The position numbers and the translations under genes were made by a program. The notes under the pieces are model-generated. The model was not told the origin of the DNA and did not search any database. It worked only from the letters and a program-made list of their open reading frames with translations. From Natronolimnobius sp. AArcel1 (GTDB lineage: Archaea; Halobacteriota; Halobacteria; Halobacteriales; Natrialbaceae), in NCBI RefSeq assembly GCF_011043775.1, contig NZ_JAAKXY010000004.1, positions 186,001-250,000 on the forward strand: a stretch of DNA of 64,000 nucleotides, in the 5' to 3' direction. Each line of letters starts with the position of its first letter. Positions within the stretch are counted from its first letter, which is position 1. This document shows positions 1-64,000 of this stretch, piece after piece.

Positions 1-480
1 TTCTACGTCATCATGGAGGGCATCTTCTTCTATGCCGGCTTTGCCATGATGCTCGGGCTGAAACGCCAGAACAAGATGGTCGGAATCGGCCAGCAGTTCG
101 AGTACATCCTCCGCGATGAGTCCCTGCACGTCGGCTTCGGCGTCGACCTCATTGAGCAGGTGCGTACCGAAAACCCCGGCGTCTGGACTGACGAGTTCGG
201 CGAGACTGTCATCGACCTCATCACCGAAGCCGTCGAACTCGAGAAACGCTACGCCACTGAGGCCTGCCCGGACGAGATGCTCGGGATGGGTCCAGCGCAG
301 TTCGCAGAGTACGTCGAACACATCGCAGATCGGCGTCTCGAGCAACTCGACTTGCCCAAACAGTACGAGACGGAGAACCCGTTCCCATGGATGTCCGAGC
401 AGGTCGACCTGAACAAAGAGAAGAACTTCTTCGAGACGCAGGTCACAGAGTACCAGAGCGGCGGATCGCTGGACTGGTAA
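1..480 (+). CDS. nrdB: Ribonucleoside-diphosphate reductase small subunit, C-terminal part
   Basis: The reading frame is open from the first base, so the gene starts upstream of the window; only about the last 159 residues are seen. The ferritin-like small subunit of class I ribonucleotide reductase carries the metal cofactor used to start reduction of ribonucleotides to deoxyribonucleotides in the cytoplasm. The visible part holds the helix motif EYILRDESLHVGFG, whose Glu and His fit the second set of metal ligands. A polar tail ends in GGSLDW, like the flexible C-terminus that docks onto the large subunit. The phospho-acceptor or radical Tyr region lies outside the window, so the subclass cannot be judged. 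The neighbour at 506-1492 is convergent. Confidence 0.9.
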   Translation, partial: FYVIMEGIFFYAGFAMMLGLKRQNKMVGIGQQFEYILRDESLHVGFGVDLIEQVRTENPGVWTDEFGETVIDLITEAVELEKRYATEACPDEMLGMGPAQFAEYVEHIADRRLEQLDLPKQYETENPFPWMSEQVDLNKEKNFFETQVTEYQSGGSLDW

Positions 481-505
481 CGAGCAAAAAACGACCTGCT
501 GTCGA

Positions 506-1492
506 TTAGAACAGGTGGTCGTCTTCGTCCTCGAGCAGACGAGCGGGGCCGCCGACGTCCCAGATCGTCGTCGAGACGCCGGTGTCGGAAATCTCTTCTT
601 CGACGCGTTCGGCGTACTCCTCGGTCGTGTTGACGTAGACGCTCGCGCCGGTGTCAGTCGAGAAGTACACTGGAATATCCTCTTCCTCGCGCAGTTCGCG
701 CACGCGGTTGAAGATGGCAAGCGTCGCTGGCTGCCAGTAGACCCAGCCCTCGGGGCCGGTCATCGTCGTCGCAGCGAGCGAGAGCGAGTCGTGTTCGGCG
801 AGTTCGAACACCGAATCGAACTCGTCGTTGCGAAGCGCGTCACGCATCTCTGCGATCTGGCCGTGGATGTGGGCGTTTCGCGCCTGGAACATGTGGCTGT
901 CTGCGGCCTCATCGTGGGCATCCTCGGTCTCTTTGTGGTACGGCACGAGTCCGACGATGATCTTCATGTCCTCGTGGAGATTACTCGGCAGTCGTCGGGA
1001 GACGCAGTCGTCGTCGTTCAGCCCCGTATGCAACTGCGAGAACGCACCCGTCACTGCGCGGGCCGCAGACGCCGAGCCGACGCGCGCAATCGTCGAAATC
1101 TCTTGCTTGGAGGCATCGAGTTCTGCAGCCTCCGCGAGCGCCATCGCCGCAGCCGCAAAGCCAGACGACGACGAGCCAAGCCCGACGTTCGTCGGGAAAC
1201 TGTTCTCGCTCTCGAGGCGCACCGGATACACCGTGTGGGCAGCGTCAGATTTCGAGCGTGCTTTCTCGACGACGGCTTCGACCCGTTCGGCCGCGCGGCC
1301 CTCGAGTTCCTCGCCGTCAACGATGAAGGTGTCCTCGTCGTAGTCCATGGAGAACTCGACGGTCGTTCGTGTGTGACTCGGTGCCGTACAGACACTGATG
1401 CTGTCGTGATACGGCAGTCGTTCGATGTCATCACGCATCCCGTGGTATTTTACGAGACCCTGAATTGGGTGGGCCATCGCCGTCGCTTTCAT
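506..1492 (-). CDS. mvaD: Phosphomevalonate decarboxylase (GHMP family, mevalonate pathway)
   Basis: GHMP-fold protein of 328 residues, with the glycine/serine-rich ATP loop GLGSSSSGFAAAAMAL and an N-terminal AHPIQGLVKYHGM segment typical of diphosphomevalonate decarboxylase relatives. In haloarchaea the characterised relative acts on mevalonate 5-phosphate to give isopentenyl phosphate (established for Haloferax volcanii), so phosphomevalonate decarboxylase is the likelier activity. It feeds archaeal isoprenoid lipids together with the prenyl diphosphate synthase at 3802. An open frame extends 12 codons further upstream, but the ATG at 1492 gives the family-like start MKATAMAHP. The C-terminal end is very acidic, as is usual for halophiles. 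Confidence 0.85.
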   Translation of the reverse strand: MKATAMAHPIQGLVKYHGMRDDIERLPYHDSISVCTAPSHTRTTVEFSMDYDEDTFIVDGEELEGRAAERVEAVVEKARSKSDAAHTVYPVRLESENSFPTNVGLGSSSSGFAAAAMALAEAAELDASKQEISTIARVGSASAARAVTGAFSQLHTGLNDDDCVSRRLPSNLHEDMKIIVGLVPYHKETEDAHDEAADSHMFQARNAHIHGQIAEMRDALRNDEFDSVFELAEHDSLSLAATTMTGPEGWVYWQPATLAIFNRVRELREEEDIPVYFSTDTGASVYVNTTEEYAERVEEEISDTGVSTTIWDVGGPARLLEDEDDHLF

Positions 1493-1625
1493 ACCGTGAC
1501 ACGGGTGTGATGATTGTATAAACTTCACGGCATCTCTCCAGTAACTCGAGACAGTTCACATCAGATACATATTTGTCGGACTCGGAATCCGAACGCTGAA
1601 ACACCGACCATCCAATGATCAACCT

Positions 1626-2309
1626 ATGGGAACCCCACGCGAGACACGTCAAGAGCAAGCCGAGACGGTCATCGACCGCCTCGAGGAGGCCTATCCTGAC
1701 TCGACGATTTCGCTTCGGTATTCGAACCGCCTCGAGTTGCTGATCGCGGTGATTCTCTCCGCCCAGTGTACTGACGAGCGAGTCAACAAAGAGACGAAAC
1801 ACCTGTTCGAGAAGTACGACGGCCCCGAGGAGTACGCAAACGCGCCCCAGGAGGAACTCGCCGAGGATCTAAGTTCGATCACCTACTACAACAGCAAAGC
1901 CGAGTACATCCGCACCTCGTGTGAACTCATTCTCGAGGAGCACGACGGCGAAGTGCCTGACACGATGGACGAGCTAACGGAGCTGTCGGGAGTCGGGCGG
2001 AAAACCGCCAACGTGGTGCTTCAACACGGCCACGACGTCGTCGAAGGAATCGTTGTCGACACCCACGTCCAGCGTCTCTCGCGGCGACTCGGCCTGACCG
2101 AGGAGCAGTATCCGGAACAGATCGAACAGGATCTGATGGGAATCGTCCCCGAGGGCTACTGGCAGCAGTTTACCCACCTCTGTATCGACCACGGCCGCGC
2201 GATCTGTAGCGCACAAAATCCAGACTGTAGCGACTGCGTGCTCGCCGACCTCTGTCCTTCCGAGAAAGGTGACTCGGAGATCGACCTCGCCTCTGGCGAC
2301 CCCTGGTAG
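1626..2309 (+). CDS. nth: Endonuclease III, base excision repair glycosylase/AP lyase
   Basis: A 227-residue HhH-GPD superfamily protein. It removes oxidised pyrimidines from DNA and cleaves the abasic site. Visible hallmarks are the substrate-pocket motif LSAQCTD, the helix-hairpin-helix LSGVGRKTANVVL with the catalytic Lys, the catalytic Asp in VVDTHVQRLSRRLGL, and the 4Fe-4S ligand pattern C-X6-C-X2-C-X5-C near the C-terminus (CSAQNPDCSDCVLADLC). Length matches the family. It is monocistronic, divergent from the decarboxylase gene, and followed by a small acidic protein gene. Confidence 0.95.
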   Translation: MGTPRETRQEQAETVIDRLEEAYPDSTISLRYSNRLELLIAVILSAQCTDERVNKETKHLFEKYDGPEEYANAPQEELAEDLSSITYYNSKAEYIRTSCELILEEHDGEVPDTMDELTELSGVGRKTANVVLQHGHDVVEGIVVDTHVQRLSRRLGLTEEQYPEQIEQDLMGIVPEGYWQQFTHLCIDHGRAICSAQNPDCSDCVLADLCPSEKGDSEIDLASGDPW

Positions 2310-2388
2310 AAGCGTAGACACTCTGGTGCCGACCCACGCAAGCCCAACCCCTTTTGGGCGGTCACTGATAGCCCCAGACGGGATCACT

Positions 2389-2631
2389 ATGTCTGACAAT
2401 ACCGACGAGACTGGCAAGGACGAGCACGGGCGAGACGTCGAACTCGAGCACGAGAAAACCGACGAGGACGACAACGAGGAACTCACCGAGGAGGAAAAAG
2501 AGGCGCGTGAAGAACATCAAGAAGAACAGCGCCGACAGGATATCGAACACAAGTCGGACGAGCGCGAGAACGACGCCCTCGAGAACACGAACCCGGATCA
2601 CCACCGGGACGAAGAGCCATACAACAGCTAA
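2389..2631 (+). CDS. Small highly acidic hydrophilic protein, unknown function
   Basis: An 80-residue protein made almost entirely of Asp, Glu, Lys, Arg, Gln, Asn and His, with a long predicted helical stretch (EELTEEEKEAREEHQEEQRR). There is no hydrophobic core, so it is probably disordered or coiled-coil. The ATG at 2389 is chosen because the upstream in-frame extension would run into nth. I do not recognise a family. A large palindrome begins at the stop codon and could act as terminator or RNA stabiliser. Confidence 0.6.
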   Translation: MSDNTDETGKDEHGRDVELEHEKTDEDDNEELTEEEKEAREEHQEEQRRQDIEHKSDERENDALENTNPDHHRDEEPYNS

Positions 2632-2700
2632 TACTGCCGGACAACAGTCAGCACAGGTTTCGACCAGCCGTTCGGTCGAAACGCTGTCCTCCGGCAGTAT
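2631..2700. repeat. 70-bp nested palindrome after the acidic-protein gene
   Basis: The outer arms ATACTGCCGGA (2631-2641) and TCCGGCAGTAT (2690-2700) are perfect inverted repeats. Inside them GTTTCGACC (2657-2665) pairs with GGTCGAAAC (2674-2682). The stop codon's last base is part of the left arm. It could be a terminator, a structured 3' end or a small palindromic element. No poly-T follows. Confidence 0.7.
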
Positions 2701-2786
2701 ACCGTCCCGACGTCTGTCGGTCGCGTGTGTCTCGAGGTCACGCTGACCACTCTTTTCGCGACTGCGTTCAATAGTAGTTGACTCGA

Positions 2787-3602
2787 TTACGCGTGCGACT
2801 CGAGTGCGTCCTCGGGAACGACAAGCGTCGAGAGCGTGTCAGTCACAGAGACCGTGACGGCCCCATCGATAGATATTGTCGCACTCGCATGCTCGTCGGC
2901 GACGACCTGAATCGGCCCCTCGTCGCGTTCGACGGTGAGCCGAACGCCGTCGTCGGGCAGCACCCATCGGCTGGTTTTGGTGACGAACGGCGCAATCGGC
3001 GTCACGGCGAGGGCATCGATGGCCGCAGACAGTTGCGGGGCCTCGAGCGTGCTCGCATAGCCGTGCGTGCCGGCCGGCGTCGAGACGACGACGCCGTCAG
3101 CGCGAAACGAGGCGACAGTATCTCCTCGGCTGCGGACGGCAAACTCCGAGATTCGAGCGGGTTCGTCCGTCACGAGCGTCACGTCGAACAGCGCCCGCTC
3201 AGTGCCGACGGCGTTCCCGTCACCATCGACAATCGCTGCCGAAAGGACGGGCTGTGACTGCTCGCGTGCGTCTCCGTCAAAGATGGTCGGGAGCGCCCTC
3301 GAGACGTCCTCACGAGCGACTGTGTCGATGCCGTCGACGTCGCCAACTGGGAGTACGGGTACCTCGAGTCCGGCGCGTGCAACCGCCGAGAGCGTCGACT
3401 CGCCGTCGGCGATCACTAGATCGAGGTCGGCCGCCTGGAGGGCTTCGAGGTCGCCGTAAACACACTCGAGTGAGTGTGGACACGACTCGGTTGCACTCGA
3501 AACGGCGTCTGCAACCGCGCTTTCGTGGTCGCTCTCGCTCGTGGCGTCGCTCGCTGCGACGCCGACGGCGACCTCGTCGCGCCCACTCCAGGCGGTATCC
3601 AT
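2787..3602 (-). CDS. ATP-NAD kinase-like protein with degenerate nucleotide loop
   Basis: A 271-residue protein resembling the NAD kinase/diacylglycerol kinase superfamily. The C-terminal half has the NAD-binding motif STPAGTHGYA followed by a typical beta-rich domain (WVLPDDGVRLTVER, then DGAV). The diagnostic GGDGTxL loop of true NAD kinases appears only as VIADGESTLSAV, so the glycine-rich part is largely lost. It may bind nucleotide without standard NAD kinase activity. The ATG at 3602 is preferred over a more upstream start that would add an Arg/His-rich unlikely leader. It is divergent from the prenyl synthase gene. Confidence 0.65.
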   Translation of the reverse strand: MDTAWSGRDEVAVGVAASDATSESDHESAVADAVSSATESCPHSLECVYGDLEALQAADLDLVIADGESTLSAVARAGLEVPVLPVGDVDGIDTVAREDVSRALPTIFDGDAREQSQPVLSAAIVDGDGNAVGTERALFDVTLVTDEPARISEFAVRSRGDTVASFRADGVVVSTPAGTHGYASTLEAPQLSAAIDALAVTPIAPFVTKTSRWVLPDDGVRLTVERDEGPIQVVADEHASATISIDGAVTVSVTDTLSTLVVPEDALESHA

Positions 3603-3801
3603 ACCCGCTCTTTCACACGGCCCGCTCAAAAGCATACGGTTGTGCGCCGACGCCCGCTGTGTGTCTGTGCCAGCGTGGAGGCGAGCGTCGACCCATCGAA
3701 GCGACAACTCGAGCAGCAGTTGTCACCAACGCCGAACATGACAGGCCGGAATCGACACGACAAACTGAATCTTTTTTACCCCGGTCGCTCTCGGGGGATG
3801 T

Positions 3802-4866
3802 ATGCGGGAGACGCTTGCCGAATGGCGGCCGGCCGTCGACGAGGCGATTGCAGACCTCGTCCCACGGGAGATCGACGACGAACACCTCGAGACGTTCTTC
3901 GGCGAGCCAACGTACGAGTACGACCCAGCAGGGATACAGCGGGCGCTTTCTGACCCGCTCTGGGAACTGCTTGACCGGGGCGGCAAACGCTGGCGTGCCG
4001 TGCTCTTTTTGGTCTTCGTCGAGGGCTTCGGCGAAGATCCCGAAGAGTACCTGCACTACGCCTGTATTCCCGAAATTTTGCACAACGGGACGATTATCGT
4101 CGACGACGTCGAAGACGAGGCGACGAAACGCCGGGGTGAACCAGCGCTCCATCACATCTACGATCAGGACGTCGCGTTAAACGCCGGCAACGCGATGTAC
4201 TTCCTACCGCTCAAGGTGCTCACTCAGACGCAGGCAGATCTCCCCGCCGAACAACGCCTCGCCGCCTACGAGATGCTGATGGACGAACTCAATCGCACGC
4301 ATCTCGGTCAGGGGATGGACATCTATTGGCACAACGAACACGAGGTCGACATTACGACCGACCAGTACCTCGAGATGTGTGCGTGCAAAACCGGCTGTCT
4401 CGGCCGGATCGTCGCCCGACTTGCAGCCATCCTCACCGATCAGCCTGCCGACGTCGAACAATCACTCGCCACCTACGCCGAACTGACCGCCGTCGCGTTC
4501 CAGATCGGTGACGACATTCTCGATGTCGAAAACTCGCTTGGCCGTGCCGGCGACTTCGGCAAGGAGTTCGGCAACGACGTCCGCGAGGGCAAAAAGACGC
4601 TGCTGGTCATCCACGCGCTCGCCGAAAGCGATCCCGAAACCGCCGAACGGCTTCGAGAGATCCTCTCTGCCGACGAGAACACCGAAGACGACATTCTCGA
4701 GGCACTGGCGATTCTCGAGGAAACAGACAGCGTCGAGTACGCCCGCGAGCGCGCGCTCGATATTGCCGCAACCGCCTGCGCGGAACTCGATGATCTCCCA
4801 CTCGATGACGAAACGGATCGCAAACTTCGAGAATTCACCGAGTTCGTCATCGACCGCGACGTCTAA
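3802..4866 (+). CDS. idsA: Polyprenyl (geranylgeranyl/farnesyl) diphosphate synthase
   Basis: A 354-residue trans-isoprenyl diphosphate synthase. It has the first aspartate-rich motif DDVED (in IIVDDVEDEATKRR), the second motif GDDILD, and the conserved GGKRWR segment that binds isopentenyl diphosphate. It condenses IPP with allylic diphosphates to make C15-C25 chains for archaeal ether lipids and quinones in the cytosol. Chain length cannot be set from the motif alone. It pairs functionally with the phosphomevalonate decarboxylase at 506-1492. A small membrane protein follows 9 bp downstream, probably in the same transcript. Confidence 0.92.
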   Translation: MRETLAEWRPAVDEAIADLVPREIDDEHLETFFGEPTYEYDPAGIQRALSDPLWELLDRGGKRWRAVLFLVFVEGFGEDPEEYLHYACIPEILHNGTIIVDDVEDEATKRRGEPALHHIYDQDVALNAGNAMYFLPLKVLTQTQADLPAEQRLAAYEMLMDELNRTHLGQGMDIYWHNEHEVDITTDQYLEMCACKTGCLGRIVARLAAILTDQPADVEQSLATYAELTAVAFQIGDDILDVENSLGRAGDFGKEFGNDVREGKKTLLVIHALAESDPETAERLREILSADENTEDDILEALAILEETDSVEYARERALDIAATACAELDDLPLDDETDRKLREFTEFVIDRDV

Positions 4867-4875
4867 GATAGTCCA

Positions 4876-5178
4876 ATGACTCCCGGACCGTCCACGACGA
4901 TCGGCTCCGATCCCGCCTCGAGCGACCAGCGTCGACTGCTCGGGTATGGTCTCGCTGCAGTCATCGCTATCACTGCTCTGAGTGCGGGAACGGGATACGC
5001 GGTACAGGCGTGGACCGGACTCGAGGAAACGACCGTTCTCGCGATGCCGGTCGCGATTTCGTCGGGTGCGTTCGCGCTCTATGGCGCTGTCGTCAGCACG
5101 ACGTTTTTTGTTACGCTCGTGCTCGTCTTCTACGCTGTCTCGATGCTCGAGCGTTCGGACGAGTTCGACCTCGAGTAA
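4876..5178 (+). CDS. Small two-helix membrane protein, unknown
   Basis: A 100-residue protein with two hydrophobic segments: roughly residues 22-44 (YGLAAVIAITALSAGTGYAV) and 65-90, which includes VSTTFFVTLVLVFYAVSML. The N-terminal tail is hydrophilic and the end is acidic. It starts 9 bp after idsA and is therefore likely co-transcribed. I do not recognise a function. The convergent acs gene ends 16 bp away. Confidence 0.7.
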   Translation: MTPGPSTTIGSDPASSDQRRLLGYGLAAVIAITALSAGTGYAVQAWTGLEETTVLAMPVAISSGAFALYGAVVSTTFFVTLVLVFYAVSMLERSDEFDLE

Positions 5179-5193
5179 GCCGGCGACGCGAGG

Positions 5194-7182
5194 TTACTCG
5201 TCATCGACTCGGTCTGCAATCTCGTCGACGATCTCCGGGTTCCGAAGCGTCGCGGTGCTGCCGAGGTCGTTGCCGCTTGCAATATCCTCGAGCAGGCGGC
5301 GCATGATTTTGCCCGAGCGCGTTTTCGGCAGTTCTGGCGTGAAGATCACCCTCTCGGGGCGGGCAATCGGGCCGATTCCGTCTTCGACTGACTCGACGAT
5401 TCGCTCGCGCATGGATTCGGTTGCCTCTTGGCTGTCCTCTAAAATGACGTAGGTGTAGACGGCTTCGCCTTTGACGTCGTGGTCGCCGCCGACGACAGCG
5501 GCTTCGGCAACGCCGGAAACGCCGACGACGGCGGATTCGATCTCCATCGTACCGAGGCGGTGCCCGGAGACGTTGATCACGTCGTCCACGCGGCCGAGAA
5601 TCGTAATGTAGCCGTCGTCGTCGATCTTCGCGCCGTCCTCGGGGAAGTAGACCCACTCGTTGCTGTCAGGGTCGGAGTACTCCTGCCAGTACTCGGAGAG
5701 GAACCGCTCGTCGTTGTTGTACAGCGTTCGGAGCATGCCGGGCCACGGTTTGTCAACAGTCACGTAGCCAGCCTTTCCAGCGTCGACTTCCTCGCCTTCG
5801 GCGTCGACGACCCGTGCGTCGATGCCCGGTAGCGGCGGCCCGGCAGAGCCGGGTTTCATCGTGTTGATCGCGGGTAGCGTCGTGATCATCATGCCGCCAG
5901 TCTCGGTCTGCCACCAGGTGTCGACGATGGGGCAGTCCTCGTTGCCGATGTGTTTGTAGTACCACTTCCACGCGCGCGGGTTGATCGGTTCCCCGACCGT
6001 CCCGAGCAGCCGCAGCGAGGACAGATCGTGTTCGGCGGGGAACTGCTCGCCCCACTTCATGAACGAGCGAATTGCAGTCGGGGCGGTGTAGAAGATATCG
6101 ACGCGGTTGCGCTCGATAATCTCCCAGAGGCGGTCGCGGTCGGGGTAATCTGGCGTCCCTTCGTACATCATCGTCGTCGTGCCAAGTACGAGCGGGCCGT
6201 AGACAATGTAGGAGTGGCCGGTGATCCAGCCAATATCGGCCGCACACCAGTAGGTATCCTCGGGTTTGATATCGAGGACGGCATGGCTCGTCCACGCGGC
6301 ATATGAGAGATACCCTCCAGTGGTGTGTTTGACACCTTTCGGCTCGCCCGTCGTTCCCGAGGTGTACATCAGGAACAACATATCCTCGGCGTCGCGGGAG
6401 ACGGGTTCGACCGACGCGCCAGCGTGCTCGTCGACCAGTTCGTCGTAGTCGTGGGCGTTACTGCCGAGGAAGTGCGTGAGTTCGTCGCCCAGTCGGTCGA
6501 CGACGACACTCGTCACCTCGTGGTCGACACCGCGAAGCCCCTTGTCTGCTTTCTCCTTGTGATTCAGGGCATCGCCGCGGCGGTAGTAGCCATCACAGGT
6601 GACGAGATACTCGCTGTCGGCGGCGTTCATCCGCGTCGCGAGCGCATCTGCCGAGAAGCCCGCAAAGACCACGCTGTGTGGCGCGCCGATGCGTGCGCAT
6701 GCGAGCATTGCAATCGGCAACTCGGGGATCATCGGCATGTACAGCGTCACGACATCGTCTTCTTCGACGCCGAGGTCGCGAAGGCTCGCCGCGAACGCTT
6801 CGACTTCGTTCAACAACTCGCCGTAGGTGTAGGTTCGCGTCTCGCCCAGTTCGCCCTCCCACTGAATCGCCGCACGATTCTTCGCGCCATCCTCGACGTG
6901 GCGGTCCAGACAGTTCGCGGAGGCGTTTAGCTCGCCGCCCGTGAACCACTCATAGAACGGGCCGTCCTCGTCATCAAGGACAGTGTCGTACTCACTGTCC
7001 CACGACAGCAGGTTGGCTGCCTGCTCCCAGCACTCGGGCCACTCCTCCTCGAACGTCTCCGCGAGGTCCTCGTCCGTGACGTTCGCCTGCTCGACGAAGG
7101 ACTCTGGCGGATCGAACGCGTCCTGTTCCTCGAGTCGTGCCTCGAGTTCGACATCGGCGTCACTGTCGGGGTCGTCACTCAT
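5194..7182 (-). CDS. acs: Acetyl-CoA synthetase (AMP-forming)
   Basis: A 662-residue ANL-superfamily ligase, the full length expected for Acs. It activates acetate to acetyl-AMP and then acetyl-CoA in the cytoplasm. Visible motifs are the P-loop-like A3 motif TSGTTGEPKGV, WWQTETGG (A5), YITILGRVDDVINVSGHRLG (A8 hinge), and the C-terminal PKTRSGKIMRRLL with the acetylatable catalytic Lys. A TATA-like TTTATCC sits about 30 bp upstream of the start. The nearest upstream gene, also on the minus strand, is an independent Rossmann protein. Confidence 0.97.
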   Translation of the reverse strand: MSDDPDSDADVELEARLEEQDAFDPPESFVEQANVTDEDLAETFEEEWPECWEQAANLLSWDSEYDTVLDDEDGPFYEWFTGGELNASANCLDRHVEDGAKNRAAIQWEGELGETRTYTYGELLNEVEAFAASLRDLGVEEDDVVTLYMPMIPELPIAMLACARIGAPHSVVFAGFSADALATRMNAADSEYLVTCDGYYRRGDALNHKEKADKGLRGVDHEVTSVVVDRLGDELTHFLGSNAHDYDELVDEHAGASVEPVSRDAEDMLFLMYTSGTTGEPKGVKHTTGGYLSYAAWTSHAVLDIKPEDTYWCAADIGWITGHSYIVYGPLVLGTTTMMYEGTPDYPDRDRLWEIIERNRVDIFYTAPTAIRSFMKWGEQFPAEHDLSSLRLLGTVGEPINPRAWKWYYKHIGNEDCPIVDTWWQTETGGMMITTLPAINTMKPGSAGPPLPGIDARVVDAEGEEVDAGKAGYVTVDKPWPGMLRTLYNNDERFLSEYWQEYSDPDSNEWVYFPEDGAKIDDDGYITILGRVDDVINVSGHRLGTMEIESAVVGVSGVAEAAVVGGDHDVKGEAVYTYVILEDSQEATESMRERIVESVEDGIGPIARPERVIFTPELPKTRSGKIMRRLLEDIASGNDLGSTATLRNPEIVDEIADRVDDE

Positions 7183-7275
7183 AACTAGTGAAATTATCGA
7201 CCATTATCGGGATAAACGTTCCCCCGACCGAGTCGGAATCGCCTCGAGTCTGGTGATTTGTGACTGGGAACCGAC

Positions 7276-8031
7276 TTACGCGCGTGGCTGCTCGAGGTCG
7301 ACATCCACCTGGTCGAACGCCCAGTCGATATCGACGAGATTGCGCGGCGTTTCCGAGAGGCCATCACGGCTGACGGCCTCGAGCGTTCGATTTCGTGCGG
7401 CTGGTGTGAACGGGGCCGCGGCCATGAGTCGTGCAACATCGGCCCGTGGGATCGAGCCAGAAACAGAGTGGCCACCTTCGCCGACAACGAGGTCGCCCCG
7501 TGGTGGCGCGTCAGTGAGTGTGCCCGGACGGACGATCGTATAGGAAAGACCAGAGCGACGAAGTGCGCTCTCGGCATCCTGTTTCGCCTTGAGTGAGCCA
7601 CGGATCAGCAATCGGGCTGGCAGCGAAAGCCCGCATTTCGAACTGCCGACGCCGATTGCACTTTCGAAGACGAAATGGGAGACATCCGATGCCAACGCGG
7701 CAGTCACGAGATTCATGACGCCGGTTCGGTCGACCAGTTTCCCACCGGTGACGTGTCGGTAACTCGGCGGCGTCCCAACCGCACAGTAGACGATATCGCA
7801 GTCTTTGACCGCGGCGACGGCATCGTGAGGTTCGAAAAAGTCAGCGACAACAACCTCGTCTGCGCCGTGGCGCTCGAGGGTGTCGACGGTGGCGTACGAA
7901 CGGGTCGTCGCGCGGACAGTGAGGTCGGTCGGTCGCAAGACAGAGAGGAGTTCGGTGCCTGTTGCGCCGCTTGCACCGGCAATAAGAACGCGGTTCGGAC
8001 TATCGGATCGTCCGGAGCCAATTGCAGTCAT
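7276..8031 (-). CDS. NAD(P)-binding atypical SDR/NmrA-like protein
   Basis: A 251-residue Rossmann-fold protein. The N-terminal RVLIAGASGATGTELL carries the GxxGxxG dinucleotide loop of atypical short-chain dehydrogenases. It continues with the expected order of beta strands, an acidic ADFFEPHD after strand 3, YCAVGTPPSYR, and a SYTIVRPGTLTD stretch common in NAD(P)H-binding quinone reductase-like and epimerase-like members. The catalytic YxxxK of classical SDRs is not obvious, so it may sense cofactor or act on an unknown substrate. It is a single gene between acs and the CBS gene. Confidence 0.8.
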   Translation of the reverse strand: MTAIGSGRSDSPNRVLIAGASGATGTELLSVLRPTDLTVRATTRSYATVDTLERHGADEVVVADFFEPHDAVAAVKDCDIVYCAVGTPPSYRHVTGGKLVDRTGVMNLVTAALASDVSHFVFESAIGVGSSKCGLSLPARLLIRGSLKAKQDAESALRRSGLSYTIVRPGTLTDAPPRGDLVVGEGGHSVSGSIPRADVARLMAAAPFTPAARNRTLEAVSRDGLSETPRNLVDIDWAFDQVDVDLEQPRA

Positions 8032-8141
8032 CGGATCGGCTACTTCACCGCGACGGATAACTGTGTAGCACGCATTCTCGCATGCCGGTCACTCACCCGC
8101 AGACGGCCATTCGCAGGGCTTTCACGTCGGCACAAAAAGGT

Positions 8142-8951
8142 CTACTCCGATGATTGCAATCGCTTCGTCGTCTGGACAAGTGGGTGGCGTGCATAATCGA
8201 CGACATCGATATCCGCGATCGACTCGAGGCCTTCCTTTTTCGCCGTCCGAGCCATCCCGAGATCGATCGGCGAGTCGATCACGATGACGTAGGCATCCAT
8301 CTCGTCAATCTCGAGGCGGTCAGATGCGAGCACGCGGTGGTGACCATCCGCCAGCAGCAACGAGCCGGCGTTGTCGATGACGACGAGCGGTTCGGCCAGT
8401 CCGCGCTCGAGTTCGTACTGCCTGCCTTCGAGTTCGTCGGCGTACACCCGACCCTGTGTTGGCGTCAGTTCCGCAATCGCCACCGTGCGCCGTTCCTGCT
8501 CGAGGCTGACGTCGTGAATCTGCTCGAGCGTTCGCATGAGTTTGCCCACCTTTTCGGGCGTGGCCCGCTCGATCTGGCTCCGGATGACGTCGGCGTTTGA
8601 GATGATGCCGACGAGGTTGCCCGCGTCGTCGACGACGGGGAGTTTCTGGATGCCAGAGCGGAGGATGACGCGTGCTGCCTCAGTGACTTTCATCTCCGGA
8701 TGGGCAACGAGAAGATCAGTCGTCATCACCCTGAAAATCGGATCGTCGTCATCGGCCAACAACAGATCACGGGCGCTGACGAAGCCCTCGACACGTCGAC
8801 GTTCACAGACGGGAAAGCCGCTGTGCTTGTCGCTTTCGGCGATTCTGGTTGCCACGTCGCCGACGGCAGCGTCGGGCGAAACCGTCACCACGTCACGCGT
8901 CATATACTCTTCAACCCGTGGTTTCCGCCCGTCTGAGACGACCTCTTCCAT
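8142..8951 (-). CDS. CBS-pair protein fused to a ParB-like nuclease domain
   Basis: A 269-residue protein. Residues 12-65 and 75-125 form two CBS repeats (EYMTRDVVTVSPDAAVGDVA, then VMTTDLLVAHPEMKVTEAA and PVVDDAGNLVGIISNADVI), an adenosyl-ligand sensing module. Residues from about 155 carry a ParB/sulfiredoxin-like domain, with IAELTPTQGRVYADELEGRQ and the signature LVVIDNAGSLLLADGHHRV. The combination suggests ligand-gated action on nucleotides or DNA, but substrate and partner are unknown. It is monocistronic and transcribed towards the NmrA-like gene. Confidence 0.85.
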   Translation of the reverse strand: MEEVVSDGRKPRVEEYMTRDVVTVSPDAAVGDVATRIAESDKHSGFPVCERRRVEGFVSARDLLLADDDDPIFRVMTTDLLVAHPEMKVTEAARVILRSGIQKLPVVDDAGNLVGIISNADVIRSQIERATPEKVGKLMRTLEQIHDVSLEQERRTVAIAELTPTQGRVYADELEGRQYELERGLAEPLVVIDNAGSLLLADGHHRVLASDRLEIDEMDAYVIVIDSPIDLGMARTAKKEGLESIADIDVVDYARHPLVQTTKRLQSSE

Positions 8952-9014
8952 ACATGCTGTAGCGGACCCGGGCGCAAAAGTGCTGTTGGTGTCGTCACCG
9001 CCAGCGATTACTCC

Positions 9015-10493
9015 TCACTCCTCGAGCGTAAACAGCCACTCGCTGGTCTGGCTGTAGGTCCCGACCGGCGTTCCCGAGCGCGTTCGGATCGCCTCAAAAA
9101 AGCGATTCGTGATCACTTCCTCGACGACGCTGACGATTGACTCGACTTCGTCCGCGTCGTCAGCACTGGCGAGAATGCCAACCTCGAGTTGTGCGCCGGC
9201 CATGTCGGCGTGGCCGCCTGCGCTGCCGATGCGGTCGAACGCGTCCCGAAGCGTCTCCCCGAGATCGATATCGGCCGCTCGCGAGCGCGCCGAGCAAAAC
9301 GCCATCTCGTCGCGAAAGCCAAAGACAAGCGTTGTCTCGACGCCATCCATCGCGAGCAACTGATCGGCCGCCTGTGGGAGCGCATCCCGGTTACTGAGTT
9401 GCCCAACGCTCGCAGCCGCGACCGTCCCGCGCTGCTCGCGATTCTTGATCGCTCGAGCAATTGTCTCTAAGGTGTCGCCTTCGATCGTCGGCCGCTCGAT
9501 CTGCTCGAGCAGCGAGGTGTCTGCGTGTGGCCACAGCAACGACGCCGCATGGAAATCATCGGGCGCGACCTCGCGCGTGAAATCGCTCGTATCGATCCGA
9601 ATGCCATACAGCAACGCCGTTGCTGTCGCCCAATCAGCGAGCAGATCGAACTGCTCGAGATACTCCGTCAGAATCGTACTCGTCGCTCCGACCTGCTCGC
9701 GGAGTTCGACAAACGCGCCCGGGACCGGCCCCCGAGGTGGGTGGTGATCGATAACGACGTCCACCTCGAGATCAGGAGACAATCCATCGTTGATCCCTGG
9801 CCGGGAGTGATCGATCAGCGCGAACGACCCGTACGCGTCGAGCGAGTCCTCGGGCGACAGTTGGCGAAGGTCAAGGTCGAGTAAGTTGACCATCGCCCGG
9901 TTTTCCTGATGCGATATTTCGCCGAAGTAACAGGCATCAGCCTCGAGGCCGAGCGAGTCGGCGATAGCAACCAGCGCAACGGCGCTTGCGATCGCATCCG
10001 GATCCGGATTGTCGTGCATGACGACGGCAAGCGGGTCCTCGATCTCGAGCAGATGTTGGCGAAGCCCGATGGCTGCGTTCGCTTTCGGGCTCGCCGTTTC
10101 GGCAAGCACCTGTTCGACGAGTGCTCCCTCGTCGTCGATGACGGCATCGGCACACTGATCGAACACCGAGCGGTCCTGCCCTGCTGAGTTTCCACCAGCG
10201 TAGGCGACGATCCTCGCTGCCGGAAACTGCTCGCGGGCACGCTCGAGTGCGGTTCGATTCGTGTCAGTTCGATCTCCCCCGATAAAGATCACGTCCGGCG
10301 TCTCGAGCGCGTTACTCGTCGCTTCGGTCGGGTCGCCACTCCGGGCGGGAATGCTCTCATCGCGAAGCGCCTCAACGACGCTCTCGTCGGTCGTGATGAC
10401 CAGCAGCCGATCACTATCGTCTGTCGCAGCATCGAGGCGCTCGACGACGTGGCGGCCGACGGCCCCGCACCCGAGCACGAGCCGGAAAACCAT
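9015..10493 (-). CDS. RCK/TrkA-N domain fused to a DHH phosphoesterase
   Basis: A 492-residue protein. The N-terminal 130 residues are an RCK-type Rossmann domain beginning MVFRLVLGCGAVGRHVVERL. Residues of about 150-320 are a DHH phosphoesterase domain with HDNPDPDAIASAVAL and VVIDHHPPRG supplying the metal-binding Asp/His set. The C-terminus is a DHHA1 domain with GSAGGHADMAGAQLE. DHH-DHHA1 proteins cleave short oligonucleotides or cyclic dinucleotides; the RCK domain suggests control by a nucleotide ligand such as NAD or c-di-AMP. The real substrate is unknown. The gene starts with ATG about 130 bp from the convergent side of nuoN. Confidence 0.88.
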   Translation of the reverse strand: MVFRLVLGCGAVGRHVVERLDAATDDSDRLLVITTDESVVEALRDESIPARSGDPTEATSNALETPDVIFIGGDRTDTNRTALERAREQFPAARIVAYAGGNSAGQDRSVFDQCADAVIDDEGALVEQVLAETASPKANAAIGLRQHLLEIEDPLAVVMHDNPDPDAIASAVALVAIADSLGLEADACYFGEISHQENRAMVNLLDLDLRQLSPEDSLDAYGSFALIDHSRPGINDGLSPDLEVDVVIDHHPPRGPVPGAFVELREQVGATSTILTEYLEQFDLLADWATATALLYGIRIDTSDFTREVAPDDFHAASLLWPHADTSLLEQIERPTIEGDTLETIARAIKNREQRGTVAAASVGQLSNRDALPQAADQLLAMDGVETTLVFGFRDEMAFCSARSRAADIDLGETLRDAFDRIGSAGGHADMAGAQLEVGILASADDADEVESIVSVVEEVITNRFFEAIRTRSGTPVGTYSQTSEWLFTLEE

Positions 10494-10618
10494 GTATCGC
10501 CGGTTGCAACGCCGTCGGGTAAAAACTACCGGGTTGCGCGCCCTCTGCCTCGAGAACAGAACGACTCGAGTCGTCGTCAGTCGGCCAATAAAAACAGATG
10601 ACGGTCGGTCAGACTGCC

Positions 10619-12160
10619 TTAGATGATCGCCGCAGCCGCGTCGATTGCGACGTCAACGACCGGGCCGAAGCCGGGCAACAGAAGCACTGTCATCACAGCC
10701 GCAAAGACGATTGCGGCGTACAGCCCCGTTGGCTGGCCCAGCGCGTCACGGTCGACGACTGGGTCTTCGATCCAGACCGCCTTGACTAGCCGCGAGTAGT
10801 AATACAGCGAGAGTGCGCTGTTGACCACCAGTGCGGCGGCGACGACGAGCAATCCGGCCTCGAGGGCGCCGGTAAAGAGGAAGTACTTGCTCCAGAAGCC
10901 GCCAAACGGCGGGATGCCGGCCAGACTGAACATGAACACGGCCAGCGCCACACAGGCGATTGGGGCCTGTCGTGCGAGGCCGTTGTAGTCCTCGAAGGTG
11001 CGCCCGACGCCCCAGTACTCTGCAAGAGCGACGAACAGGAACGCACCGGTGTTCATGAAGCCATAGACCAGCAGGTGCATCATCGCCGCACCCATGACGA
11101 GTTCTCCGCCATCGGCCGTCAGTCCAGCCAGCCCGATCAGGGCGTAGCCAGCGTGGCCAATCGAGGAGTACGCGAGCATCCGCTTGACGTTCGACTGGGT
11201 AGCCGCGGCGAAGTTCCCGACCGTCATCGTGACGATTGCGAGTACGATGAACGCAAGCGTCCAGTCAACGCCGATGACTGAACCCGTGACATCGACTGGG
11301 AACGCAGTCGTGAACACACGGAATGCGATCACGAAGCCGGCGGCCTTCGACGCCGAGGAGAGAAACGCCGAAATCGGTGCCGGCGCGCCCTCGTAGGCTT
11401 CTGGTGCCCAGAAGTGGAACGGGACACTCGCGGTCTTGAACGCGAAGCCACCGATCAACATCAGGATACCAAGTCCCAGCAGACCGCCGTACGGATCGAC
11501 CTCACCACTGGCAAGTTCGTCAGCGATCAGATCGAGTTGCATGACGCCAGTTGCGCCATAGACCAGCGAGATTCCATACAGGAAAATCGCTGACGACACT
11601 GCGCCGATCAGGAAGTACTTCAATCCACCTTCGACGCTGCCGCGGTTGTCCTTCAGAATCGAGACGAGCGCGTACGACGGCAGGCTCGCAAGCTCGAGTG
11701 CGATGAAGATCGTCACGAGGCTGTTTGCGGCTGCCATCAGGGACATCCCAGTCGCCGCAAGCACCAGCAGCGAGTAGTACTCAGCCTGGTGGGCGTGGCC
11801 GTCCATGTAGTCGTAGCTCGCGACGGCCACCAGTGCGGTGACGACCGCAACGATGATCATGAAGAACAGGGCGAGTTGGTCGACGACGAACAGGCCGTCG
11901 CCAACGAAGGCCTCGCCGCCGTCGAACAGCGTAATAACACCGTGTCCGTTCTCCATGCCGGGTGCGCCGACGCCAGCGACAGTAAACCAGACGGCAACGC
12001 CGAGCGAGGCAATCGCACCGGCAGTTGCTGTCCCTGCAAGTACCGCACGGTTCATCGACCGCGACGAGATACTGTCAAGGAGGAACAGCAGTATGGCGGT
12101 CCCTGCGAGGATCAGTGCCGGTGCAAGTCCGGCCCATGCGGGCAGGTCAAGCACCGCCAT
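10619..12160 (-). CDS. nuoN: Complex I-like subunit NuoN
   Basis: A 513-residue, roughly 14-helix antiporter-like subunit, the last gene of the nuo operon. It contains the conserved charged elements in membrane helices, such as the ELASLPSYALV region (TM5 Glu) and the KTASVPFHFWAPEAYEGAP lysine/proline motif. In complex I it forms part of the proton-pumping membrane arm. Its start overlaps the nuoM stop by one base (TAATG), which indicates translational coupling. Confidence 0.95.
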   Translation of the reverse strand: MAVLDLPAWAGLAPALILAGTAILLFLLDSISSRSMNRAVLAGTATAGAIASLGVAVWFTVAGVGAPGMENGHGVITLFDGGEAFVGDGLFVVDQLALFFMIIVAVVTALVAVASYDYMDGHAHQAEYYSLLVLAATGMSLMAAANSLVTIFIALELASLPSYALVSILKDNRGSVEGGLKYFLIGAVSSAIFLYGISLVYGATGVMQLDLIADELASGEVDPYGGLLGLGILMLIGGFAFKTASVPFHFWAPEAYEGAPAPISAFLSSASKAAGFVIAFRVFTTAFPVDVTGSVIGVDWTLAFIVLAIVTMTVGNFAAATQSNVKRMLAYSSIGHAGYALIGLAGLTADGGELVMGAAMMHLLVYGFMNTGAFLFVALAEYWGVGRTFEDYNGLARQAPIACVALAVFMFSLAGIPPFGGFWSKYFLFTGALEAGLLVVAAALVVNSALSLYYYSRLVKAVWIEDPVVDRDALGQPTGLYAAIVFAAVMTVLLLPGFGPVVDVAIDAAAAII

Positions 12161-13692
12161 TACAGTTCACCTCCGTTCGCGCTCTCGAGGAGCGGATTGA
12201 CTGCATCGGTAATCATCTCGAAGATCAGGTCAGGCGCGACACCCAGCGCGATGATGAGCCCGAGCAAGACGAACATCGGGGCGACATCGTGCAGTGGGGC
12301 GCGACTGACTTCGTAGTCGGTTTCTAGGTGATACGGGCCGAAGACGGCGCGCTGGAGTGCAAACAGCAGGTAGCCAGCGACGATGACGATGCCGAACATC
12401 GCCAGTGCCGTAAAGATCGGTGCGTATGCGAGCAGGTCCGATCCGAACGCGCCGAAGAAGATGAAGTATTCGGCGGCGAACCCGCTCATCAGCGGCAGCC
12501 CCATGTAGCCAAAGGCGCCAGCAATGAGGATCCCGACGGCGACCGGCATGCGGTCTGCCATCCCGGACATATCCGTGACCATCCGGGTGTGAGTGGCGTT
12601 GTAGATCACGCCGACGGCCATGAACATCAGCCCCGAGATGAGGCCGTGTGAGACCATCTGGAACGTGGCGCCACCAACCCCGAACTGCGTGAACGCGATC
12701 AGGCCGAGGATAACGTAGCCCATCGACGACACGGAGGAGTAGGCGACGATCCGTTTGAGGTCCGTCTGTGCAAGTGCGAGCATCGCGCCGTAGATGACGC
12801 TGATGACCGCGATTGCAGCAATCGGGATCACGAACGGCTCGATGATCTCCGTCGGGAACATCGTGAAGTTGAATCGGAGCAACGCGTAGGTACCCATCTT
12901 CAGCAACACACCGGCAAGCAGCACCGACGCGGGCGTCGGTGCCTCGACGTGAGCGTCGGGCAGCCAAGTGTGGAACGGAACGATTGGTACCTTCACCGCA
13001 AAGCCGAGGAACATTGCCACGAAGACGACCGACGCGAGCGTCGTGCCGCCAACACCGAGGAAGGCATCGGGGCCGCCGTTAAGCATCGCATCCGTGATCT
13101 CCGGCAGCGCAAAGCTCGAGACATCGAGTCCGAACACCAGTGCGATGAACGCACCAAACATCACAAGCGAGGCGACGTTCGTGTAGACGAAGAACTTGAT
13201 CGCCGCGTACTTCCGGCGTGGGCCGCCCCAGATCCCGATCAGCAGATACATCGGGATCAGAACAGCCTCCCAGAAGATGAACCAGACGAAGAAGTCAAGC
13301 GCCGTGAAGACGCCGATCAGATTCGCCTCGATAAAGAGCACGAGTCCGTAGAACTGGGATTCGCGCTCATCAATCGGCGTCCACGAACTCATGATCGCAA
13401 GCGACGTCAGCACCGTCGTCAGCACGACCAGCGGCAGCGAAATGCCGTCCAGCCCGACGAACCACGAAATCGAGTAGTCCGCAAGCTGAATCCACTCCAT
13501 CTGGGACTCGAAGGCGAGTTCGCCATCGAGCAAGGCGTTGCCGCTCCCGTCGAACGCCGTGAACATCCACAGGCTGAGTGCAGCAGGCACCAGGCTGATC
13601 GCAAACGCTAGTTTCCCCGCGATACGATTCGGCGCGAGGAACGTCACGAGCGCGCCGAGTAGTGCTACTCCAATCAGTGCTTCAATCATCAT
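12160..13692 (-). CDS. nuoM: Complex I-like subunit NuoM
   Basis: A 510-residue antiporter-like membrane subunit. Recognisable are FFVWFIFWEAVLIPMYLLIG (TM5 Glu), the KVPIVPFHTWLPDAHVEAPT motif with its lysine and broken-helix prolines, and DLKRIVAYSSVSSMGYVILG. The start at 13692 is chosen because it gives an ATGA overlap with the nuoL stop; a start three codons earlier is possible. It acts in the proton-translocating arm of the respiratory complex in the cytoplasmic membrane. Confidence 0.95.
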   Translation of the reverse strand: MMIEALIGVALLGALVTFLAPNRIAGKLAFAISLVPAALSLWMFTAFDGSGNALLDGELAFESQMEWIQLADYSISWFVGLDGISLPLVVLTTVLTSLAIMSSWTPIDERESQFYGLVLFIEANLIGVFTALDFFVWFIFWEAVLIPMYLLIGIWGGPRRKYAAIKFFVYTNVASLVMFGAFIALVFGLDVSSFALPEITDAMLNGGPDAFLGVGGTTLASVVFVAMFLGFAVKVPIVPFHTWLPDAHVEAPTPASVLLAGVLLKMGTYALLRFNFTMFPTEIIEPFVIPIAAIAVISVIYGAMLALAQTDLKRIVAYSSVSSMGYVILGLIAFTQFGVGGATFQMVSHGLISGLMFMAVGVIYNATHTRMVTDMSGMADRMPVAVGILIAGAFGYMGLPLMSGFAAEYFIFFGAFGSDLLAYAPIFTALAMFGIVIVAGYLLFALQRAVFGPYHLETDYEVSRAPLHDVAPMFVLLGLIIALGVAPDLIFEMITDAVNPLLESANGGEL

Positions 13693-15731
13693 AGGAACCA
13701 CCCCCCACTAATGCCGAGGAGAAGCAGTAAGCCGATAAAGCCAGCCACGAGCAGGGCTGCGTAGTTCGTCACGAGTCCGGTCTGCAACCGAGTCATCCGT
13801 TCGCTCCCCAGCAGGCTCGCCGTCGACGTCCCGTTAACGACGCCGTCGATTGCCGTCTGGTCGAACCTGTCGGCTGCTCGAGCGAGTGGTAACGTCAGGC
13901 CCTCTGCGAGCCAGACCTGGTACTCGTCCTGGTAGTAGTTCGACTCGAGCGTTTCGCGGACGCTGCCGAGTCGTTCCTTGTGGCGGACGGGTTCTGGAAC
14001 GTTGTAGAGTTTCCAGGCCACGCCAGCGCCGGAGAAGGCAAGCAGCAGGGAGACACCGGCTGCGATCAGGACGGTGACCTGCTCGGAGGCGATGTAGGCG
14101 GTCTCGTAGGCCAGCATTTCACCGTATTCGCTGTAGGTCAGGCCGGCAGGCGCGCCGAACTCGCCGTCGAGCCAGAAGCGCAGGAACTCGATGTCCATCC
14201 CGGCGAGTTTGGCGACTGGTGCGAGGTTCGCGATACCTGCAACGACTGCGAGCACGCCGAGCGTGAGCAGTGGTGCTTTGATCGACCAGCCGACGGGGTG
14301 TGGGTTCTCTGCCGTCTCGGACCGGGGTTCACCGTGGAAGGTCAGGAAGACCATCCGGAAGGTGTAGAAGCCGGTGAAGAAGACGGCGGCGAGGCCCATC
14401 GCGTAGGCGGCCATGATCAGTGGCTCGTTCAGGCCGACGATCAGGGCGTCGTACAGGATTTCGTCTTTCGACCAGAAGCCCGAGAACGGGATGATGCCCG
14501 CGAGTGCGAGTGCGCCCGCGAGGAACGTGTAATAGGTGACGGGGGCCTTGTCTTTCAGGCCGCCCATCTTCCACATGTCCTGTTCGTGGTGCATGATGAC
14601 GATGACGGCACCGGCACCGAGGAACAGCAGGGCCTTGAAGAAAGCGTGGTTCATGAGGTGGAAGACCCCGGCGACGTAGCCGCCGACGCCGAGTCCCAGC
14701 ATCATGTAGCCGTACTGGGAAATCGTTGAGTACGCCAGTACCTGTTTGATGTCGTCTTTGACGACACCCATCGTCGCCGCAAACAGCGCAGTAAAGCCGC
14801 CGATGAACGCGATAATCGCGAGCGTCGTCGGGCTGAGCGCGTAGTAACCGAACATCCGGGCAACGAGGTAGACACCGGCTGCAACCATCGTCGCCGCGTG
14901 AATCAGTGCAGAGACTGTGGTTGGACCCTCCATTGCGTCGGGCAGCCAGGTGTGCAGTGGGAACTGGGCGGATTTACCGATCACACCACCCAGGACGAGC
15001 AATCCAGTGATCGTCACCCACGTCTGGGCGTCGAAGCCGAACAGCTGATCGCCGCCGTCGATGGCGGCCTCAGCGGCCACGACGAACGACTCGTCGCCGG
15101 CGAACTGGAGCGTGCCGAACGTCGCCGCGATGGCGACGACCCCGAGCAGGAAGAAGTAGTCACCAAAGCGGGTGACCAAAAATGCCTTCTTCGCCGCCGA
15201 CGGGGCCGAGCGGGTTCGGAACCAGAAGCCGATCAGCAGGAACGAACACAGGCCCACAAGCTCGAAGAACATGAACGCCATCAGCAGGTTGTCCGCGTAG
15301 ACGAACGCGAGCATGCTGAACGTAAACAGGCCAAGGCCGGCGTAGTACCGCGGGAGGCCAGTTTCGCCTTCGGCGTTCATGTAGCCGAGGCTGAACACGT
15401 GTACGAGGAACGCAACGAGCGAGACGATGACGAGCATCAACGCCGCAAGCGGGTCAATCAGGATGCCAAACGTAAACGAAATACCCTCGGCACCGACCTG
15501 ACTCGTCGCCTCACCTGCGGTCCACTCATACAGCGTTTCGTGATAGTACCCTTCTTCACCAATCGCGACTGCCGCAAGCATCAACACGGACAGCACGAGC
15601 GAACCTGCCGTCGCGATGATGCCCGCCAGCGCGCCCTTCTTTGGCATATGCTTACCAAAGGCCAGCGCGACGACGAACGCCACGAGCGGGAACAGTGCAA
15701 TCGCCGGAGCGAAATCGAATACACCTTCCAT
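13689..15731 (-). CDS. nuoL: Complex I-like subunit NuoL
   Basis: A 680-residue, largest antiporter-like subunit. It shows FFELVGLCSFLLIGFWF, GKSAQFPLHTWLPDAMEGPT with the functional Lys, DDIKQVLAYSTISQYGYMML, and a long C-terminal extension (about residues 520-680). The extension fits the lateral helix that ties NuoM and NuoN together. It is followed by nuoM with a 4-bp overlap and preceded by nuoK with one base between. Confidence 0.95.
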   Translation of the reverse strand: MEGVFDFAPAIALFPLVAFVVALAFGKHMPKKGALAGIIATAGSLVLSVLMLAAVAIGEEGYYHETLYEWTAGEATSQVGAEGISFTFGILIDPLAALMLVIVSLVAFLVHVFSLGYMNAEGETGLPRYYAGLGLFTFSMLAFVYADNLLMAFMFFELVGLCSFLLIGFWFRTRSAPSAAKKAFLVTRFGDYFFLLGVVAIAATFGTLQFAGDESFVVAAEAAIDGGDQLFGFDAQTWVTITGLLVLGGVIGKSAQFPLHTWLPDAMEGPTTVSALIHAATMVAAGVYLVARMFGYYALSPTTLAIIAFIGGFTALFAATMGVVKDDIKQVLAYSTISQYGYMMLGLGVGGYVAGVFHLMNHAFFKALLFLGAGAVIVIMHHEQDMWKMGGLKDKAPVTYYTFLAGALALAGIIPFSGFWSKDEILYDALIVGLNEPLIMAAYAMGLAAVFFTGFYTFRMVFLTFHGEPRSETAENPHPVGWSIKAPLLTLGVLAVVAGIANLAPVAKLAGMDIEFLRFWLDGEFGAPAGLTYSEYGEMLAYETAYIASEQVTVLIAAGVSLLLAFSGAGVAWKLYNVPEPVRHKERLGSVRETLESNYYQDEYQVWLAEGLTLPLARAADRFDQTAIDGVVNGTSTASLLGSERMTRLQTGLVTNYAALLVAGFIGLLLLLGISGGWFL

Positions 15732-15732
15732 C

Positions 15733-16038
15733 TTACCACCTCATCGTCGTCGGAACCGTGACGTCGACATCACGGAAGTTGCGATACAACACCAGGATGA
15801 TTCCAAGTCCAACGGCAACCTCAGCAGCAGCAAGCGCCATCGCAAACAGCGCAAACACCTGCCCCGTCAGATTGCCGTGATAGAACGCAAAGGCGATCAG
15901 ATTGATGTTCGCCGCGTTCAGCATCAGCTCAACAGACATCAGGAACAACAGCGCGTTCCGACGCGTCAACACCCCAAAGAGGCCAATCGAGAACAGCGCC
16001 ATCGATAGGAGCACATAGTACTCGATCCCGACCGTCAT
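15733..16038 (-). CDS. nuoK: Complex I-like subunit NuoK
   Basis: A 101-residue three-helix subunit, with the typical SVELMLNAANINLIAF stretch whose Glu lies in TM2, and ALAAAEVAVGLGIILVLYR with the second conserved Glu. Both glutamates belong to the proton path next to NuoJ and NuoN-like subunits. Its start overlaps the preceding nuoJ-type gene by one base. Size is as in bacteria. Confidence 0.95.
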   Translation of the reverse strand: MTVGIEYYVLLSMALFSIGLFGVLTRRNALLFLMSVELMLNAANINLIAFAFYHGNLTGQVFALFAMALAAAEVAVGLGIILVLYRNFRDVDVTVPTTMRW

Positions 16039-16481
16039 CAGTCTGCACCTCCATCCGTGGCGTCACTCTCTGTCGCCGACCCACCGTCGGTCGACGCCGA
16101 GCGCGACTGTGCATCCGCACTCGAGTCGGCGGGCGTATCGTTGGACCCGCGACTCGCGAGTGCGGCGACGGGTTCGCCCGACTCCTCGCGTTTTGCGAGG
16201 ACGAGCGAGGCGTCGAGTGCCGCATCAAGCGTGAGTGCGATCAACAGGAACGCAGCGAGGAACGGCTCGGTGCCGGAGACGCCGTCTGTCTCCTGGAGCG
16301 GTCCGAGATCGAACAATGCATAGCCGATTGCGGCGGTAATCGAGTCGACGTCGAACGCCTCCTCGGGCATCGCACCGAATGGCGTGTTCAAAACGATCAG
16401 CGCCATCAGTGCGAATAGGCCAACGGCGAGGATGCCTGGTGCGAGTGATGAGCCAAGTCGAAGCTTCGGTCGCCGCGTCAT
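16038..16481 (-). CDS. NuoJ C-terminal half-type subunit (J2)
   Basis: A 147-residue protein with two hydrophobic segments (about residues 13-32 and 66-95), followed by a hydrophilic, Ser/Asp-rich tail of some 50 residues that I expect to be disordered. Position and pattern fit the second half of a split NuoJ, the arrangement common in haloarchaea. It overlaps J1 by 4 bp and nuoK by one base. The long acidic tail is unusual for the J subunit and may be halophile-specific decoration. Confidence 0.8.
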   Translation of the reverse strand: MTRRPKLRLGSSLAPGILAVGLFALMALIVLNTPFGAMPEEAFDVDSITAAIGYALFDLGPLQETDGVSGTEPFLAAFLLIALTLDAALDASLVLAKREESGEPVAALASRGSNDTPADSSADAQSRSASTDGGSATESDATDGGAD

Positions 16482-16762
16482 GTCTGTACCACCTCATCAG
16501 AATCCACGCCGTCGTCCGTCTCATCACGCTGGGTGAGCATCACGGCGAACGTGATCAGGATGAGAACCCCACCAACGTAGACGAGGATCTGCATCATGGC
16601 GACGAACTCCGCCGCCAGCATCACGAAGTGAACCGCGATGCTCATCAGCGCAACGCCGAGCATGAGCGCCGAGTGCCACGGGTCCTGTAACAGGACCACA
16701 CCCAGCCCACTGGCGAGCGTGACGGACGCGAACAGCGCGAACGCGAGTAGCTCATATGTCAT
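16478..16762 (-). CDS. NuoJ N-terminal half-type subunit (J1)
   Basis: A 94-residue, three-helix protein starting MTYELLAFALFASV. It includes QDPWHSALMLGVALMSIAVHFVML and AEFVAMMQILVYVGGVLILITFAVML, the latter matching the conserved pi-bulge helix TM3 of NuoJ. An upstream in-frame extension of 27 residues looks non-coding; the ATG at 16762 is the family start. Splitting of NuoJ into J1 and J2 with an ATGA overlap is seen here directly. Confidence 0.9.
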   Translation of the reverse strand: MTYELLAFALFASVTLASGLGVVLLQDPWHSALMLGVALMSIAVHFVMLAAEFVAMMQILVYVGGVLILITFAVMLTQRDETDDGVDSDEVVQT

Positions 16763-16811
16763 TGTTGACGTGTGCAAAGATGCCCGTTTGACCGTGGGAA
16801 CGAGCGTCCCA

Positions 16812-17273
16812 TCACTGATAATCGACCTCCCCGTCACCGTCACCGATCCACGCGCCCCGGTCAGGTTCGCGTGACTCGAGTGGGTCGATATCCTTGTACC
16901 ACGGAACCGACTTCAGCTGCTCTTTGTTGTACACCAGATCGTGTTTGGTGTCGCCAGTGAACTCGAAGTTCTGGGTGAGCAGGATGGCGTCGACGGGACA
17001 GACCTCCTCACAGAGTCGACAGTAGATGCACTGTCCGATGTGGAGGTTGTACTGTTCGCCGTTTCGTTTGTCGTCCATCACGATCTGGATGGTGTCGTTC
17101 GGACAGACGTTCTCACACTGACGACACCAGATACACCGCTCCTGGCTAAATTTGTGGACGCCACGGAACCGCGGTGAGACGTCCGGTGCGGTGTCTGGAT
17201 ACTCCACGGTGAAAGTGGAGCCATCCAGTGCGTGTTTCATCGTCGTCGCCATCGATTTGAGGAGTCCAATCAT
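16812..17273 (-). CDS. nuoI: Complex I-like 2x[4Fe-4S] subunit NuoI
   Basis: A 153-residue ferredoxin-like subunit with two Cx2Cx2Cx3CP clusters, CIWCRQCENVCP and CIYCRLCEEVCP. These bind clusters N6a and N6b on the path to the quinone site. The ATG at 17273 gives an ATGA overlap with nuoH; a longer open frame upstream lies inside nuoH and is rejected. A short gap of about 50 bp separates it from nuoJ1. Confidence 0.95.
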   Translation of the reverse strand: MIGLLKSMATTMKHALDGSTFTVEYPDTAPDVSPRFRGVHKFSQERCIWCRQCENVCPNDTIQIVMDDKRNGEQYNLHIGQCIYCRLCEEVCPVDAILLTQNFEFTGDTKHDLVYNKEQLKSVPWYKDIDPLESREPDRGAWIGDGDGEVDYQ

Positions 17274-18376
17274 GCAATCACCCCGACGATCGCTGCCGTC
17301 AGGAACAGGTTGGCAAAGGAAAGGACGAGCAGTCCCTTCCAGCCGATTTCGATCAGGTGGTCGATACGGACACGCGGAATCGCCGAGCGCATCCACTGGG
17401 TCAGGAAGAAGACCGCCCAGATTTTGACGATGAACCAGACGATTCCAAGCGCCTCAGGACCCGGACCGGCCGGGCCGCCGAGGAAGATCGTCGCAATGAT
17501 CGCCCCGCCGAGGAAGATGTGGAGGAACTCGCCGAGATACACGAGCACGAAGTACACTGAGGAGTACTCCGTCTGATACCCTGCAATGAGTTCCGCCGGT
17601 GCCTCGGGCATGTCGAACGGATTCCGGCCGACTTCCGCGAAGTTCGCGATCAGGAACAACACGAACGCGAACGGATTGACGAGGGCGAACCACGCTGGCA
17701 CTGCCCACTCGAGGCCGGGAATCGTGAACAGAACCGTCTCGTTCTGGACGGCAACGATCTCGCTCATCCGCAGCGAGCCTGCAAAGAGCACGACCGAGAG
17801 ACCGGTGACGACCAGCGGAATCTCGTAGGCGATGTTCTGTGCGACCGCACGCAGTCCACCGAGCATGGAGTATTTGTTCCCCGACGCGTAGCCGGCCATC
17901 GCCAGCCCGATTGAGGCGATTCCAGCGACCGCGAAGACGAACGCGAGTCCAACTTCGGGGTCCGCAAGATGCACGCCGCTTCCCATCGGAATCACAGCGA
18001 AGCCGAGCAGCGCTGATCCCGCGATGACGATTGGGGCAAGATCGTAGGCTGGTCGGTCGGCGTGTTCTGGGATAATAATCTCCTTCGAGAGGAGACGAAC
18101 GGCGTCTGCAACGATGATGAAGACTCCGGCCGGACCGAGGTGGTTGACCGCGATTCGGTCCGTAAAGGCGGCCGTAATCTTTCGTTTTGCCCACGGTCCG
18201 GCGACGCCGGTCATCGCGAGCATGATGTTACCGACGATGAACGCAGCGAGAAACGCTGCGATCAGTTCGCCGGCGACGCCGAACTCCGAGAGACCAGTGA
18301 GATCGCCGATGTGTTCGGGCAGCAACACCGTGTCGTTTTGGAGTGGAACGACCGGCAGCGCTGTCGCCGCGTTCAT
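17270..18376 (-). CDS. nuoH: Complex I-like subunit NuoH
   Basis: A 368-residue, roughly 8-helix subunit that couples the quinone site to the membrane arm. It has ADRPAYDLAPIVIAG, the GSGVHLADPEVGLAFVFAVAGIAS region, and the highly conserved FAEVGRNPFDMPEAPAELIAGYQTEYS, whose glutamates line the quinone/E-channel. It overlaps nuoCD and nuoI by 4 bp on either side. Confidence 0.96.
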   Translation of the reverse strand: MNAATALPVVPLQNDTVLLPEHIGDLTGLSEFGVAGELIAAFLAAFIVGNIMLAMTGVAGPWAKRKITAAFTDRIAVNHLGPAGVFIIVADAVRLLSKEIIIPEHADRPAYDLAPIVIAGSALLGFAVIPMGSGVHLADPEVGLAFVFAVAGIASIGLAMAGYASGNKYSMLGGLRAVAQNIAYEIPLVVTGLSVVLFAGSLRMSEIVAVQNETVLFTIPGLEWAVPAWFALVNPFAFVLFLIANFAEVGRNPFDMPEAPAELIAGYQTEYSSVYFVLVYLGEFLHIFLGGAIIATIFLGGPAGPGPEALGIVWFIVKIWAVFFLTQWMRSAIPRVRIDHLIEIGWKGLLVLSFANLFLTAAIVGVIA

Positions 18377-20025
18377 CGATCCACCTCACCGAGCACGATA
18401 TCCAGACTGCCGAGCGAGGCGATCAGGTCTGGAATGTACTCACCAGTCGACATCTCCGCTAAGGATTGCAGGTTTGAGAAGCACGGACTTCGAATCTTGA
18501 ACCGGCCGGGTTTGTCCGTCCCATCCGAGCGCATGTAGATACCGAGTTCACCCTTTGCAGCCTCGACTGCACGATAGACTTCGGTATCAGCGTCCGGCTT
18601 GAGCGTCCGGGGAACGTTCGCCTGCACGTCGCGTTTGTCTTCAGGCCAGTCCTCGAGCAAGTCGAGACACTGCTCGATGATCTTGGCCGACTCTTCGACT
18701 TCTTCCATGCGACAGAGGACGCGAGCGTAGTTATCACAGCCGTCGCGCGTGATGACATCCCACTCGAGTTCCTCGTAGTAGCCGTAGGGGTCGTCCCGGC
18801 GAAGGTCGTAGTCGACGCCGGAGCCGCGGGCGACCGGGCCAGTACAGCCGTAGTCTTTGGCGACCTCGGGCTCCAGCACGCCGGTGTCGATACACCGGGT
18901 CTGGAAGATCTCGTTCGAGGTGACCATGTCGTTGTACTCGGCGATCTTCGCGGGCAGTTCGTCGAGGAAGTCACGCGTCTTCTCGAAGAACTCCTCGCGG
19001 GGCTCGGGCAAATCCCAGGCAACCCCGCCGACGCGGAAGTAGTTGAACATCATCCGCTGGCCAGTCAGATCCTCGAGAATATCCTGGACGATCTCTCGGT
19101 CGCGGAAGGTGTACATGAAAATCGCCGTGAACTCGCCGTAGACATCCAGTGCGAACGTCCCCAGGGCGAGCATGTGCGAGGCGATTCGACACAGTTCAGC
19201 ACTCAACGTGCGGATGACCTGTGCGTACTCGGGGACCTCGACGTCTGCGAGATCCTCGACTGCGCGTGCGTAGGCCCACTCGTTCAGGATGCCGGCCGAG
19301 ACGTAGTCCCAGCGGTCCGGATACGGCATGATCTGGTGGCGGTAGGTCCCCTGCTGGCACATCTGCTCCTCACAGCGGTGCAGATAGCCGATATCTGGTT
19401 CGATGTGGGCGATGGTCTCGCCGTCGAGGACGGTTTTGACGTGGAGCACGCCGTGTGTCGCCGGGTGGTGTGGACCGATGTTCAAGAACATCGTATCCGA
19501 CTCCTGATCGTGGTGGTCAGCCGCAATCGGATTTTCGTGTTCCGACAAGGTGACGACCTGTGGCTTCGTCTGGTCGTAATCGTCAGACAGCGGATGACCC
19601 TGCCAGGTTTCGGGCAAGAGGATCCGACGCATGTCCGGATGGTCGTCGTACTCGATGCCAACCAGATCGTACGCTTCGCGTTCGTGCCAGTCAGCCGTCC
19701 GGAACACCGGTTCGGCACTTTGACTGATTGGATCCGTCTTCGTCGTTGGAACGACGATACTGACCTCATCAGTCGGATCGGCGTACTTCTTCAGATGATA
19801 GATTGACTCATACCGGTCCGTGTAGTCCTGTGCCGTGACACACGAGAGGTGATCGTAGCCAGCCTGCTCTTTGAGATCCGAGAGAACACTCTGGACCTGA
19901 TCAGGATTGATGACGAACCCGGGCGCGTTCAGATGCTCTTCGCGTCCGATCGCTCGTTCGCCGATCAGGGCCTCGAGTGCATCCTCGTCGACTGGTTCGG
20001 TCTGGCGCTCGATGCCCGTGCTCAT
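18373..20025 (-). CDS. nuoCD: Fused complex I-like subunit NuoCD
   Basis: A 550-residue fusion. Residues of about 30-160 are NuoC (30-kDa subunit), including the ADWHEREAYDLVGIEYDDHPDMRRILLP signature region. Residues of about 170-550 are NuoD (49-kDa subunit), beginning FLNIGPHHPATHGVLH and running through DIGYLHRCEEQM and FNYFRVGGVAWDLPE. NuoD forms much of the quinone pocket; its ancestral NiFe-binding cysteines are absent, as in other complex I. The fusion is known from haloarchaea and some bacteria. It overlaps nuoB and nuoH by 4 bp each. Confidence 0.96.
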   Translation of the reverse strand: MSTGIERQTEPVDEDALEALIGERAIGREEHLNAPGFVINPDQVQSVLSDLKEQAGYDHLSCVTAQDYTDRYESIYHLKKYADPTDEVSIVVPTTKTDPISQSAEPVFRTADWHEREAYDLVGIEYDDHPDMRRILLPETWQGHPLSDDYDQTKPQVVTLSEHENPIAADHHDQESDTMFLNIGPHHPATHGVLHVKTVLDGETIAHIEPDIGYLHRCEEQMCQQGTYRHQIMPYPDRWDYVSAGILNEWAYARAVEDLADVEVPEYAQVIRTLSAELCRIASHMLALGTFALDVYGEFTAIFMYTFRDREIVQDILEDLTGQRMMFNYFRVGGVAWDLPEPREEFFEKTRDFLDELPAKIAEYNDMVTSNEIFQTRCIDTGVLEPEVAKDYGCTGPVARGSGVDYDLRRDDPYGYYEELEWDVITRDGCDNYARVLCRMEEVEESAKIIEQCLDLLEDWPEDKRDVQANVPRTLKPDADTEVYRAVEAAKGELGIYMRSDGTDKPGRFKIRSPCFSNLQSLAEMSTGEYIPDLIASLGSLDIVLGEVDR

Positions 20026-20729
20026 GGCGAATCAGCCCAGTTGTAGCGCATGACGAGGTCATCCTCGTCGATCTCGCTTGCGAGTTTCTGTACCAGTTCG
20101 TCCTCGGGCAGGTCGCCGAACTCCTCGAGTTCGTAGGGTTTGACGACGACGGGCGAGGTTTCGCCGTTCTGGATGCGCTCTTGAAGTTTGAGAATACCGT
20201 AGACGAGCGCCTCCGGTCGGGGCGGACAGCCCGGGACGTGGATATCGATTGGGATGATCTCCTCGGCACCCTTGACGACGTTGTAGCCTTCCTGGAAGGG
20301 GCCACCAGAGATCGTACAGGATCCCATCCCGACGACGAATTTCGGTTCGGGCATCTGGTCGTAGACGCGCTTCATGCGCGGCCCGAACTTCGAGACGATC
20401 GTGCCGGGGACGATCATGACGTCGGCCTGTCGCGGCGAGGCGCGAGGGACACCGGCCCCGTAGCGGTCGACATCGTGTTTGATCGCGTACGTGTGAATCA
20501 TTTCGATGCTACAGCAGGCGATCCCGAACTGTAGCATGAACATCGAGTTCCCGCGAACCCAGTTCATGAACTCGTCGAACTTGGTGAGGATAAACGGCGA
20601 CGCGCCGAATGCCTCCCGAAGCTTCGAGTTGAATCGGTCGTCGACACCCTCGCCGATCCGGGCGTCGCGGGTGTCCGTCGACGGTGCGGTGCTGCCGTGG
20701 ATTGTTTGCCGTGGTTCGTCGCTATTCAT
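20022..20729 (-). CDS. nuoB: Complex I-like subunit NuoB
   Basis: A 235-residue subunit ligating cluster N2. It has the tandem-Cys motif GIACCSIE, MIVPGTIVSKFGPRMKRVYDQMPEPKFVVGMGSC, and IPIDIHVPGCPPRPEALVYGILKLQ. It delivers the final electron to quinone. An N-terminal hydrophilic extension of about 45 residues precedes the conserved domain. ATGA overlaps link it to nuoA and nuoCD. Confidence 0.96.
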   Translation of the reverse strand: MNSDEPRQTIHGSTAPSTDTRDARIGEGVDDRFNSKLREAFGASPFILTKFDEFMNWVRGNSMFMLQFGIACCSIEMIHTYAIKHDVDRYGAGVPRASPRQADVMIVPGTIVSKFGPRMKRVYDQMPEPKFVVGMGSCTISGGPFQEGYNVVKGAEEIIPIDIHVPGCPPRPEALVYGILKLQERIQNGETSPVVVKPYELEEFGDLPEDELVQKLASEIDEDDLVMRYNWADSP

Positions 20730-21145
20730 GATCGATTACGTTCGGCTTCGGCGTCCACCTGCTGTCGTGTTTGTGCCCACTGTACTGCGCCGTTGCGCCA
20801 CGCCCACGCGAGTCCAACGAACAAGATGGCGACGAATCCGACCATCGGCCCGAGAATCTCGAACAGCGAAATGGCATCCGATTCGACGGCATCCAGATAC
20901 ACGACCGCCCACGGGAACAGGAGGACGGTCTCGATATCGAAAACGAGGAACAAGAGCGCAACCATGTAGTACTGGATGTTAACTCGGACGCGGGTTCCGC
21001 CAGTCGGAACTTCGCCACTCTCGTAGGTGGCACGTTTGCTCGTTTCGGGAACACTCGGCCGCAGAAGGTACGATACCGCCATCATTCCAAGCGGTATCAG
21101 CAGTCCCACGAACGCCAGCGCCCCGATAGCTATCCAGTCGTTCAT
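20726..21145 (-). CDS. nuoA: Complex I-like subunit NuoA
   Basis: A 139-residue, three-helix subunit and first gene of the operon. It shows RVRVNIQYYMVALLFLVFDIETVLLFPWAVV, the signature helix and loop of NuoA. The ATG at 21145 (MNDWIAIG) is chosen over a frame extending 25 codons upstream with no family similarity. No NuoE, F or G genes follow anywhere in the operon. Confidence 0.95.
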   Translation of the reverse strand: MNDWIAIGALAFVGLLIPLGMMAVSYLLRPSVPETSKRATYESGEVPTGGTRVRVNIQYYMVALLFLVFDIETVLLFPWAVVYLDAVESDAISLFEILGPMVGFVAILFVGLAWAWRNGAVQWAQTRQQVDAEAERNRS

Positions 21146-21566
21146 CTCCGTAACGTTCGGAGGTTCAAACCGCACGCACATAAGGGTTGATTGTTCGATT
21201 TCCGGGGTACGACGGGCCACACAGAGGATTCAGCACACACAGATTTGCGTGAATAATCATCCTAATATCATACATTGGTCTGTAAATACTGGAAAAACGG
21301 GTAATTCCATCTTACTCGAGTCGAAACAATCACATGATACAATTCGAGAGTCGCGTGTTCATCTGTGACGTGCGCAAGAACCTCTCACACGGCGATCAAC
21401 ACGATGTCAAAAGAACGAACGAAAGTTTCTATACTCTTCTTGACTTGTTCGTGGCGACCCACTCTCAGCTGCTGTCAAATCGTAACATAGTTTTCGAAAC
21501 ACAACTCGGGTGGGGCCGGTCCCGAAAGCCAACAACGAAATTCCCGTCCGACCATCCCGGATGTCT
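21146..21566. other. Gene-free spacer between nuoA and purE
   Basis: About 420 bp, more AT-rich than its flanks. On the minus strand it must hold the nuo operon promoter. Short open frames on the plus strand lack haloarchaeal codon bias and any recognisable feature. I see no RNA gene, repeat or motif. Confidence 0.6.
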
Positions 21567-22202
21567 CTACTCGTCGTCGCGATACGCTGGCGTCCCCTTG
21601 TCGTGCAGTTGTTTGGAGACCGCGCCAACGTCTTCGCGGAGTCCCTCGTGGTAGTCGACCAGTCGGTCCCGAACGGGCTCGTGCTGGCGGGCCAGAATCT
21701 GGGCCGCCGATAATGCTGCATTAAACGACTTGCCGGCGTCGACCGCAACCAGTGGCGCACCCGCTGGCATCCCAATCACGCTGTCGACGGATTTCTCCTG
21801 GACTGGCACACCAATCGTCGGCAGCGGGTACGCAATTGACGCCGTCATGTTCGGCAGATCTGCGGACTTCCCGCCAGCGCCCGCGATGATCACCTCGAGA
21901 CCGCGCGCTTCGGCCGTCTCCGCGTACGCGGTCATCAAATCTGGTGTGCGATGTGCAGAGGTGACGTACGTCTCGAAGGTAAAGCGCTCCTCGGGTGGGT
22001 TCTCGTAGTCGGTCTGTTCGGCAAAGCCGAGTTCATCGACGAACGCGTCGTACGCGCCACGGCGCTTGCCGCCCGTCATCATCGTCTCGAGGTCTGAGTC
22101 ACTACCCATGACGATGCCGACATCGGGTGTGTCCGCATCGGAACGCTCGAGGGCTGCTTCGCGGTGCAGGCGATCGATCAGGTCGGAAATAGTGTCGCTC
22201 AT
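21567..22202 (-). CDS. purE: N5-carboxyaminoimidazole ribonucleotide mutase
   Basis: A 211-residue class I PurE. It contains the nucleotide-binding GIVMGSDSDLETM, YVTSAHRTPDLM with the catalytic His, IIAGAGGKSADLPNM, PTIGVPVQ, and SVIGMPAGAPLVAVD. It converts N5-CAIR to CAIR in purine synthesis. An N-terminal stretch of about 35 residues precedes the conserved core. The ATG at 22202 is taken because upstream residues show no similarity. It follows purK by about 60 bp on the same strand, so the pair works in sequence. Confidence 0.95.
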   Translation of the reverse strand: MSDTISDLIDRLHREAALERSDADTPDVGIVMGSDSDLETMMTGGKRRGAYDAFVDELGFAEQTDYENPPEERFTFETYVTSAHRTPDLMTAYAETAEARGLEVIIAGAGGKSADLPNMTASIAYPLPTIGVPVQEKSVDSVIGMPAGAPLVAVDAGKSFNAALSAAQILARQHEPVRDRLVDYHEGLREDVGAVSKQLHDKGTPAYRDDE

Positions 22203-22265
22203 ACCGAACGCTGTGGGGGCGACAGACTTCAAAGGGTCGTAACGGCCCGAAAACGAAGCAGTCGA

Positions 22266-23429
22266 TCAGGACTGGAACGTGGCGCTGTCCTCGAGGTCTC
22301 GCGCGGTCTCGAGTAGTTCCTCCGCAGTTGTGTTGTCATCGCGCGCGCATAGCGTGACGTGGCCCATCTTCCGCAACGGGCGTGCCTCACGCTTGCCGTA
22401 CCAGTGCAGATGTGCCCCAGGCGTCTCGTGAATCTGTTCGACGCCGTGTAGCGCGGCGTTCTGGGACTCTTTGACATCGCCCAGCAGGTTTACCGAGACG
22501 GTTGGATTCCGCAATTCGGTCGCCGCCAGCGGCCAGCCAAGAACGGCGCGGACGTGCTGTTCGAACTGGGAGCTGTGAGCCCCTTCGATAGTCCAGTGAC
22601 CCGAGTTATGCGGGCGCGGGGCGATTTCATTGAGGTGCATCTCGCCATCTGTCGTCTCGAAAAGTTCGATGCCGTACACCCCGCGACCATCCATGACTTC
22701 GAGTACGTCCGCTGCAACCTCACGGGCACGGTCGGCCGCGGCGTCGCTCGAGCGTGCGGGGACAACTGTCTCCCGCAGAATCTCGTCAACGTGGATGTTC
22801 TCCCCAATCGGGAACGACGCAATCTCGTCGTAGCCTTTCACGGCAATCACTGACACCTCGCGCTCGAACTCGACGAACGCCTCGACCATCGCGGGACCGG
22901 CAACCGACTCGAGGGCTTCCTCAGCCTCCGCCTTCGATTCGACCGGAACGTTTCCTCGCCCGTCGTAGCCACCCGTACGAGCCTTGAGCATGACCGGCGC
23001 GCCGTAGTCGTCGATGGCGTCGCGAATATCGTCAGCGTCCTCGACCGCACGGAACGGTGGGACCGGAACGCCTGCCGCCTCGAGTTCGCGTTTCTGGACG
23101 AGTTTATCGTGGATCGTCTCGAGCGTCGCGGGCTTTGGATGGACTGGTGTCCCCGACTCCTCGCTGACGCGCTCGAGAACGGTCTGATCCGCGAGTTCGA
23201 TTTCGAACGTGAGGACGTCCGCTCGTTCTGCGAGTTCGCGAATCGCCTCCTCGTCGTCGAACTCGGCGACGATCTGGTCTCGAGCGACGAGCGCGGCCGG
23301 ACAGTCCGGCGTCGGATCGAGTACGACTACCTCGACGCCGAGTGGCGATGCCGCCTCGGCGAGCATTCGCCCGAGTTGTCCCCCGCCAACGACGCCGAGC
23401 GTCGGTCCTGGCGTCTGCAGCGTTGTCAT
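22266..23429 (-). CDS. purK: N5-carboxyaminoimidazole ribonucleotide synthase
   Basis: A 387-residue ATP-grasp enzyme. It shows the N-terminal GVVGGGQLGRMLAEAA loop, VMLKARTGGYDGRGN in the ATP-binding lid, FVEFEREVSVIAVKG, and EIAPRPHNSGHWTIEG in the catalytic site. It makes N5-CAIR from AIR, bicarbonate and ATP for the downstream PurE. The start at 23429 (MTTLQTPGPTLGVVGGG) sits just before the conserved strand. Confidence 0.95.
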   Translation of the reverse strand: MTTLQTPGPTLGVVGGGQLGRMLAEAASPLGVEVVVLDPTPDCPAALVARDQIVAEFDDEEAIRELAERADVLTFEIELADQTVLERVSEESGTPVHPKPATLETIHDKLVQKRELEAAGVPVPPFRAVEDADDIRDAIDDYGAPVMLKARTGGYDGRGNVPVESKAEAEEALESVAGPAMVEAFVEFEREVSVIAVKGYDEIASFPIGENIHVDEILRETVVPARSSDAAADRAREVAADVLEVMDGRGVYGIELFETTDGEMHLNEIAPRPHNSGHWTIEGAHSSQFEQHVRAVLGWPLAATELRNPTVSVNLLGDVKESQNAALHGVEQIHETPGAHLHWYGKREARPLRKMGHVTLCARDDNTTAEELLETARDLEDSATFQS

Positions 23430-23506
23430 TGCGCGTCCGTTCTCGGCGTCCGTGTTTAAGTATTCCCAATCGTCTAGCGCGTCGTCGCGGTCGATACTGA
23501 TGCCGG

Positions 23507-24628
23507 TCAGTCGTCTCCCTCAAGTGCGGCTTCGGCGTCCTCGCCCGCTGACTCGACATCGACAGAAACCGCTTCGCTGTCGACGCTGACGCCTTCCCAA
23601 TCTTGATCGGCGTGATACCCTTCGCGCTCTTTCGCGCTCGGCGCAACGCGGATGAACTCGGCCTTCTCGCGCGCAGCTGGAATTGTGTGTCCGCCACAGT
23701 ACGAAAGGCCGGACTGAATTCCAGCACAGAACTCCCCGACCACGTCAGCGACTGGCCCCTTGTACGGCGTCAACGCCTCGACGCCCTCGTCGGCGCGCAC
23801 GTCTGCTTCCTTGTCGTCGCGCTTTTCAGCTGCCGTCGTCGTCGCCATCCCTCTCGAGCGCTTGTATCGCGTTCCTTCAACCTCAACGACTGCACCCGGA
23901 GCCTCCTCCGTCCCAGCGAACAGACTCCCGAGCATAACGGTATCCGCACCCGCCATCAGCGCCTTCACCGCGTCGCCAGACGTGCGGATCCCGCCGTCGG
24001 CACAGATCGTCACCTCGAGTCCTTCCGCGGCGTTCGCACAGTCGTCGACGGCGGTCAACTGCGGCACGCCCGCCCCCGCCACCTTCCGCGTTGTACAGTG
24101 GGAACCAGGGCCGATGCCGACTTTCACGCAATCTGCACCCGCTGCCGCGAGGTCTTCAACACCCGACGGCGTCGCAACGTTGCCAGCGATCAGGTCCGTC
24201 TCCGGAAACTCCTCTCTGAGCGTTTCGACCGCCTCGAGCGTCCGCTCTAAGTGCCCGTGGGCCACGTCGACGACCAGCGCGTCCACGCCAGCCTCGACGA
24301 CGGCCGCGCCGCGAGCGACGTAATCCTCGTTGATCCCGACTGCAGCACCGACTCGCTCGCCCGCGGAGACGACCGTCTCAACCTGCGCGGCTTGCTCATC
24401 GGGCGTGAGAAACCGATGCAACACGCCGAACCCGCCAGCTCTCGAGAGTTCGAGTGCAAGCTCTGCTTCCGTCACCGTATCCATCGCCGCCGACACCAGC
24501 GGCGTCTCGAGCGATATCGACGGCGTCAACGGCGTCTCGAGGTCGACATCGCTCCGACTGTCGACCGGCGAGCGATTCGGAACCAGCAACACATCCCCAT
24601 AACTCAATCCCGTGCGTAGATCGTTCAT
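23507..24628 (-). CDS. IMP dehydrogenase/GMP reductase-family TIM barrel without CBS domains
   Basis: A 373-residue protein with the family's GIGPGSHCTTRKVAGAGVPQ loop including the catalytic Cys, the phosphate-binding ADGGIRTSGDAVKALMAGADTVMLGSLFAGT, and the flap-like KRSRGMATTT. The CBS pair present in standard IMPDH is absent: sequence passes directly from AMDTVTEAELALE to the barrel. It could be GMP reductase or a second GuaB-like enzyme; sequence alone does not decide. An acidic C-terminal tail follows. The ATG at 24628 is chosen over a Cys-rich 53-residue upstream extension. It lies just upstream of purK on the same strand. Confidence 0.85.
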   Translation of the reverse strand: MNDLRTGLSYGDVLLVPNRSPVDSRSDVDLETPLTPSISLETPLVSAAMDTVTEAELALELSRAGGFGVLHRFLTPDEQAAQVETVVSAGERVGAAVGINEDYVARGAAVVEAGVDALVVDVAHGHLERTLEAVETLREEFPETDLIAGNVATPSGVEDLAAAGADCVKVGIGPGSHCTTRKVAGAGVPQLTAVDDCANAAEGLEVTICADGGIRTSGDAVKALMAGADTVMLGSLFAGTEEAPGAVVEVEGTRYKRSRGMATTTAAEKRDDKEADVRADEGVEALTPYKGPVADVVGEFCAGIQSGLSYCGGHTIPAAREKAEFIRVAPSAKEREGYHADQDWEGVSVDSEAVSVDVESAGEDAEAALEGDD

Positions 24629-24740
24629 ACCCCCTTGAACTCCGGTGGCTGGCCGGATAAGTCCCTCGCTCCCTGTAGTCGTTGCGCTTCTGTGCGCTCG
24701 AGTTCTCTCACGTGACTGACAGGGTAAGCACGCAGAAAGA

Positions 24741-24747
24741 GTTAACC
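24741..24747 (+). promoter_or_regulatory. TATA-like box of the VapBC-type operon
   Basis: GTTAACC is centred about 27 bp before the ATG at 24771. This is the spacing expected if the transcript starts at or next to the start codon (leaderless), as is common in haloarchaea. Confidence 0.4.
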
Positions 24748-24770
24748 AACGGCACTCACAATGTACACAT

Positions 24771-25088
24771 ATGAGTTCCGAAGGCAAGAAGCGGGTTCAG
24801 TTCCGCGCTCCCCAGGGGTTAGTCGACCGGGCAGATGCACTCGCAACCGTCCTCGAGACTGACCGCACGGACATCCTTACCAACGCATTGCGTGAGTACC
24901 TCCGGGATGCATCTCACGATGACGACAGTAAGCAGGAGATCGCAGAGGCATACTATGCTGACGATATCACGTTTCAAGAAGTAAAAGAACTCGTCGGACA
25001 CGAAGAGGCTGCAAACTTTCGCGTCCTAAAGAACCAATTACGTGACGAGTTCGTCAACGAGACTGCAGAGGAGTTGGCGGACTCATAA
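24771..25088 (+). CDS. Ribbon-helix-helix/UPF0175-like antitoxin
   Basis: A 105-residue protein. The N-terminal KKRVQFRAPQGLVDRADALA plus LETDRTDILTNALREYLRD fits a ribbon-helix-helix DNA-binding dimer. The C-terminal half (ADDITFQEVKELVGHEEAANFRVLK) resembles UPF0175-type antitoxins. It probably represses its own operon and neutralises the PIN protein encoded directly after it, with the two genes abutting at the stop (TAAATG). The pair lies next to tRNA-Gln, a common island site. Confidence 0.75.
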   Translation: MSSEGKKRVQFRAPQGLVDRADALATVLETDRTDILTNALREYLRDASHDDDSKQEIAEAYYADDITFQEVKELVGHEEAANFRVLKNQLRDEFVNETAEELADS

Positions 25089-25601
25089 ATGGCGCTACTC
25101 GTCGCAGACACCTCCGCTCTTGTGAGTCTTGGAACCGTCGAAGCGCATGCACAGACACCTCTCAGTATTCTTCTTGACACCAATCAAATTTGTATCCCCG
25201 AACAGGTGGTCACAGAATTAGAAGAAACTGCAGCGTACGATGACCCATCAGGAAACGCTTCGCAGGCCGTTCTTGACCGTCTGTCGGCATTCAACGTACG
25301 AGCCGTGACACTCGATGAGGACTTTCCGCTTGACGATGGCGAGAACGCCGCGGTTTCACTGGCCAATGACCTCGAGGCGAGACAATTTCTTTGTGACGAA
25401 TTCAACAAACTCGCTCTTATTCACGCCTCCTTAGCTGATACTCGACTTGTGACAACACCGACGCTCTTGACCGCGTTAGTTCGCAACGAACACCTTGCTC
25501 CAGCAGACGCAACCGCCCTGTTATCGACGATGAGCGACGCCCGGAGTTGGGAAACGAACACGTACGTCGCGCAGGCACAGAAAACTCTTAAACGGCAGTA
25601 G
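25089..25601 (+). CDS. PIN-domain nuclease, VapC-type toxin
   Basis: A 170-residue PIN-domain protein beginning LLVADTSALVSLGTV, with the first acidic metal ligand Asp in strand 1. Further acidic residues are seen at TELEETAAYDD, DDGENAAVSLAND and RQFLCDEFNKL, which fit the four-acid site of PIN RNases. Toxin PIN enzymes cut RNA, often tRNA. With the upstream RHH protein it forms a type II toxin-antitoxin pair. Activity is inferred from the fold only. Confidence 0.75.
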   Translation: MALLVADTSALVSLGTVEAHAQTPLSILLDTNQICIPEQVVTELEETAAYDDPSGNASQAVLDRLSAFNVRAVTLDEDFPLDDGENAAVSLANDLEARQFLCDEFNKLALIHASLADTRLVTTPTLLTALVRNEHLAPADATALLSTMSDARSWETNTYVAQAQKTLKRQ

Positions 25602-25621
25602 AGAACTCGTATTTCTTATCA

Positions 25622-25639
25622 TCTCGGGCGGATTCGAAC
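25622..25639 (-). repeat. Degenerate copy of tRNA-Gln 3' end
   Basis: The segment reads TCTCGGGCGGATTCGAACT on the plus strand from 25622. It matches the T-arm/acceptor end of the tRNA-Gln gene at 25839, with two mismatches. It lies on the side where integrations into the tRNA 3' end would leave attachment-site copies. Confidence 0.55.
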
Positions 25640-25736
25640 TTCATAGACTCGAGTTTGGGTGTGTACTGGGGCTTGTCGAGGACAGTTGTTGCTCGAAGGA
25701 GATTCACCTGGACCAATTAATGTAAAATATTTGATG

Positions 25737-25760
25737 TAGTCCCGGGCGGATTCGAACCGC
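25737..25760 (-). repeat. Perfect 24-bp copy of tRNA-Gln 3' end (att-like)
   Basis: The 24 bases from the discriminator position through the T-loop and into the T-stem are identical to those starting at 25839. Sequence diverges immediately after. The 102-bp distance to the real tRNA end suggests a residual attachment site from an excised or decayed integrated element. Confidence 0.8.
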
Positions 25761-25838
25761 GCAGACTCGAATCCTCTCGTCTGCTGGGCTCGAACCGCCG
25801 GGGATACTTGCGGCTCACGGGTTTGTTCGGCGCAAAAG

Positions 25839-25941
25839 TAGTCCCGGGCGGATTCGAACCGCCGTCCTGAGCTCACTTCCGTGACGGCCGAAACCGGACA
25901 CGTCCAAAGGCTCAGATGATTGGCCACTACACCACGGGACT
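25839..25941 (-). tRNA. tRNA-Gln(UUG) with a 30-31 nt intron
   Basis: Acceptor AGTCCCG/CGGGACT with discriminator A; T-arm GGCGG-TTCGAAT-CCGCC; anticodon stem TGAGC/GCTCA with loop CTTTGGA (anticodon TTG). About 30 nt are inserted after position 37, the canonical archaeal intron position. The intron (ACGTG to AAGTG) can form a hairpin suited to a bulge-helix-bulge for the splicing endonuclease. A UUG tRNA-Gln intron of this size is known in Haloferax volcanii. The D-stem pairs only weakly (GTG/CAT), so this copy is worth checking for function. Confidence 0.88.
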
Positions 25942-25971
25942 CCTCGTTACACTCGTCGTCCCGTGAGGCTC

Positions 25972-26125
25972 GTAAACCCGTCGGTTTACTCACCACCACG
26001 GGACTTCTCACTCCGTTCAAAGCCCCATGTAGTTCGTAAATCCATCGGATTTACTCACTTCCGTGAGGCATCAGCCGCCTCACGTTGTTCGCAGTTTCTT
26101 CGAAACTGCTCACCACCACGGGACT
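25972..26125. repeat. Cluster of four small hairpins with duplicated tRNA 5'-end fragments
   Basis: Four perfect short inverted repeats stand in a row: GTAAACC/GGTTTAC (25972-25989), GTAAATCC/GGATTTAC (26036-26054), GTGAGGC/GCCTCAC (26063-26083) and GCAGTTTC/GAAACTGC (26091-26109). The first and last are each followed by the same 17 bases, CTCACCACCACGGGACT (25989-26005 and 26109-26125). These contain the first 11-12 bases of the tRNA-Gln gene on the opposite strand. The arms differ in sequence, so this is not CRISPR. Confidence 0.8.
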
Positions 26126-26169
26126 CCGTCGGGCGTCATCGCTTGATAGCGCATGCCCGCACAATAGTG

Positions 26170-26919
26170 TTACTTTTCGTCTCGAGGCGAAACCGCTATC
26201 GACCCCGCTTCAGCATGGCGATGGCAGGGCCGACAGAGCGTGATAACGTTATCCATCGTATGCGCATCCGCGGGTTGGTCAAACGACCGAACAGGCTCGA
26301 GATGGTGGACATCCGGATTCTTCCCCAACTCGTCCGCACCGACGCCACAGTGTTGGCACTCGTAGCCGTCGCGCTCGAGTGCCTGTCGTCGGATTCGCCA
26401 CCACCGTTTCCCGTAGTTGATCACGCCGCCTTCCCACTGGTGATGGTCGGGTCCGACGACGTTCTCCGAAAGCCACTCGCCGTAGCACTCGAGCGTACAG
26501 AAACAACCGCGTTTTCGCTTGTCTGCTTTCGCTGGCCGAACCTCGAGTTTCGACCTGCAATATCCGCACTCGACGGTAACGCGCGTGCCTTTCTCCGACG
26601 GATTTTCAGGGAGCAATCCAATCGCATCCTCGACGCACCCCGGACAGTAGACGCCGTCTTTGTCGGACGGATAGTATGAAAACGTCTCACCACACGAGTC
26701 ACAGGTCGCTGATTCTTTCGCATCCCGCCAGTTACCGTTGTGCTCGCCCGCGTTTGGGTTGCAGTCGTCACAGAACTCGAGGCGGGCCTTCGGATCATAA
26801 AACTCGCTTCCACACCCGCTACAGGTCCGGTTCGGAAGCGACTCGCCGTGGACTTTCGTATGGTGCTGGCGCATTCCCTGTTCGGTACTCAGTGATTTTC
26901 CACACGTCGGGCAGTCCAT
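26170..26919 (-). CDS. HNH endonuclease with N-terminal zinc fingers
   Basis: A 249-residue Cys/His-rich protein. It starts with a C2H2 finger (MDCPTCGKSLSTEQGMRQHH), then further CxxC pairs (CSGCGSEFYD, CDSCGETF, CPGC, CGYCRSKLE). It ends in an HNH nuclease module: RDGYECQHCGVGADELG, DVHHLEPVRS, DNVITLCRPCHRHAE. Such proteins nick or cut DNA and are typical of mobile or defence genes. It sits alone beside the rearranged tRNA-Gln region, consistent with mobile-element activity there, though a link is not shown. Confidence 0.85.
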   Translation of the reverse strand: MDCPTCGKSLSTEQGMRQHHTKVHGESLPNRTCSGCGSEFYDPKARLEFCDDCNPNAGEHNGNWRDAKESATCDSCGETFSYYPSDKDGVYCPGCVEDAIGLLPENPSEKGTRVTVECGYCRSKLEVRPAKADKRKRGCFCTLECYGEWLSENVVGPDHHQWEGGVINYGKRWWRIRRQALERDGYECQHCGVGADELGKNPDVHHLEPVRSFDQPADAHTMDNVITLCRPCHRHAEAGSIAVSPRDEK

Positions 26920-27011
26920 GTCGCGGTTGGCCGCGCTATCAGCTATAAACTCGAGGACGCACCACTGGAGTGTTCAAACGGCGATAAAAGACGTAAACGG
27001 TGGCCGGTGCG

Positions 27012-28160
27012 TTACAGGTAGCCTTCCGCGGCCAGTCGCTCGATGCCTTCCTCGAGTCGTTCCTCGCTTGCGGCATACGAAATTCGTGCGTAGCCGGGCG
27101 TTCCGAACGCACTACCGGGGACGGTCGCGACGTGGGCGTCTTCGATTGCGCCTTCACACCAGGCCTGATCGTCGTCATCGACAGGGAGCATCATGTAGAA
27201 CGCGCCCTCTGGGACCGCGACGTCGACATCGTGTTCGGCGAGTAAGTCGACGACGAGTTCGCGTCGCTGTGCGAAGGCTTCGGTCATCTCGTCGACAGCC
27301 TCGTCGGTGTTCTCGAGTGCCTCAATCCCGGCGTGCTGGACGAAGTTCACGGCCGAGGAGACGGAGTGGCTGTGGAGTTTGCCCGCCTGGTCGATGAGGT
27401 CTTCGGGGCCGGCGAAGTAGCCAAGCCGCCAGCCAGTCATCGAGTAGGCTTTCGAGAAGCCGTTGACGGTGACCGTGCGGTCGGCCATTCCCTCGAGCGT
27501 GCCCAGACTCGTTGGCTCGACGCCGTAGGTAATCTCCTTGTAGATCTCGTCGGAAATGACGGTGATGTCGTGTTCGACGGCCAGATCGCGCACGCCCTCG
27601 AGTGCGGCGTCGGAGTAGACCGCGCCGGTTGGGTTCGATGGCGAGTTGACGATCAGCAGTTCGGTCTCGTCTGAGACGGCCTCAGCGAGGTCATCGAGTG
27701 CAGGCTCGAGTTGGAACTCGTGTGCAGAGAGGTCGACACGGGTGAGCGAGCCGCCGGCCATCTTGACCATGGCCTCGTAGGAGACCCACGCGGGATCGAG
27801 GAGGGCGACTTCGTCGCCGTCGCTGATCAGGGCTTGGATGATTTCATAGAGCGCCTGTTTCGCGCCGGGCGTAACGATGATTTCGTCGGGGCCGTGATCG
27901 AGCCCGTCGTCGGCCAGTTTCTCGGAAATCGCTTCGCGCAGGTCGATGATCCCCGCGGAGGTGGTGTAGCCGGTGTGGCCGGCGTCCATGGCGTCCTGGC
28001 CCGCGTCGATGATATTCTGTGGCGTCGGGAAGTCGGGTTCGCCGACCGAGAGGTCGACGACGTCCGCGCCGTCGTTCTCGAGTTCGGTCGCGAGCGCAGA
28101 GATTGCGAGGGTTGCAGACGGTTCAACTCGGGTCAGGCGGTCGGTAAATTCCATCGTCAT
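27012..28160 (-). CDS. Class I/II PLP-dependent aminotransferase (AspC-like)
   Basis: A 382-residue fold-type I aminotransferase. It has VDLSVGEPDFPTPQNI, the VNSPSNPTGAVYS segment with the conserved Asn/Pro, ITVISDEIYKEITYG holding the PLP-contacting Asp and Tyr, and NGFSKAYSMTGWRLGYF with the Schiff-base Lys. It probably transfers amino groups between aspartate or another amino acid and 2-oxoglutarate. It overlaps ribH by 4 bp (ATGA), so it is translated from the same message. Confidence 0.92.
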   Translation of the reverse strand: MTMEFTDRLTRVEPSATLAISALATELENDGADVVDLSVGEPDFPTPQNIIDAGQDAMDAGHTGYTTSAGIIDLREAISEKLADDGLDHGPDEIIVTPGAKQALYEIIQALISDGDEVALLDPAWVSYEAMVKMAGGSLTRVDLSAHEFQLEPALDDLAEAVSDETELLIVNSPSNPTGAVYSDAALEGVRDLAVEHDITVISDEIYKEITYGVEPTSLGTLEGMADRTVTVNGFSKAYSMTGWRLGYFAGPEDLIDQAGKLHSHSVSSAVNFVQHAGIEALENTDEAVDEMTEAFAQRRELVVDLLAEHDVDVAVPEGAFYMMLPVDDDDQAWCEGAIEDAHVATVPGSAFGTPGYARISYAASEERLEEGIERLAAEGYL

Positions 28161-28600
28161 TGCTGATCTGGATCTGACTCCGTTTCCGGATCGGAAGCGG
28201 GAAGGTCGGTCACAAGGTCAATCGCGCCGGAGACGGCTTTGGCCGCGTTCTCGACGCGTTCGCGCGCTTCGGCGGCGGACATACCGGGGCCCGTCACGCC
28301 GAGCGTAACGGGGGTGTCACGCTCGAGACTGACATCGGAGAGTCGCTGTGCAGCCGCGTCGGTGATCACCTGATCGTGGTCAGTGTCGCCGGTGATAACC
28401 GTCCCGATGACGACGACTGCGTCGACGACGTCGCGGCGTGCGAGTCGGTCAGCAGCCAGCGGGGCATCGTACGCGCCCGGGACGTGCACCGTCTCATACA
28501 CCTCGACATCGGCGTCAGCGGCAGCCTCGAGGGCAGCCTGCTCCATTTGCTCGGTGATCGGCCGGTTGAATTCAGCGACCACCAGTCCGAGCGTGGTCAT
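28157..28600 (-). CDS. ribH: 6,7-dimethyl-8-ribityllumazine synthase
   Basis: A 147-residue lumazine synthase. The order is conserved: LGLVVAEFNRPI at the substrate site, ETVHVPGAYDAPLAA, VVVIGTVITGDTDHDQVI with the catalytic His, and TLGVTGPGMS. It condenses 5-amino-6-ribitylamino-uracil with dihydroxybutanone phosphate in riboflavin synthesis. A frame extending 164 codons further upstream lacks similarity, so the ATG at 28600 is used. No FMN riboswitch is visible upstream. Confidence 0.93.
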   Translation of the reverse strand: MTTLGLVVAEFNRPITEQMEQAALEAAADADVEVYETVHVPGAYDAPLAADRLARRDVVDAVVVIGTVITGDTDHDQVITDAAAQRLSDVSLERDTPVTLGVTGPGMSAAEARERVENAAKAVSGAIDLVTDLPASDPETESDPDQQ

Positions 28601-28820
28601 ACTCTCAGCGTGGAGAGGGGCCCTAAAAGAGCTACCGTTCTGTCCGGAGTTATCGCTCCGCAGTGGGGTGGTCTCAAACATCTGCGGGACAGGTGTGTCG
28701 ACACAGTTACAAGACGGAATTATAGTCGTGATAAACGTGTGAATCGTCCTAAAACGAAACAAACAGCGCTGAATGACTGTCGACTTATTTGATGTAGTGG
28801 GCACCAGTGGAGAGCGCACT

Positions 28821-29504
28821 ATGTCTACCAATCGATTCGCGTTCCCCGACGCAATTGACCGCGATACCGTCCAATCAGTTGGAAAAGTCGTCCTCGCAAC
28901 GCTGGCGCTGATCTGGCTGTTGTGGCTCATCTCGCTCCTTCCCGGAATCGGTCGGTTCATCCCTGGAACGCCCGTGACGTTCGCTGCCGTCGCTGGAGCG
29001 ATTGCGACCGTGCTGGTCGTTGGGTTACTTCTGTATCTCGCGCCCGCGCTCGCAGGGCTCGTTCGCTCGACAGTCGACGGCCCCGATGCCATCGTCGACG
29101 ATATTGCATCGATAATACACCTGTTTATTGTCTTGCTCGCGGTGCTCGTTGCCCATCGCGGGCTGGCACAGTTGATCGTCCCGCTCCTCGAGAATCCACT
29201 CAGCCTCGGAAACGCGGGCTGGACGTACGATATCGTGTTCCTCGCACTCGCATTGCCGCCGCTTGCAATCCTCGCAGCGCGTATCTACGTCTCGCTCGAC
29301 CCGATGTCCGAACTGCTTGCGAACAAGTTGACAGGTGAGACCGCACAATCCACCACTCACGGCTCGGACACCGGACCATCGACAGTGGAGTCTGACGCCA
29401 CCACCACTGAATATGCAACCGACAACGCGACTGATGTGGCGGCTGACGACACGAACATGGCTGACGACAACGCCGACACCACTCGAGACGCGCGCGACGA
29501 CTAA
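28821..29504 (+). CDS. Four-helix membrane protein with acidic low-complexity tail
   Basis: A 227-residue protein. Four hydrophobic segments lie at about residues 22-45, 54-78, 90-115 and 125-150 (for example LATLALIWLLWLISLLPGIG and IVFLALALPPLAILAARIYV). They are followed by some 70 residues rich in Thr, Asp, Asn and Ala, probably disordered. The ATG at 28821 lies next to a good TATA spacing; a frame 16 codons longer exists. I do not recognise a function. Confidence 0.7.
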   Translation: MSTNRFAFPDAIDRDTVQSVGKVVLATLALIWLLWLISLLPGIGRFIPGTPVTFAAVAGAIATVLVVGLLLYLAPALAGLVRSTVDGPDAIVDDIASIIHLFIVLLAVLVAHRGLAQLIVPLLENPLSLGNAGWTYDIVFLALALPPLAILAARIYVSLDPMSELLANKLTGETAQSTTHGSDTGPSTVESDATTTEYATDNATDVAADDTNMADDNADTTRDARDD

Positions 29505-29701
29505 TCTCAAAACCAGTCGGCGCGTTCGAACCCAGTATCGAGACTGCGTAGCGACGTATTGTCGGAATAGAAAACAGCGTTCTATCTTGAACTCAGATCG
29601 GTTTGTATGAGTGGCTGATTCTACACACAGCAGACGATTAATCATCGACATCCTGAGCCCAGTACCAAACCTATTCAGCACTCGAGTTCCTAGACGAGAC
29701 A

Positions 29702-30067
29702 ATGACTGATTCCGACGACGACGCATCGCTGCACGAGCGCGTCGAGGCCTGGCTCACCCGCGAGATGCCGATCATTCAGATGCACGGCGGAACGAGTGCG
29801 GTTCGGGAGGCCAATCCCGACACCGGCGAGGTCATCATCGAACTCGGTGGCGGGTGCTCAGGGTGCTCAGTCGGCGACGTGACGACGGGGAACATCGAGG
29901 CCGAACTGATTCAGTGGCCCGAAATCGACGAGGTCACCGTCAGAATACCGGATGCTCGAGATAGTCTGGGCGGACCGGACCAGCCCGAATCGATCATGGG
30001 TGTCGACCGAACTGAGGGCGGCCGCGGCGACTGGGGGTCCTCAAATCCCGGAAAAGACCACCTCTGA
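29702..30067 (+). CDS. NifU C-terminal domain protein (Fe-S cluster carrier)
   Basis: A 121-residue protein whose core is a Nfu domain with the GGGCSGCSVGDVTTGNIE motif; the CxxC pair bridges a labile 4Fe-4S cluster between two subunits. The N-terminal RVEAWLTREMPIIQMHGG and VIIELGGG are the other conserved blocks. It likely stores or delivers Fe-S clusters to cytosolic apoproteins such as the NuoB/NuoI or Nth proteins encoded in this window (inference). A Gly/Pro-rich 30-residue tail is extra. Confidence 0.88.
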   Translation: MTDSDDDASLHERVEAWLTREMPIIQMHGGTSAVREANPDTGEVIIELGGGCSGCSVGDVTTGNIEAELIQWPEIDEVTVRIPDARDSLGGPDQPESIMGVDRTEGGRGDWGSSNPGKDHL

Positions 30068-30250
30068 TCGGTTCAGAACAGGGTTCTGTATCGGCCAACT
30101 CGGTGTGGTTCGCCAGTCTGGAGACACTGGTGTGTTGTGAGTCACGTTGACAGGGACGGCTAGTTTTGGGAACGCCTATATGCTTTTACGCGTCAATTAC
30201 GGAGTTAGTGACAATGAGGACGTGGAGACGCCTACAAGCCGGTGCTGGGG

Positions 30251-30853
30251 GTGACAGTCGTGGTCGATGAGCCAGTCGTCGACGGTGACGACGAAACCGA
30301 CGCGGAAGGTGAAACGACAGCGGAAACAGAAACTGACGGCGGCGTTCGTACGTACACCGTTCGCCTCGAGTTAGTCGACGAACCCGGCGAGTTACTGAGC
30401 GCGCTCTCGCCGATCGCCGACAACGGGGGCAATCTGTTGAGTATTCACCACGAGCGTGGAAACATGACCCCGCGCGGGCATATCCCCGTCGAGGTCGACC
30501 TCGAGTGCCCACCGGATCGCTTCGAGGGCATCGTCGACGCACTTCGTGATGCCGGCGTCAATATTATCCAGGCCGGTGCGAACCGCTACGGTGAGGAGAT
30601 CAGCGTCGTGCTGGTCGGCCACCTCATCGATACCGACCTCTCGAATACGCTCAACCGCATTCAGGAGGAAGCGAGCGCTGCCGTCCTCGATCTCTCGCTG
30701 TCCGCGCCGGAAGGCACTGAGCCAGTTTCGAGCGCCCGGCTGCGACTCGCCATCGACTCCGGCGATATTGACGATACGCTCGCGACGATTCGATCGATTG
30801 GCGACGACAAAGAGCTCACTGTCGTCGAACCGCTCCCCGGAGGTGATGCCTGA
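30251..30853 (+). CDS. ACT-domain regulatory protein linked to homoserine dehydrogenase
   Basis: About 200 residues with two ACT-like halves. The first is clear: TYTVRLELVDEPGELLSALSPIADNGG, with the ligand-binding Gly region, then NVTPRGHIPVEV-like sequence. The second spans about residues 95-195. ACT domains bind amino acids. The stop overlaps the hom start (TGATG), so the protein probably senses threonine or a related amino acid and controls homoserine dehydrogenase, which here lacks its own ACT domain. Several in-frame GTG codons (30242, 30251, 30260) compete as start; 30251 gives the most family-like N-terminus. Confidence 0.75.
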   Translation: MTVVVDEPVVDGDDETDAEGETTAETETDGGVRTYTVRLELVDEPGELLSALSPIADNGGNLLSIHHERGNMTPRGHIPVEVDLECPPDRFEGIVDALRDAGVNIIQAGANRYGEEISVVLVGHLIDTDLSNTLNRIQEEASAAVLDLSLSAPEGTEPVSSARLRLAIDSGDIDDTLATIRSIGDDKELTVVEPLPGGDA

Positions 30854-31800
30854 TGAAACTCGCAATTCTCGGCGCTGGCGATGTCGGCCGCTCGGTCGCA
30901 GACCTCGCTGGCGAATACGGCCACGACGTCGTTGCACTGGCAGACTCGAGTAGCGCCGCTCTCGACCAATCAGGTATCGACGTCGAAGACGCACTCGAGG
31001 CAAAACTCAGTGGTGGACAGGTCGGCGAAGACGACCCGGAAACTGTCTTCGACACCGACTACGACGTGCTCGTCGAGGCAACACCAACCACGCTCGACGA
31101 CGCCGAACCCGGCTTCTCGCACGTCAAACGCGCACTCGAGACCGACCACCACGTCGTGCTGGCGAACAAGGGTCCCGTCGCCGAACGCTACGAGGAACTA
31201 CGCGCACTCGAGGCCGACAGCGCGGGTTCGATCCGCTTCGAGGCAACCGTTGGCGGCGCAATTCCCGTGCTCTCGACCATCGAGGACTCGACGCCACAGG
31301 CAGTCACCGCCGTTCGCGGCGTCTTGAACGGCACCGCGAACTTCATCCTCACCCGGATGGCTGCCGAGGGACTCGATTACGAACACGTCCTTGCGGAGGC
31401 ACAGGATCTCGGCGTCGCGGAAGCCGATCCGACCTTCGACGTCGACGGCACCGACGCCGCACTCAAGTTCGTCATCCTCGCGAACGTCCTCTCTGAGGGC
31501 GGCTTCGCACTCGAGGACGCCACCGTCGACGGCATCCAGAACGTTCCCGGCAGCGCACTCGACCTCGCTGCCGAAGATGGCCAGACGATCCGGCTCATCG
31601 GCGAAGCAACCCGTGACGGTGTCCGTGTCGGGCCGCGTCTGGTTCCCGAAAACAGCGCTCTCGCGGTGACTGGCACGCGAAACATCGTCCAGATCGAGAC
31701 GAAACACGCCGGCTCGCTGCACTCGAGTGGCCGCGGTGCGGGCGGTCCAGAGACGGCGACGGCAGTGCTGTCTGACGTCGGGCGGCTGCCCGAACTGTAA
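30853..31800 (+). CDS. hom: Homoserine dehydrogenase (without ACT domain)
   Basis: A 315-residue enzyme reducing aspartate semialdehyde to homoserine for threonine and methionine synthesis. The N-terminal LAILGAGDVGRSVADLA is the NAD(P) loop. VLANKGPVAERYEEL holds the catalytic-site Lys, IRFEATVGGAIPVLS and GVLNGTANFILTRMAAEGLDY are signature blocks, and DPTFDVDGTDAALKFVILAN closes the active site. It is shorter than bacterial enzymes because the regulatory ACT domain is supplied by the overlapping upstream gene. Confidence 0.93.
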   Translation: MKLAILGAGDVGRSVADLAGEYGHDVVALADSSSAALDQSGIDVEDALEAKLSGGQVGEDDPETVFDTDYDVLVEATPTTLDDAEPGFSHVKRALETDHHVVLANKGPVAERYEELRALEADSAGSIRFEATVGGAIPVLSTIEDSTPQAVTAVRGVLNGTANFILTRMAAEGLDYEHVLAEAQDLGVAEADPTFDVDGTDAALKFVILANVLSEGGFALEDATVDGIQNVPGSALDLAAEDGQTIRLIGEATRDGVRVGPRLVPENSALAVTGTRNIVQIETKHAGSLHSSGRGAGGPETATAVLSDVGRLPEL

Positions 31801-32037
31801 GGTCCCGATAGCCTCTTCTTTTCGTGCGTGTTCGCGCAGTGATTCTCGACAACGACTTTGGCCCTCGAGTTGCACGTTGCGATACGGTGATCCCGAGACG
31901 CCAGCAGTTGAGACGGGCGAGTCGCAACTGGACACCCGTTCGAAAACCGTGTGGATGTTACACAAACCGCAAGCAAGCGTCGGGATCATCTGAATACGCT
32001 TTCGAAATGGTTTTAACCGCAACGGGCGAACAAGACC

Positions 32038-32045
32038 GATATAAG
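32038..32045 (+). promoter_or_regulatory. TATA box of the aEF1A-S10 operon
   Basis: GATATAAG is centred about 27-28 bp upstream of the ATG at 32070, pointing to a leaderless transcript. A second TATA-like TTTTAACC about 30 bp further up could be an alternative or regulatory element. Confidence 0.55.
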
Positions 32046-32069
32046 CGCCTCTGCGCGTGAGCTACAACA

Positions 32070-33332
32070 ATGAGCGAACAACACCAGAACCTGGCCGTAA
32101 TCGGTCACGTTGACCACGGGAAAAGTACGCTCGTGGGCCGACTCCTCTACGAGACGGGGAGCGTTCCCGAGCACGTTATCGAACAGCACCGCGAAGAAGC
32201 AGAAGAGAAGGGCAAGGGCGGATTCGAATTCGCCTACGTGATGGACAACCTCGCCGAAGAGCGAGAGCGTGGTGTCACCATCGACATCGCCCACCAGGAG
32301 TTCACCACCGACGAGTACGACTTTACCATCGTCGACTGTCCTGGCCACCGCGACTTCGTCAAGAACATGATCACGGGCGCATCCCAGGCGGACAACGCTG
32401 TCCTCGTCGTCGCTGCTGACGACGGTGTCGCGCCTCAGACCCAGGAGCACGTGTTCCTGGCTCGGACCCTCGGTATCGACGAGCTCATCGTCGGCGTCAA
32501 CAAGATGGACGTCGTCGACTACAAGGAAGACACCTACGACGACGTCGTCGAAGAGGTTACCCAGCTCCTCAACCAGGTCCAGTTCAACACCGAAGACGCC
32601 TCGTTCATCCCGATCTCGGCGTTCGAAGGCGACAACATCGCCGAATCCTCGGACGAGACATCGTGGTACGACGGCGAAACGCTGCTTGAGGCACTCAACG
32701 CCCTGCCAGCGCCACAGCCACCAACGGACGCACCACTGCGACTCCCAATTCAGGACGTCTACACGATTTCCGGAATCGGTACCGTCCCAGTCGGACGTAT
32801 CGAGACCGGTGTCATGAACATCGGCGACGACGTCTCCTTCCAGCCAAGCGACGTTGGCGGCGAGGTCAAGACCATCGAGATGCACCACGAAGAGGTGCCA
32901 AAAGCAGAACCCGGTGACAACGTTGGATTCAACGTTCGTGGCATCGGTAAGGACGACATCCGCCGCGGTGACGTCTGTGGCCCAGCCGACGAGCCACCAA
33001 GCGTCGCCGAGACGTTCCAGGCACAGGTCGTCGTCATGCAGCACCCATCCGTGATCACGGCCGGCTACACCCCGGTCTTCCACGCACACACCTCGCAGGT
33101 CGCCTGTACGATCGAGTCCATCGACAAGAAAATGGACCCATCGAGCGGCGAAGTCGCCGAGGAGAACCCAGACTTCATCCAGTCGGGTGACGCTGCAGTG
33201 GTCACGATCCGACCACAAAAGCCTCTCAGCATCGAGCCATCCAGCGAAATTCCAGAACTCGGGAGCTTCGCAATCCGCGACATGGGTCAGACCATCGCGG
33301 CCGGGAAGGTCCTCGAGGTCCACGAGAAATAG
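32070..33332 (+). CDS. tuf: Translation elongation factor aEF1A
   Basis: A 420-residue GTPase delivering aminoacyl-tRNA to the ribosome. G1 is [10 protein letters not shown]3 is DCPGHRDF, G4 is NKMD and G5 lies in FIPISAFEG. The switch I region contains [11 protein letters not shown]. Domain 2 begins near [22 protein letters not shown] and domain 3 near [18 protein letters not shown]. Length matches archaeal EF1A. It abuts rpsJ with no spacer. Confidence 0.98.
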
Positions 33333-33641
33333 ATGCAGCAGGCACGCGTTCGACTCGCGGGTACGAGTCCAGACGACCTCGACGACATCTGCGACGACGT
33401 CCGCGAGATTGCGAACAACACCGGCGTCAACCTCAGCGGTCCGATTCCGCTACCGACCAAGACCCTCGAGGTGCCGACCCGGAAGTCGCCTGACGGCGAA
33501 GGCACCGCGACGTGGGAGCACTGGGAGATGCGCGTCCACAAGCGCCTGATCGATCTGGACGCCGACGAACGCGCACTCCGACAGCTCATGCGCATTCAGG
33601 TGCCAAACGACGTTTCGATCGAGATCGTCCTCGAGGACTAA
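33333..33641 (+). CDS. rpsJ: 30S ribosomal protein S10
   Basis: A 102-residue ribosomal protein with [47 protein letters not shown], and [37 protein letters not shown]. It is a component of the 30S head. The pairing with EF1A immediately upstream is conserved in archaea. It starts at the base after the EF1A stop codon. Confidence 0.97.
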
Positions 33642-33779
33642 CGCCTCGATTCGATTTCGGTCCGTTTCGCGCGACCCCATTCGAACCCATTTTCGATCAC
33701 CCGTTCCGAGCGTGAGTGGTGACACACGTGGCGTCCGGTAATACACTTTTGTAGCTCGTCAGCATAGCTAGAGGTAGCT

Positions 33780-34454
33780 ATGTCGGAGCGTTCTGCCAGT
33801 CCCGTCTTCGAGTTGCTGATCATCTTCATCATTGTCTTCCTCAGCCAATGGGTCGCCGAAGCCGTTGACCTCATGACGACGTTGTTCGTTCTGTCACCCC
33901 CAATTGCAGATCACCCGTGGACAGTCGTGACGAGTGTTTACGCACATGGCAACGTTGGCCACCTGCTCTCGAATAGTATCGCGCTCGTGATCTTCGGGTG
34001 GCCCGTTGCTCGAGCAACGACACGTGTTCGATTCCACGTGTTTTTCCTCGTCATGGGTGCACTTGCCGGCATTTCCGAAATCGTGTTGTCGGCACTGTTG
34101 GCAGTCGTCTCGTCCGCCATGGCAGCCATTTTACCATTTTTCACCATCCCGACGTTTCCGCCGACCGGTGGCGTTCTCGGCGCGAGTGGTGCCGTGTTTG
34201 CACTCATGGGCTATCTGCTCGCCGGCAACCGGTTCTCGTCGGGCATCGCCTCCGTAATACAGATTCCACAGTGGCTCGCCTGGGTCGTCTTCCTCGGCTT
34301 CGCTACGGCCATCACCCTCGCAACCGCAGCCCCAGGTGTTGCACTGATCGCTCACTTCACCGGTTTCCTCCTTGGCCTGCTCGCTGGACGGGCTCGAGTA
34401 CTCAACGTCGGACCACAGGCTGCCAGTGGTCAGCCACAGCGTGAGCAGTTCTAA
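33780..34454 (+). CDS. Rhomboid-family intramembrane serine protease
   Basis: A 224-residue, six-helix membrane protein. Rhomboid hallmarks are HGNVGHLLSN in the loop before TM2, the catalytic serine motif GASGAVFALMGY (GxSG), and the catalytic His in ALIAHFTGFLLGLLAG. It would cleave membrane proteins within the bilayer. A loop containing FFTIPTFPPTGG precedes the serine. It is monocistronic, with a TATA-like ATACACTTTT about 30 bp upstream. Confidence 0.9.
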   Translation: MSERSASPVFELLIIFIIVFLSQWVAEAVDLMTTLFVLSPPIADHPWTVVTSVYAHGNVGHLLSNSIALVIFGWPVARATTRVRFHVFFLVMGALAGISEIVLSALLAVVSSAMAAILPFFTIPTFPPTGGVLGASGAVFALMGYLLAGNRFSSGIASVIQIPQWLAWVVFLGFATAITLATAAPGVALIAHFTGFLLGLLAGRARVLNVGPQAASGQPQREQF

Positions 34455-34529
34455 CGGATTCGTCCACTTCTCACACGTTGCCGAGGAAACACAAGCTACA
34501 AATAGATACCACGGGTTAGAATCAGGTGC

Positions 34530-34601
34530 GGGCTCGTAGATCAGTGGTAGATCGCTTCCTTCGCAAGGAAGAGGCCTCGGGTTCAAATCCCGACGAGTCC
34601 A
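34530..34601 (+). tRNA. tRNA-Ala(CGC)
   Basis: Cloverleaf of 72 nt: acceptor GGGCTCG/CGAGTCC with discriminator A, D-stem GATC/GATC, anticodon stem CTTCC/GGAAG with loop TTCGCAA (anticodon CGC), T-arm TCGGG-TTCAAAT-CCCGA. There is no intron and no encoded CCA beyond the overlap. All stems pair perfectly. Confidence 0.95.
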
Positions 34602-34796
34602 TTCAACTTTTGACACGTCTCGAAGTGTCCAGTTAGTCGCGTCTGTAGCGACTGACGCCGAATTATGCACCGAACAGATAGGCGTACAAACCCCCGCTGA
34701 AAATCGAAGGACGATCGGCTTCGAATCCGAGTGTACGCTGTCTGGCGATTTCACCGAAGGAAAACAGGGGTGGTCGGCGTGAGTACCACCTTCGGC

Positions 34797-34928
34797 ATGT
34801 TATTCAGTCAGTCGACGTGTCAGAACTGCGGGAATCACGTCAGCGACAAATTCAGCCGTGTCTACGGTGACAACCAGAACCGGGTTCACCGCTGTTCAGA
34901 CTGCGATTCGTATCGGCGACTGACTTGA
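34797..34928 (+). CDS. Tiny zinc-ribbon protein
   Basis: About 43 residues with two CxxC pairs, CQNCGNHVSDKFSRVYGD and RCSDCDSYRRLT, which would bind one zinc ion. Small zinc-finger proteins of this kind are abundant and mostly uncharacterised in haloarchaea. The ATG at 34797 is the nearest start before the first CxxC; a GTG eight codons earlier is possible. Confidence 0.65.
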   Translation: MLFSQSTCQNCGNHVSDKFSRVYGDNQNRVHRCSDCDSYRRLT

Positions 34929-35001
34929 GGATCTGCAGGTGGGAAAGTGCTCGAGATACCGGACCCAGAAACGGCCAACGGCCACCAAGGAGGTGAGCCC
35001 G

Positions 35002-35163
35002 ATGTCTGAGTTCGTCCGGGCCAGCCGTCTGTATCACGTCTCGAGTCGAACGCCCATAGCCCATCCAGCCCATCAAGCGAGTGACGACGACGTTCGCCAC
35101 GTGCCCGAGGATCGGAAGATTCGAACCGACGGTGGTCACTCTGATGACAGTATTGTTCAGTGA
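35002..35163 (+). CDS. Possible small protein behind a strong ribosome binding site
   Basis: A 53-residue frame starting at an ATG preceded by GGAGGTGA five bases upstream, an unusually good Shine-Dalgarno for this genome. The protein (MSEFVRASRLYHVSS...) is basic at the start and ends KIRTDGGHSDDSIVQ. It has no recognised domain. The 3' end includes the direct repeat at 35115 and overlaps the zinc-ribbon gene on the other strand. It may be real or fortuitous. Confidence 0.35.
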   Translation: MSEFVRASRLYHVSSRTPIAHPAHQASDDDVRHVPEDRKIRTDGGHSDDSIVQ

Positions 35164-35420
35164 TCCACGATCCATTCATGGTCGCAGCTAGTACATTTGA
35201 GCGCAACCCTACGTCCGTTTCCAAGTAGGGTGCTCCAATTCTCCTCGTCACAAAGCGGACAGAGGATACTTTCCATTGGATCTGTGCCGAAGGACTGTTC
35301 GGCTAAAGTGATTGTCCCAAAACTAGTAGGGACTGAGCAGGCCCTACGGACGAGTTGGACGACCCACACGAGGTTTGACTGTGACGATAACGACAACGAG
35401 AAGATTCGAACCGACGGTGG
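35115..35420. repeat. Two 21-bp direct repeats marking a tandem duplication
   Basis: GAAGATTCGAACCGACGGTG plus one further G occurs at 35115-35135 and 35400-35420. Each copy is followed after 21-22 bp by the end of a small minus-strand zinc-ribbon gene (35157-35276 and 35441-35569). Repeat plus gene therefore look like one duplicated unit of about 285 bp that has since diverged. Confidence 0.7.
35157..35276 (-). CDS. Tiny zinc-ribbon protein (copy 1)
   Basis: 39 residues: MESILCPLCDEENWSTLLGN, then ALKCTSCDHEWIVDH. The two CxxC knuckles form a rubredoxin/zinc-ribbon pair like the transcription factor or RNA polymerase-type ribbons. The ATG at 35276 directly precedes the first knuckle. Homologous in layout to the gene at 35441-35569, with the shared ending C-x2-C-x-HEW. 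Confidence 0.6.
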   Translation of the reverse strand: MESILCPLCDEENWSTLLGNGRRVALKCTSCDHEWIVDH

Positions 35421-35440
35421 CTAGCCTGTAGCGGTCCAGA

Positions 35441-35569
35441 TTATAGCTGGTGGGTCCACTCGTGGCTGCAGTTCGGACATTCAAAGTCTGCCACAACTAC
35501 CCCTCCAGAGGCGTATTTAGCAATTCGTTCCCCCAGCCCGTCGTCGCATTCCGGACATTGGGCTCTCAT
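35441..35569 (-). CDS. Tiny zinc-ribbon protein (copy 2)
   Basis: 42 residues beginning MRAQCPECDDGLGERIA and ending FECPNCSHEWTHQL. The paired CPxC knuckles about 25 residues apart fit a single zinc ribbon. It shares the C-x2-C-x-HEW ending and the downstream direct repeat with copy 1. Too small for many gene finders; supported by the motif and the duplication. Confidence 0.6.
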   Translation of the reverse strand: MRAQCPECDDGLGERIAKYASGGVVVADFECPNCSHEWTHQL

Positions 35570-36194
35570 TCCTATACTCGAGAGTAGTAACCCTCCCCTG
35601 ATTAATCTGCCACCGAACTATGTGTGTAGTTCATTCCTCGAATGCAATGTGTCTCACTTCAGAGACTGTTCACTGTAGCGGAATATGATCATACAGAGTA
35701 ACCGATATTGGTCACTATGAGACGTGAGTGAACGGCCGTCCGTCCGAACAGCGCAGGGACCGTCGACGCACCCTCGAGGTGAGGCTATCTGTGGACGTTC
35801 ACAAGCGATGAGTGAATAAACGGAAGAGATGTTTTATAATTCCACATATAGTTCCCAGTGGGTAGTCTAGAGATGAACTTCAATATTTAGGTTAAAAGGA
35901 CAGATAGGAACACAAAATAAGCACTGAAGAGATCTTTCTGAGTTGTTTTTCTTAGTAGAGGGCAAAATATATTGAATATCTCGAAAGATATTCTCGAGAT
36001 CAATAATCTATGGTACTGATCTCGAGAGACTGTATACCGGGCTCTAATCGGATATATGGCTAGTTGAGGAAGATCAATGAGCGTGCTCAATGAGTATCGA
36101 CAGGTACCAAACTTCCTGTTAGAGAAAACTATCAGATTGTTTTTTCTAGCTACTCGAGTCGACCAGCGACCACAAAGAAAACTGCGGGTCGCAG
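35570..36194. other. AT-rich gene-free stretch before the sugar permease genes
   Basis: About 620 bp, much richer in A+T than its surroundings. It has no coding frame I would accept and no RNA gene. It contains the two inverted repeats at 35974-36027 described separately. It is downstream of the transporter operon, so it could also hold its termination region. Confidence 0.6.
35974..36027. repeat. Two adjacent perfect inverted repeats
   Basis: GAATATCT-CGAA-AGATATTC (35974-35993) is immediately followed, with a two-base overlap, by TCTCGAGATCA (35992-36002) and its perfect inverse TGATCTCGAGA (36017-36027). They may be a transcription end signal for the leftward transporter genes or a binding site. 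Confidence 0.65.
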
Positions 36195-37100
36195 TTATGA
36201 TTTGCCGACGCCTTCTGCCAGCCCTTTGACGATGTAGCTCTGGAGCAAGAAGAAGACGATCAGCATAGGGATCGTCGCACCGAGTGCGCCGGCCATGAGC
36301 ATGTCCCAGTTGAGGGCGTACTGGCCGATCCACTCGGCCATGCCTGGCGGCAACGTCTTGCGTTCAGAGTCGTTGATCAAGACCAGTGCGAAGACGAACT
36401 CGTTCCACGCGAGCACCCACGTGAAAATCGCGGTCGTCGCAATTGCCGGTGCCGACAGCGGGAGCACGACCCGAACGACAGCGCCAAATCTGGTACTGCC
36501 GTCGATCATCGCTGCCTCCTCGAGCGATTCGGGGAGGTTTTCGTAGAATCCACGGAGCATCCAGATTGCAAACGGCAGGGTAAACGCAACGTAGGCGATC
36601 ACAAGTCCCGTAAGCGTGTTGAACAGCCCGAAGTCCCGGAAGACCAGGAACAGCGGGATGGCCAGTAAGATAGCGGGGAACATCTGCGTGATCAACAGGA
36701 ACGTTGCGACGGCTGTTCGGCCACGGTAGCGGAGGCGACCGATACTGTATGCGCCGAGCGTACAGACACCAACGCTCAGGATGGTTGCACCGACGCTGAC
36801 GATCAGGCTGTTGCGGAACCAGTAGCGGAAGTCAGACTGGTACCACACCTGTCTGTAACCGGAGAGATCAACGCCGGCAACCCATGCGACTGGGTCGCCG
36901 ATGAACGACTCAAAACCGGTTTGGTTGAACGAGACAACGGCCATCCAGAACACTGGAAACAGGATAATAGCAATGAGTGACCACAACAGTGTGTGGAAAC
37001 CAATTGCTTTCACGCGTTGGGTTTGCTCATAATCCAGTGCGAGGAAGCCGTCGTTCGTTCGCTCCTCGGGAATGGAATCGGGCTGTGTATCTGTCGCCAT
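36195..37100 (-). CDS. Carbohydrate ABC transporter permease, MalG type
   Basis: A 301-residue inner-membrane permease with six helices and the binding-protein-dependent transport signature EEAAMIDGSTRFGAVVRVVLPLSAPAIATTA (EAA loop). The hydrophilic N-terminal 30 residues are followed by LLWSLIAIILFPVFWMAVVS. It lies two bases downstream of the MalF-type permease and downstream of the solute-binding lipoprotein, forming the membrane part of a sugar importer. The substrate is not evident. Confidence 0.93.
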   Translation of the reverse strand: MATDTQPDSIPEERTNDGFLALDYEQTQRVKAIGFHTLLWSLIAIILFPVFWMAVVSFNQTGFESFIGDPVAWVAGVDLSGYRQVWYQSDFRYWFRNSLIVSVGATILSVGVCTLGAYSIGRLRYRGRTAVATFLLITQMFPAILLAIPLFLVFRDFGLFNTLTGLVIAYVAFTLPFAIWMLRGFYENLPESLEEAAMIDGSTRFGAVVRVVLPLSAPAIATTAIFTWVLAWNEFVFALVLINDSERKTLPPGMAEWIGQYALNWDMLMAGALGATIPMLIVFFLLQSYIVKGLAEGVGKS

Positions 37101-37102
37101 AG

Positions 37103-38032
37103 TTATTTCCCTCCAATGTCTTCACGGTAGAGTCGCAGGTAGATCAGGCCGTACGTCATCATGACGATTAGCATGACAACGGCAATTGCACTGGCCAGTC
37201 CCATCTGGCTCAGGTGGAACGCCCGTTCGTAGATGTACACCGGTAACACCATCGAGGAGTTTCCGGGGCCACCGCCAGTCATCACGTAAATCAACGTGAA
37301 GTGATTGAGCGTCCAGAGACTCATCAAGAGCGTCATCACGACCGCAATTGGTTGCAAGAACGGCATTGTGATGTGTCTGAACTGATCAACTTTCGTCGAT
37401 CCGTCGACACGTGACGCCTCGTAGAGGTCGCCAGGAATCCCCTTCATGCCTGCCAGGAAGGTAAGCATGAAGAAGGGGAAGTTCCGCCAGACCCAAGCGA
37501 GCATAATCGAGAACAGTGCATAGCGCGAGCTTGCGATCCACGGCAGTCCTTCAGAAATTCCGGTCAGTCTGAGGAAACCGTTGAGTGGTCCTAACTCGAA
37601 GTTATACATCAGTCGCCAGTTCAGTGCAATCGAAATGAACGGCACTGCCCACGGAAGCAACAATAGCGTCGTCGCAACTGATCGGCCCCGGAAGTCACGG
37701 TTGAGCATGATCGCAAAGCCGAGGCCAATCAGGGCCATGACGATGACGGCTGCGAACGCCCAGACCAATGTATTCCGCATCACAATCCAGAACTCGGTCC
37801 ACCCGAGGATGGTGATGTAGTGCTCGAGTCCGACGAACTCTGGGTCAGCAATCCCGTCGTACTCGAAGAAGCTGAGGTAAACCCCACGAAAGAGGGGATA
37901 TACACTCACGAGCCCAAGCGCCAGCAGTGATGGGAGTAAGAACAACCATCCCCAGACGCTCTCTTTCGAAAGCCAGTGATAGTACTCCCGGGGGAGTTCG
38001 AAATTTCGGAGTTTGTCTGTCGTAGTTGCCAT
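37103..38032 (-). CDS. Carbohydrate ABC transporter permease, MalF type
   Basis: A 309-residue permease. It has WGWLFLLPSLLALGLVSVYPLFRGVYLSF at the first helix, the EAA loop DLYEASRVDGSTKVDQFRHITMPFLQPIAV, and PGNSSMVLPVYIYERAF near the end. It pairs with the MalG-type subunit. It begins 57 bp after the solute-binding protein gene on the same strand, which supports one operon. Confidence 0.93.
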   Translation of the reverse strand: MATTTDKLRNFELPREYYHWLSKESVWGWLFLLPSLLALGLVSVYPLFRGVYLSFFEYDGIADPEFVGLEHYITILGWTEFWIVMRNTLVWAFAAVIVMALIGLGFAIMLNRDFRGRSVATTLLLLPWAVPFISIALNWRLMYNFELGPLNGFLRLTGISEGLPWIASSRYALFSIMLAWVWRNFPFFMLTFLAGMKGIPGDLYEASRVDGSTKVDQFRHITMPFLQPIAVVMTLLMSLWTLNHFTLIYVMTGGGPGNSSMVLPVYIYERAFHLSQMGLASAIAVVMLIVMMTYGLIYLRLYREDIGGK

Positions 38033-38089
38033 ATGTAGTGACTGTAACGATGGAGGGGGTCGCTTCGAACGGGGAAGACAGCGGGCGAG

Positions 38090-39658
38090 TTACTCGTACG
38101 GGTTCCAGATCTGTGGCGTGTCGCCGTTGCCTTCGATCCAGTCCGTAAGTTCGTCCGGTGCGTCCTCGAGTTCAGGCATCTCGTCGTTCTGTGGGAGGTC
38201 GTAGTCGACTTCGCCACTGATCGTATCGCGAACGTGGTTTGCCTGCTCGACGATGGCTTCCTGTGGGTCGTCGTCCGCACCGAGGATACCCGAGATCGCG
38301 ACCGAGTAGGCGTCCATCTCGCCCTCGAGGTCGCCGAGGAACGGTGCACTCAGTTCGGGACCGGTAATCCCGTAACGAGCGGTGTCTTCGGCCTGGTCGA
38401 GGCGGGCGTCGATCCACTCGTCGGGGATGTCCGTGTTGTTCTCGGTGAACGGCGGAATCTCTTCTTGAGCCTCTCGAACGGGCAGGAAGTTCGGCGCAGC
38501 CTCCGGGAAGTACCCTTCCATCGTGTCCGGAAGCGTCATGTACTCAATGAACTCCATGGAGAGGTCGTCGTCGACGTTGTACTGCGTGTAGTCGGATTCG
38601 AACGCCGAGAGACAACTGCCGCCCATGAAGGCTGTGTTCGTCCCCATTGGCCCTTCTGGAATCGGCGCGAGTTCGGTCACCTCGGCGATATCCTCGCCCT
38701 CGCTGACCATCTCGTTTGCGGCGTCACCGCCGTTGAGCATCATCGCGACGTTACCCTCACGGTAGAGTTGTTCGGCGTCGGTGCCGTCCATGCCAGCCCA
38801 GCCGCCGGGTGCAATATCCCACTCTTCTTGGAAGCTTGCCATCCAGAGGTGGCTGAACAGCGATGTTGGACTGTCAAGTTCGACCGACCACTCGTCTCCG
38901 TCGTGGTCGAAGAACTCGCCGCCGGATTGGACGGTGGCCCCGTAGAGAATCTGTCCCGTTCCGGTGTCTTGTGCGGCACCCGAGACGAGACCGTTTTCGT
39001 CGGTTTCGTCCGTGACATCGATTGCCGCGTTGATCATCTCCTCCCACGTCTCAGGGATGCTGTCGTGGCCAGACTCCTCGAGGAGGTCCATGTTCGCGTA
39101 GAAGTTTCGCACTTCGATGAACCACGGGAAGCCCCACTTTTCGTCGTCGTACAGCCCCCAGTAGGAGGGCGTTTCGTACCAGTCGTCGTGGTCTTCGTAC
39201 AGTTCGGTATTTGGCTGGACGACGCCGCTTGCACCGTAGTCGACGGCGTGCTCGTTAGCCATCTCACTGACGTTCGGCGTGTTCGCGCCCTGAATGGACG
39301 AGGTCCACTGCTCGAACACCTGGTCCCACGTGATGACGTTCGTCGTGAGATTGACTTCCTCGTCGGAATAGTCTTCGAACCCATCGGCAGTGTCTTCGAT
39401 TGCCTCTGTTTCCTCTGGAATGTATCCCCGCATCGTCCACCAGAGGAAGTCACCATCGCCTGTTCCCTCAGTATCGTCGCTTCCGAACCCATCGAGACAG
39501 CCAGCAAGTCCCGCAGTGGCACCGGCAGCCCCCATTGCACCGGCCGTCTCCATGAATCCCCGCCTCGAGTAGTCCTCAGCGTCTGCATCGGAGTGAGCTG
39601 CTGATGGCTCACTCGAGTCAGCACTCTCCCCCTCGTTGGGCATGTTCGTTCCTGACAT
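38090..39658 (-). CDS. Extracellular sugar-binding lipoprotein (Tat signal)
   Basis: A 522-residue solute-binding protein. The N-terminus reads DYSRRGFMETAGAMGAAGAT then AGLAGC: a twin-arginine signal ending in a lipobox Cys, so it is exported folded and lipid-anchored outside the cell. The mature part has the SBP family 1 look (YTDAEQLYREGNVAMMLNGG-type and FMGGSCLSAF segments). The ATG at 39658 sits about 32 bp from a TATA box (ATATTTATA on the minus strand near 39690). A longer frame upstream is rejected. First gene of the importer operon. Confidence 0.92.
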   Translation of the reverse strand: MSGTNMPNEGESADSSEPSAAHSDADAEDYSRRGFMETAGAMGAAGATAGLAGCLDGFGSDDTEGTGDGDFLWWTMRGYIPEETEAIEDTADGFEDYSDEEVNLTTNVITWDQVFEQWTSSIQGANTPNVSEMANEHAVDYGASGVVQPNTELYEDHDDWYETPSYWGLYDDEKWGFPWFIEVRNFYANMDLLEESGHDSIPETWEEMINAAIDVTDETDENGLVSGAAQDTGTGQILYGATVQSGGEFFDHDGDEWSVELDSPTSLFSHLWMASFQEEWDIAPGGWAGMDGTDAEQLYREGNVAMMLNGGDAANEMVSEGEDIAEVTELAPIPEGPMGTNTAFMGGSCLSAFESDYTQYNVDDDLSMEFIEYMTLPDTMEGYFPEAAPNFLPVREAQEEIPPFTENNTDIPDEWIDARLDQAEDTARYGITGPELSAPFLGDLEGEMDAYSVAISGILGADDDPQEAIVEQANHVRDTISGEVDYDLPQNDEMPELEDAPDELTDWIEGNGDTPQIWNPYE

Positions 39659-39685
39659 AGTTCTACTCACAAGATACCGAGGACG

Positions 39686-39694
39686 GTATAAATA
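39686..39694 (-). promoter_or_regulatory. TATA box of the sugar importer operon
   Basis: On the minus strand the sequence reads AGATATTTATACC; its centre is about 32 bp before the ATG at 39658, allowing a leader of about five bases. Confidence 0.5.
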
Positions 39695-39866
39695 TCTTTG
39701 TGATTTATAACCTGTATTTCGACAAGGAGCAGTTGAGGTGTGTGACGTATCCGAATTCGAGGAAAACCTCATCGAGGTGGTGAGCAGAACGTTCGAGTTT
39801 CGATCGGGAAGAGGGGGTGTCGAAGGCAATCTTTTATTATGATTCGAACGAACCTATTGAACGATC

Positions 39867-40058
39867 ATGGCGGTACGAAACCTTTCGTCGCAGACAACGA
39901 GCATAGCTGGGGGGCTGCTGGCCGGATTCATCGTCCTTGCAGCTATTGGTGTCTGGTTTATTTATCAACAGGCCTGGGGGCTCGTGTTCGAGCTTGCATA
40001 CGTTCTTGGGTTATTAATCGTGTTTTTGATCGCAGCCGATCAGTTGCTCGTTCGATAA
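39867..40058 (+). CDS. Small two-helix membrane protein
   Basis: A 63-residue protein with two hydrophobic segments (SIAGGLLAGFIVLAAIGVWFIY and LVFELAYVLGLLIVFLIAAD). It is very short of charged residues except at the ends. It precedes the thermosome-like gene by about 48 bp on the same strand. I do not recognise a function. Confidence 0.6.
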   Translation: MAVRNLSSQTTSIAGGLLAGFIVLAAIGVWFIYQQAWGLVFELAYVLGLLIVFLIAADQLLVR

Positions 40059-40105
40059 TCGTCAGACGAAAGGACTTATGAGACAGATACGCCACCTCCA
40101 GAGAG

Positions 40106-41767
40106 ATGCCGGAGCATAACGCGACGTCGATTGGCAGTTGGGAACGGCTACCCCCCGAGGAAACGAGACAGGGGATCAAAGCGGCTGCAGCCGAGATGGG
40201 TGGGCTGGTTCGGACCACACTGGGCCCAGTCGGCGTTGACAAGATGATTGTCCGCCGGATGGACGACGACCGACTCCGTACGTTCATCACCAACGACGGC
40301 GTTGCGATCATCGAAGAGTTCGAAGGCGAAACCGACCATCCGATCGCAAACCAGTTTATCCACCTCGCTGAGGCCCACGAAGACGAACTCGGCGATGGAA
40401 CGACGACGATGACGCTGCTCGCTAGTGAACTCGCAACCGCCGGAATCGACCTCATAGAAGAGGGCGTCCCACCGGCTGCTGTCGTTGATGGCTTCTCGAT
40501 TGGTGCCCAACGCACCCTCGAGGTCTGGGACGAAATTGGCATCCCAGTCGCCGATACACCCCAGCCAATGAGTCGCGGATCGTTTGATGAATCGAAACTC
40601 GAGCAGATCGCTCACTGCGGGATGACGAACGGCCGGCAGGGCGAGTGGCGACTTGAGGAACTATCGAGCGATGTCGTCGAAGCAGTGCTTCGCGCGTGGG
40701 AACCACAACGTGGAACGGTCCACCTCGGTTACGTCTCGATTGAGGCGATTCCCGGCGGAGACGCCGGCGCATCCGAGTTGATCCCCGGTACGCTCCACCC
40801 ATACGAGCCGATGGCCGGCAACAAGCACTTACCTGTCGACGGTGGGGTTCTCGTCATCGAGGGCTCACTCGAGCCGCGTTCGATCCGAGCGAACGTCACG
40901 ATCAGCGGCGACTACGACGGCTCGCTCGGTGGCCTCGGCGACGACGCCAGTACAATCGCAGACGCAGTCGCCCAGTCGAACGCCGACGCCGTGTTCGTTA
41001 CTGGGGATGTGACCGCTGCGATCGGAACGGAACTCGCCACCCGTGGGATCGTCTGCTTCCGGAACGTCAAGGAATCCGACCTCGAGCGCCTCTCGCGGGT
41101 GACCGGCGCGACGATTCGCGGGCCAGTCACGCCGACGGCACCTGGGAGGCTCGACGACTGTGGACGCGGACAGGTCAGACTGCGCGACGCCGAGGGCGAC
41201 AAAACCTGGCTTGAGGTTACGGCACCGGACGGCCTCGAGCCACGAAGTCTCGGATTCGTTGTCCGTGGTGGCACCGAAAGTACGGCAGCCGAGACCCGAC
41301 GCCGGATCAAAGTTGGCCTCAACGCTGTTCGTGCAGCGGTCAAACGACCGGTTGCACTCCCCGGCGGCGGTGCAGCTGAACTCGAGGCTGCCCGTGCAGT
41401 CACTGATCTGGCACCGAAGTTCGACGGTCGCGAGCAGTTAGCGATTGAGCGATTCGGGGCGGTCCTCGAGTCACTGCCGCGGACGCTTGCGCGAAACGCG
41501 GCACACGATCCGATCGATGCGATGGCTGAGTTGCGTGCGCGCCATGACGCCGGGCACGGACGAGCCGGAATCGATGCGAACGGACGGCTCGTCAATGATG
41601 TCGTCGCCGAAAGTGATGCTCTCGATGCCCAACTCGTTCGAACGAGTTGTTTGACGCGCAGCGTCGAGTTTACGAATTCGCTGTTGACGATTGATGGTGT
41701 TGTGTTCAACACCGCGCCGCCGTTTGATCCCGACGAGGTGCCGACGCCTAGACGAGGAATGCGATAA
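40106..41767 (+). CDS. Divergent thermosome (group II chaperonin) subunit
   Basis: A 553-residue protein of the TCP-1/Cpn60 family. The ATP-site motifs are present: VRTTLGPVGVDKMIV, TNDGVAIIEEF, and GDGTTTMTLLASELA with the catalytic Asp, plus PGGGAAELEAARAV in the C-terminal half. Several family-constant positions differ (GPVGVDK in place of GPKGMDK), and the usual Gly/Met-rich or acidic tail is missing; it ends RRGMR. It probably folds proteins as a ring but may be a specialised paralogue. Its last 20 bases overlap the convergent Yip1-like gene. Confidence 0.85.
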   Translation: MPEHNATSIGSWERLPPEETRQGIKAAAAEMGGLVRTTLGPVGVDKMIVRRMDDDRLRTFITNDGVAIIEEFEGETDHPIANQFIHLAEAHEDELGDGTTTMTLLASELATAGIDLIEEGVPPAAVVDGFSIGAQRTLEVWDEIGIPVADTPQPMSRGSFDESKLEQIAHCGMTNGRQGEWRLEELSSDVVEAVLRAWEPQRGTVHLGYVSIEAIPGGDAGASELIPGTLHPYEPMAGNKHLPVDGGVLVIEGSLEPRSIRANVTISGDYDGSLGGLGDDASTIADAVAQSNADAVFVTGDVTAAIGTELATRGIVCFRNVKESDLERLSRVTGATIRGPVTPTAPGRLDDCGRGQVRLRDAEGDKTWLEVTAPDGLEPRSLGFVVRGGTESTAAETRRRIKVGLNAVRAAVKRPVALPGGGAAELEAARAVTDLAPKFDGREQLAIERFGAVLESLPRTLARNAAHDPIDAMAELRARHDAGHGRAGIDANGRLVNDVVAESDALDAQLVRTSCLTRSVEFTNSLLTIDGVVFNTAPPFDPDEVPTPRRGMR

Positions 41768-42431
41768 TCACGCCGGCAAGCGTGACCGGCAACACACTCG
41801 CAACACTTCGTTTTTCGTCGATTTCGTACAACTGCTGAACGATTGGCAACATGAGAAAGCCGGTGACGATCCACGCGCCAGCTTTCAGTATCTGGACGGC
41901 GTGCATCTGGGGGGTGTCGTGGACGTACGAGTACGCCGTCGTCGCAAACTCGGTAAACTCATCGCCGCTTTCAGTCGTCACTGCCGCACTCTCAGCGGGA
42001 GCGCTCACGGTCAGGATGATGACTGACCCGATGAGAAAGACCGGAGCGAAAATCGCTGTCAGATACCCACCGAACTTGAACGTATCGAGGGCTAGATCGT
42101 GTTTTGACGAGAAGAAACCGGCGATAACGCCGATTAGCCCGAAGTAGACGAACCACGAAAACATGACAACGAAGGTTCCAAAGAACAGACTGACGACGAA
42201 CGCCAGCGGCCACCAGGCGAACACGTATCCCTCGGCAATGACAGTCGGATCGCTCAGATACTCGAAGACGCCTCGCGTGAGCGCGTGCAATGCGACCCCA
42301 AACAGCGCCGGAAGCCATCCGTACTGCCGGATAACACTGATCATGGCCGAGATGTCATCTGCATCTAACAGTTCGCGCCATGGTCGAACTATCGTCCAAT
42401 CCGACGTGCTGGAACCCGCGCGCTGGCTCAT
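41748..42431 (-). CDS. Yip1-like multi-pass membrane protein
   Basis: A 227-residue protein with about five hydrophobic helices after a hydrophilic N-terminus (WTIVRPWRELLDADDISAM). Examples are WWPLAFVVSLFFGTFVVMFS and GGYLTAIFAPVFLIGSVIILTV. The pattern resembles the Yip1/DUF1282 membrane family. Function is unknown in archaea. Its 3' end overlaps the thermosome gene tail by 20 bp, tail to tail. Confidence 0.65.
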   Translation of the reverse strand: MSQRAGSSTSDWTIVRPWRELLDADDISAMISVIRQYGWLPALFGVALHALTRGVFEYLSDPTVIAEGYVFAWWPLAFVVSLFFGTFVVMFSWFVYFGLIGVIAGFFSSKHDLALDTFKFGGYLTAIFAPVFLIGSVIILTVSAPAESAAVTTESGDEFTEFATTAYSYVHDTPQMHAVQILKAGAWIVTGFLMLPIVQQLYEIDEKRSVASVLPVTLAGVIIAFLV

Positions 42432-42482
42432 ACTCGCTCCTGCGCCCTATCAGCAAAAAAGATGGCGTTTACCGACTCCCAA

Positions 42483-43691
42483 TTAGGCCGTTGGCGGCGC
42501 TTCCTGTTCTTCCTCGGCAACGTGTGCGATGTTTGCCCCGGTGTCCGCGTCAAAGAGGTGCGCCTGCTCGAGGCTAAGATCGAGGTACACCTCGTGTGCA
42601 TCGGGCGAAATCGATTCGGGATCGATGAACGCCTTTCGCTCGTTCACTTCGCCTTCCGGTGAGGATTCGTCTTCCTCGAGTGCTGCAGCATCACTTGAGA
42701 CCAGACTCTCGTCGTCCGTCTCAGCCTCGAGTGTGAAGTACAGCAGGTCGCGTGCACCGAGTGGTTCGATGATGTCGATGAAGGCGTTGACGTGGCCCTC
42801 GCCGCTGGTTCGGTTCACGTTGACGTGTTCGGGGCGGACACCGAGTTTGAGATTCGATGCACCGACGGTTTCGATCTGCTGTGCTCGCTCGGCGTCGATT
42901 GGGATGGTGACGTCACCGGTGAGTCGACCGCCGTTTTCGGTTGCTTCGTACTGCACATCGAAAATGTTCATCGACGGACTGCCGATGAACTGTGCGACGA
43001 ACAGGTTGCGCGGGTCGTTGTAGACCTCACGCGGCGTGCCGACCTGCTGGAGTTCACCGTGGTTGAGAATCGCGATTCGATCGGACATCGTCATTGCCTC
43101 CTCTTGGTCGTGAGTGACGTAGATCGTCGTCGTATCGAGTTCTTGCTGGATGCGCTGTAGCTCCGTGCGCATGTGTTTCCGGAGTTTAGCGTCGAGGTTC
43201 GACAGCGGCTCGTCAAACAGGAACACTGCGGGTTCACGGACGATTGCGCGCCCGGTCGCGACACGCTGTTGTTGCCCGCCCGAAAGCTGTTTCGGACGAT
43301 CGTCAAGCAGTTCCGGAATCCCCATCAGTGCTGCAGCCTCCTCAACGCGGTTGTAGATCTCGTCGTCTGGCAGATCGGTCGACCGTTTCAAGCCAAACGC
43401 CATGTTCTCGCGAACGCTGAGGTGTGGATACAGCGCGTAACTCTGGAACACCATTGCGATGTCGCGATGGCGAGGTGGGAGCATGTTGACTACCTCATCG
43501 CCGATCGCGATTGTTCCCCCCGAGATATCCTCGAGTCCCGCCACCATCCGGAGTAGTGTCGACTTCCCGGACCCACTCGGTCCGACCAGTGTGAGAAACT
43601 CACCGCTTCGAATTGTCAAATTGAAGTCCTCGACAGCGACAATCTCGCCACCGTACACCTTCGTCACGTTCTCGAAATCGATCGAACTCAT
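42483..43691 (-). CDS. Sugar ABC transporter ATPase, MalK/UgpC type
   Basis: A 402-residue ATP-binding protein. Walker [11 protein letters not shown]-loop in [15 protein letters not shown], signature LSGGQQQR, Walker [13 protein letters not shown], and H-loop TIYVTHDQ. The C-terminal TOBE/OB region (about 235-402) carries acidic insertions not found in bacterial MalK. It is likely the energising subunit of the importer encoded at 36195-39658, although the thermosome and membrane genes stand between them. A TATA-like AATATTATC lies upstream. Confidence 0.93.
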
Positions 43692-43870
43692 TGGTACACA
43701 CGTTCGAAAGCAAAAGATAATATTCTTTGGGGTGGGTTCTGATGGTAATCACCATGGAGAGGACTCGAGTATATTCCAGTATTCTAACTGCTCACGCAGA
43801 GAAAGCAGTCAACACGGTAGAAGAACAGCACACTTGAGGCGGCCACGACCTGCACAGATGTCGCTGTTGT

Positions 43871-43880
43871 ATACACTTAT
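43871..43880 (+). promoter_or_regulatory. TATA box of the isomerase-like gene
   Basis: ATACACTTAT (within TTGTATACACTTATG) is centred about 26-27 bp before the ATG at 43901, as for a leaderless haloarchaeal promoter. Confidence 0.45.
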
Positions 43881-43900
43881 GTGTCAGGACACCTCACCAC

Positions 43901-44875
43901 ATGGTACAGATGAACGTTGGTGTACTTACGGCGCCCCTGTATGATCAATCCGTAGAAGAAGCAATCGAGTACTTAGATAGCATCGACGTCGACGCCATCG
44001 AACTCGGCTGTGGTGGCTTCGTCGGCGATGAGCACCTGAGTACAGACGCGCTGGACGACGAAGAAACGCAGGCTGAACTGCTCGAGGCTGTCGACCAGTA
44101 CGAGATGGAGATTAGCGCGCTGGCGACACACAACAACCCAATTCATCCGGATGACGAGCGAGCGGCCGAAGACGATCAGCAACTCCGAGATGCAATTGCA
44201 CTCGCTGGCCAGCTTGGGGTCGATGCGGTCACCTGCTTTTCGGGTCTCCCCGGCGGAAGCCCGGATGACGAGACGCCAAACTGGATCACCGCCCCATGGC
44301 CACCGGAGCATCTGGAGGCACTCGAGTACCAGTGGGACGTTGCCATCGATTACTGGAGCGAGATTAACGACCACGCAGAAGAGCACGGCGTCGATGTCGG
44401 TATCGAGATGCACCCGAACATGCTGGTGTATGAACCTGAGGGCATGTTGAAACTCCGTGAAGAAGCCGGCGACCGTATCGGGGCGAACTTCGATCCGTCA
44501 CACCTCTACTGGCAGGGAATCGACGTAACCGAAGCGATTCGCGTCCTCGGCGAAGACGATGCAATTCATCACTTCCACGCCAAAGATACCAAGGTCTACG
44601 ACACCAACGCTCGAGTGAAAGGCGTACTCGATACGGCATCCTACACCGAGGAGGCCGACCGCTCGTGGCTGTTCCGCTCGATTGGCTACGGCCACGGCGA
44701 AGAACACTGGAAAGATGTCGTCTCGACGCTCCGAATGGTCGGCTACGACGGCGCGCTCTCGATTGAACACGAAGACTCGCTGACCAGCGGTCGAGAAGGT
44801 CTCGAGAAAGCAGTTGACGTCCTCTCTCGGGCCGTCTTCGAGACGGAACCTGGCGACGCGTACTGGGCCGAATAA
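43901..44875 (+). CDS. Sugar phosphate isomerase/epimerase-like TIM-barrel protein
   Basis: A 324-residue xylose isomerase-like TIM barrel. Metal-site style motifs are VDAIELGCGGFVGDEH, VDVGIEMHPNMLVYEP with the Glu/His pair, RIGANFDPSHLYWQGID, and AIHHFHAKDT, ending with GALSIEHEDSL. Such proteins isomerise or epimerise sugars or inositols with a divalent metal. With the dehydrogenase at 45003 and the nearby importer it suggests uptake and conversion of an unusual sugar or polyol. A second ATG three codons in (MNVGVL) is an equally good start. Confidence 0.88.
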   Translation: MVQMNVGVLTAPLYDQSVEEAIEYLDSIDVDAIELGCGGFVGDEHLSTDALDDEETQAELLEAVDQYEMEISALATHNNPIHPDDERAAEDDQQLRDAIALAGQLGVDAVTCFSGLPGGSPDDETPNWITAPWPPEHLEALEYQWDVAIDYWSEINDHAEEHGVDVGIEMHPNMLVYEPEGMLKLREEAGDRIGANFDPSHLYWQGIDVTEAIRVLGEDDAIHHFHAKDTKVYDTNARVKGVLDTASYTEEADRSWLFRSIGYGHGEEHWKDVVSTLRMVGYDGALSIEHEDSLTSGREGLEKAVDVLSRAVFETEPGDAYWAE

Positions 44876-45002
44876 CACCATCAAGCAGCGATCGTTTTTT
44901 CGCAGTCACTGACTGACAGCAACCAGCACAGCGGTGTCGGTCGACTCCCTATTCAGAAGTCGGAATCTATTTGCGAATCGAAATAGGTGAGATAGTCAAT
45001 CG

Positions 45003-46094
45003 ATGACATACGACATTATTCAGGTTGGAACGGGTGGCCAAGGGGAACGCTGGTGCCGTGAGTATTTGCCACCAAACGTCGAGAACGGACTGCTCAACGT
45101 CGTTGCCGCAGTCGATACGGACGACTCAGCACTGGAAAATGCTAAAGACGGTCTCGGCCTAACCGACGAACAGTGTTACACGGACACAGAGACGGCCTTT
45201 CGAGAACAGGATGCCGACTGCTGTGCGATCGTTGTCCCACCGCAGTTTCACGAAGCGATTGTCGACCACGCACTCGCACACGACCTACACATCCTCTCGG
45301 AGAAGCCCATCGCAGACACGCTCGAGGCGGCCGTCCGAATCGCAAAAAAAGTCGACCGCGCGGGAAAGCGAATGGGCGTGACGATGAGTCATCGGTTCGA
45401 CCAGGACAAAACAACACTGCGGCAGGAACTGCAATCCGGCGAGCACGGGCCGCTCGATTATCTGCAGCTTCGCTTTACCTGTAACTGCCGCTCGTACGGC
45501 AGTTGGGGTGCGTTCCGACACGATATCGAGGATACGCTCCTCATCGAAGGCGGCGTCCATCATCTCGATATTCTCGCTGATCTCGCAGGCGCGCGATGTG
45601 AGACGATCTACGCCCAGACGTGGCTCCCCGAGTGGGGTGAGTACGCCGGTGATGCACAGGCGCTCGTCAACATGACGTTCGAGAACGGTACCCGCGCCGT
45701 CTACGAAGGGGCGAAAACCAACGCCGTTGCCCTCAATGGCTGGGGCAACGAGTACATTCGTGCCGAATGCCGTGACTCGACACTCATCCTCGATGAACGA
45801 GCCCTCGAGCAGTACGCCTACGATCCCACTGCCGAACCGCAGTTAGGCAACGGCGTCGACGACGGTGCAGCCGAATCGATTCCACTCGCGACGGATGGGC
45901 CATGGGCGAACACCTGGCTCATCGAGCAGTTCGTTGAGTGGCTCGAGGGTGGCGATCCGATGGCAACAAACGTCCACGACAACCTCCAATCGATGGCACT
46001 CATCGAGGCCGCAATCAAGAGTAGCACCACTGGCGAACCCGTCGCAGTGCAAGAACTTCTCACAGAAACGAACCAACTTGTGTCGCTCGAGTGA
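45003..46094 (+). CDS. Gfo/Idh/MocA-family oxidoreductase
   Basis: A 363-residue NAD(P)-dependent dehydrogenase. The N-terminal IIQVGTGGQGERWCREYL is the Rossmann loop. HILSEKPIADTLEAA holds the EKP motif with the catalytic Lys, followed by MGVTMSHRFDQ and LIEGGVHHLDILADLAGA with the substrate-binding His. It probably oxidises a sugar or inositol delivered by the neighbouring importer. It lies 127 bp after the isomerase-like gene on the same strand with its own upstream AT-rich stretch. Confidence 0.9.
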   Translation: MTYDIIQVGTGGQGERWCREYLPPNVENGLLNVVAAVDTDDSALENAKDGLGLTDEQCYTDTETAFREQDADCCAIVVPPQFHEAIVDHALAHDLHILSEKPIADTLEAAVRIAKKVDRAGKRMGVTMSHRFDQDKTTLRQELQSGEHGPLDYLQLRFTCNCRSYGSWGAFRHDIEDTLLIEGGVHHLDILADLAGARCETIYAQTWLPEWGEYAGDAQALVNMTFENGTRAVYEGAKTNAVALNGWGNEYIRAECRDSTLILDERALEQYAYDPTAEPQLGNGVDDGAAESIPLATDGPWANTWLIEQFVEWLEGGDPMATNVHDNLQSMALIEAAIKSSTTGEPVAVQELLTETNQLVSLE

Positions 46095-46523
46095 CTGGTC
46101 TGGAACGGTAATTCTATCATACAGCAGGTAAAATCATTGTGAACACTGGGTGAGAAAGAGTGGATCACCGTTCTTACGCAACGCCTCGGAGAAATGTTGG
46201 TAAGAGAAAATTACGAAATAACTATTATTGTACTCAACAATTCAGATAGAATGTAAGTGTGTTCTCAACAATTACGGCCATACATTCGTAAATACAGTGA
46301 ACATAAATATGATGTTTTTTCACAATCAGTCGTTAGAATATGCGCATTGGTGCCGTTGTTCATGTAGCAAAGCTATTGGTAGACTAACCAGACAGAAATA
46401 ATGACTCGTGCAGCGTTTTCATTACTTACACATCAGTATACATGCCTGGACACTAGCTGTGTCAGGGAAAACACCAGTGAGCATTGGACAACGCAATACA
46501 GCAGGAATACGATAGCCCGGTAC
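46095..46523. other. AT-rich spacer without genes
   Basis: About 430 bp of markedly AT-rich sequence (46190-46400 especially). Plus-strand frames here show no haloarchaeal codon bias. No repeat, RNA or motif stands out. Confidence 0.5.
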
Positions 46524-46925
46524 TCAATCGGTGCGGGGTGCGAGAACCTCATCCGGTCGGATAGAGAGAATAACGCGTTCAGTCTCAATCGGGTTGTCGT
46601 ACGCAGATCCCGTATACCGGTGGGCAAGTTCATCGATGTGCTCGCGTGCTCCGTCGGTTGTTATTTCCTCAACCTCGCCAAGCACCGAGAGGTACTCGTA
46701 GGGGTTCTCTGGATCGACCATGCTGAGCCCGACAGCGGGAGTAGCCTGTACGTTGCGTTCTTTCTGCCGACCGCGCTCTGTGTTGACCAGCAAGCGATCT
46801 GACTCGAGATCATAATCGATCCAGACGGGTGTTACATGTGGAACGCCATCTGGCGTAACCGTCCCGAAGTGAGCGAACGTTTCCTTTTCAAACAAGTCGT
46901 GAAGGGCAGCAGGGATTGATGCCAT
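46524..46925 (-). CDS. Pyridoxamine 5'-phosphate oxidase-like flavin/F420-binding protein
   Basis: A 133-residue split-barrel protein starting MASIPAALHDLFEKETFAHF. It shows GTVTPDGVPHVTPVWIDYD, LLVNTERGRQKERNV and VGLSMVDPENPYEYLSVLGEV, the usual blocks of PPOX-class proteins that bind FMN or F420. It probably reduces a small substrate or acts as an F420-dependent enzyme; the substrate is unknown. The ATG at 46925 is the family-like start. Confidence 0.85.
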   Translation of the reverse strand: MASIPAALHDLFEKETFAHFGTVTPDGVPHVTPVWIDYDLESDRLLVNTERGRQKERNVQATPAVGLSMVDPENPYEYLSVLGEVEEITTDGAREHIDELAHRYTGSAYDNPIETERVILSIRPDEVLAPRTD

Positions 46926-46990
46926 ACGATGTATATCACGCTGAATCCCCTTCTGTGTACGGGTAGGTTCGGGTACCAAACTGCAGTCAG

Positions 46991-47377
46991 TTACAGATCG
47001 CGCAGACGAATTCCATTGTCAACTAACCGAACATTTCGCTCTCGCTCGAGATGGGGTGCCAGCTCATCATGTTCATACAGTTGCGCAATAACATCGGCGT
47101 ACAGTGTTCGCCAGGTCAGTGCATACACCGGTGACTGGCCCCATGCTCGCAGTTCCGGAACGAGTTCATCGTACGTTTCGTATCGCGCTTCAAAGCGATC
47201 GATCGCCTCGAGAATGCGACCCGCTGCCTCGCGGTCGTCGTCTGCATCCGCAATCGCTTGATTGAGTCGGCGCTCCCAATCGGCGACCGCCGTCTGCATA
47301 TCTGTCGCCGTAGCAGCCTCGTCATCAGGCAGTTGCTCGAGTAATGGTTCTGGGACGCCGAGTGAAATATCGTCCAT
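46991..47377 (-). CDS. Hypothetical helical protein
   Basis: A 128-residue protein starting MDDISLGVPEPLLEQLPDDE, largely alpha-helical (DWERRLNQAIADADDDREAAGRILEAIDRFEARYETY). It has halophile-typical acidic bias and CTCGAG-rich codons, so it is probably a real gene. No recognised domain. A start 21 codons earlier is possible. Confidence 0.6.
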   Translation of the reverse strand: MDDISLGVPEPLLEQLPDDEAATATDMQTAVADWERRLNQAIADADDDREAAGRILEAIDRFEARYETYDELVPELRAWGQSPVYALTWRTLYADVIAQLYEHDELAPHLERERNVRLVDNGIRLRDL

Positions 47378-48592
47378 ATCAGCACGTAGCAGGGCCTGTG
47401 ATAAGAAACCTGCTGGCAACGCGTTCCATCCGATCCACATCTATTTTGTATCGCACTATATCATTTATTGTCCGAGCTGGTAGCCAGTAGCTATGAACAG
47501 TCTCACAGCGGTTGCAACCGGCAAGAGAGAGAGCCGAACGCACCAGGTGATCAAAGAATTACATCCCCTCCACCAACGGCGGATTCGCTCGAATCAGAGT
47601 GACGTGGCGCTCACGTACCGTATTAGAATATCGGAGAAGAAGCCGACACACAGTCCACAAAGAAGTCATTGTGAAAGACGACACCATCAAAATCACAATC
47701 TAGTGGGCACAGAACGTTGGTCACCCCACAGAGCCGACGGCCTCACAGCTGTTTCACAGGATGAACCAAGGGAAACTCCGCCACTTGTCGGTTACTACAC
47801 CCACGTGGGACCCATCACATTCCACCTCGCTGAACTGGCTATCAGTTATTGAGCGCCCGAGCAGTGATACTGTCGCTCGAGTGAATGCAGTGTGCGTCGC
47901 TCATGAGACCCGACGGGACGAGACAGGCATCATACAAATCACCGCAGAAACGACGTACGCGTAGCCGAACGCAAATTAATATGTGAAAGACAACGGTAAA
48001 TAAGTGACTACACCTGCCCACGGGACAGTAAATAATAAATTAATATATAGAACGTAGCCATCGGGACAACGCTCTGAAGCAGCGGTGAGAAACAAACAGT
48101 AAATCACGTCTATGAAAAACACACTCAATACGCCCTGAAAGACTCGAAATAAGGAAAATCGAGCACCACATTTATAGCCGTCAGTCCAGTTGTAGATAGC
48201 AGTGAACATGGCCACCGCTGCGCCAGTGGCACGCTGTCGAATGTGCCCACCTCGAGCGCCCCGCGGTCAGCACTCCTCTCGGCTGAGAGGCGGTCGGCCG
48301 ATTCGCAGACACGCGAGTCCTGTATCGAGTCGCGTGTACAAAGGAGGTGAGGGACAGTTTTTACAAGCAGCGCACGCTTGCTGTATTAGTCGCACGAACC
48401 GGAGACACACTATCGGGTACGGCGACGGGAGAGCAGGACGCCGACGCGCGAAATGGAGTGCTCTTGGTATGGACACACGGAATTCCCGAGTGACCAACCA
48501 GGTTGGTGGACAGCCACAGTGCCATAGACCGCCACAACCGGGGAGCGTGTGCGTGCAGACTGAACGGACGAACTTATACGAATGATACGATC
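47378..48592. other. 1.2-kb gene-poor region
   Basis: No convincing gene. Two short plus-strand frames, 47493-47852 (119 residues, basic, repetitive) and 47761-47964 (67 residues, ending TGIIQITAETTYA), might be decayed coding sequence, but neither has a recognisable domain. The centre (47980-48180) is AT-rich. No RNA gene or repeat was found. Confidence 0.5.
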
Positions 48593-49054
48593 ATGACTGC
48601 AGGAGCCGGGAGTACGGATACCGCACAGATTCTCCTCGTTGAGGACAACCCCGGAGACGTTCGACTCACGAAAGAGGCGTTCAAACAGGGACGCATCGAA
48701 AACGACCTCCATGTCGTCTCTGACGGGACCGAAGCACTCGATTTTCTTGCACAGCAAAACGAGTACAGTGACGCACCGCGGCCGGATCTCATCTTGCTCG
48801 ATCTCAACCTCCCGCGAACCGACGGTGAAGAGGTACTACTCGAACTGAAAGCTGATCCACAGCTTCGGTCGATTCCAGTTATCGTGCTCACGAGTTCGCG
48901 TGCGGAAGAAGACATTGCACGCTCCTACGAGTTGCACGCAAATGCCTACCTCACGAAACCCGTCGACCCAGACGAGTTTATCGAGACAGTCCGTGCGTTC
49001 GAGGAATTCTGGTTTTCCGTCGTACGGCTTCCACCAGAGGTCGAACAGCAATGA
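48593..49054 (+). CDS. Stand-alone response regulator receiver protein (Rcp1-like)
   Basis: A 153-residue CheY-like protein. The acid pocket is EDN (residues 17-19), the phospho-acceptor Asp is at about 70 in [11 protein letters not shown], followed by VLTSS and the conserved Lys in AYLTKPVD. There is no output domain. It resembles receivers paired with phytochrome-type kinases. Its stop overlaps the next gene by 4 bp (ATGA), so the two regulators are co-translated, but no kinase gene is nearby. The ATG at 48593 is preferred over a longer frame. Confidence 0.9.
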
Positions 49055-50802
49055 GTGAATCCGACGCATACACCCGATCCACCACAGACGAGCAGGCTGT
49101 AGACGAGGAAACCGGTGACGAAGAGACCAACCTCGAGAGAGAAAGCGACACAGCAGCCACTGAAACCTTGCGGATCCTCCTGATCGAGGATAATCCGGGC
49201 GATGCACGGCTGATCGAAGAGATGCTCAAAGACACCGAGGAACTTGCCCAGCGAGTCAGTGGTGACGGTGCCGTCACGGAAACCCCGTCAATCACCCATA
49301 AGGCACGACTTGAGGAGGGGCTGGCTGTCCTCTCGGAGACCGCCACCGATATCGTCTTGCTCGATCTGAACTTGCCCGATAGTACTGGACTCGAGACGCT
49401 CGAGTCTGTCCACGAGGAAAGTGAGGACGCACCCATTGTGGTGTTGACGGGACTCAGGGATCAACAGGTCGGCGTGCAAGCGATACAGCGCGGAGCACAG
49501 GACTTTCTGGTCAAAGATGAGGTGACGAGTGAGTTACTCATCAGGACGATCCATCACGCAATCGAACGCGCTCGCCAGGAACTCGAACGCCGACGCCAGC
49601 GCGAACAACTGGAGTCACTCAACCGCCTCAATCGAATCGCCCACGACATTACGCACGCAGTGATCACAACGGAAACCCGGGCAGAACTCGAACAGCGAGT
49701 CTGTGACCGCCTCGCAGAATCGGACGCCTATCGGTTCGCCTGGATCGGTGGCGTCAATCCCGGAAGCGACCAGGTCATGCCAAAAGCCGCGGCCGGTGTC
49801 GAAGATGGCTACCTCGAGACGGTCGATATCAGTGTTTCAGAGACTGATCCCTCGGGGCAGGGGCCATCTGGAATCGCACTCCGAACCGGTGAGGTGCAGG
49901 TCGCAAACAATATCCAGACGGATCCGACGTTCGAGCCATGGCGTAGTGCAGCCACAGATCGTGGCTACGAGTCGTCTGTTGCAGTCCCGATTGTCCACGA
50001 GGATCTCGTCTACGGCGTGTTGAACATTTACGGCGAGTCTGCAGCCGAGTTTGCCAGCCCCGAAACGACGATCCTCTCGCGGATCGGTGACACGATAGCA
50101 CACGCGATTACAGCGATCGAACGCCGCGATGCGCTTGTCAGTGACGCCGTTATCGAACTCGAGTTCCGCGTCGAGCAGATGGCCGATGAACTGGTCGCGC
50201 TGTCGGCAGAAGAGTCCTGTACGATCGAACTCGAGCAACTCGTCCGCGGTGACGAGACACTGCTTGCCTATGGGTCTGCGACGGATGTCTCCAAAGACGT
50301 GTTCGAAGATGCAGTCGCTGACACTGACGGTATCGACGATGTTCGTTTCCTCGCAGCCAAGCGCGAAGCCTTTGAGTTCGAACTCGTCGCACCGGCTGCC
50401 GTCTCGCTGTTTGAGACGATTGCGACGCACGGTGGCCGGGTTGACTCGGCGACGATCAGCGACGGCGAGTTCCGTTTCGTTGTCGAACTCCCACGCGGTC
50501 GCGATACCCGCCAGATGATCGAACTCCTCAGAGAAGATCACTCAGACGTCACCTATCTCGCACAGCGGACAACCGAACGGAGCGAGTCTACGAACGGGAA
50601 CTCGACGAGCGTTCTCGAGGATGATCTCACGGAAAAACAACGGGCTGCCCTCGAGACGGCGTACTTTGCGGGCTACTTTGATTGGCCACGCGAGAGCACG
50701 GGCGAGGAGATCGCCGAACGTCTCGGTATCGCGCCTGCAACTTTCAACCAGCATCTCCGAACGGCAGAGCGAAAATTCTTCGACGCGACGCTCGACGAAT
50801 AA
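49051..50802 (+). CDS. REC-GAF-HTH_10 regulator (bacterio-opsin activator-like)
   Basis: A 583-residue regulator. Residues of about 35-155 are a receiver domain ([38 protein letters not shown]). About 195-340 are a GAF domain ([24 protein letters not shown] to GVLNIYGES). About 360-500 are the bacterio-opsin activator middle region. About 525-583 are an HTH_10 helix-turn-helix ([39 protein letters not shown]). It likely switches gene expression on a phosphorylation or small-ligand signal. Target genes are unknown; it is the last gene before the mobile island. Confidence 0.9.
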
Positions 50803-51150
50803 CTGGTTTGGGCTGTTTTCGGCGATAATCGGTTCTCGAGTGACGACGATAGTAGCGGCGTGGCCCTTCTGGCGGTCGAATCCGATGGGTTAGCTCGAGT
50901 GCAGAGTATCGGTGACTGCGAGTATGGTAAACTTCATAGTGCGATACAAAATCACCAGCACTGATGTTGCGAAGATACCTCTATGATGCACAGGTTTCAC
51001 GACTAAACAGGCTGAAAGAACTCTCCGAGAGCCGTTGAGAACGCACTTCTGAGAAACCTATCGGATAGCTCTCAGGAAACCACTGGAGAAACCGCGCTCA
51101 GGACAGCGCTGGCGCTCCCGAGCGAGGAGAGTCCAGCGGAAACGAGTGGG
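50803..51150. other. Spacer between regulator and IS4 transposase
   Basis: About 350 bp including a solitary mini-element end (50963-50996). It also holds a sequence probably belonging to the left side of the IS4 element. I could not define IS terminal inverted repeats or a target duplication by eye. Confidence 0.4.
50963..50996. repeat. Solitary end of the palindromic mini-element seen at 61540
   Basis: The 34 bases from GATGTTGCGAAGATA to ATGATGCACAGGTT match the right arm of the element at 61588-61618 with few differences, including the terminal TATGATGCACAGGTT. No matching left arm is present nearby, so it is a remnant. Confidence 0.65.
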
Positions 51151-53130
51151 TTAGTCGGGTGGGTCGAGGCCGTAATTCTTCTTGGCGAACGTCAGGAACG
51201 AGTTCGCCGTGAGCGCCGGCCCGTCCCCCACTTCGCCATCCAGTTCGAGTTGGACGAGGATATCCACCAGCCGCCAGCAGTTGTATAGGACACAGGCGAA
51301 CGCGAAATTGAAGTACCGGAACCGGTGGTCGGGCGACTGTGTCTCTGCGAGGAACGTCTTCAGCTTCTTGAACCCGTTTTCGATACCCCAGCGCCGCTTA
51401 TACCGGACCATTACCCGCCCGATCTGGTGCTTCATCTCCCGTTCGTCAGCGGGATCGACGTCTACCCACGGCAGGTTCGTCTCGAAGGGTACCGTCGGCG
51501 CTTCGACTCGTGTCGGCTCGTCGATCTCCTCCTCGTCCGCTACTTCATCGAGAAGATTCCTCAACGGCGAGTCGCTATCACGATCCGCCGAGAGCGGTGT
51601 TGTATCGCCGATGTCCTCGAAGTCTTCGATGAGTTCCTGGCGAATCGTCACGTCCGTGCCGTCATCGGCCTCGTCTTCTCGTTCCCACTCGCGCTTCGGG
51701 AGGTAGACCGCCTTCCGCGTCGGTCCATCGTCGAGTCGCTCCTGCTCGACGACGTCGAAGTCTTTGTCCTCGCTGGCGAGCTTGGCAATCTGGTGTTCGT
51801 GGTCGCTGCTGGACCGCACCACACCCGGATTCAGGTAGTGGACACCGTGGTCCTCGCAGGCGTCTTTGACGCCATCATTGGCGAACTCGCGGTCCATCAT
51901 CACGAGGTCTAAGCCGGGGACGATGTCGGTCGCACCGTCGAGGAGATCGTCCACGATGTCGGCCCGCTTTCGACCACGTTCGACCGGGATCGCATCGAGG
52001 ATTAGCGGCACATCGTGGCCGACGAGTTTGATGACGGCCCACTGGAAGAACGGTCCGCTCTCGCCCTTGTACCCCAGAATCCACGGCTCCTTGTTCTTCC
52101 CGCTGCTGTCGCGCGTGACCTGGCCGCACCACGGGTTGCCCTTCGTGAGGTCCAGAGCCGTCATCTGCGTGCGCCCCATCGTGTCCGTCGATTTCGCCCG
52201 TGCAACCAGCGTCCGAGCACTCTCGCGGAGCATCGTCCGAATGCGCTCGACGCCGAGTTCTTTCGTCTGGAGTCGGTGGGAGTCGCCTGACGGTGTTCGA
52301 TCCCGCGTGGAGTCTTCCGCGAACGACTGCGCACCGTCGTTCGGATGCATGTCGGTCCGCATTCCGAGGTAGGACTGCTGTTCCCAGAACGCGCCCTCGG
52401 GGATCGAAGCGTTGTCGCCGCGATCGAGGGAGAAGCAGTCCTCGACGATCGGTTTCGCGCCCTTCCAGACCTCACGCGCCTTTTCGCGTGCGAGCGTGTC
52501 TTTGCTCTTCGACCGCGTCACCGTCCCAGTCGGCTGATTCGGTAAGAACTCGGGTTCGGGGGCAGGGATGTCGTGGTAGCGGGCGATGTCCACGACTACC
52601 TCGGCAGCTGTATGGACGGCCTCTTGTACGTCGGCGAGGCGATCTTCCCACGCCCGCCAGAGAGTAGATTGGTCGGGGATGTCCTCGAAGCCCAGCTGCG
52701 TGCAGAGGAACGGCTTCTGCTTCAGGTACTTGTAGAGGGCCGTGGCGTTCTTCCAGCCCTTGACACAGCGGAGGACGTGGGCACGGAAAACGGCGTTCCA
52801 GGGCTTCGGACTGCCCTGTTCGTGGTCGTAGGTATCGTAGAAGCGCAGGTAGCAGGCTGGGATTTCCGAAACGAGGTCCTCCAGGGAGACGGAGCGGTCG
52901 TACCGGTGCTGTTGCTCGTACGGATAGCTTTTGAGAGCGCCATCGACCATCTCCCGGAACGTCATGTCGAAGGACCGCGCTTCGACAATTTCGCCAGTAT
53001 CCGCGCCGTAGAGCCCTTCTACCTCGTAGTCTTTCGGCGTGGACTCGTATCCAGCGCTGTCGAGACGCATCGGTGGACCGATCCGCTTCCACCGTGACCC
53101 CGTTGGGGCCTGTCCCGCGCGTGCTGTCAC
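51151..53130 (-). mobile_element. IS4-family transposase gene
   Basis: A 659-residue DDE transposase. The IS4 signature Y-x2-R-x3-E-x6-K is exact in YKRRWGIENGFKKLK near the C-terminus; the second Asp lies in LDLVMMDREFANDG, and the first in TALDLTKGNPW. The N-terminal 220 residues hold a helical DNA-binding region (WNAVFRAHVLRCVKGWKNATALYKYL). The frame is intact, so the element may be active. A start at the Met 20 codons in (MRLDSAGYES) is possible. Base composition is higher in GC than the island genes to its right. Confidence 0.9.
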
Positions 53131-53301
53131 TACTCAGGAATTACGCGGCTTCGTATATAAACCTCCAGAATATACCAGCAACCCAGCTCCCTTTTCTTGT
53201 ACCGGGCTGAAAATATTGATGAGGGGGTTCGGGAACCGCTAAATCCCTTCTGCTTTCCAATGGTAAGTTATATAATTCCTTTCTGTATGTGTCTGTAATA
53301 G
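53131..53301. promoter_or_regulatory. AT-rich upstream region of the DUF4157 gene
   Basis: 170 bp between the divergently oriented transposase and DUF4157 genes. It contains TATATAAACC near 53152 (facing either way) and an AT-rich run close to the start at 53302. It is the only place for a promoter of the whole downstream array. The IS4 right end is also expected here. Confidence 0.4.
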
Positions 53302-55562
53302 ATGGGATTTCGCCGTCCTCGGAAATCCAAATCCGACTCAGGTACTTCATCATCTCGGTCATCAGTGTCTCCAACATCGAAGGCGTCAAAAACGGCTCGT
53401 CGATCCAACCGCAACGCCACCCGCACTACAACCGACTCACAGTCATCTGCTGCTCGGCGTAGCCGGTCTGCTGCTGAGACCGATACCGATCACGCGGATC
53501 GAATCTGGCTCTCAACCGATGACTGCGAAGCGTTACTTGGCCACTCGGTACCCACAGCCTCTCTCAGGCGAACGCTCGAGCAGGTAGTAAACACCGAAGG
53601 TCGTGAGACAGTCGAACAGTGGGCCGACGAAGGGATGCCAGTCGAAATAATGGGTGATTCCGAGAAGATGGCTACGTTCCGAACGCGGCAAGCGCAGTCT
53701 CCTGACGCAGTTCCGACTGATATCGAACGGCAGAACGAGCTGTCGAAACACCGAAACAGATACACTCACCTGGATGATGACCAGTCTGGAGAGACAGCCG
53801 TTCCCGACCCTGTTCGCCGAGTTCTCTCCACACCTGGCCAGTCGCTGGATACGGCGGTCCAGTCGGACTTGGCCGAACGTATGGGTGACCGCTTCGACGA
53901 CGTCACGATTCATACCGGCCCGGAAGCAGCGAAAGCCTGCGAGTCGATCGACGCTCGAGCGTTCACCGTGGGCTCGCACGTCGTGTTCAATCACGGAGAG
54001 TTCGATCCGGACAGCGCCACAGGCAAGTACCTGCTTGCCCACGAACTGGTCATACTCGCCAGCAGACGGACGGACAGGTCACTCGATTGCCGGCTGCAAC
54101 AGAACTCGAGGTGCGAGATTCCTCGAGTGCGTACGAGCGTGAGGCGGACGAGCTTGCCAGTGAGGCGCTCCGATCGGATGCTGGTGTGGGGTCGCTCACG
54201 CCGAGCCAAGCAGCGCTGTCCGTCCAGCGGATGCACAAACACGAACTCCTCGAGGTCCTCGACGACGAACTCGAGGAAGACCTCTCCGAGGAGTTCGAGG
54301 ACGGCCTGCCCGAGGAGGTCCTCGAAAAGCTACCGGAGGCGCTGCGTGAGGGCTACGAGAACGGCCATCCAGCGTTTACGCGGGCCTACGAGCGGGAGTT
54401 CGACAACGCGACGTTTCAGGATCTCACCAAATCGTCGTTCCGAAAGAGCGAGCGTTGGGGCGGTAAAGGATCGGTCCACTGGACCTGGGAAGAGATCGCC
54501 AGTTCGATTCTGTACAACAGTCGGGACGGGATCGAGAACCTCAGCGACCGCGAGCAGCGAACGCTGGCGCTGTTCATGAACGAATCCGACGAGATCGCTG
54601 CGGAGTTCGGAAAAGCGATCGAGCGCCACTGGCAAGGTCTTTCCGGAGGCGATTATCTTAACGAGACCGTCGAGAAAGGGACTGCCGGTGCGATGGTCGA
54701 TTTCTCGCTCGGTCAGCCGTTTATTGCAACCACAGTGGGAGCGATTACTGCGCCTGTCAAAGCACAACTCGAGTATCAGGTTGATAAGCGTCTGCCGAAG
54801 GATTACGAAGAGTACGACGGACTTTCAGGTAAGCGAGAATTGCTTAGTGATTCATTTGGAGCTCTTACTGGAATCGAAGATGATGAATTTGCGAAAGAGG
54901 GTGATAAAGAAACCACGCCTGAAACTAAGCAAACGGAATTTGGGGACAGTAAATACGGCGATCAGATGCAAACTGGTGCGAAGATCGGCACCGAAGACCA
55001 GTCGATGGATCCAGAACAGGTCAAAGAAAACCTCCAAGAACTCAGAGCAATACAGAGCGAGGAGTGGATTGATCTAGGCCAGAGTCAACGTGAAGAGTAC
55101 ATTAAGACGTTGCAGGAAGTGGGACTGATGTCGCGTGTACTCGTCGGTACGATGGCATCGATCGATCCGGAAAACGTCAATCAATCGGATCCCGTTGGGT
55201 ATGCAAAAAAGGGCACGACGAGTGCCGGTGTATCAGGATCTACTAGGACAGCAAAGACAGCAGGAAGCGATGTCGCTAACTCACGTAACGTTGATCTGGC
55301 TGAGGCACTGTCAGAGGGTGCATCGAAAGGGAGTATGAAAGGGATTGCAACCATCCTCACGAAAATAGTTACCGATGGGCTTGGCACTGAAGGGACAATC
55401 AAAGCGATAGGAGACAGAATAGAGGAAGACATTCTGAAAGCTGTGAAAGGAATCAGATCCCAACGGGAACAGACGCAGGATTCGAAGGAAACGTACGACG
55501 ACCTCGTCGTCGAACTAATTAGAATATTGGATGAAGAGGAGCGTTTCGAGGATTATGACTAA
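53302..55562 (+). pseudogene. DUF4157 (eCIS core domain) toxin-like protein, frameshifted
   Basis: A reading of about 754 codons broken once at 54051. Residues 1-65 are Ser/Thr/Arg-rich and disordered. Residues 170-265 are a DUF4157 domain: STPGQSLDTAVQSDLAERMG, VTIHTGPEAAKACESIDARA, FTVGSHVVFNHGEFDP, KYLLAHELV. One missing C after 54051 throws the frame off within HELVH (HExxH); restoring it gives HELVHTRQQTDGQV and joins the second frame, which runs to 55562 from an ATG at 54087. After a Glu-rich stretch follows a C-terminal module (from about 55130) that recurs alone at 60831. DUF4157 proteins are typical effector or accessory proteins of contractile injection systems. No CIS structural genes are in the window. 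Stop overlaps A1 by 8 bp. Confidence 0.85.
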
Positions 55563-56268
55563 TAACGGATACGAATCGATGGATGCACATATTATCGGAG
55601 AAGATTCGGTAGGAATCGCAGTCGAAGTAACTGACTGCAAAGGATACACGAACCACGTGTTATTCGACCGGGATGGGGAACTCATTGGTCACGTACACGA
55701 ACGATTCACAGAAGCAACCCAAACTGATCCAGAACCTGCCCGAATCCTCAAGCGGGTGCAGTTCCGGGCACGAAACGAGGCTCATCGCCAGACTGAAGCC
55801 GATCTTCTCCTTCCCATCCTCGACTGGACCGTCATTGAAGACACCATCGGCGTGCTCGAGTCGTTCGATGTTCCACAGATTATGGAACACTTCGAGGACT
55901 TTTACAAAGCGATTCAGAATCCGCCCGTCGACAACGTTGCCTATACTGCTCTGTTCCTCTTCCTGAACGATGACCGTAATGAACTTGTTAGACAATCAGA
56001 TCCAGTAACGTTCTATCACGAAAACGATGATCTCGCTCACACAGAATTCTCTTTCGAGCGTGACCCAGACGCTTATGTTACGATCCCGCCGCTCGAGGAG
56101 ATATTCGCTTGTGATAAGCGGTTTCGGGACCTTATGGTCCACCAGCTTAAATGTAGAATAAGAGACCTCCTCTACATGCAAGGGTGTCAGCCTCCAGAGA
56201 AGTACCGGGTCAACGGGTTAGGGGTCAACGATTCTGAAATTGTTCCCTTCAACGAACAAGCAAAGTAG
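55555..56268 (+). CDS. Array gene A1 (unknown paralogous family, full length)
   Basis: A 237-residue cytoplasmic-looking acidic protein. Conserved blocks of type A: HVLFDRDGELIGHVHERF, TDPEPARILKRVQFRARNEA, PPVDNVAYTALFLFLND, SDPVTFYHEN, and a C-terminal Cys/Arg segment LKCRIRDLLYMQGCQPPEKY. No known domain recognised. Its start overlaps the DUF4157 gene stop by 8 bases, so it is translated coupled to the possible toxin, the position where cognate immunity genes usually sit. Its first 290 bp are nearly identical to A5 at 61258. Function as immunity protein is inference. Confidence 0.8.
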   Translation: MTNNGYESMDAHIIGEDSVGIAVEVTDCKGYTNHVLFDRDGELIGHVHERFTEATQTDPEPARILKRVQFRARNEAHRQTEADLLLPILDWTVIEDTIGVLESFDVPQIMEHFEDFYKAIQNPPVDNVAYTALFLFLNDDRNELVRQSDPVTFYHENDDLAHTEFSFERDPDAYVTIPPLEEIFACDKRFRDLMVHQLKCRIRDLLYMQGCQPPEKYRVNGLGVNDSEIVPFNEQAK

Positions 56269-56272
56269 ATTT

Positions 56273-57037
56273 ATGAAGGCAGAAATCATCGGCACTGAAG
56301 ATAGCATTATTGGTGTAAAAGTTATCGATCCACGTGGAAATCAACATCTCGTTGAGATTGACGTTGAAGACGAGGATTCCAAAGATCTCCACGCCCAAGA
56401 ATCGTATCCGCTCGACGCATCGAAGCGAACCAAAGAACAGGAACGTCTCATGAATCAAGTTGCAGCTCGAGCTAGGTTCGAGGCACATACAAAAACAGAG
56501 TATGATATTCTTCGACCGAGTTGGTATCCACCGCACATTGAGCGCGGCATCGAAGCGCTTGAAAATATGCCTGCAGAGAAGTTTGACGAGGCGTTCCGTG
56601 ACTATTATCATGCGCTAATCAATCCTGAGAAGGCCAGAGAAGAGTATGGGATTACCGAAGGTTCGATTGAGTTCCCTGGCGAACCTCAGATCGTGTTAAT
56701 TATGAAAGGGTTCTGTATCGACGAGCAGAACGAAGTCGTGAACGTATTACCTGATATGTATATTTACTACACGAATGACCAAACCGAACAGACGTACACC
56801 GCGGGGACGTCGGCTAGCTGTTCGGATGAGACGACACAACTTACAGTGATGCTGCCACCGTTCGTGAGCATCTCTGATGATTTTAACTATCCAGAGGACT
56901 TTCGCGCCTCGGTAATCAATAATTTGGTCTGCCAAATCCGCGACATCTACCGAAATATGGGAGAGGAGCCGCCTGAAAACGTTGATATCGAAGGATTTGG
57001 AAAGCCTGCCGGTAATTTCGACCCAGATGAGTTCTGA
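56273..57037 (+). CDS. Array gene B1 (paralogous family)
   Basis: A 254-residue type B protein. It starts MKAEIIGTEDSIIGVKVIDPRGN and contains ESYPLDASKRTKEQERLMNQ, ARARFEAHTKTEYDILRPSW, EFPGEPQIVLIMKGFCIDEQ, PEDFRASVINNLVCQIRDIY and PPENVDIEGFGKPAGNF. It begins 4 bp after the A1 stop. A and B proteins share the order of blocks (IIGxxDxxxGVxV at the start, FRARxEAHxxTE, and CxIRDxxxxxGxxPPE at the end), so they are distant paralogues. No known domain. Confidence 0.8.
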   Translation: MKAEIIGTEDSIIGVKVIDPRGNQHLVEIDVEDEDSKDLHAQESYPLDASKRTKEQERLMNQVAARARFEAHTKTEYDILRPSWYPPHIERGIEALENMPAEKFDEAFRDYYHALINPEKAREEYGITEGSIEFPGEPQIVLIMKGFCIDEQNEVVNVLPDMYIYYTNDQTEQTYTAGTSASCSDETTQLTVMLPPFVSISDDFNYPEDFRASVINNLVCQIRDIYRNMGEEPPENVDIEGFGKPAGNFDPDEF

Positions 57038-57671
57038 GTTCCGTGTCTATCCCCATCACCTGTTGTTCGACTGGGATGGTGAATTCATCGGTCACGTTCA
57101 AGACCGATTTGCAGAGGAGGTCCAAACTGATCCTGAACCTGCGAAAATCCTTGATCGCGTTCGATTCCGCGCACGCAACGTCGGGCATCACGAGACTGAC
57201 GCAAAACTTCTCAGCCCCATCTTTGACTGGGTCGTTCTCGAAGAAGCCATCGATGTCCTCGAGGGCCTAGACCTGTCAGCCATCATGGGTCACTTCATGG
57301 ACTTTCTCGAAGCAATTCGAGATCCTCCCGTTGATAACGTGGAATTCACCGCCTTGTACCTCCATCTGGATGTCGCAAACGAGGAACTGATCGATCAGTC
57401 CGATCCCGTGACGTTCTATTTCGAGGATCAAGACCTTGTTCACACATCGGTTAGCCTCGAGCGTGAGCCCGACGTGTACGTGACGATCTCACCACTCACA
57501 CGCCCATTCGCCTGTGATCATGCCTTCCGGGATCTTATCGTCCACCAGTTCAAATGCCAGATTCGAGATCTCTACTACAGACAGGGTGGTCAGCCTCCTG
57601 AACAGTATCAGGTTGACGGGGTCGGTATTCACGACACTGGAATCACACCATTTAAATGCCAATCAATATAA
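57027..57671 (+). CDS. Array gene A2 (paralogous family, shortened N-terminus)
   Basis: A 214-residue type A protein starting MSSEFRVYPHHLLFDWDGEF. It lacks the first 20-25 residues (the IIGEDSVGIAVEV strand) found in A1, but keeps TDPEPAKILDRVRFRARNVG, PPVDNVEFTALYLHLD, SDPVTFYFED and CQIRDLYYRQGGQPPEQY. It overlaps the B1 stop by 11 bases. The missing N-terminus together with the overlap suggests fusion-by-deletion at an array junction. Confidence 0.75.
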   Translation: MSSEFRVYPHHLLFDWDGEFIGHVQDRFAEEVQTDPEPAKILDRVRFRARNVGHHETDAKLLSPIFDWVVLEEAIDVLEGLDLSAIMGHFMDFLEAIRDPPVDNVEFTALYLHLDVANEELIDQSDPVTFYFEDQDLVHTSVSLEREPDVYVTISPLTRPFACDHAFRDLIVHQFKCQIRDLYYRQGGQPPEQYQVDGVGIHDTGITPFKCQSI

Positions 57672-57675
57672 CGCA

Positions 57676-58443
57676 ATGAAGACTAAAATTATTGGAATTA
57701 GAGATGGTATAGTCGGGGTAAAAGTCATTGATCCCCGCGGAAACCCACATTTAGTCGAAATTGACGTCGATGACGAAAAAAAGGAGGACTTGCATGCGCA
57801 AGAATCGTACCCATATAACGAGTCCGAACGAACGGATCGAGAGGAACAGATTATGAACCAAGTCCGAGCTCGGGCACGATTTGAGGCGCATAGAAATACG
57901 GAGTACGACATCCTTCACTCTGGATGGGATCCAGCCCAACTTCGACGTGGAATCGACGCTCTAGAGAATATGTCGCTCAACGAGTTCGACGAGGCCTTCC
58001 GGGAATACTACCATGCACTCATCAATCCTGAGCGTACCAAAGACGAGTACGGCATTACCGAAGGGACGGTCGAGTTTCCCGGTGAGCCAGAGGTCGTGTT
58101 GATCATGAAGGGATTCTGTATCAATGACGACAACGAGGTCGTGAGCATCCTGCCCGACATGTACGTTTACTACTCAAACGAGCACGCAGAGAAGAACTAT
58201 ACTACCGGGACACCTGCAAGCTGCTCGGACGACACGACACAGATCACTCCGATGCTTCCCCCATTCAAGCTCCCCGACGATTTCGTCTATCCGGAGGACT
58301 TCCGTGGGTTTATGATCCACAATCTGATGTGCCAGATCCGAGATATCTATTGGAACATGGGGGAAGATCCGCCTGCGGCATACGAGATTGACGGATTCGG
58401 TAAAGGAACCGGGAATTTCGACTACGAGGAATACAACTACTGA
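57676..58443 (+). CDS. Array gene B2 (paralogous family)
   Basis: A 255-residue type B protein starting MKTKIIGIRDGIVGVKVIDP. Family blocks are all present: RARARFEAHRNTEYDILHSGW, RRGIDALENMSLNEFDEAFREYY, EFPGEPEVVLIMKGFCINDDN, PEDFRGFMIHNLMCQIRDIY. AT-rich codons at its start (AAGACTAAAATTATTGGAAT) contrast with the core genome. It starts 4 bp after A2. Confidence 0.8.
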   Translation: MKTKIIGIRDGIVGVKVIDPRGNPHLVEIDVDDEKKEDLHAQESYPYNESERTDREEQIMNQVRARARFEAHRNTEYDILHSGWDPAQLRRGIDALENMSLNEFDEAFREYYHALINPERTKDEYGITEGTVEFPGEPEVVLIMKGFCINDDNEVVSILPDMYVYYSNEHAEKNYTTGTPASCSDDTTQITPMLPPFKLPDDFVYPEDFRGFMIHNLMCQIRDIYWNMGEDPPAAYEIDGFGKGTGNFDYEEYNY

Positions 58444-58588
58444 CCGTAACCGTATCGTCCATCAGTTCAAACGCCAGATTCGAGATCTCTACTACAGGCA
58501 GGGTGGGCAGCCACCGGAACAGTACCAAGTCAATGGGATCGGTCTTCACGATACTGAACTCGTCCCATTCGAACATCAAGCACAATAG
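58444..58588 (+). pseudogene. Remnant of an A-type gene (a3), C-terminal 45 residues
   Basis: Directly after the B2 stop, sequence encodes RIVHQFKRQIRDLYYRQGGQ then PPEQYQVNGIGLHDTELVPF: only the tail of a type A protein, without start or N-terminal 170 residues. It lies exactly where an A gene is expected between B2 and B3. A deletion removed the rest. Confidence 0.8.
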
Positions 58589-58592
58589 AACC

Positions 58593-59345
58593 ATGCAAGC
58601 AAACGTAATCGGAATTAAAGAAGGTGTTATTGGTGTGGAGATTATCGATCCACGTGGTAATTCTCATCTCATCGAATTAGCTGTGGATAACGAAGATGCG
58701 GATGACTTTCACGGCCAGGACACTTACCCACACAGCTCCGGAGAACGGGACAATGAAGAAGAGCGTTTAATGAATCAGGTCTTCGCTCGCGCTCGGTTTG
58801 AGGCCCATACACAAACGGAGTACGATATCCTCCGTTCGGGGTGGGACCCGACTAAGTTACGCCGGGGCATCGACGCTCTCGAGCGCATTTCAGACGACGA
58901 ATTCGACGACCTCTTCTACGAGTATTACATGGCGTTGCACGATCCGACGGGCCTCAAAGACGAGTATGATATCGGTCCAGACACTGCCGAAGTCGAGGGA
59001 GACCCCCGGATCGCACTCGTAATCAAGAGCTTCTGTATCACCGATCAAAACGAGATTGTGAGCGATTTACCCCTGTTCGTCTTCTACTCGAGCGAACAGG
59101 CTGACAAAAATTATACGGCTGGTCCGGATCCCGACTGTCCCAGTAGTACTACTGAAATCCCGTCGATGCTTCCACCATTCAAAGATGTACCAGAAGACTT
59201 CATCTATCCTGAGGATTTCAGAGGGCTGATGATCAATAATCTCATCTGCCAAATTAGAGATATTTATCGTAATATGGGTGAGCGTCCGCCGAAGCAGTAC
59301 GATATCGATGGCTTCGGGAAACCCCACGGAAACTTTGATCGATGA
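58593..59345 (+). CDS. Array gene B3 (paralogous family)
   Basis: A 250-residue type B protein, starting MQANVIGIKEGVIGVEIIDP. It is the most divergent B member: DPTGLKDEYDIGPDTAEVEG, DPRIALVIKSFCITDQNEIV and SSEQADKNYTAGPDPDC replace the usual versions, yet the frame and the PEDFRGLMINNLICQIRDIY ending are intact. It starts 4 bp after the a3 remnant. Confidence 0.8.
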   Translation: MQANVIGIKEGVIGVEIIDPRGNSHLIELAVDNEDADDFHGQDTYPHSSGERDNEEERLMNQVFARARFEAHTQTEYDILRSGWDPTKLRRGIDALERISDDEFDDLFYEYYMALHDPTGLKDEYDIGPDTAEVEGDPRIALVIKSFCITDQNEIVSDLPLFVFYSSEQADKNYTAGPDPDCPSSTTEIPSMLPPFKDVPEDFIYPEDFRGLMINNLICQIRDIYRNMGERPPKQYDIDGFGKPHGNFDR

Positions 59346-59367
59346 CACTAATTGTAGTATTCATCGA

Positions 59368-60009
59368 ATGAATGAAGCGCACACGCATCACGTGTTGTTC
59401 GATTGGGATGGGAACCTCATTGGGCACGTCCACGAACGATATACAGAGGAAACGCAGACTGATCCCGAACCGAGTCGAATTCTCAAGCGCGTCCAATTTC
59501 GTGCACGGTACGAAGCTCACCACGAGACGGATGCCCACTGTCTCGGGTCGATCGTCAATATAGACGTTATCGAGGATGCTATTACCGTCCTTGAAGCTCT
59601 CGATATTCGCCAGATAATGGACCACTTTGAGCCGTTCTTGAACACAATTCGTTCACCGCCCGTTGACAAGGAAGTCGTTGCGTTCACTGCACTGTTCCTC
59701 TCCTTAAACGATTCCAGAGACGAACTTGTTGGCCAGTCTGATCCGATTACGTTCTATCAGGAAAACGGAGAGCTCGTCAATACTGATGTAACTCTCCGGA
59801 AAGAGCCGGATGTCCACATTACTATTCCGCCTCTCGAACACTGTTTCGCCTGTGATAAACAGTTTCGCGATCTTATCGTTCGTCATCTCGAGTGTCAGGT
59901 AAGAGACCTCTACTACAAGCAAGGTCGCCAGCCTCCCGAACGATATCGAATTGAAGGACGAGGACTCGACGAACCTGGAATTGTCCCTTTCGACGAACAA
60001 GCGAAATAG
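59368..60009 (+). CDS. Array gene A4 (paralogous family)
   Basis: A 213-residue type A protein beginning MNEAHTHHVLFDWDGNLIGH. Like A2 it lacks the N-terminal strand of A1. It retains TDPEPSRILKRVQFRARYEA, VIEDAITVLEALDIRQIMDH, SDPITFYQENGEL, and CQVRDLYYKQGRQPPERY. It starts 22 bp after B3. Confidence 0.78.
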   Translation: MNEAHTHHVLFDWDGNLIGHVHERYTEETQTDPEPSRILKRVQFRARYEAHHETDAHCLGSIVNIDVIEDAITVLEALDIRQIMDHFEPFLNTIRSPPVDKEVVAFTALFLSLNDSRDELVGQSDPITFYQENGELVNTDVTLRKEPDVHITIPPLEHCFACDKQFRDLIVRHLECQVRDLYYKQGRQPPERYRIEGRGLDEPGIVPFDEQAK

Positions 60010-60013
60010 ACCT

Positions 60014-60793
60014 ATGAAAGCAAAAATCATCGGAACCGAAGACGATATCATTGGCGTCCAAGTCATCGACCCGCGTGGAAATATCCACCTCGTTGAGATT
60101 GATGTTGAAAACGAGGATACTGAAGACCTCCACGCCCAGGAGTCTTACCCGTTCGATTCGTCGGAGCGAACCGACGAACAGGAACGAATTATGAACCAAG
60201 TGGCTGCCCGAGCACGGTTCGAGGCCCATACACAGACAGAGTACGAGATTCTTCGAGATGGCTGGGTTCCACGACAACTACGACGAGGGATCGATGCGCT
60301 CGAAAATATGCCAGTCAAGGAGTTTGACGAGGCATTTCGCGAGTACTATCATGCGCTGATCAACCCAGCGAAAGCCAAAGAAGAGTACGGTATCACTGAG
60401 GGCGAAGTTGAATTTCCTGGCGAACCCCAGATCGTGCTGATTATGAAAGGGTTCTGTATTAACGAGCAGAACGAGGTTGTAAACGTGCTACCTGATCTGT
60501 ATCTCTATTATTCAAATGATTATGTTGACGAAACGTATACAACAGGACACGCCGCAAGCTGTTCCACCGATACAACACAAATAACGCCGATGATTCCACC
60601 CTTCAAGGAACCTCCTGCTGATTTTGTTTATCCGGAAGATTTCCGAGGCTTTCTAATCCATAATATAATATGTCAAATTAGAGATGTATATCGGAATATG
60701 GGTGAAAAACCGCCGAGTCAGTACGATATCGACGGGTTTGGCAAGCCTAAAGGAAACTTCGACCGCGACGAATATCTTCCATGGAGTAATTAA
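60014..60793 (+). CDS. Array gene B4 (paralogous family)
   Basis: A 259-residue type B protein, MKAKIIGTEDDIIGVQVIDP to the end DRDEYLPWSN. It is closest to B1 by eye (HAQESYPFDSSERTDEQERI, GITEGEVEFPGEPQIVLIMK). Last intact gene of the array, 4 bp after A4, and followed by the orphan C-terminal module. Confidence 0.8.
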   Translation: MKAKIIGTEDDIIGVQVIDPRGNIHLVEIDVENEDTEDLHAQESYPFDSSERTDEQERIMNQVAARARFEAHTQTEYEILRDGWVPRQLRRGIDALENMPVKEFDEAFREYYHALINPAKAKEEYGITEGEVEFPGEPQIVLIMKGFCINEQNEVVNVLPDLYLYYSNDYVDETYTTGHAASCSTDTTQITPMIPPFKEPPADFVYPEDFRGFLIHNIICQIRDVYRNMGEKPPSQYDIDGFGKPKGNFDRDEYLPWSN

Positions 60794-60830
60794 ATAAAAG
60801 GCCGATATTGAAAGTGACTATCAATTTTTG

Positions 60831-61265
60831 ATGCTGCGTGTGCTCGTCGGCACGATGGCCTCGGTCGACCCGGAACAGATCGATCGACCGGACCCCGTTG
60901 AGTATGCAAAAGAGGGTGTCTCAAGTGCCGGAGTATCAGGAACAGCGGGTACGGCACAGAGGGCAGGGGCCAATACTGTCGACTCGGGCAGCACAGATCC
61001 AATAGAGGCACTGTCAATCGGAGCAGCGAAGGGGAGCATCAAAGGCTTTGCAACAATCCTCACGAAGATCGCTGCCGATCGACTTGGCACTGAAGAAAAA
61101 ATCAAAGAGACAGGCGACAGAATAGAGGAAGATATCCTAAAATCTGTGAAAGGAATCAGATCCCAACCAGAACAGACGCAGGATTCGAAGGAAGCATACG
61201 ACGAACTCGTCGTCGAACTCATCAAAATACTAGATAAAGAGGAACGTTTCGAGGATTATGACTAA
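60831..61265 (+). CDS. Orphan copy of the DUF4157 protein C-terminal module
   Basis: A 144-residue frame matching the last about 145 residues of the DUF4157 protein (55130-55562), from MLRVLVGTMASVDPEQ through AAKGSIKGFATILTKIAADR to EERFEDYD. It lacks the N-terminal and DUF4157 regions. Its stop overlaps the next A gene by 8 bases, exactly as in the full-length gene. The 5' part has diverged more than the 3' part. A small Gly/Ala/Ser-rich hydrophobic helix is the only obvious feature. It may be an unexpressed toxin cassette waiting to recombine onto the long gene (inference). Confidence 0.75.
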   Translation: MLRVLVGTMASVDPEQIDRPDPVEYAKEGVSSAGVSGTAGTAQRAGANTVDSGSTDPIEALSIGAAKGSIKGFATILTKIAADRLGTEEKIKETGDRIEEDILKSVKGIRSQPEQTQDSKEAYDELVVELIKILDKEERFEDYD

Positions 61266-61530
61266 TAACGGACACGAATCGATGGATGCACATATTATCG
61301 GAGAAGATTCGGTAGGAATCGCAGTCGAAGTAACTGACTGCAAGGGATACACGAACCACGTGTTATTCGACCGGGATGGAGAACTCATTGGTCACGTACA
61401 CGAACGATTCACAGAAGCAACCCAAACTGATCCAGAACCTGCCCAAATCCTCAAACGGGTGCAGTTCCGGGCACGAAACGAGGCTCATCGCCAGACTGAA
61501 GCCGATCTTCTCCTTCCCATCCTCGACTAG
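61258..61530 (+). pseudogene. Truncated array gene A5
   Basis: The first 90 codons of an A1-like gene (MTNNGHESMDAHIIGEDSVG...). They end at TAG where A1 has TGG (LLLPILDW), and homology stops about 10 bp later at the mini-element (61540). DNA identity with A1 over about 290 bp is very high, only a handful of changes, implying recent duplication or gene conversion. Confidence 0.85.
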
Positions 61531-61539
61531 ACCGTCATC

Positions 61540-61618
61540 AACCTGTGCATTATAACTCATCTTCGGAACCCATCGGCGAGGCCTGATGTTCCGAAGATGG
61601 CACTATGATGCACAGGTT
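61540..61618. mobile_element. 79-bp palindromic mini-element (MITE-like) in A5
   Basis: About 30-bp imperfect terminal inverted repeats: left AACCTGTGCATTATAA to TTCGGAAC (61540-61569), right GTTCCGAAGATG to GATGCACAGGTT (61588-61618), with an 18-bp centre. No coding capacity. It interrupts the A5 homology. A solitary copy of one end lies at 50963-50996. Confidence 0.75.
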
Positions 61619-61728
61619 CCACGGGTAAGGATGTGAAAAAAGTCAACATCAAAGTCTGAAGGAACAGTTCTGAGGGCAGTGTCTAGATGAGAGTTTGAGG
61701 AATGAGCAGGTGGTGGCGAGAAGTGTCC

Positions 61729-62466
61729 ATGCAACTCGCCAACTTGCTCAGAGAGACCTTAGACGTGGACTGTGATGAGGTTTAGGAGAACGAGCGTACC
61801 CCGACACCCGTCAGGGTGTTCGGGGTGCGCCTGCATTCGATGGGATTGTCAGTTCGGGAGGTCGTCGCAGTACTCGAATTACTCGGTATTGACCGTTCTC
61901 ACGTCGCAATCTGGAACTGGACGCACAAATTATCAGAGGCCCAGAGCGACCCGCCGACGGCGACGCCGTCGCGGGTCGCGGTCGACGAGAAACAGATCGA
62001 GGTCGACGGCGAGAAAAAGTGGCTGTACGCCGCGATCGACACAGAATCGAAGCTACTGCTCGAAATCGACGTCGACAGCCGCCGCGGGACTGACCCCGCG
62101 ACGTTCACGAGAACAGAGTTCTCGTGCAGCCCATCAGAAACGCAAAGCGTTTCTGAGGACGGCGTTTCTGCACCGACTCACCGAGAAACACGATATCGAC
62201 GATACAGAGTTTCTTGTCGATGCTGGCGGCTATCTGACTGCCCTCGCGCGCCACGAATTGGGCGGTCAACTCAATACAGCGACCGAAACCACGTCGAAAA
62301 GTGGTTTCAGACCATCTCAATGCGGATTGACCGCTTTCACTCCTTCTGGCGGGGCAGTCCGGCCAGCGCAAGACGCTGGCTCAGACGCTTCAGACACCAC
62401 TACAACCACGATCGACCGAATCAAGCACTCAATGGCCGAACGCCAGCCGAGGAGGTGCTGAACTAG
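61729..62466 (+). pseudogene. IS6-family transposase, decayed
   Basis: Recognisable IS6 transposase: FGVRLHSMGLSVREVVAVLE, SRVAVDEKQIEVDGEKKWLY with the first catalytic Asp, TEFLVDAGGYLTALARHELG with the second, then NHVEKWFQTISMRIDRFHSF with the Glu, ending NQALNGRTPAEEVLN. Three lesions are visible: an in-frame TAG at 61783, a 58-bp insertion at 62104-62161 causing +1 frameshift, and one missing base near 62274 that restores the frame. It cannot make a functional enzyme. An ATG at 61729 fits the original start. Confidence 0.85.
62104..62161. mobile_element. 58-bp double-hairpin insertion inside the IS6 transposase
   Basis: Compared with the expected IS6 reading (DPATAFLHRL), 58 extra bases occur between ACG and GCGTTT. 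They carry two perfect hairpins, CACGAGAAC-AGA-GTTCTCGTG (62106-62126) and CAGAAACGC-AAA-GCGTTTCTG (62135-62155). A 3-bp ACG flanks both sides. The style matches the small hairpins near tRNA-Gln. Confidence 0.65.
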
Positions 62467-62495
62467 ACAGTGCCTCTCTTGTTGAGCTGTCTGGA

Positions 62496-62582
62496 ACTAT
62501 AGTAGCCACTGCAAGTCAATGCACACCTGATCGCCAGACGGGTCGGCGATCAGTGTGTAAATAGTTGCAGTTGTTACTATAG
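62496..62582. mobile_element. 87-bp MITE-like palindromic element
   Basis: About 38-bp imperfect inverted repeats: left ACTATAGTAGCCACTGCAA to CACCTGATCGCC, right GGCGATCAGTGTG to GCAGTTGTTACTATAG, with about 9 bp between. Non-coding. Located 30 bp after the IS6 transposase remnant. Confidence 0.75.
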
Positions 62583-62735
62583 GTACGTCGGCTGGTTGCC
62601 AACGTATCAGACTCGCCGACGGCTAGAGTGATCAGCGAAACAGCTGAACCCTTCGGTCAAGAGCAAATCGATACCCAAGCGAAATACGGCTGAACGAGAC
62701 CTGAACGGAGCCAGAACATATGCAGACCACTCAAG

Positions 62736-62980
62736 CCGTCGCGGGTCGCGGTTGATGAAACCACAATCAGGATTAACGGCGACTGGTTCTGGATCTATGC
62801 TGCAATAGAACTCGATACGAAATTCATTCTCAACGTAGCGCTCTTTGGACGACGAGGTACCGACCCAGCTGCTCCGTTTCTGCATGGACTCGCTGAGAAA
62901 GACGATCTGCCGAGGTAGAGTTTCTCGTCGATGGTGCTGGCTATCTGACTGCCCTCTCTCGATTAAGATTCCGGTCACTG
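62736..62980 (+). pseudogene. IS6-family transposase fragment
   Basis: A middle segment reads PSRVAVDETTIRINGDWFWI, YAAIELDTKFILNVALFGRR and GTDPAAPFLHGLAEKDDLPR, then stop. After a -1 shift it continues EFLVDGAGYLTALSRLRFRS. It lacks both ends and differs from the copy at 61729, so it is an older, independent IS6 relic. Confidence 0.8.
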
Positions 62981-63212
62981 TCTTGCCGCGGCCCGCAGCA
63001 AGACCTGTGACGTACGTTTTAGCGTGGTGAATCTGGTGATGTGACGGCGAGTCAAACTCGTCCAGCGGATTAGTACATGATAGGAAGCCCTTGATCGGCA
63101 GCATCAAGCATCTACCCTATCTATAGAGACTACAATTTAAATATTAGATTCAAATAATATGGGTATATGGTAATGGAAATTATTAATAGTAGTAACATTA
63201 TATGTATGGTTG
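62981..63212. other. Spacer before the Tat-protein gene
   Basis: Decayed IS6-like sequence fades out near 63050; 63120-63210 is strongly AT-rich and should contain the promoter of the following gene. No other feature seen. Confidence 0.4.
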
Positions 63213-64000
63213 ATGTCATCGGACGACAACCCGCGACAGGTGAACCGTAGATCAGTGCTCCGAAGCACCAGCGTCGGTGTGGTTGGAGCTACGGCTGGTG
63301 GGGCGGCGTTGAGTTCCCTGCTCGGAACCGTCTCCGCTGAGGAGCCGACACAATCGGACCGGGAACGCTTGGAAGACGTGGAGGAGATCCAAGAGATACT
63401 CGTGGAACTCGGCGTCGAACGACTTCCCGGTCCGGGTCGGATCGAAAAACGGCAGATCAAAGATGACGGCGAGATCACCGACGGAGAACTCCTCCTGTGG
63501 AAAGTGGAAATCAGGCAGTACGGCACCCTGCTGGTCACCGAGAACGGCGACGACATCGGTTCGGTGTTCATGTTCGACCCAGAACTGTCGAAGGCGCCAT
63601 CGGGTTACGCGGCTGCGGAGGAGGCGAACGCGTCACTGGGCCCCACTGGCTCTGATCTCACCTTCAGCCGAAACGCGACTGATCAGGAGGAAAAAGCGAT
63701 AGTGTCGGCAATCGGTGATGAGGACATCGATGGGATTCAGGCAACAGCCTCGACGTCAATTGACGGGTTCTACGTGTCGGCCGGTCCCGAGGATCCGGAC
63801 GATGACGATGTGACGACGAGCGAGTACGTCGTCGAAGTCGACGACTCCTTCGACGTCGCTACGGAAACGCTCTCCGAGATTGATCGATTGGGAGAGGGCG
63901 ATCTCGCCGAGCTGCTGTCGGTTCGCGAAGCGGACTTCCATATCGCTGCGATTCCGGATCCGAGGGATATCGTCGTGGACATCATCAGGGATTGGATCGT
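63213..64000 (+). CDS. Tat-secreted protein, partial (possible halocin-type precursor)
   Basis: Open from the ATG at 63213 to the window end (262 codons, no stop). The N-terminus NRRSVLRSTSVGVVGATAG with an Ala-rich core and a VSAEE cleavage site is a twin-arginine signal peptide without lipobox Cys. The following region (VERLPGPGRIEKRQI, LLLWKVEIRQYGTLLVTENG, SVFMFDPELSKAPSGY, NATDQEEKAIVSAIGDEDID, IDGFYVSAG) is acidic and secreted-like. The order resembles, from memory, the N-terminal part of the halocin C8 precursor. The C-terminal part that would carry a Cys-rich peptide is outside the window. AT-rich upstream sequence and neighbouring IS relics suggest acquisition by transfer. Confidence 0.7.
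   Translation, partial: MSSDDNPRQVNRRSVLRSTSVGVVGATAGGAALSSLLGTVSAEEPTQSDRERLEDVEEIQEILVELGVERLPGPGRIEKRQIKDDGEITDGELLLWKVEIRQYGTLLVTENGDDIGSVFMFDPELSKAPSGYAAAEEANASLGPTGSDLTFSRNATDQEEKAIVSAIGDEDIDGIQATASTSIDGFYVSAGPEDPDDDDVTTSEYVVEVDDSFDVATETLSEIDRLGEGDLAELLSVREADFHIAAIPDPRDIVVDIIRDWI

Follow-up and report, generated by a model that had tools for sequence, protein, structure and literature searches.

Hairpin units carrying copies of tRNA ends adjoin tRNA-Gln(UUG) and other tRNA genes in haloarchaea

Introduction

Which process surrounds an intact tRNA gene with copies of both its own ends? The question is raised by tRNA-Gln(UUG) of Natronolimnobius sp. AArcel1, located in the 64,000-nt stretch of DNA analysed here (the window). 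An earlier note on this DNA took the copies of the 3' end for attachment-site (att) relics of integrated elements. The locus was therefore compared with a sister species of the same genus, with further relatives, and with other tRNA genes and genomes.

Results

Repeats on both sides of tRNA-Gln(UUG)

The repeats that had been reported around tRNA-Gln are all present, at 25737, 25619, 25994 and 26114 (Table 1), at or within a few bases of where the earlier note placed them. The 21-nt direct copy, here termed T, lies within 25 bp (25736–25760) that repeat the tRNA 3' end perfectly, and the first 12 bases of the tRNA recur in two perfect (12/12) copies at 25994–26005 and 26114–26125. Shuffling the surrounding 1.5 kb 200 times gave best matches of 15/21 for the 3' end and 10/12 for the 5' end. 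Since no shuffle reached the observed 21/21, 18/21 or 12/12 matches, chance repeats were rejected as an explanation.

Read in the sense of the tRNA, the 3' unit follows the plan T-A-T'-B-T, i.e. tRNA end, hairpin A, inverted copy, hairpin B and direct copy. The 5' side follows the same plan with T5 = AGTCCCGTGGTG and units of ~65 bp. The inner 5' unit consists of the T5 copy (25994–26005), hairpin A5 (~25972–25989), the inverted T5' (~25957–25966) and a loop, followed by the tRNA. The outer 5' unit contains the motif GAACGGAGTGA (26007–26017) and a further 55-bp hairpin insert (26054–26108), bounded by GTGAG and missing from the sister species. A 13-mer, CTCACTTCCGTGA, is found in the tRNA-Gln intron (25872–25884) and again in the outer 5' unit (26054–26066).

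The conserved box upstream of these units (26150–26180) is probably the promoter of tRNA-Gln. If so, the 5' units would sit within the pre-tRNA leader, lengthening it by 64–184 nt.

Table 1. Features at the tRNA-Gln(UUG) locus (window coordinates).
Feature	Position	Strand	Basis or remarks
tRNA-Gln(UUG) gene, 30-nt intron at ~25874–25903	25838..25941	minus	ARAGORN; Rfam RF00005, 45.6 bits
Complete 3' unit (hairpin A, T', hairpin B, T), ~102 bp	25737..25838	minus	Not in sister species; present in 12 relatives
Hairpin A of 3' unit, TTTTGCGCC-GA-AC-..-GT-GA-GCCGCAAG in the window copy	25807..25836	minus	Alignment, compensatory changes
T', inverted copy of tRNA-Gln 3' end	25787..25802	minus	Folds against T; match to own tRNA above permuted in two genomes
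Hairpin B of 3' unit, GCAGAC-GA..GA-GTCTGC	25761..25784	minus	Alignment, compensatory changes, fold
T, direct copy of tRNA-Gln positions 53–73	25737..25757	minus	21/21 match; borders from 44 tRNAs
Older, decayed 3' copy of tRNA-Gln	25619..25639	minus	18/21; homologous remnant in sister species
Inner 5' unit	25942..26005	minus	Absent in sister species
Outer 5' unit: T5 copy (26114–26125) and sister-type hairpin segment (26006–26053)	26006..26125	minus	
Conserved box AAAAGTAACACTATTGTGC upstream of tRNA-Gln	26150..26180	minus	Kept in nearly all relatives
HNH protein gene	26170–26919		Directly upstream of tRNA-Gln in family loci examined
Two-gene pair labelled VapBC	24771–25601		Also in sister species

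Architecture and folding of the units

T' and T pair into one long stem that encloses hairpin B. The 5' copies had been described as joined to hairpins, and the segment 25930–26135 indeed folds at z = −9.3. Beyond that earlier description, the 3' side is hairpin-joined as well (z = −5.6 as RNA, −3.1 as DNA), inverted end copies separate the direct ones, and the arrangement is repeated at tRNA genes throughout the class. The units measure 65–160 bp and are gene-less, with no tyrosine integrase or cargo between the copies; the inverted parts seen in them are tRNA ends and inner stems.

The borders of T are sharp. Averaged over 44 tRNAs, identity between tRNA and copy is 1.00 at G53, 0.59 one base before it and ~0.5 just past the discriminator; because of this jump and drop, T was defined as tRNA positions 53–73.

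In the Gln 3' unit 97% of the alignment cells pair, with 20 double-sided changes against 8.3 expected from shuffles and 0–2 when the alignment was slid. The figures for the 5' unit are 98% and 27 double-sided changes, against 8.1 expected. This covariation shows that the hairpins are maintained, either by selection or by palindrome correction. An excess of G.T over A.C is weak, similar in controls and too small to discriminate RNA from DNA.

Many of the hairpins combine tandem GA/GA mismatches with a GNA-type loop (motif GA-N-C-GNA-G-N'-GA) and may resemble the stable d(GCGAAGC) mini-hairpins. Of 37 occurrences of the GA motif downstream of tRNAs, 35 are on the sense strand of the tRNA, a bias compatible with an RNA or with target-oriented insertion. 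An Rfam search returned only tRNA matches for the window stretch and no others in units of eleven further loci.

Distribution among tRNA genes and genomes

Taking a match of at least 17/21 to a tRNA's own 3' end as a copy, the end is repeated downstream of 97 of 204 tRNA genes in six haloarchaeal genomes from five families, with upstream controls near zero. Such copies follow 26/43 tRNAs in this genome and 23/42 in the sister species, and none lies upstream. The tRNA's own end is the unique best downstream match in 30/43 and 28/42 cases, respectively, compared with one each upstream. In four genomes from four other families the copies follow 15/29, 11/31, 14/30 and 8/29 tRNAs; 2, 0, 0 and 0 of them have their own end as the unique best upstream match. 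Taking this genome and its sister species together, 55 of 85 tRNA genes bear units, 76 in all.

A search for T'-B-T was made with the pattern GATTTGAA-N25-55-TTCAAATC, using the reversed pattern as control. It was found in 60/61 genomes of the family and in 215/242 of the class Halobacteria, and the control gave 0. Outside Halobacteria, 7/123 genomes contain a single match each, and the three listed are without the hairpin pair. Units are thus nearly restricted to Halobacteria.

Among the 60 pattern loci fetched, 56 adjoin a tRNA. The apical motif has a density of 2.9/kb in the first 100 bp past tRNAs versus 0.02/kb beyond 500 bp. A general haloarchaeal intergenic motif was rejected, as the apical motif clusters by tRNAs and has a single occurrence in the 64-kb window, which falls in the tRNA-Gln 5' unit. 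Upstream of a tRNA-Gly in one haloarchaeon (locus L100:749-848), a match to Rfam L4-Archaeoglobi (RF03135) was seen.

Differences between species and array polarity

In the sister species tRNA-Gln is directly joined to the same flank, ~101–102 bp being absent. The stretch 25622–25838, which the earlier note proposed to check for variability, is thus variable, and the note's view that the copies mark repeated insertion at this tRNA is confirmed. Relatives do not share one fixed arrangement; the insertions differ among them. Of 29 family loci, ~12 have an intact tRNA-Gln 3' unit and 3 have part of it, the others having none; their 5' units number 0, 1 or 2, with a period of 65 bp.

Other tRNAs differ likewise. 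This genome has extra sequence at Gln (+101 bp), Ile (+131), Ala-ggc (+128), Ser-cga (+299, two units) and Leu-caa (+112), and the sister species at Ala-cgc (+217, two units) and Lys-ttt (+122). Whole-unit differences begin exactly at the tRNA end, the flank resuming after them, and most adjoin the tRNA. Simple tandem duplication of the tRNA plus flank was rejected: beyond the last copy, the flank is unlike the unit and carries on from the empty site of the sister species. Two species do not separate gain from loss, and recombination between 21-bp copies could also delete whole units.

In 17 of 20 multi-copy arrays the copy nearest to the tRNA is the most faithful, and in one it is the least (sign test, 7e-5). 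Arrays decay outward from the tRNA.

Probable exchange at tRNA-Gln, and the neighbouring genes

Compared with the sister species, the HNH gene is 88% and the downstream flank 92% identical, but the intron is only 81% identical and the 3' unit is missing there. Against three other genera the order is reversed: HNH is 71–79% identical and the downstream flank close to chance, with exons at 100%, the intron at 94–97% and the unit at 93–98%. Because intron and unit are near-identical to those of other genera while the neighbouring genes diverge, tRNA-Gln and its inner units were probably exchanged as a block with another genus, by horizontal replacement. The replacement seems to have left the resident 5' end (25994) and 3' end (25737) outside the block. 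Also outside it are the sister-type 5' unit (26006–26125) and the further 55-bp hairpin insert.

The HNH gene had been suspected to be the leftover of an integrated element. This was rejected, as it is kept beside tRNA-Gln in the relatives checked; its position is conserved host synteny. The label VapBC is unproven for the other pair: no significant family match was found, the second protein giving a weak PIN-like match (E 0.037) and the first none. The pair probably entered in or near this genus, because it is present in the sister species and absent between the tRNA and guaB in at least two relatives (L254 and L255).

Origin of the copied end

Units at different tRNAs can share their interior. 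An identical 57-nt T'-B core is found at tRNA-Ser(UGA) of this genome and tRNA-Gly(UCC) of the sister species, whose tRNA 3' ends agree in just 13/21 positions. Close versions occur at Leu and Gly(GCC), where the A hairpin differs in each case and T is that of the local tRNA. A 40-nt stretch is identical between a Ser unit of one family and a Val unit of another, both of which keep their own T, and a 33-nt A hairpin is common to Met and Gln of two families. Since common cores at different tRNAs carry the end of the local tRNA, the copy derives from the target. Hairpins A and B reassort independently of each other, and what moves may thus be less than a whole unit.

For the inverted copy, an ungapped 21-nt test gave almost no own-specific signal. 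A test focused on T' did: its match to the own tRNA is 0.722 versus 0.605 ± 0.014 when permuted (two genomes), mainly near the T-loop.

Discussion

We put at about one in two the probability that the units are miniature, gene-less hairpin elements that insert at tRNA ends with target duplication. Entry would take place precisely at the mature end of the tRNA, of which each unit would leave a copy: positions 53–73 for 3' units or, more rarely, roughly the first 12 nt for 5' units. The tRNA would stay intact and the next unit enter at the same place, so that the array grows outward with the oldest copies farthest away. Mobilisation would occur in trans through a putative recombinase or transposase. 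The hairpins, with their strand-specific tandem-GA motifs and GNA loops, may be the feature recognised by this enzyme, or may keep the pre-tRNA foldable; pairing or palindrome correction might bring T' into agreement with T.

This account brings together the architecture, the target-derived copies, presence or absence at exact ends, the outward decay of arrays, cores shared between tRNA types and families, covarying stems and the near restriction to Halobacteria. As in miniature insertion elements (MITEs), the units are small and gene-less, are polymorphic for presence at exact borders, and come with a target site duplication, here a 21-nt copy of positions 53–73 of the local tRNA. This duplication is far longer than usual for known transposases. 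The partial match of T' to its own tRNA is not predicted by simple insertion, and the conserved stems, together with the precedent of the small RNA RttR in Escherichia coli, would also fit an RNA role.

We would ourselves bet against a bolder version, offered tentatively: that these are class-wide, still active, tRNA-anchored hairpin cassettes whose putative enzyme copies the target end at each insertion, forming outward arrays like those of integrons or CRISPR, with cores exchanged across families and the rtT repeats of E. coli as a bacterial instance of the same process.

Three other explanations were weighed. The units could belong to the host as RNA elements like rtT (rttR), i.e. leader or trailer ncRNA modules processed from the tRNA transcript, retained because they serve regulation or maturation and dispersed among tRNA genes by recombination. 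The strand bias of the structural motif (35 vs 2) and the covarying stems are what such modules would display, the Gln 3' unit is retained in other families while its flanks diverge, and E. coli tyrV/tyrT repeats of the same T-A-T'-B-T order yield an annotated small RNA. Presence is patchy, however: half of the tRNAs have no unit, and for a given tRNA the sister species can have a different unit or none. Moreover, the G.T excess expected for RNA barely departs from controls; we regard this explanation as unlikely, though worth keeping in mind. Template switching during replication of tRNA genes would produce T-T'-T palindromic duplications, with quasipalindrome correction keeping the stems matched and no mobile element involved. 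It would account for the alternation of direct and inverted copies, for a T' that matches its own tRNA above chance and for covariation, but not for A and B cores that are not locus-derived and recur identically over 33–57 nt at different tRNAs and families; nor are restriction to one class and sharp, uniform borders expected from it. We consider it quite improbable.

The interpretation proposed in the earlier note was that of att scars, left by tyrosine-integrase elements that integrated and were then excised or internally deleted. Like known att sites, the copies do run from the T-loop to the 3' end of the tRNA, and some archaeal integrases use 5' halves (PMC8371274); tRNA remnants adjoin full tRNAs beside such elements in Haloferax gibbonsii (PMC7921747); and here, too, a 3'-end copy flanks the insertion and the tRNA is intact. 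Against this, the insertions are 65–160 bp long and gene-less, built of conserved, paired hairpins with an inverted tRNA end, and they affect 49 of the 85 tRNAs of two genomes; none of the units seen is a large element. A fixed attP is disfavoured because an element carrying it would bring a foreign tRNA end, while at Ser, Gly and Leu tRNAs one core is accompanied in each case by the local end. Att scars were on these grounds rejected as the main cause, and we hold them very improbable as a reading of the units; that the 5' copies call for something other than integration and excision at an att site, as the earlier note itself held, stands.

Comparison with known systems

Several known systems share single traits with the target-copying insertions favoured here. 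Integron cassette arrays grow in a polar manner at one anchor, and casposons insert at tRNA 3' ends with target duplication; both carry genes and depend on known enzymes. Mitochondrial double-hairpin elements are mobile hairpins. To our knowledge, none of the three copies the end of a neighbouring tRNA in direct as well as inverted orientation.

Tyrosine-integrase elements that use archaeal tRNAs have been reviewed in detail (PMC8371274). Those of the SNJ2 and XerC/D types at haloarchaeal tRNAs duplicate part of the tRNA 3' end and can stack in tandem, but are kilobase-sized with an integrase and a fixed attP, and are without the inverted tRNA end, the hairpin pair and a target-derived copy. 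The PATEs, SMRs and MITEs of Haloquadratum are likewise small, gene-less, palindromic mobile repeats of haloarchaea; as described, they are not tied to tRNA ends, and PATEs and SMRs cause no target duplication (PMC3119063). The haloarchaeal units were not found described as a system in the freely accessible literature searched, and the pattern looks widespread and largely undescribed. About half of the haloarchaeal tRNA genes examined bear units, with turnover within one genus. This would point to a large class, so far unrecognised, of elements that target tRNAs or of tRNA trailer RNAs, and would caution that 'partial tRNA' att calls in haloarchaea can be wrong.

The closest likeness is to the rtT (rttR) repeats of E. 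coli tyrT/tyrV, a locus annotated as the source of the small RNA RttR. Tested on the sequence, the last 19 nt of the tRNA recur downstream of tyrV three times at a 178-bp spacing, and an inverted copy, GGGGAAGGAT, precedes each direct copy, giving the order T-A-T'-B-T of the haloarchaeal units, which also have downstream 3'-end repeats with an inverted copy before each. Unlike these, rtT was seen at one locus as exact tandem repeats, with a copy that starts inside the T-loop and a longer unit, whereas the haloarchaeal units occur at many tRNAs, with cores that differ and swap and turnover between species. If hairpin units do copy their target on insertion, this would give the E. coli rtT repeats an origin that can be tested.
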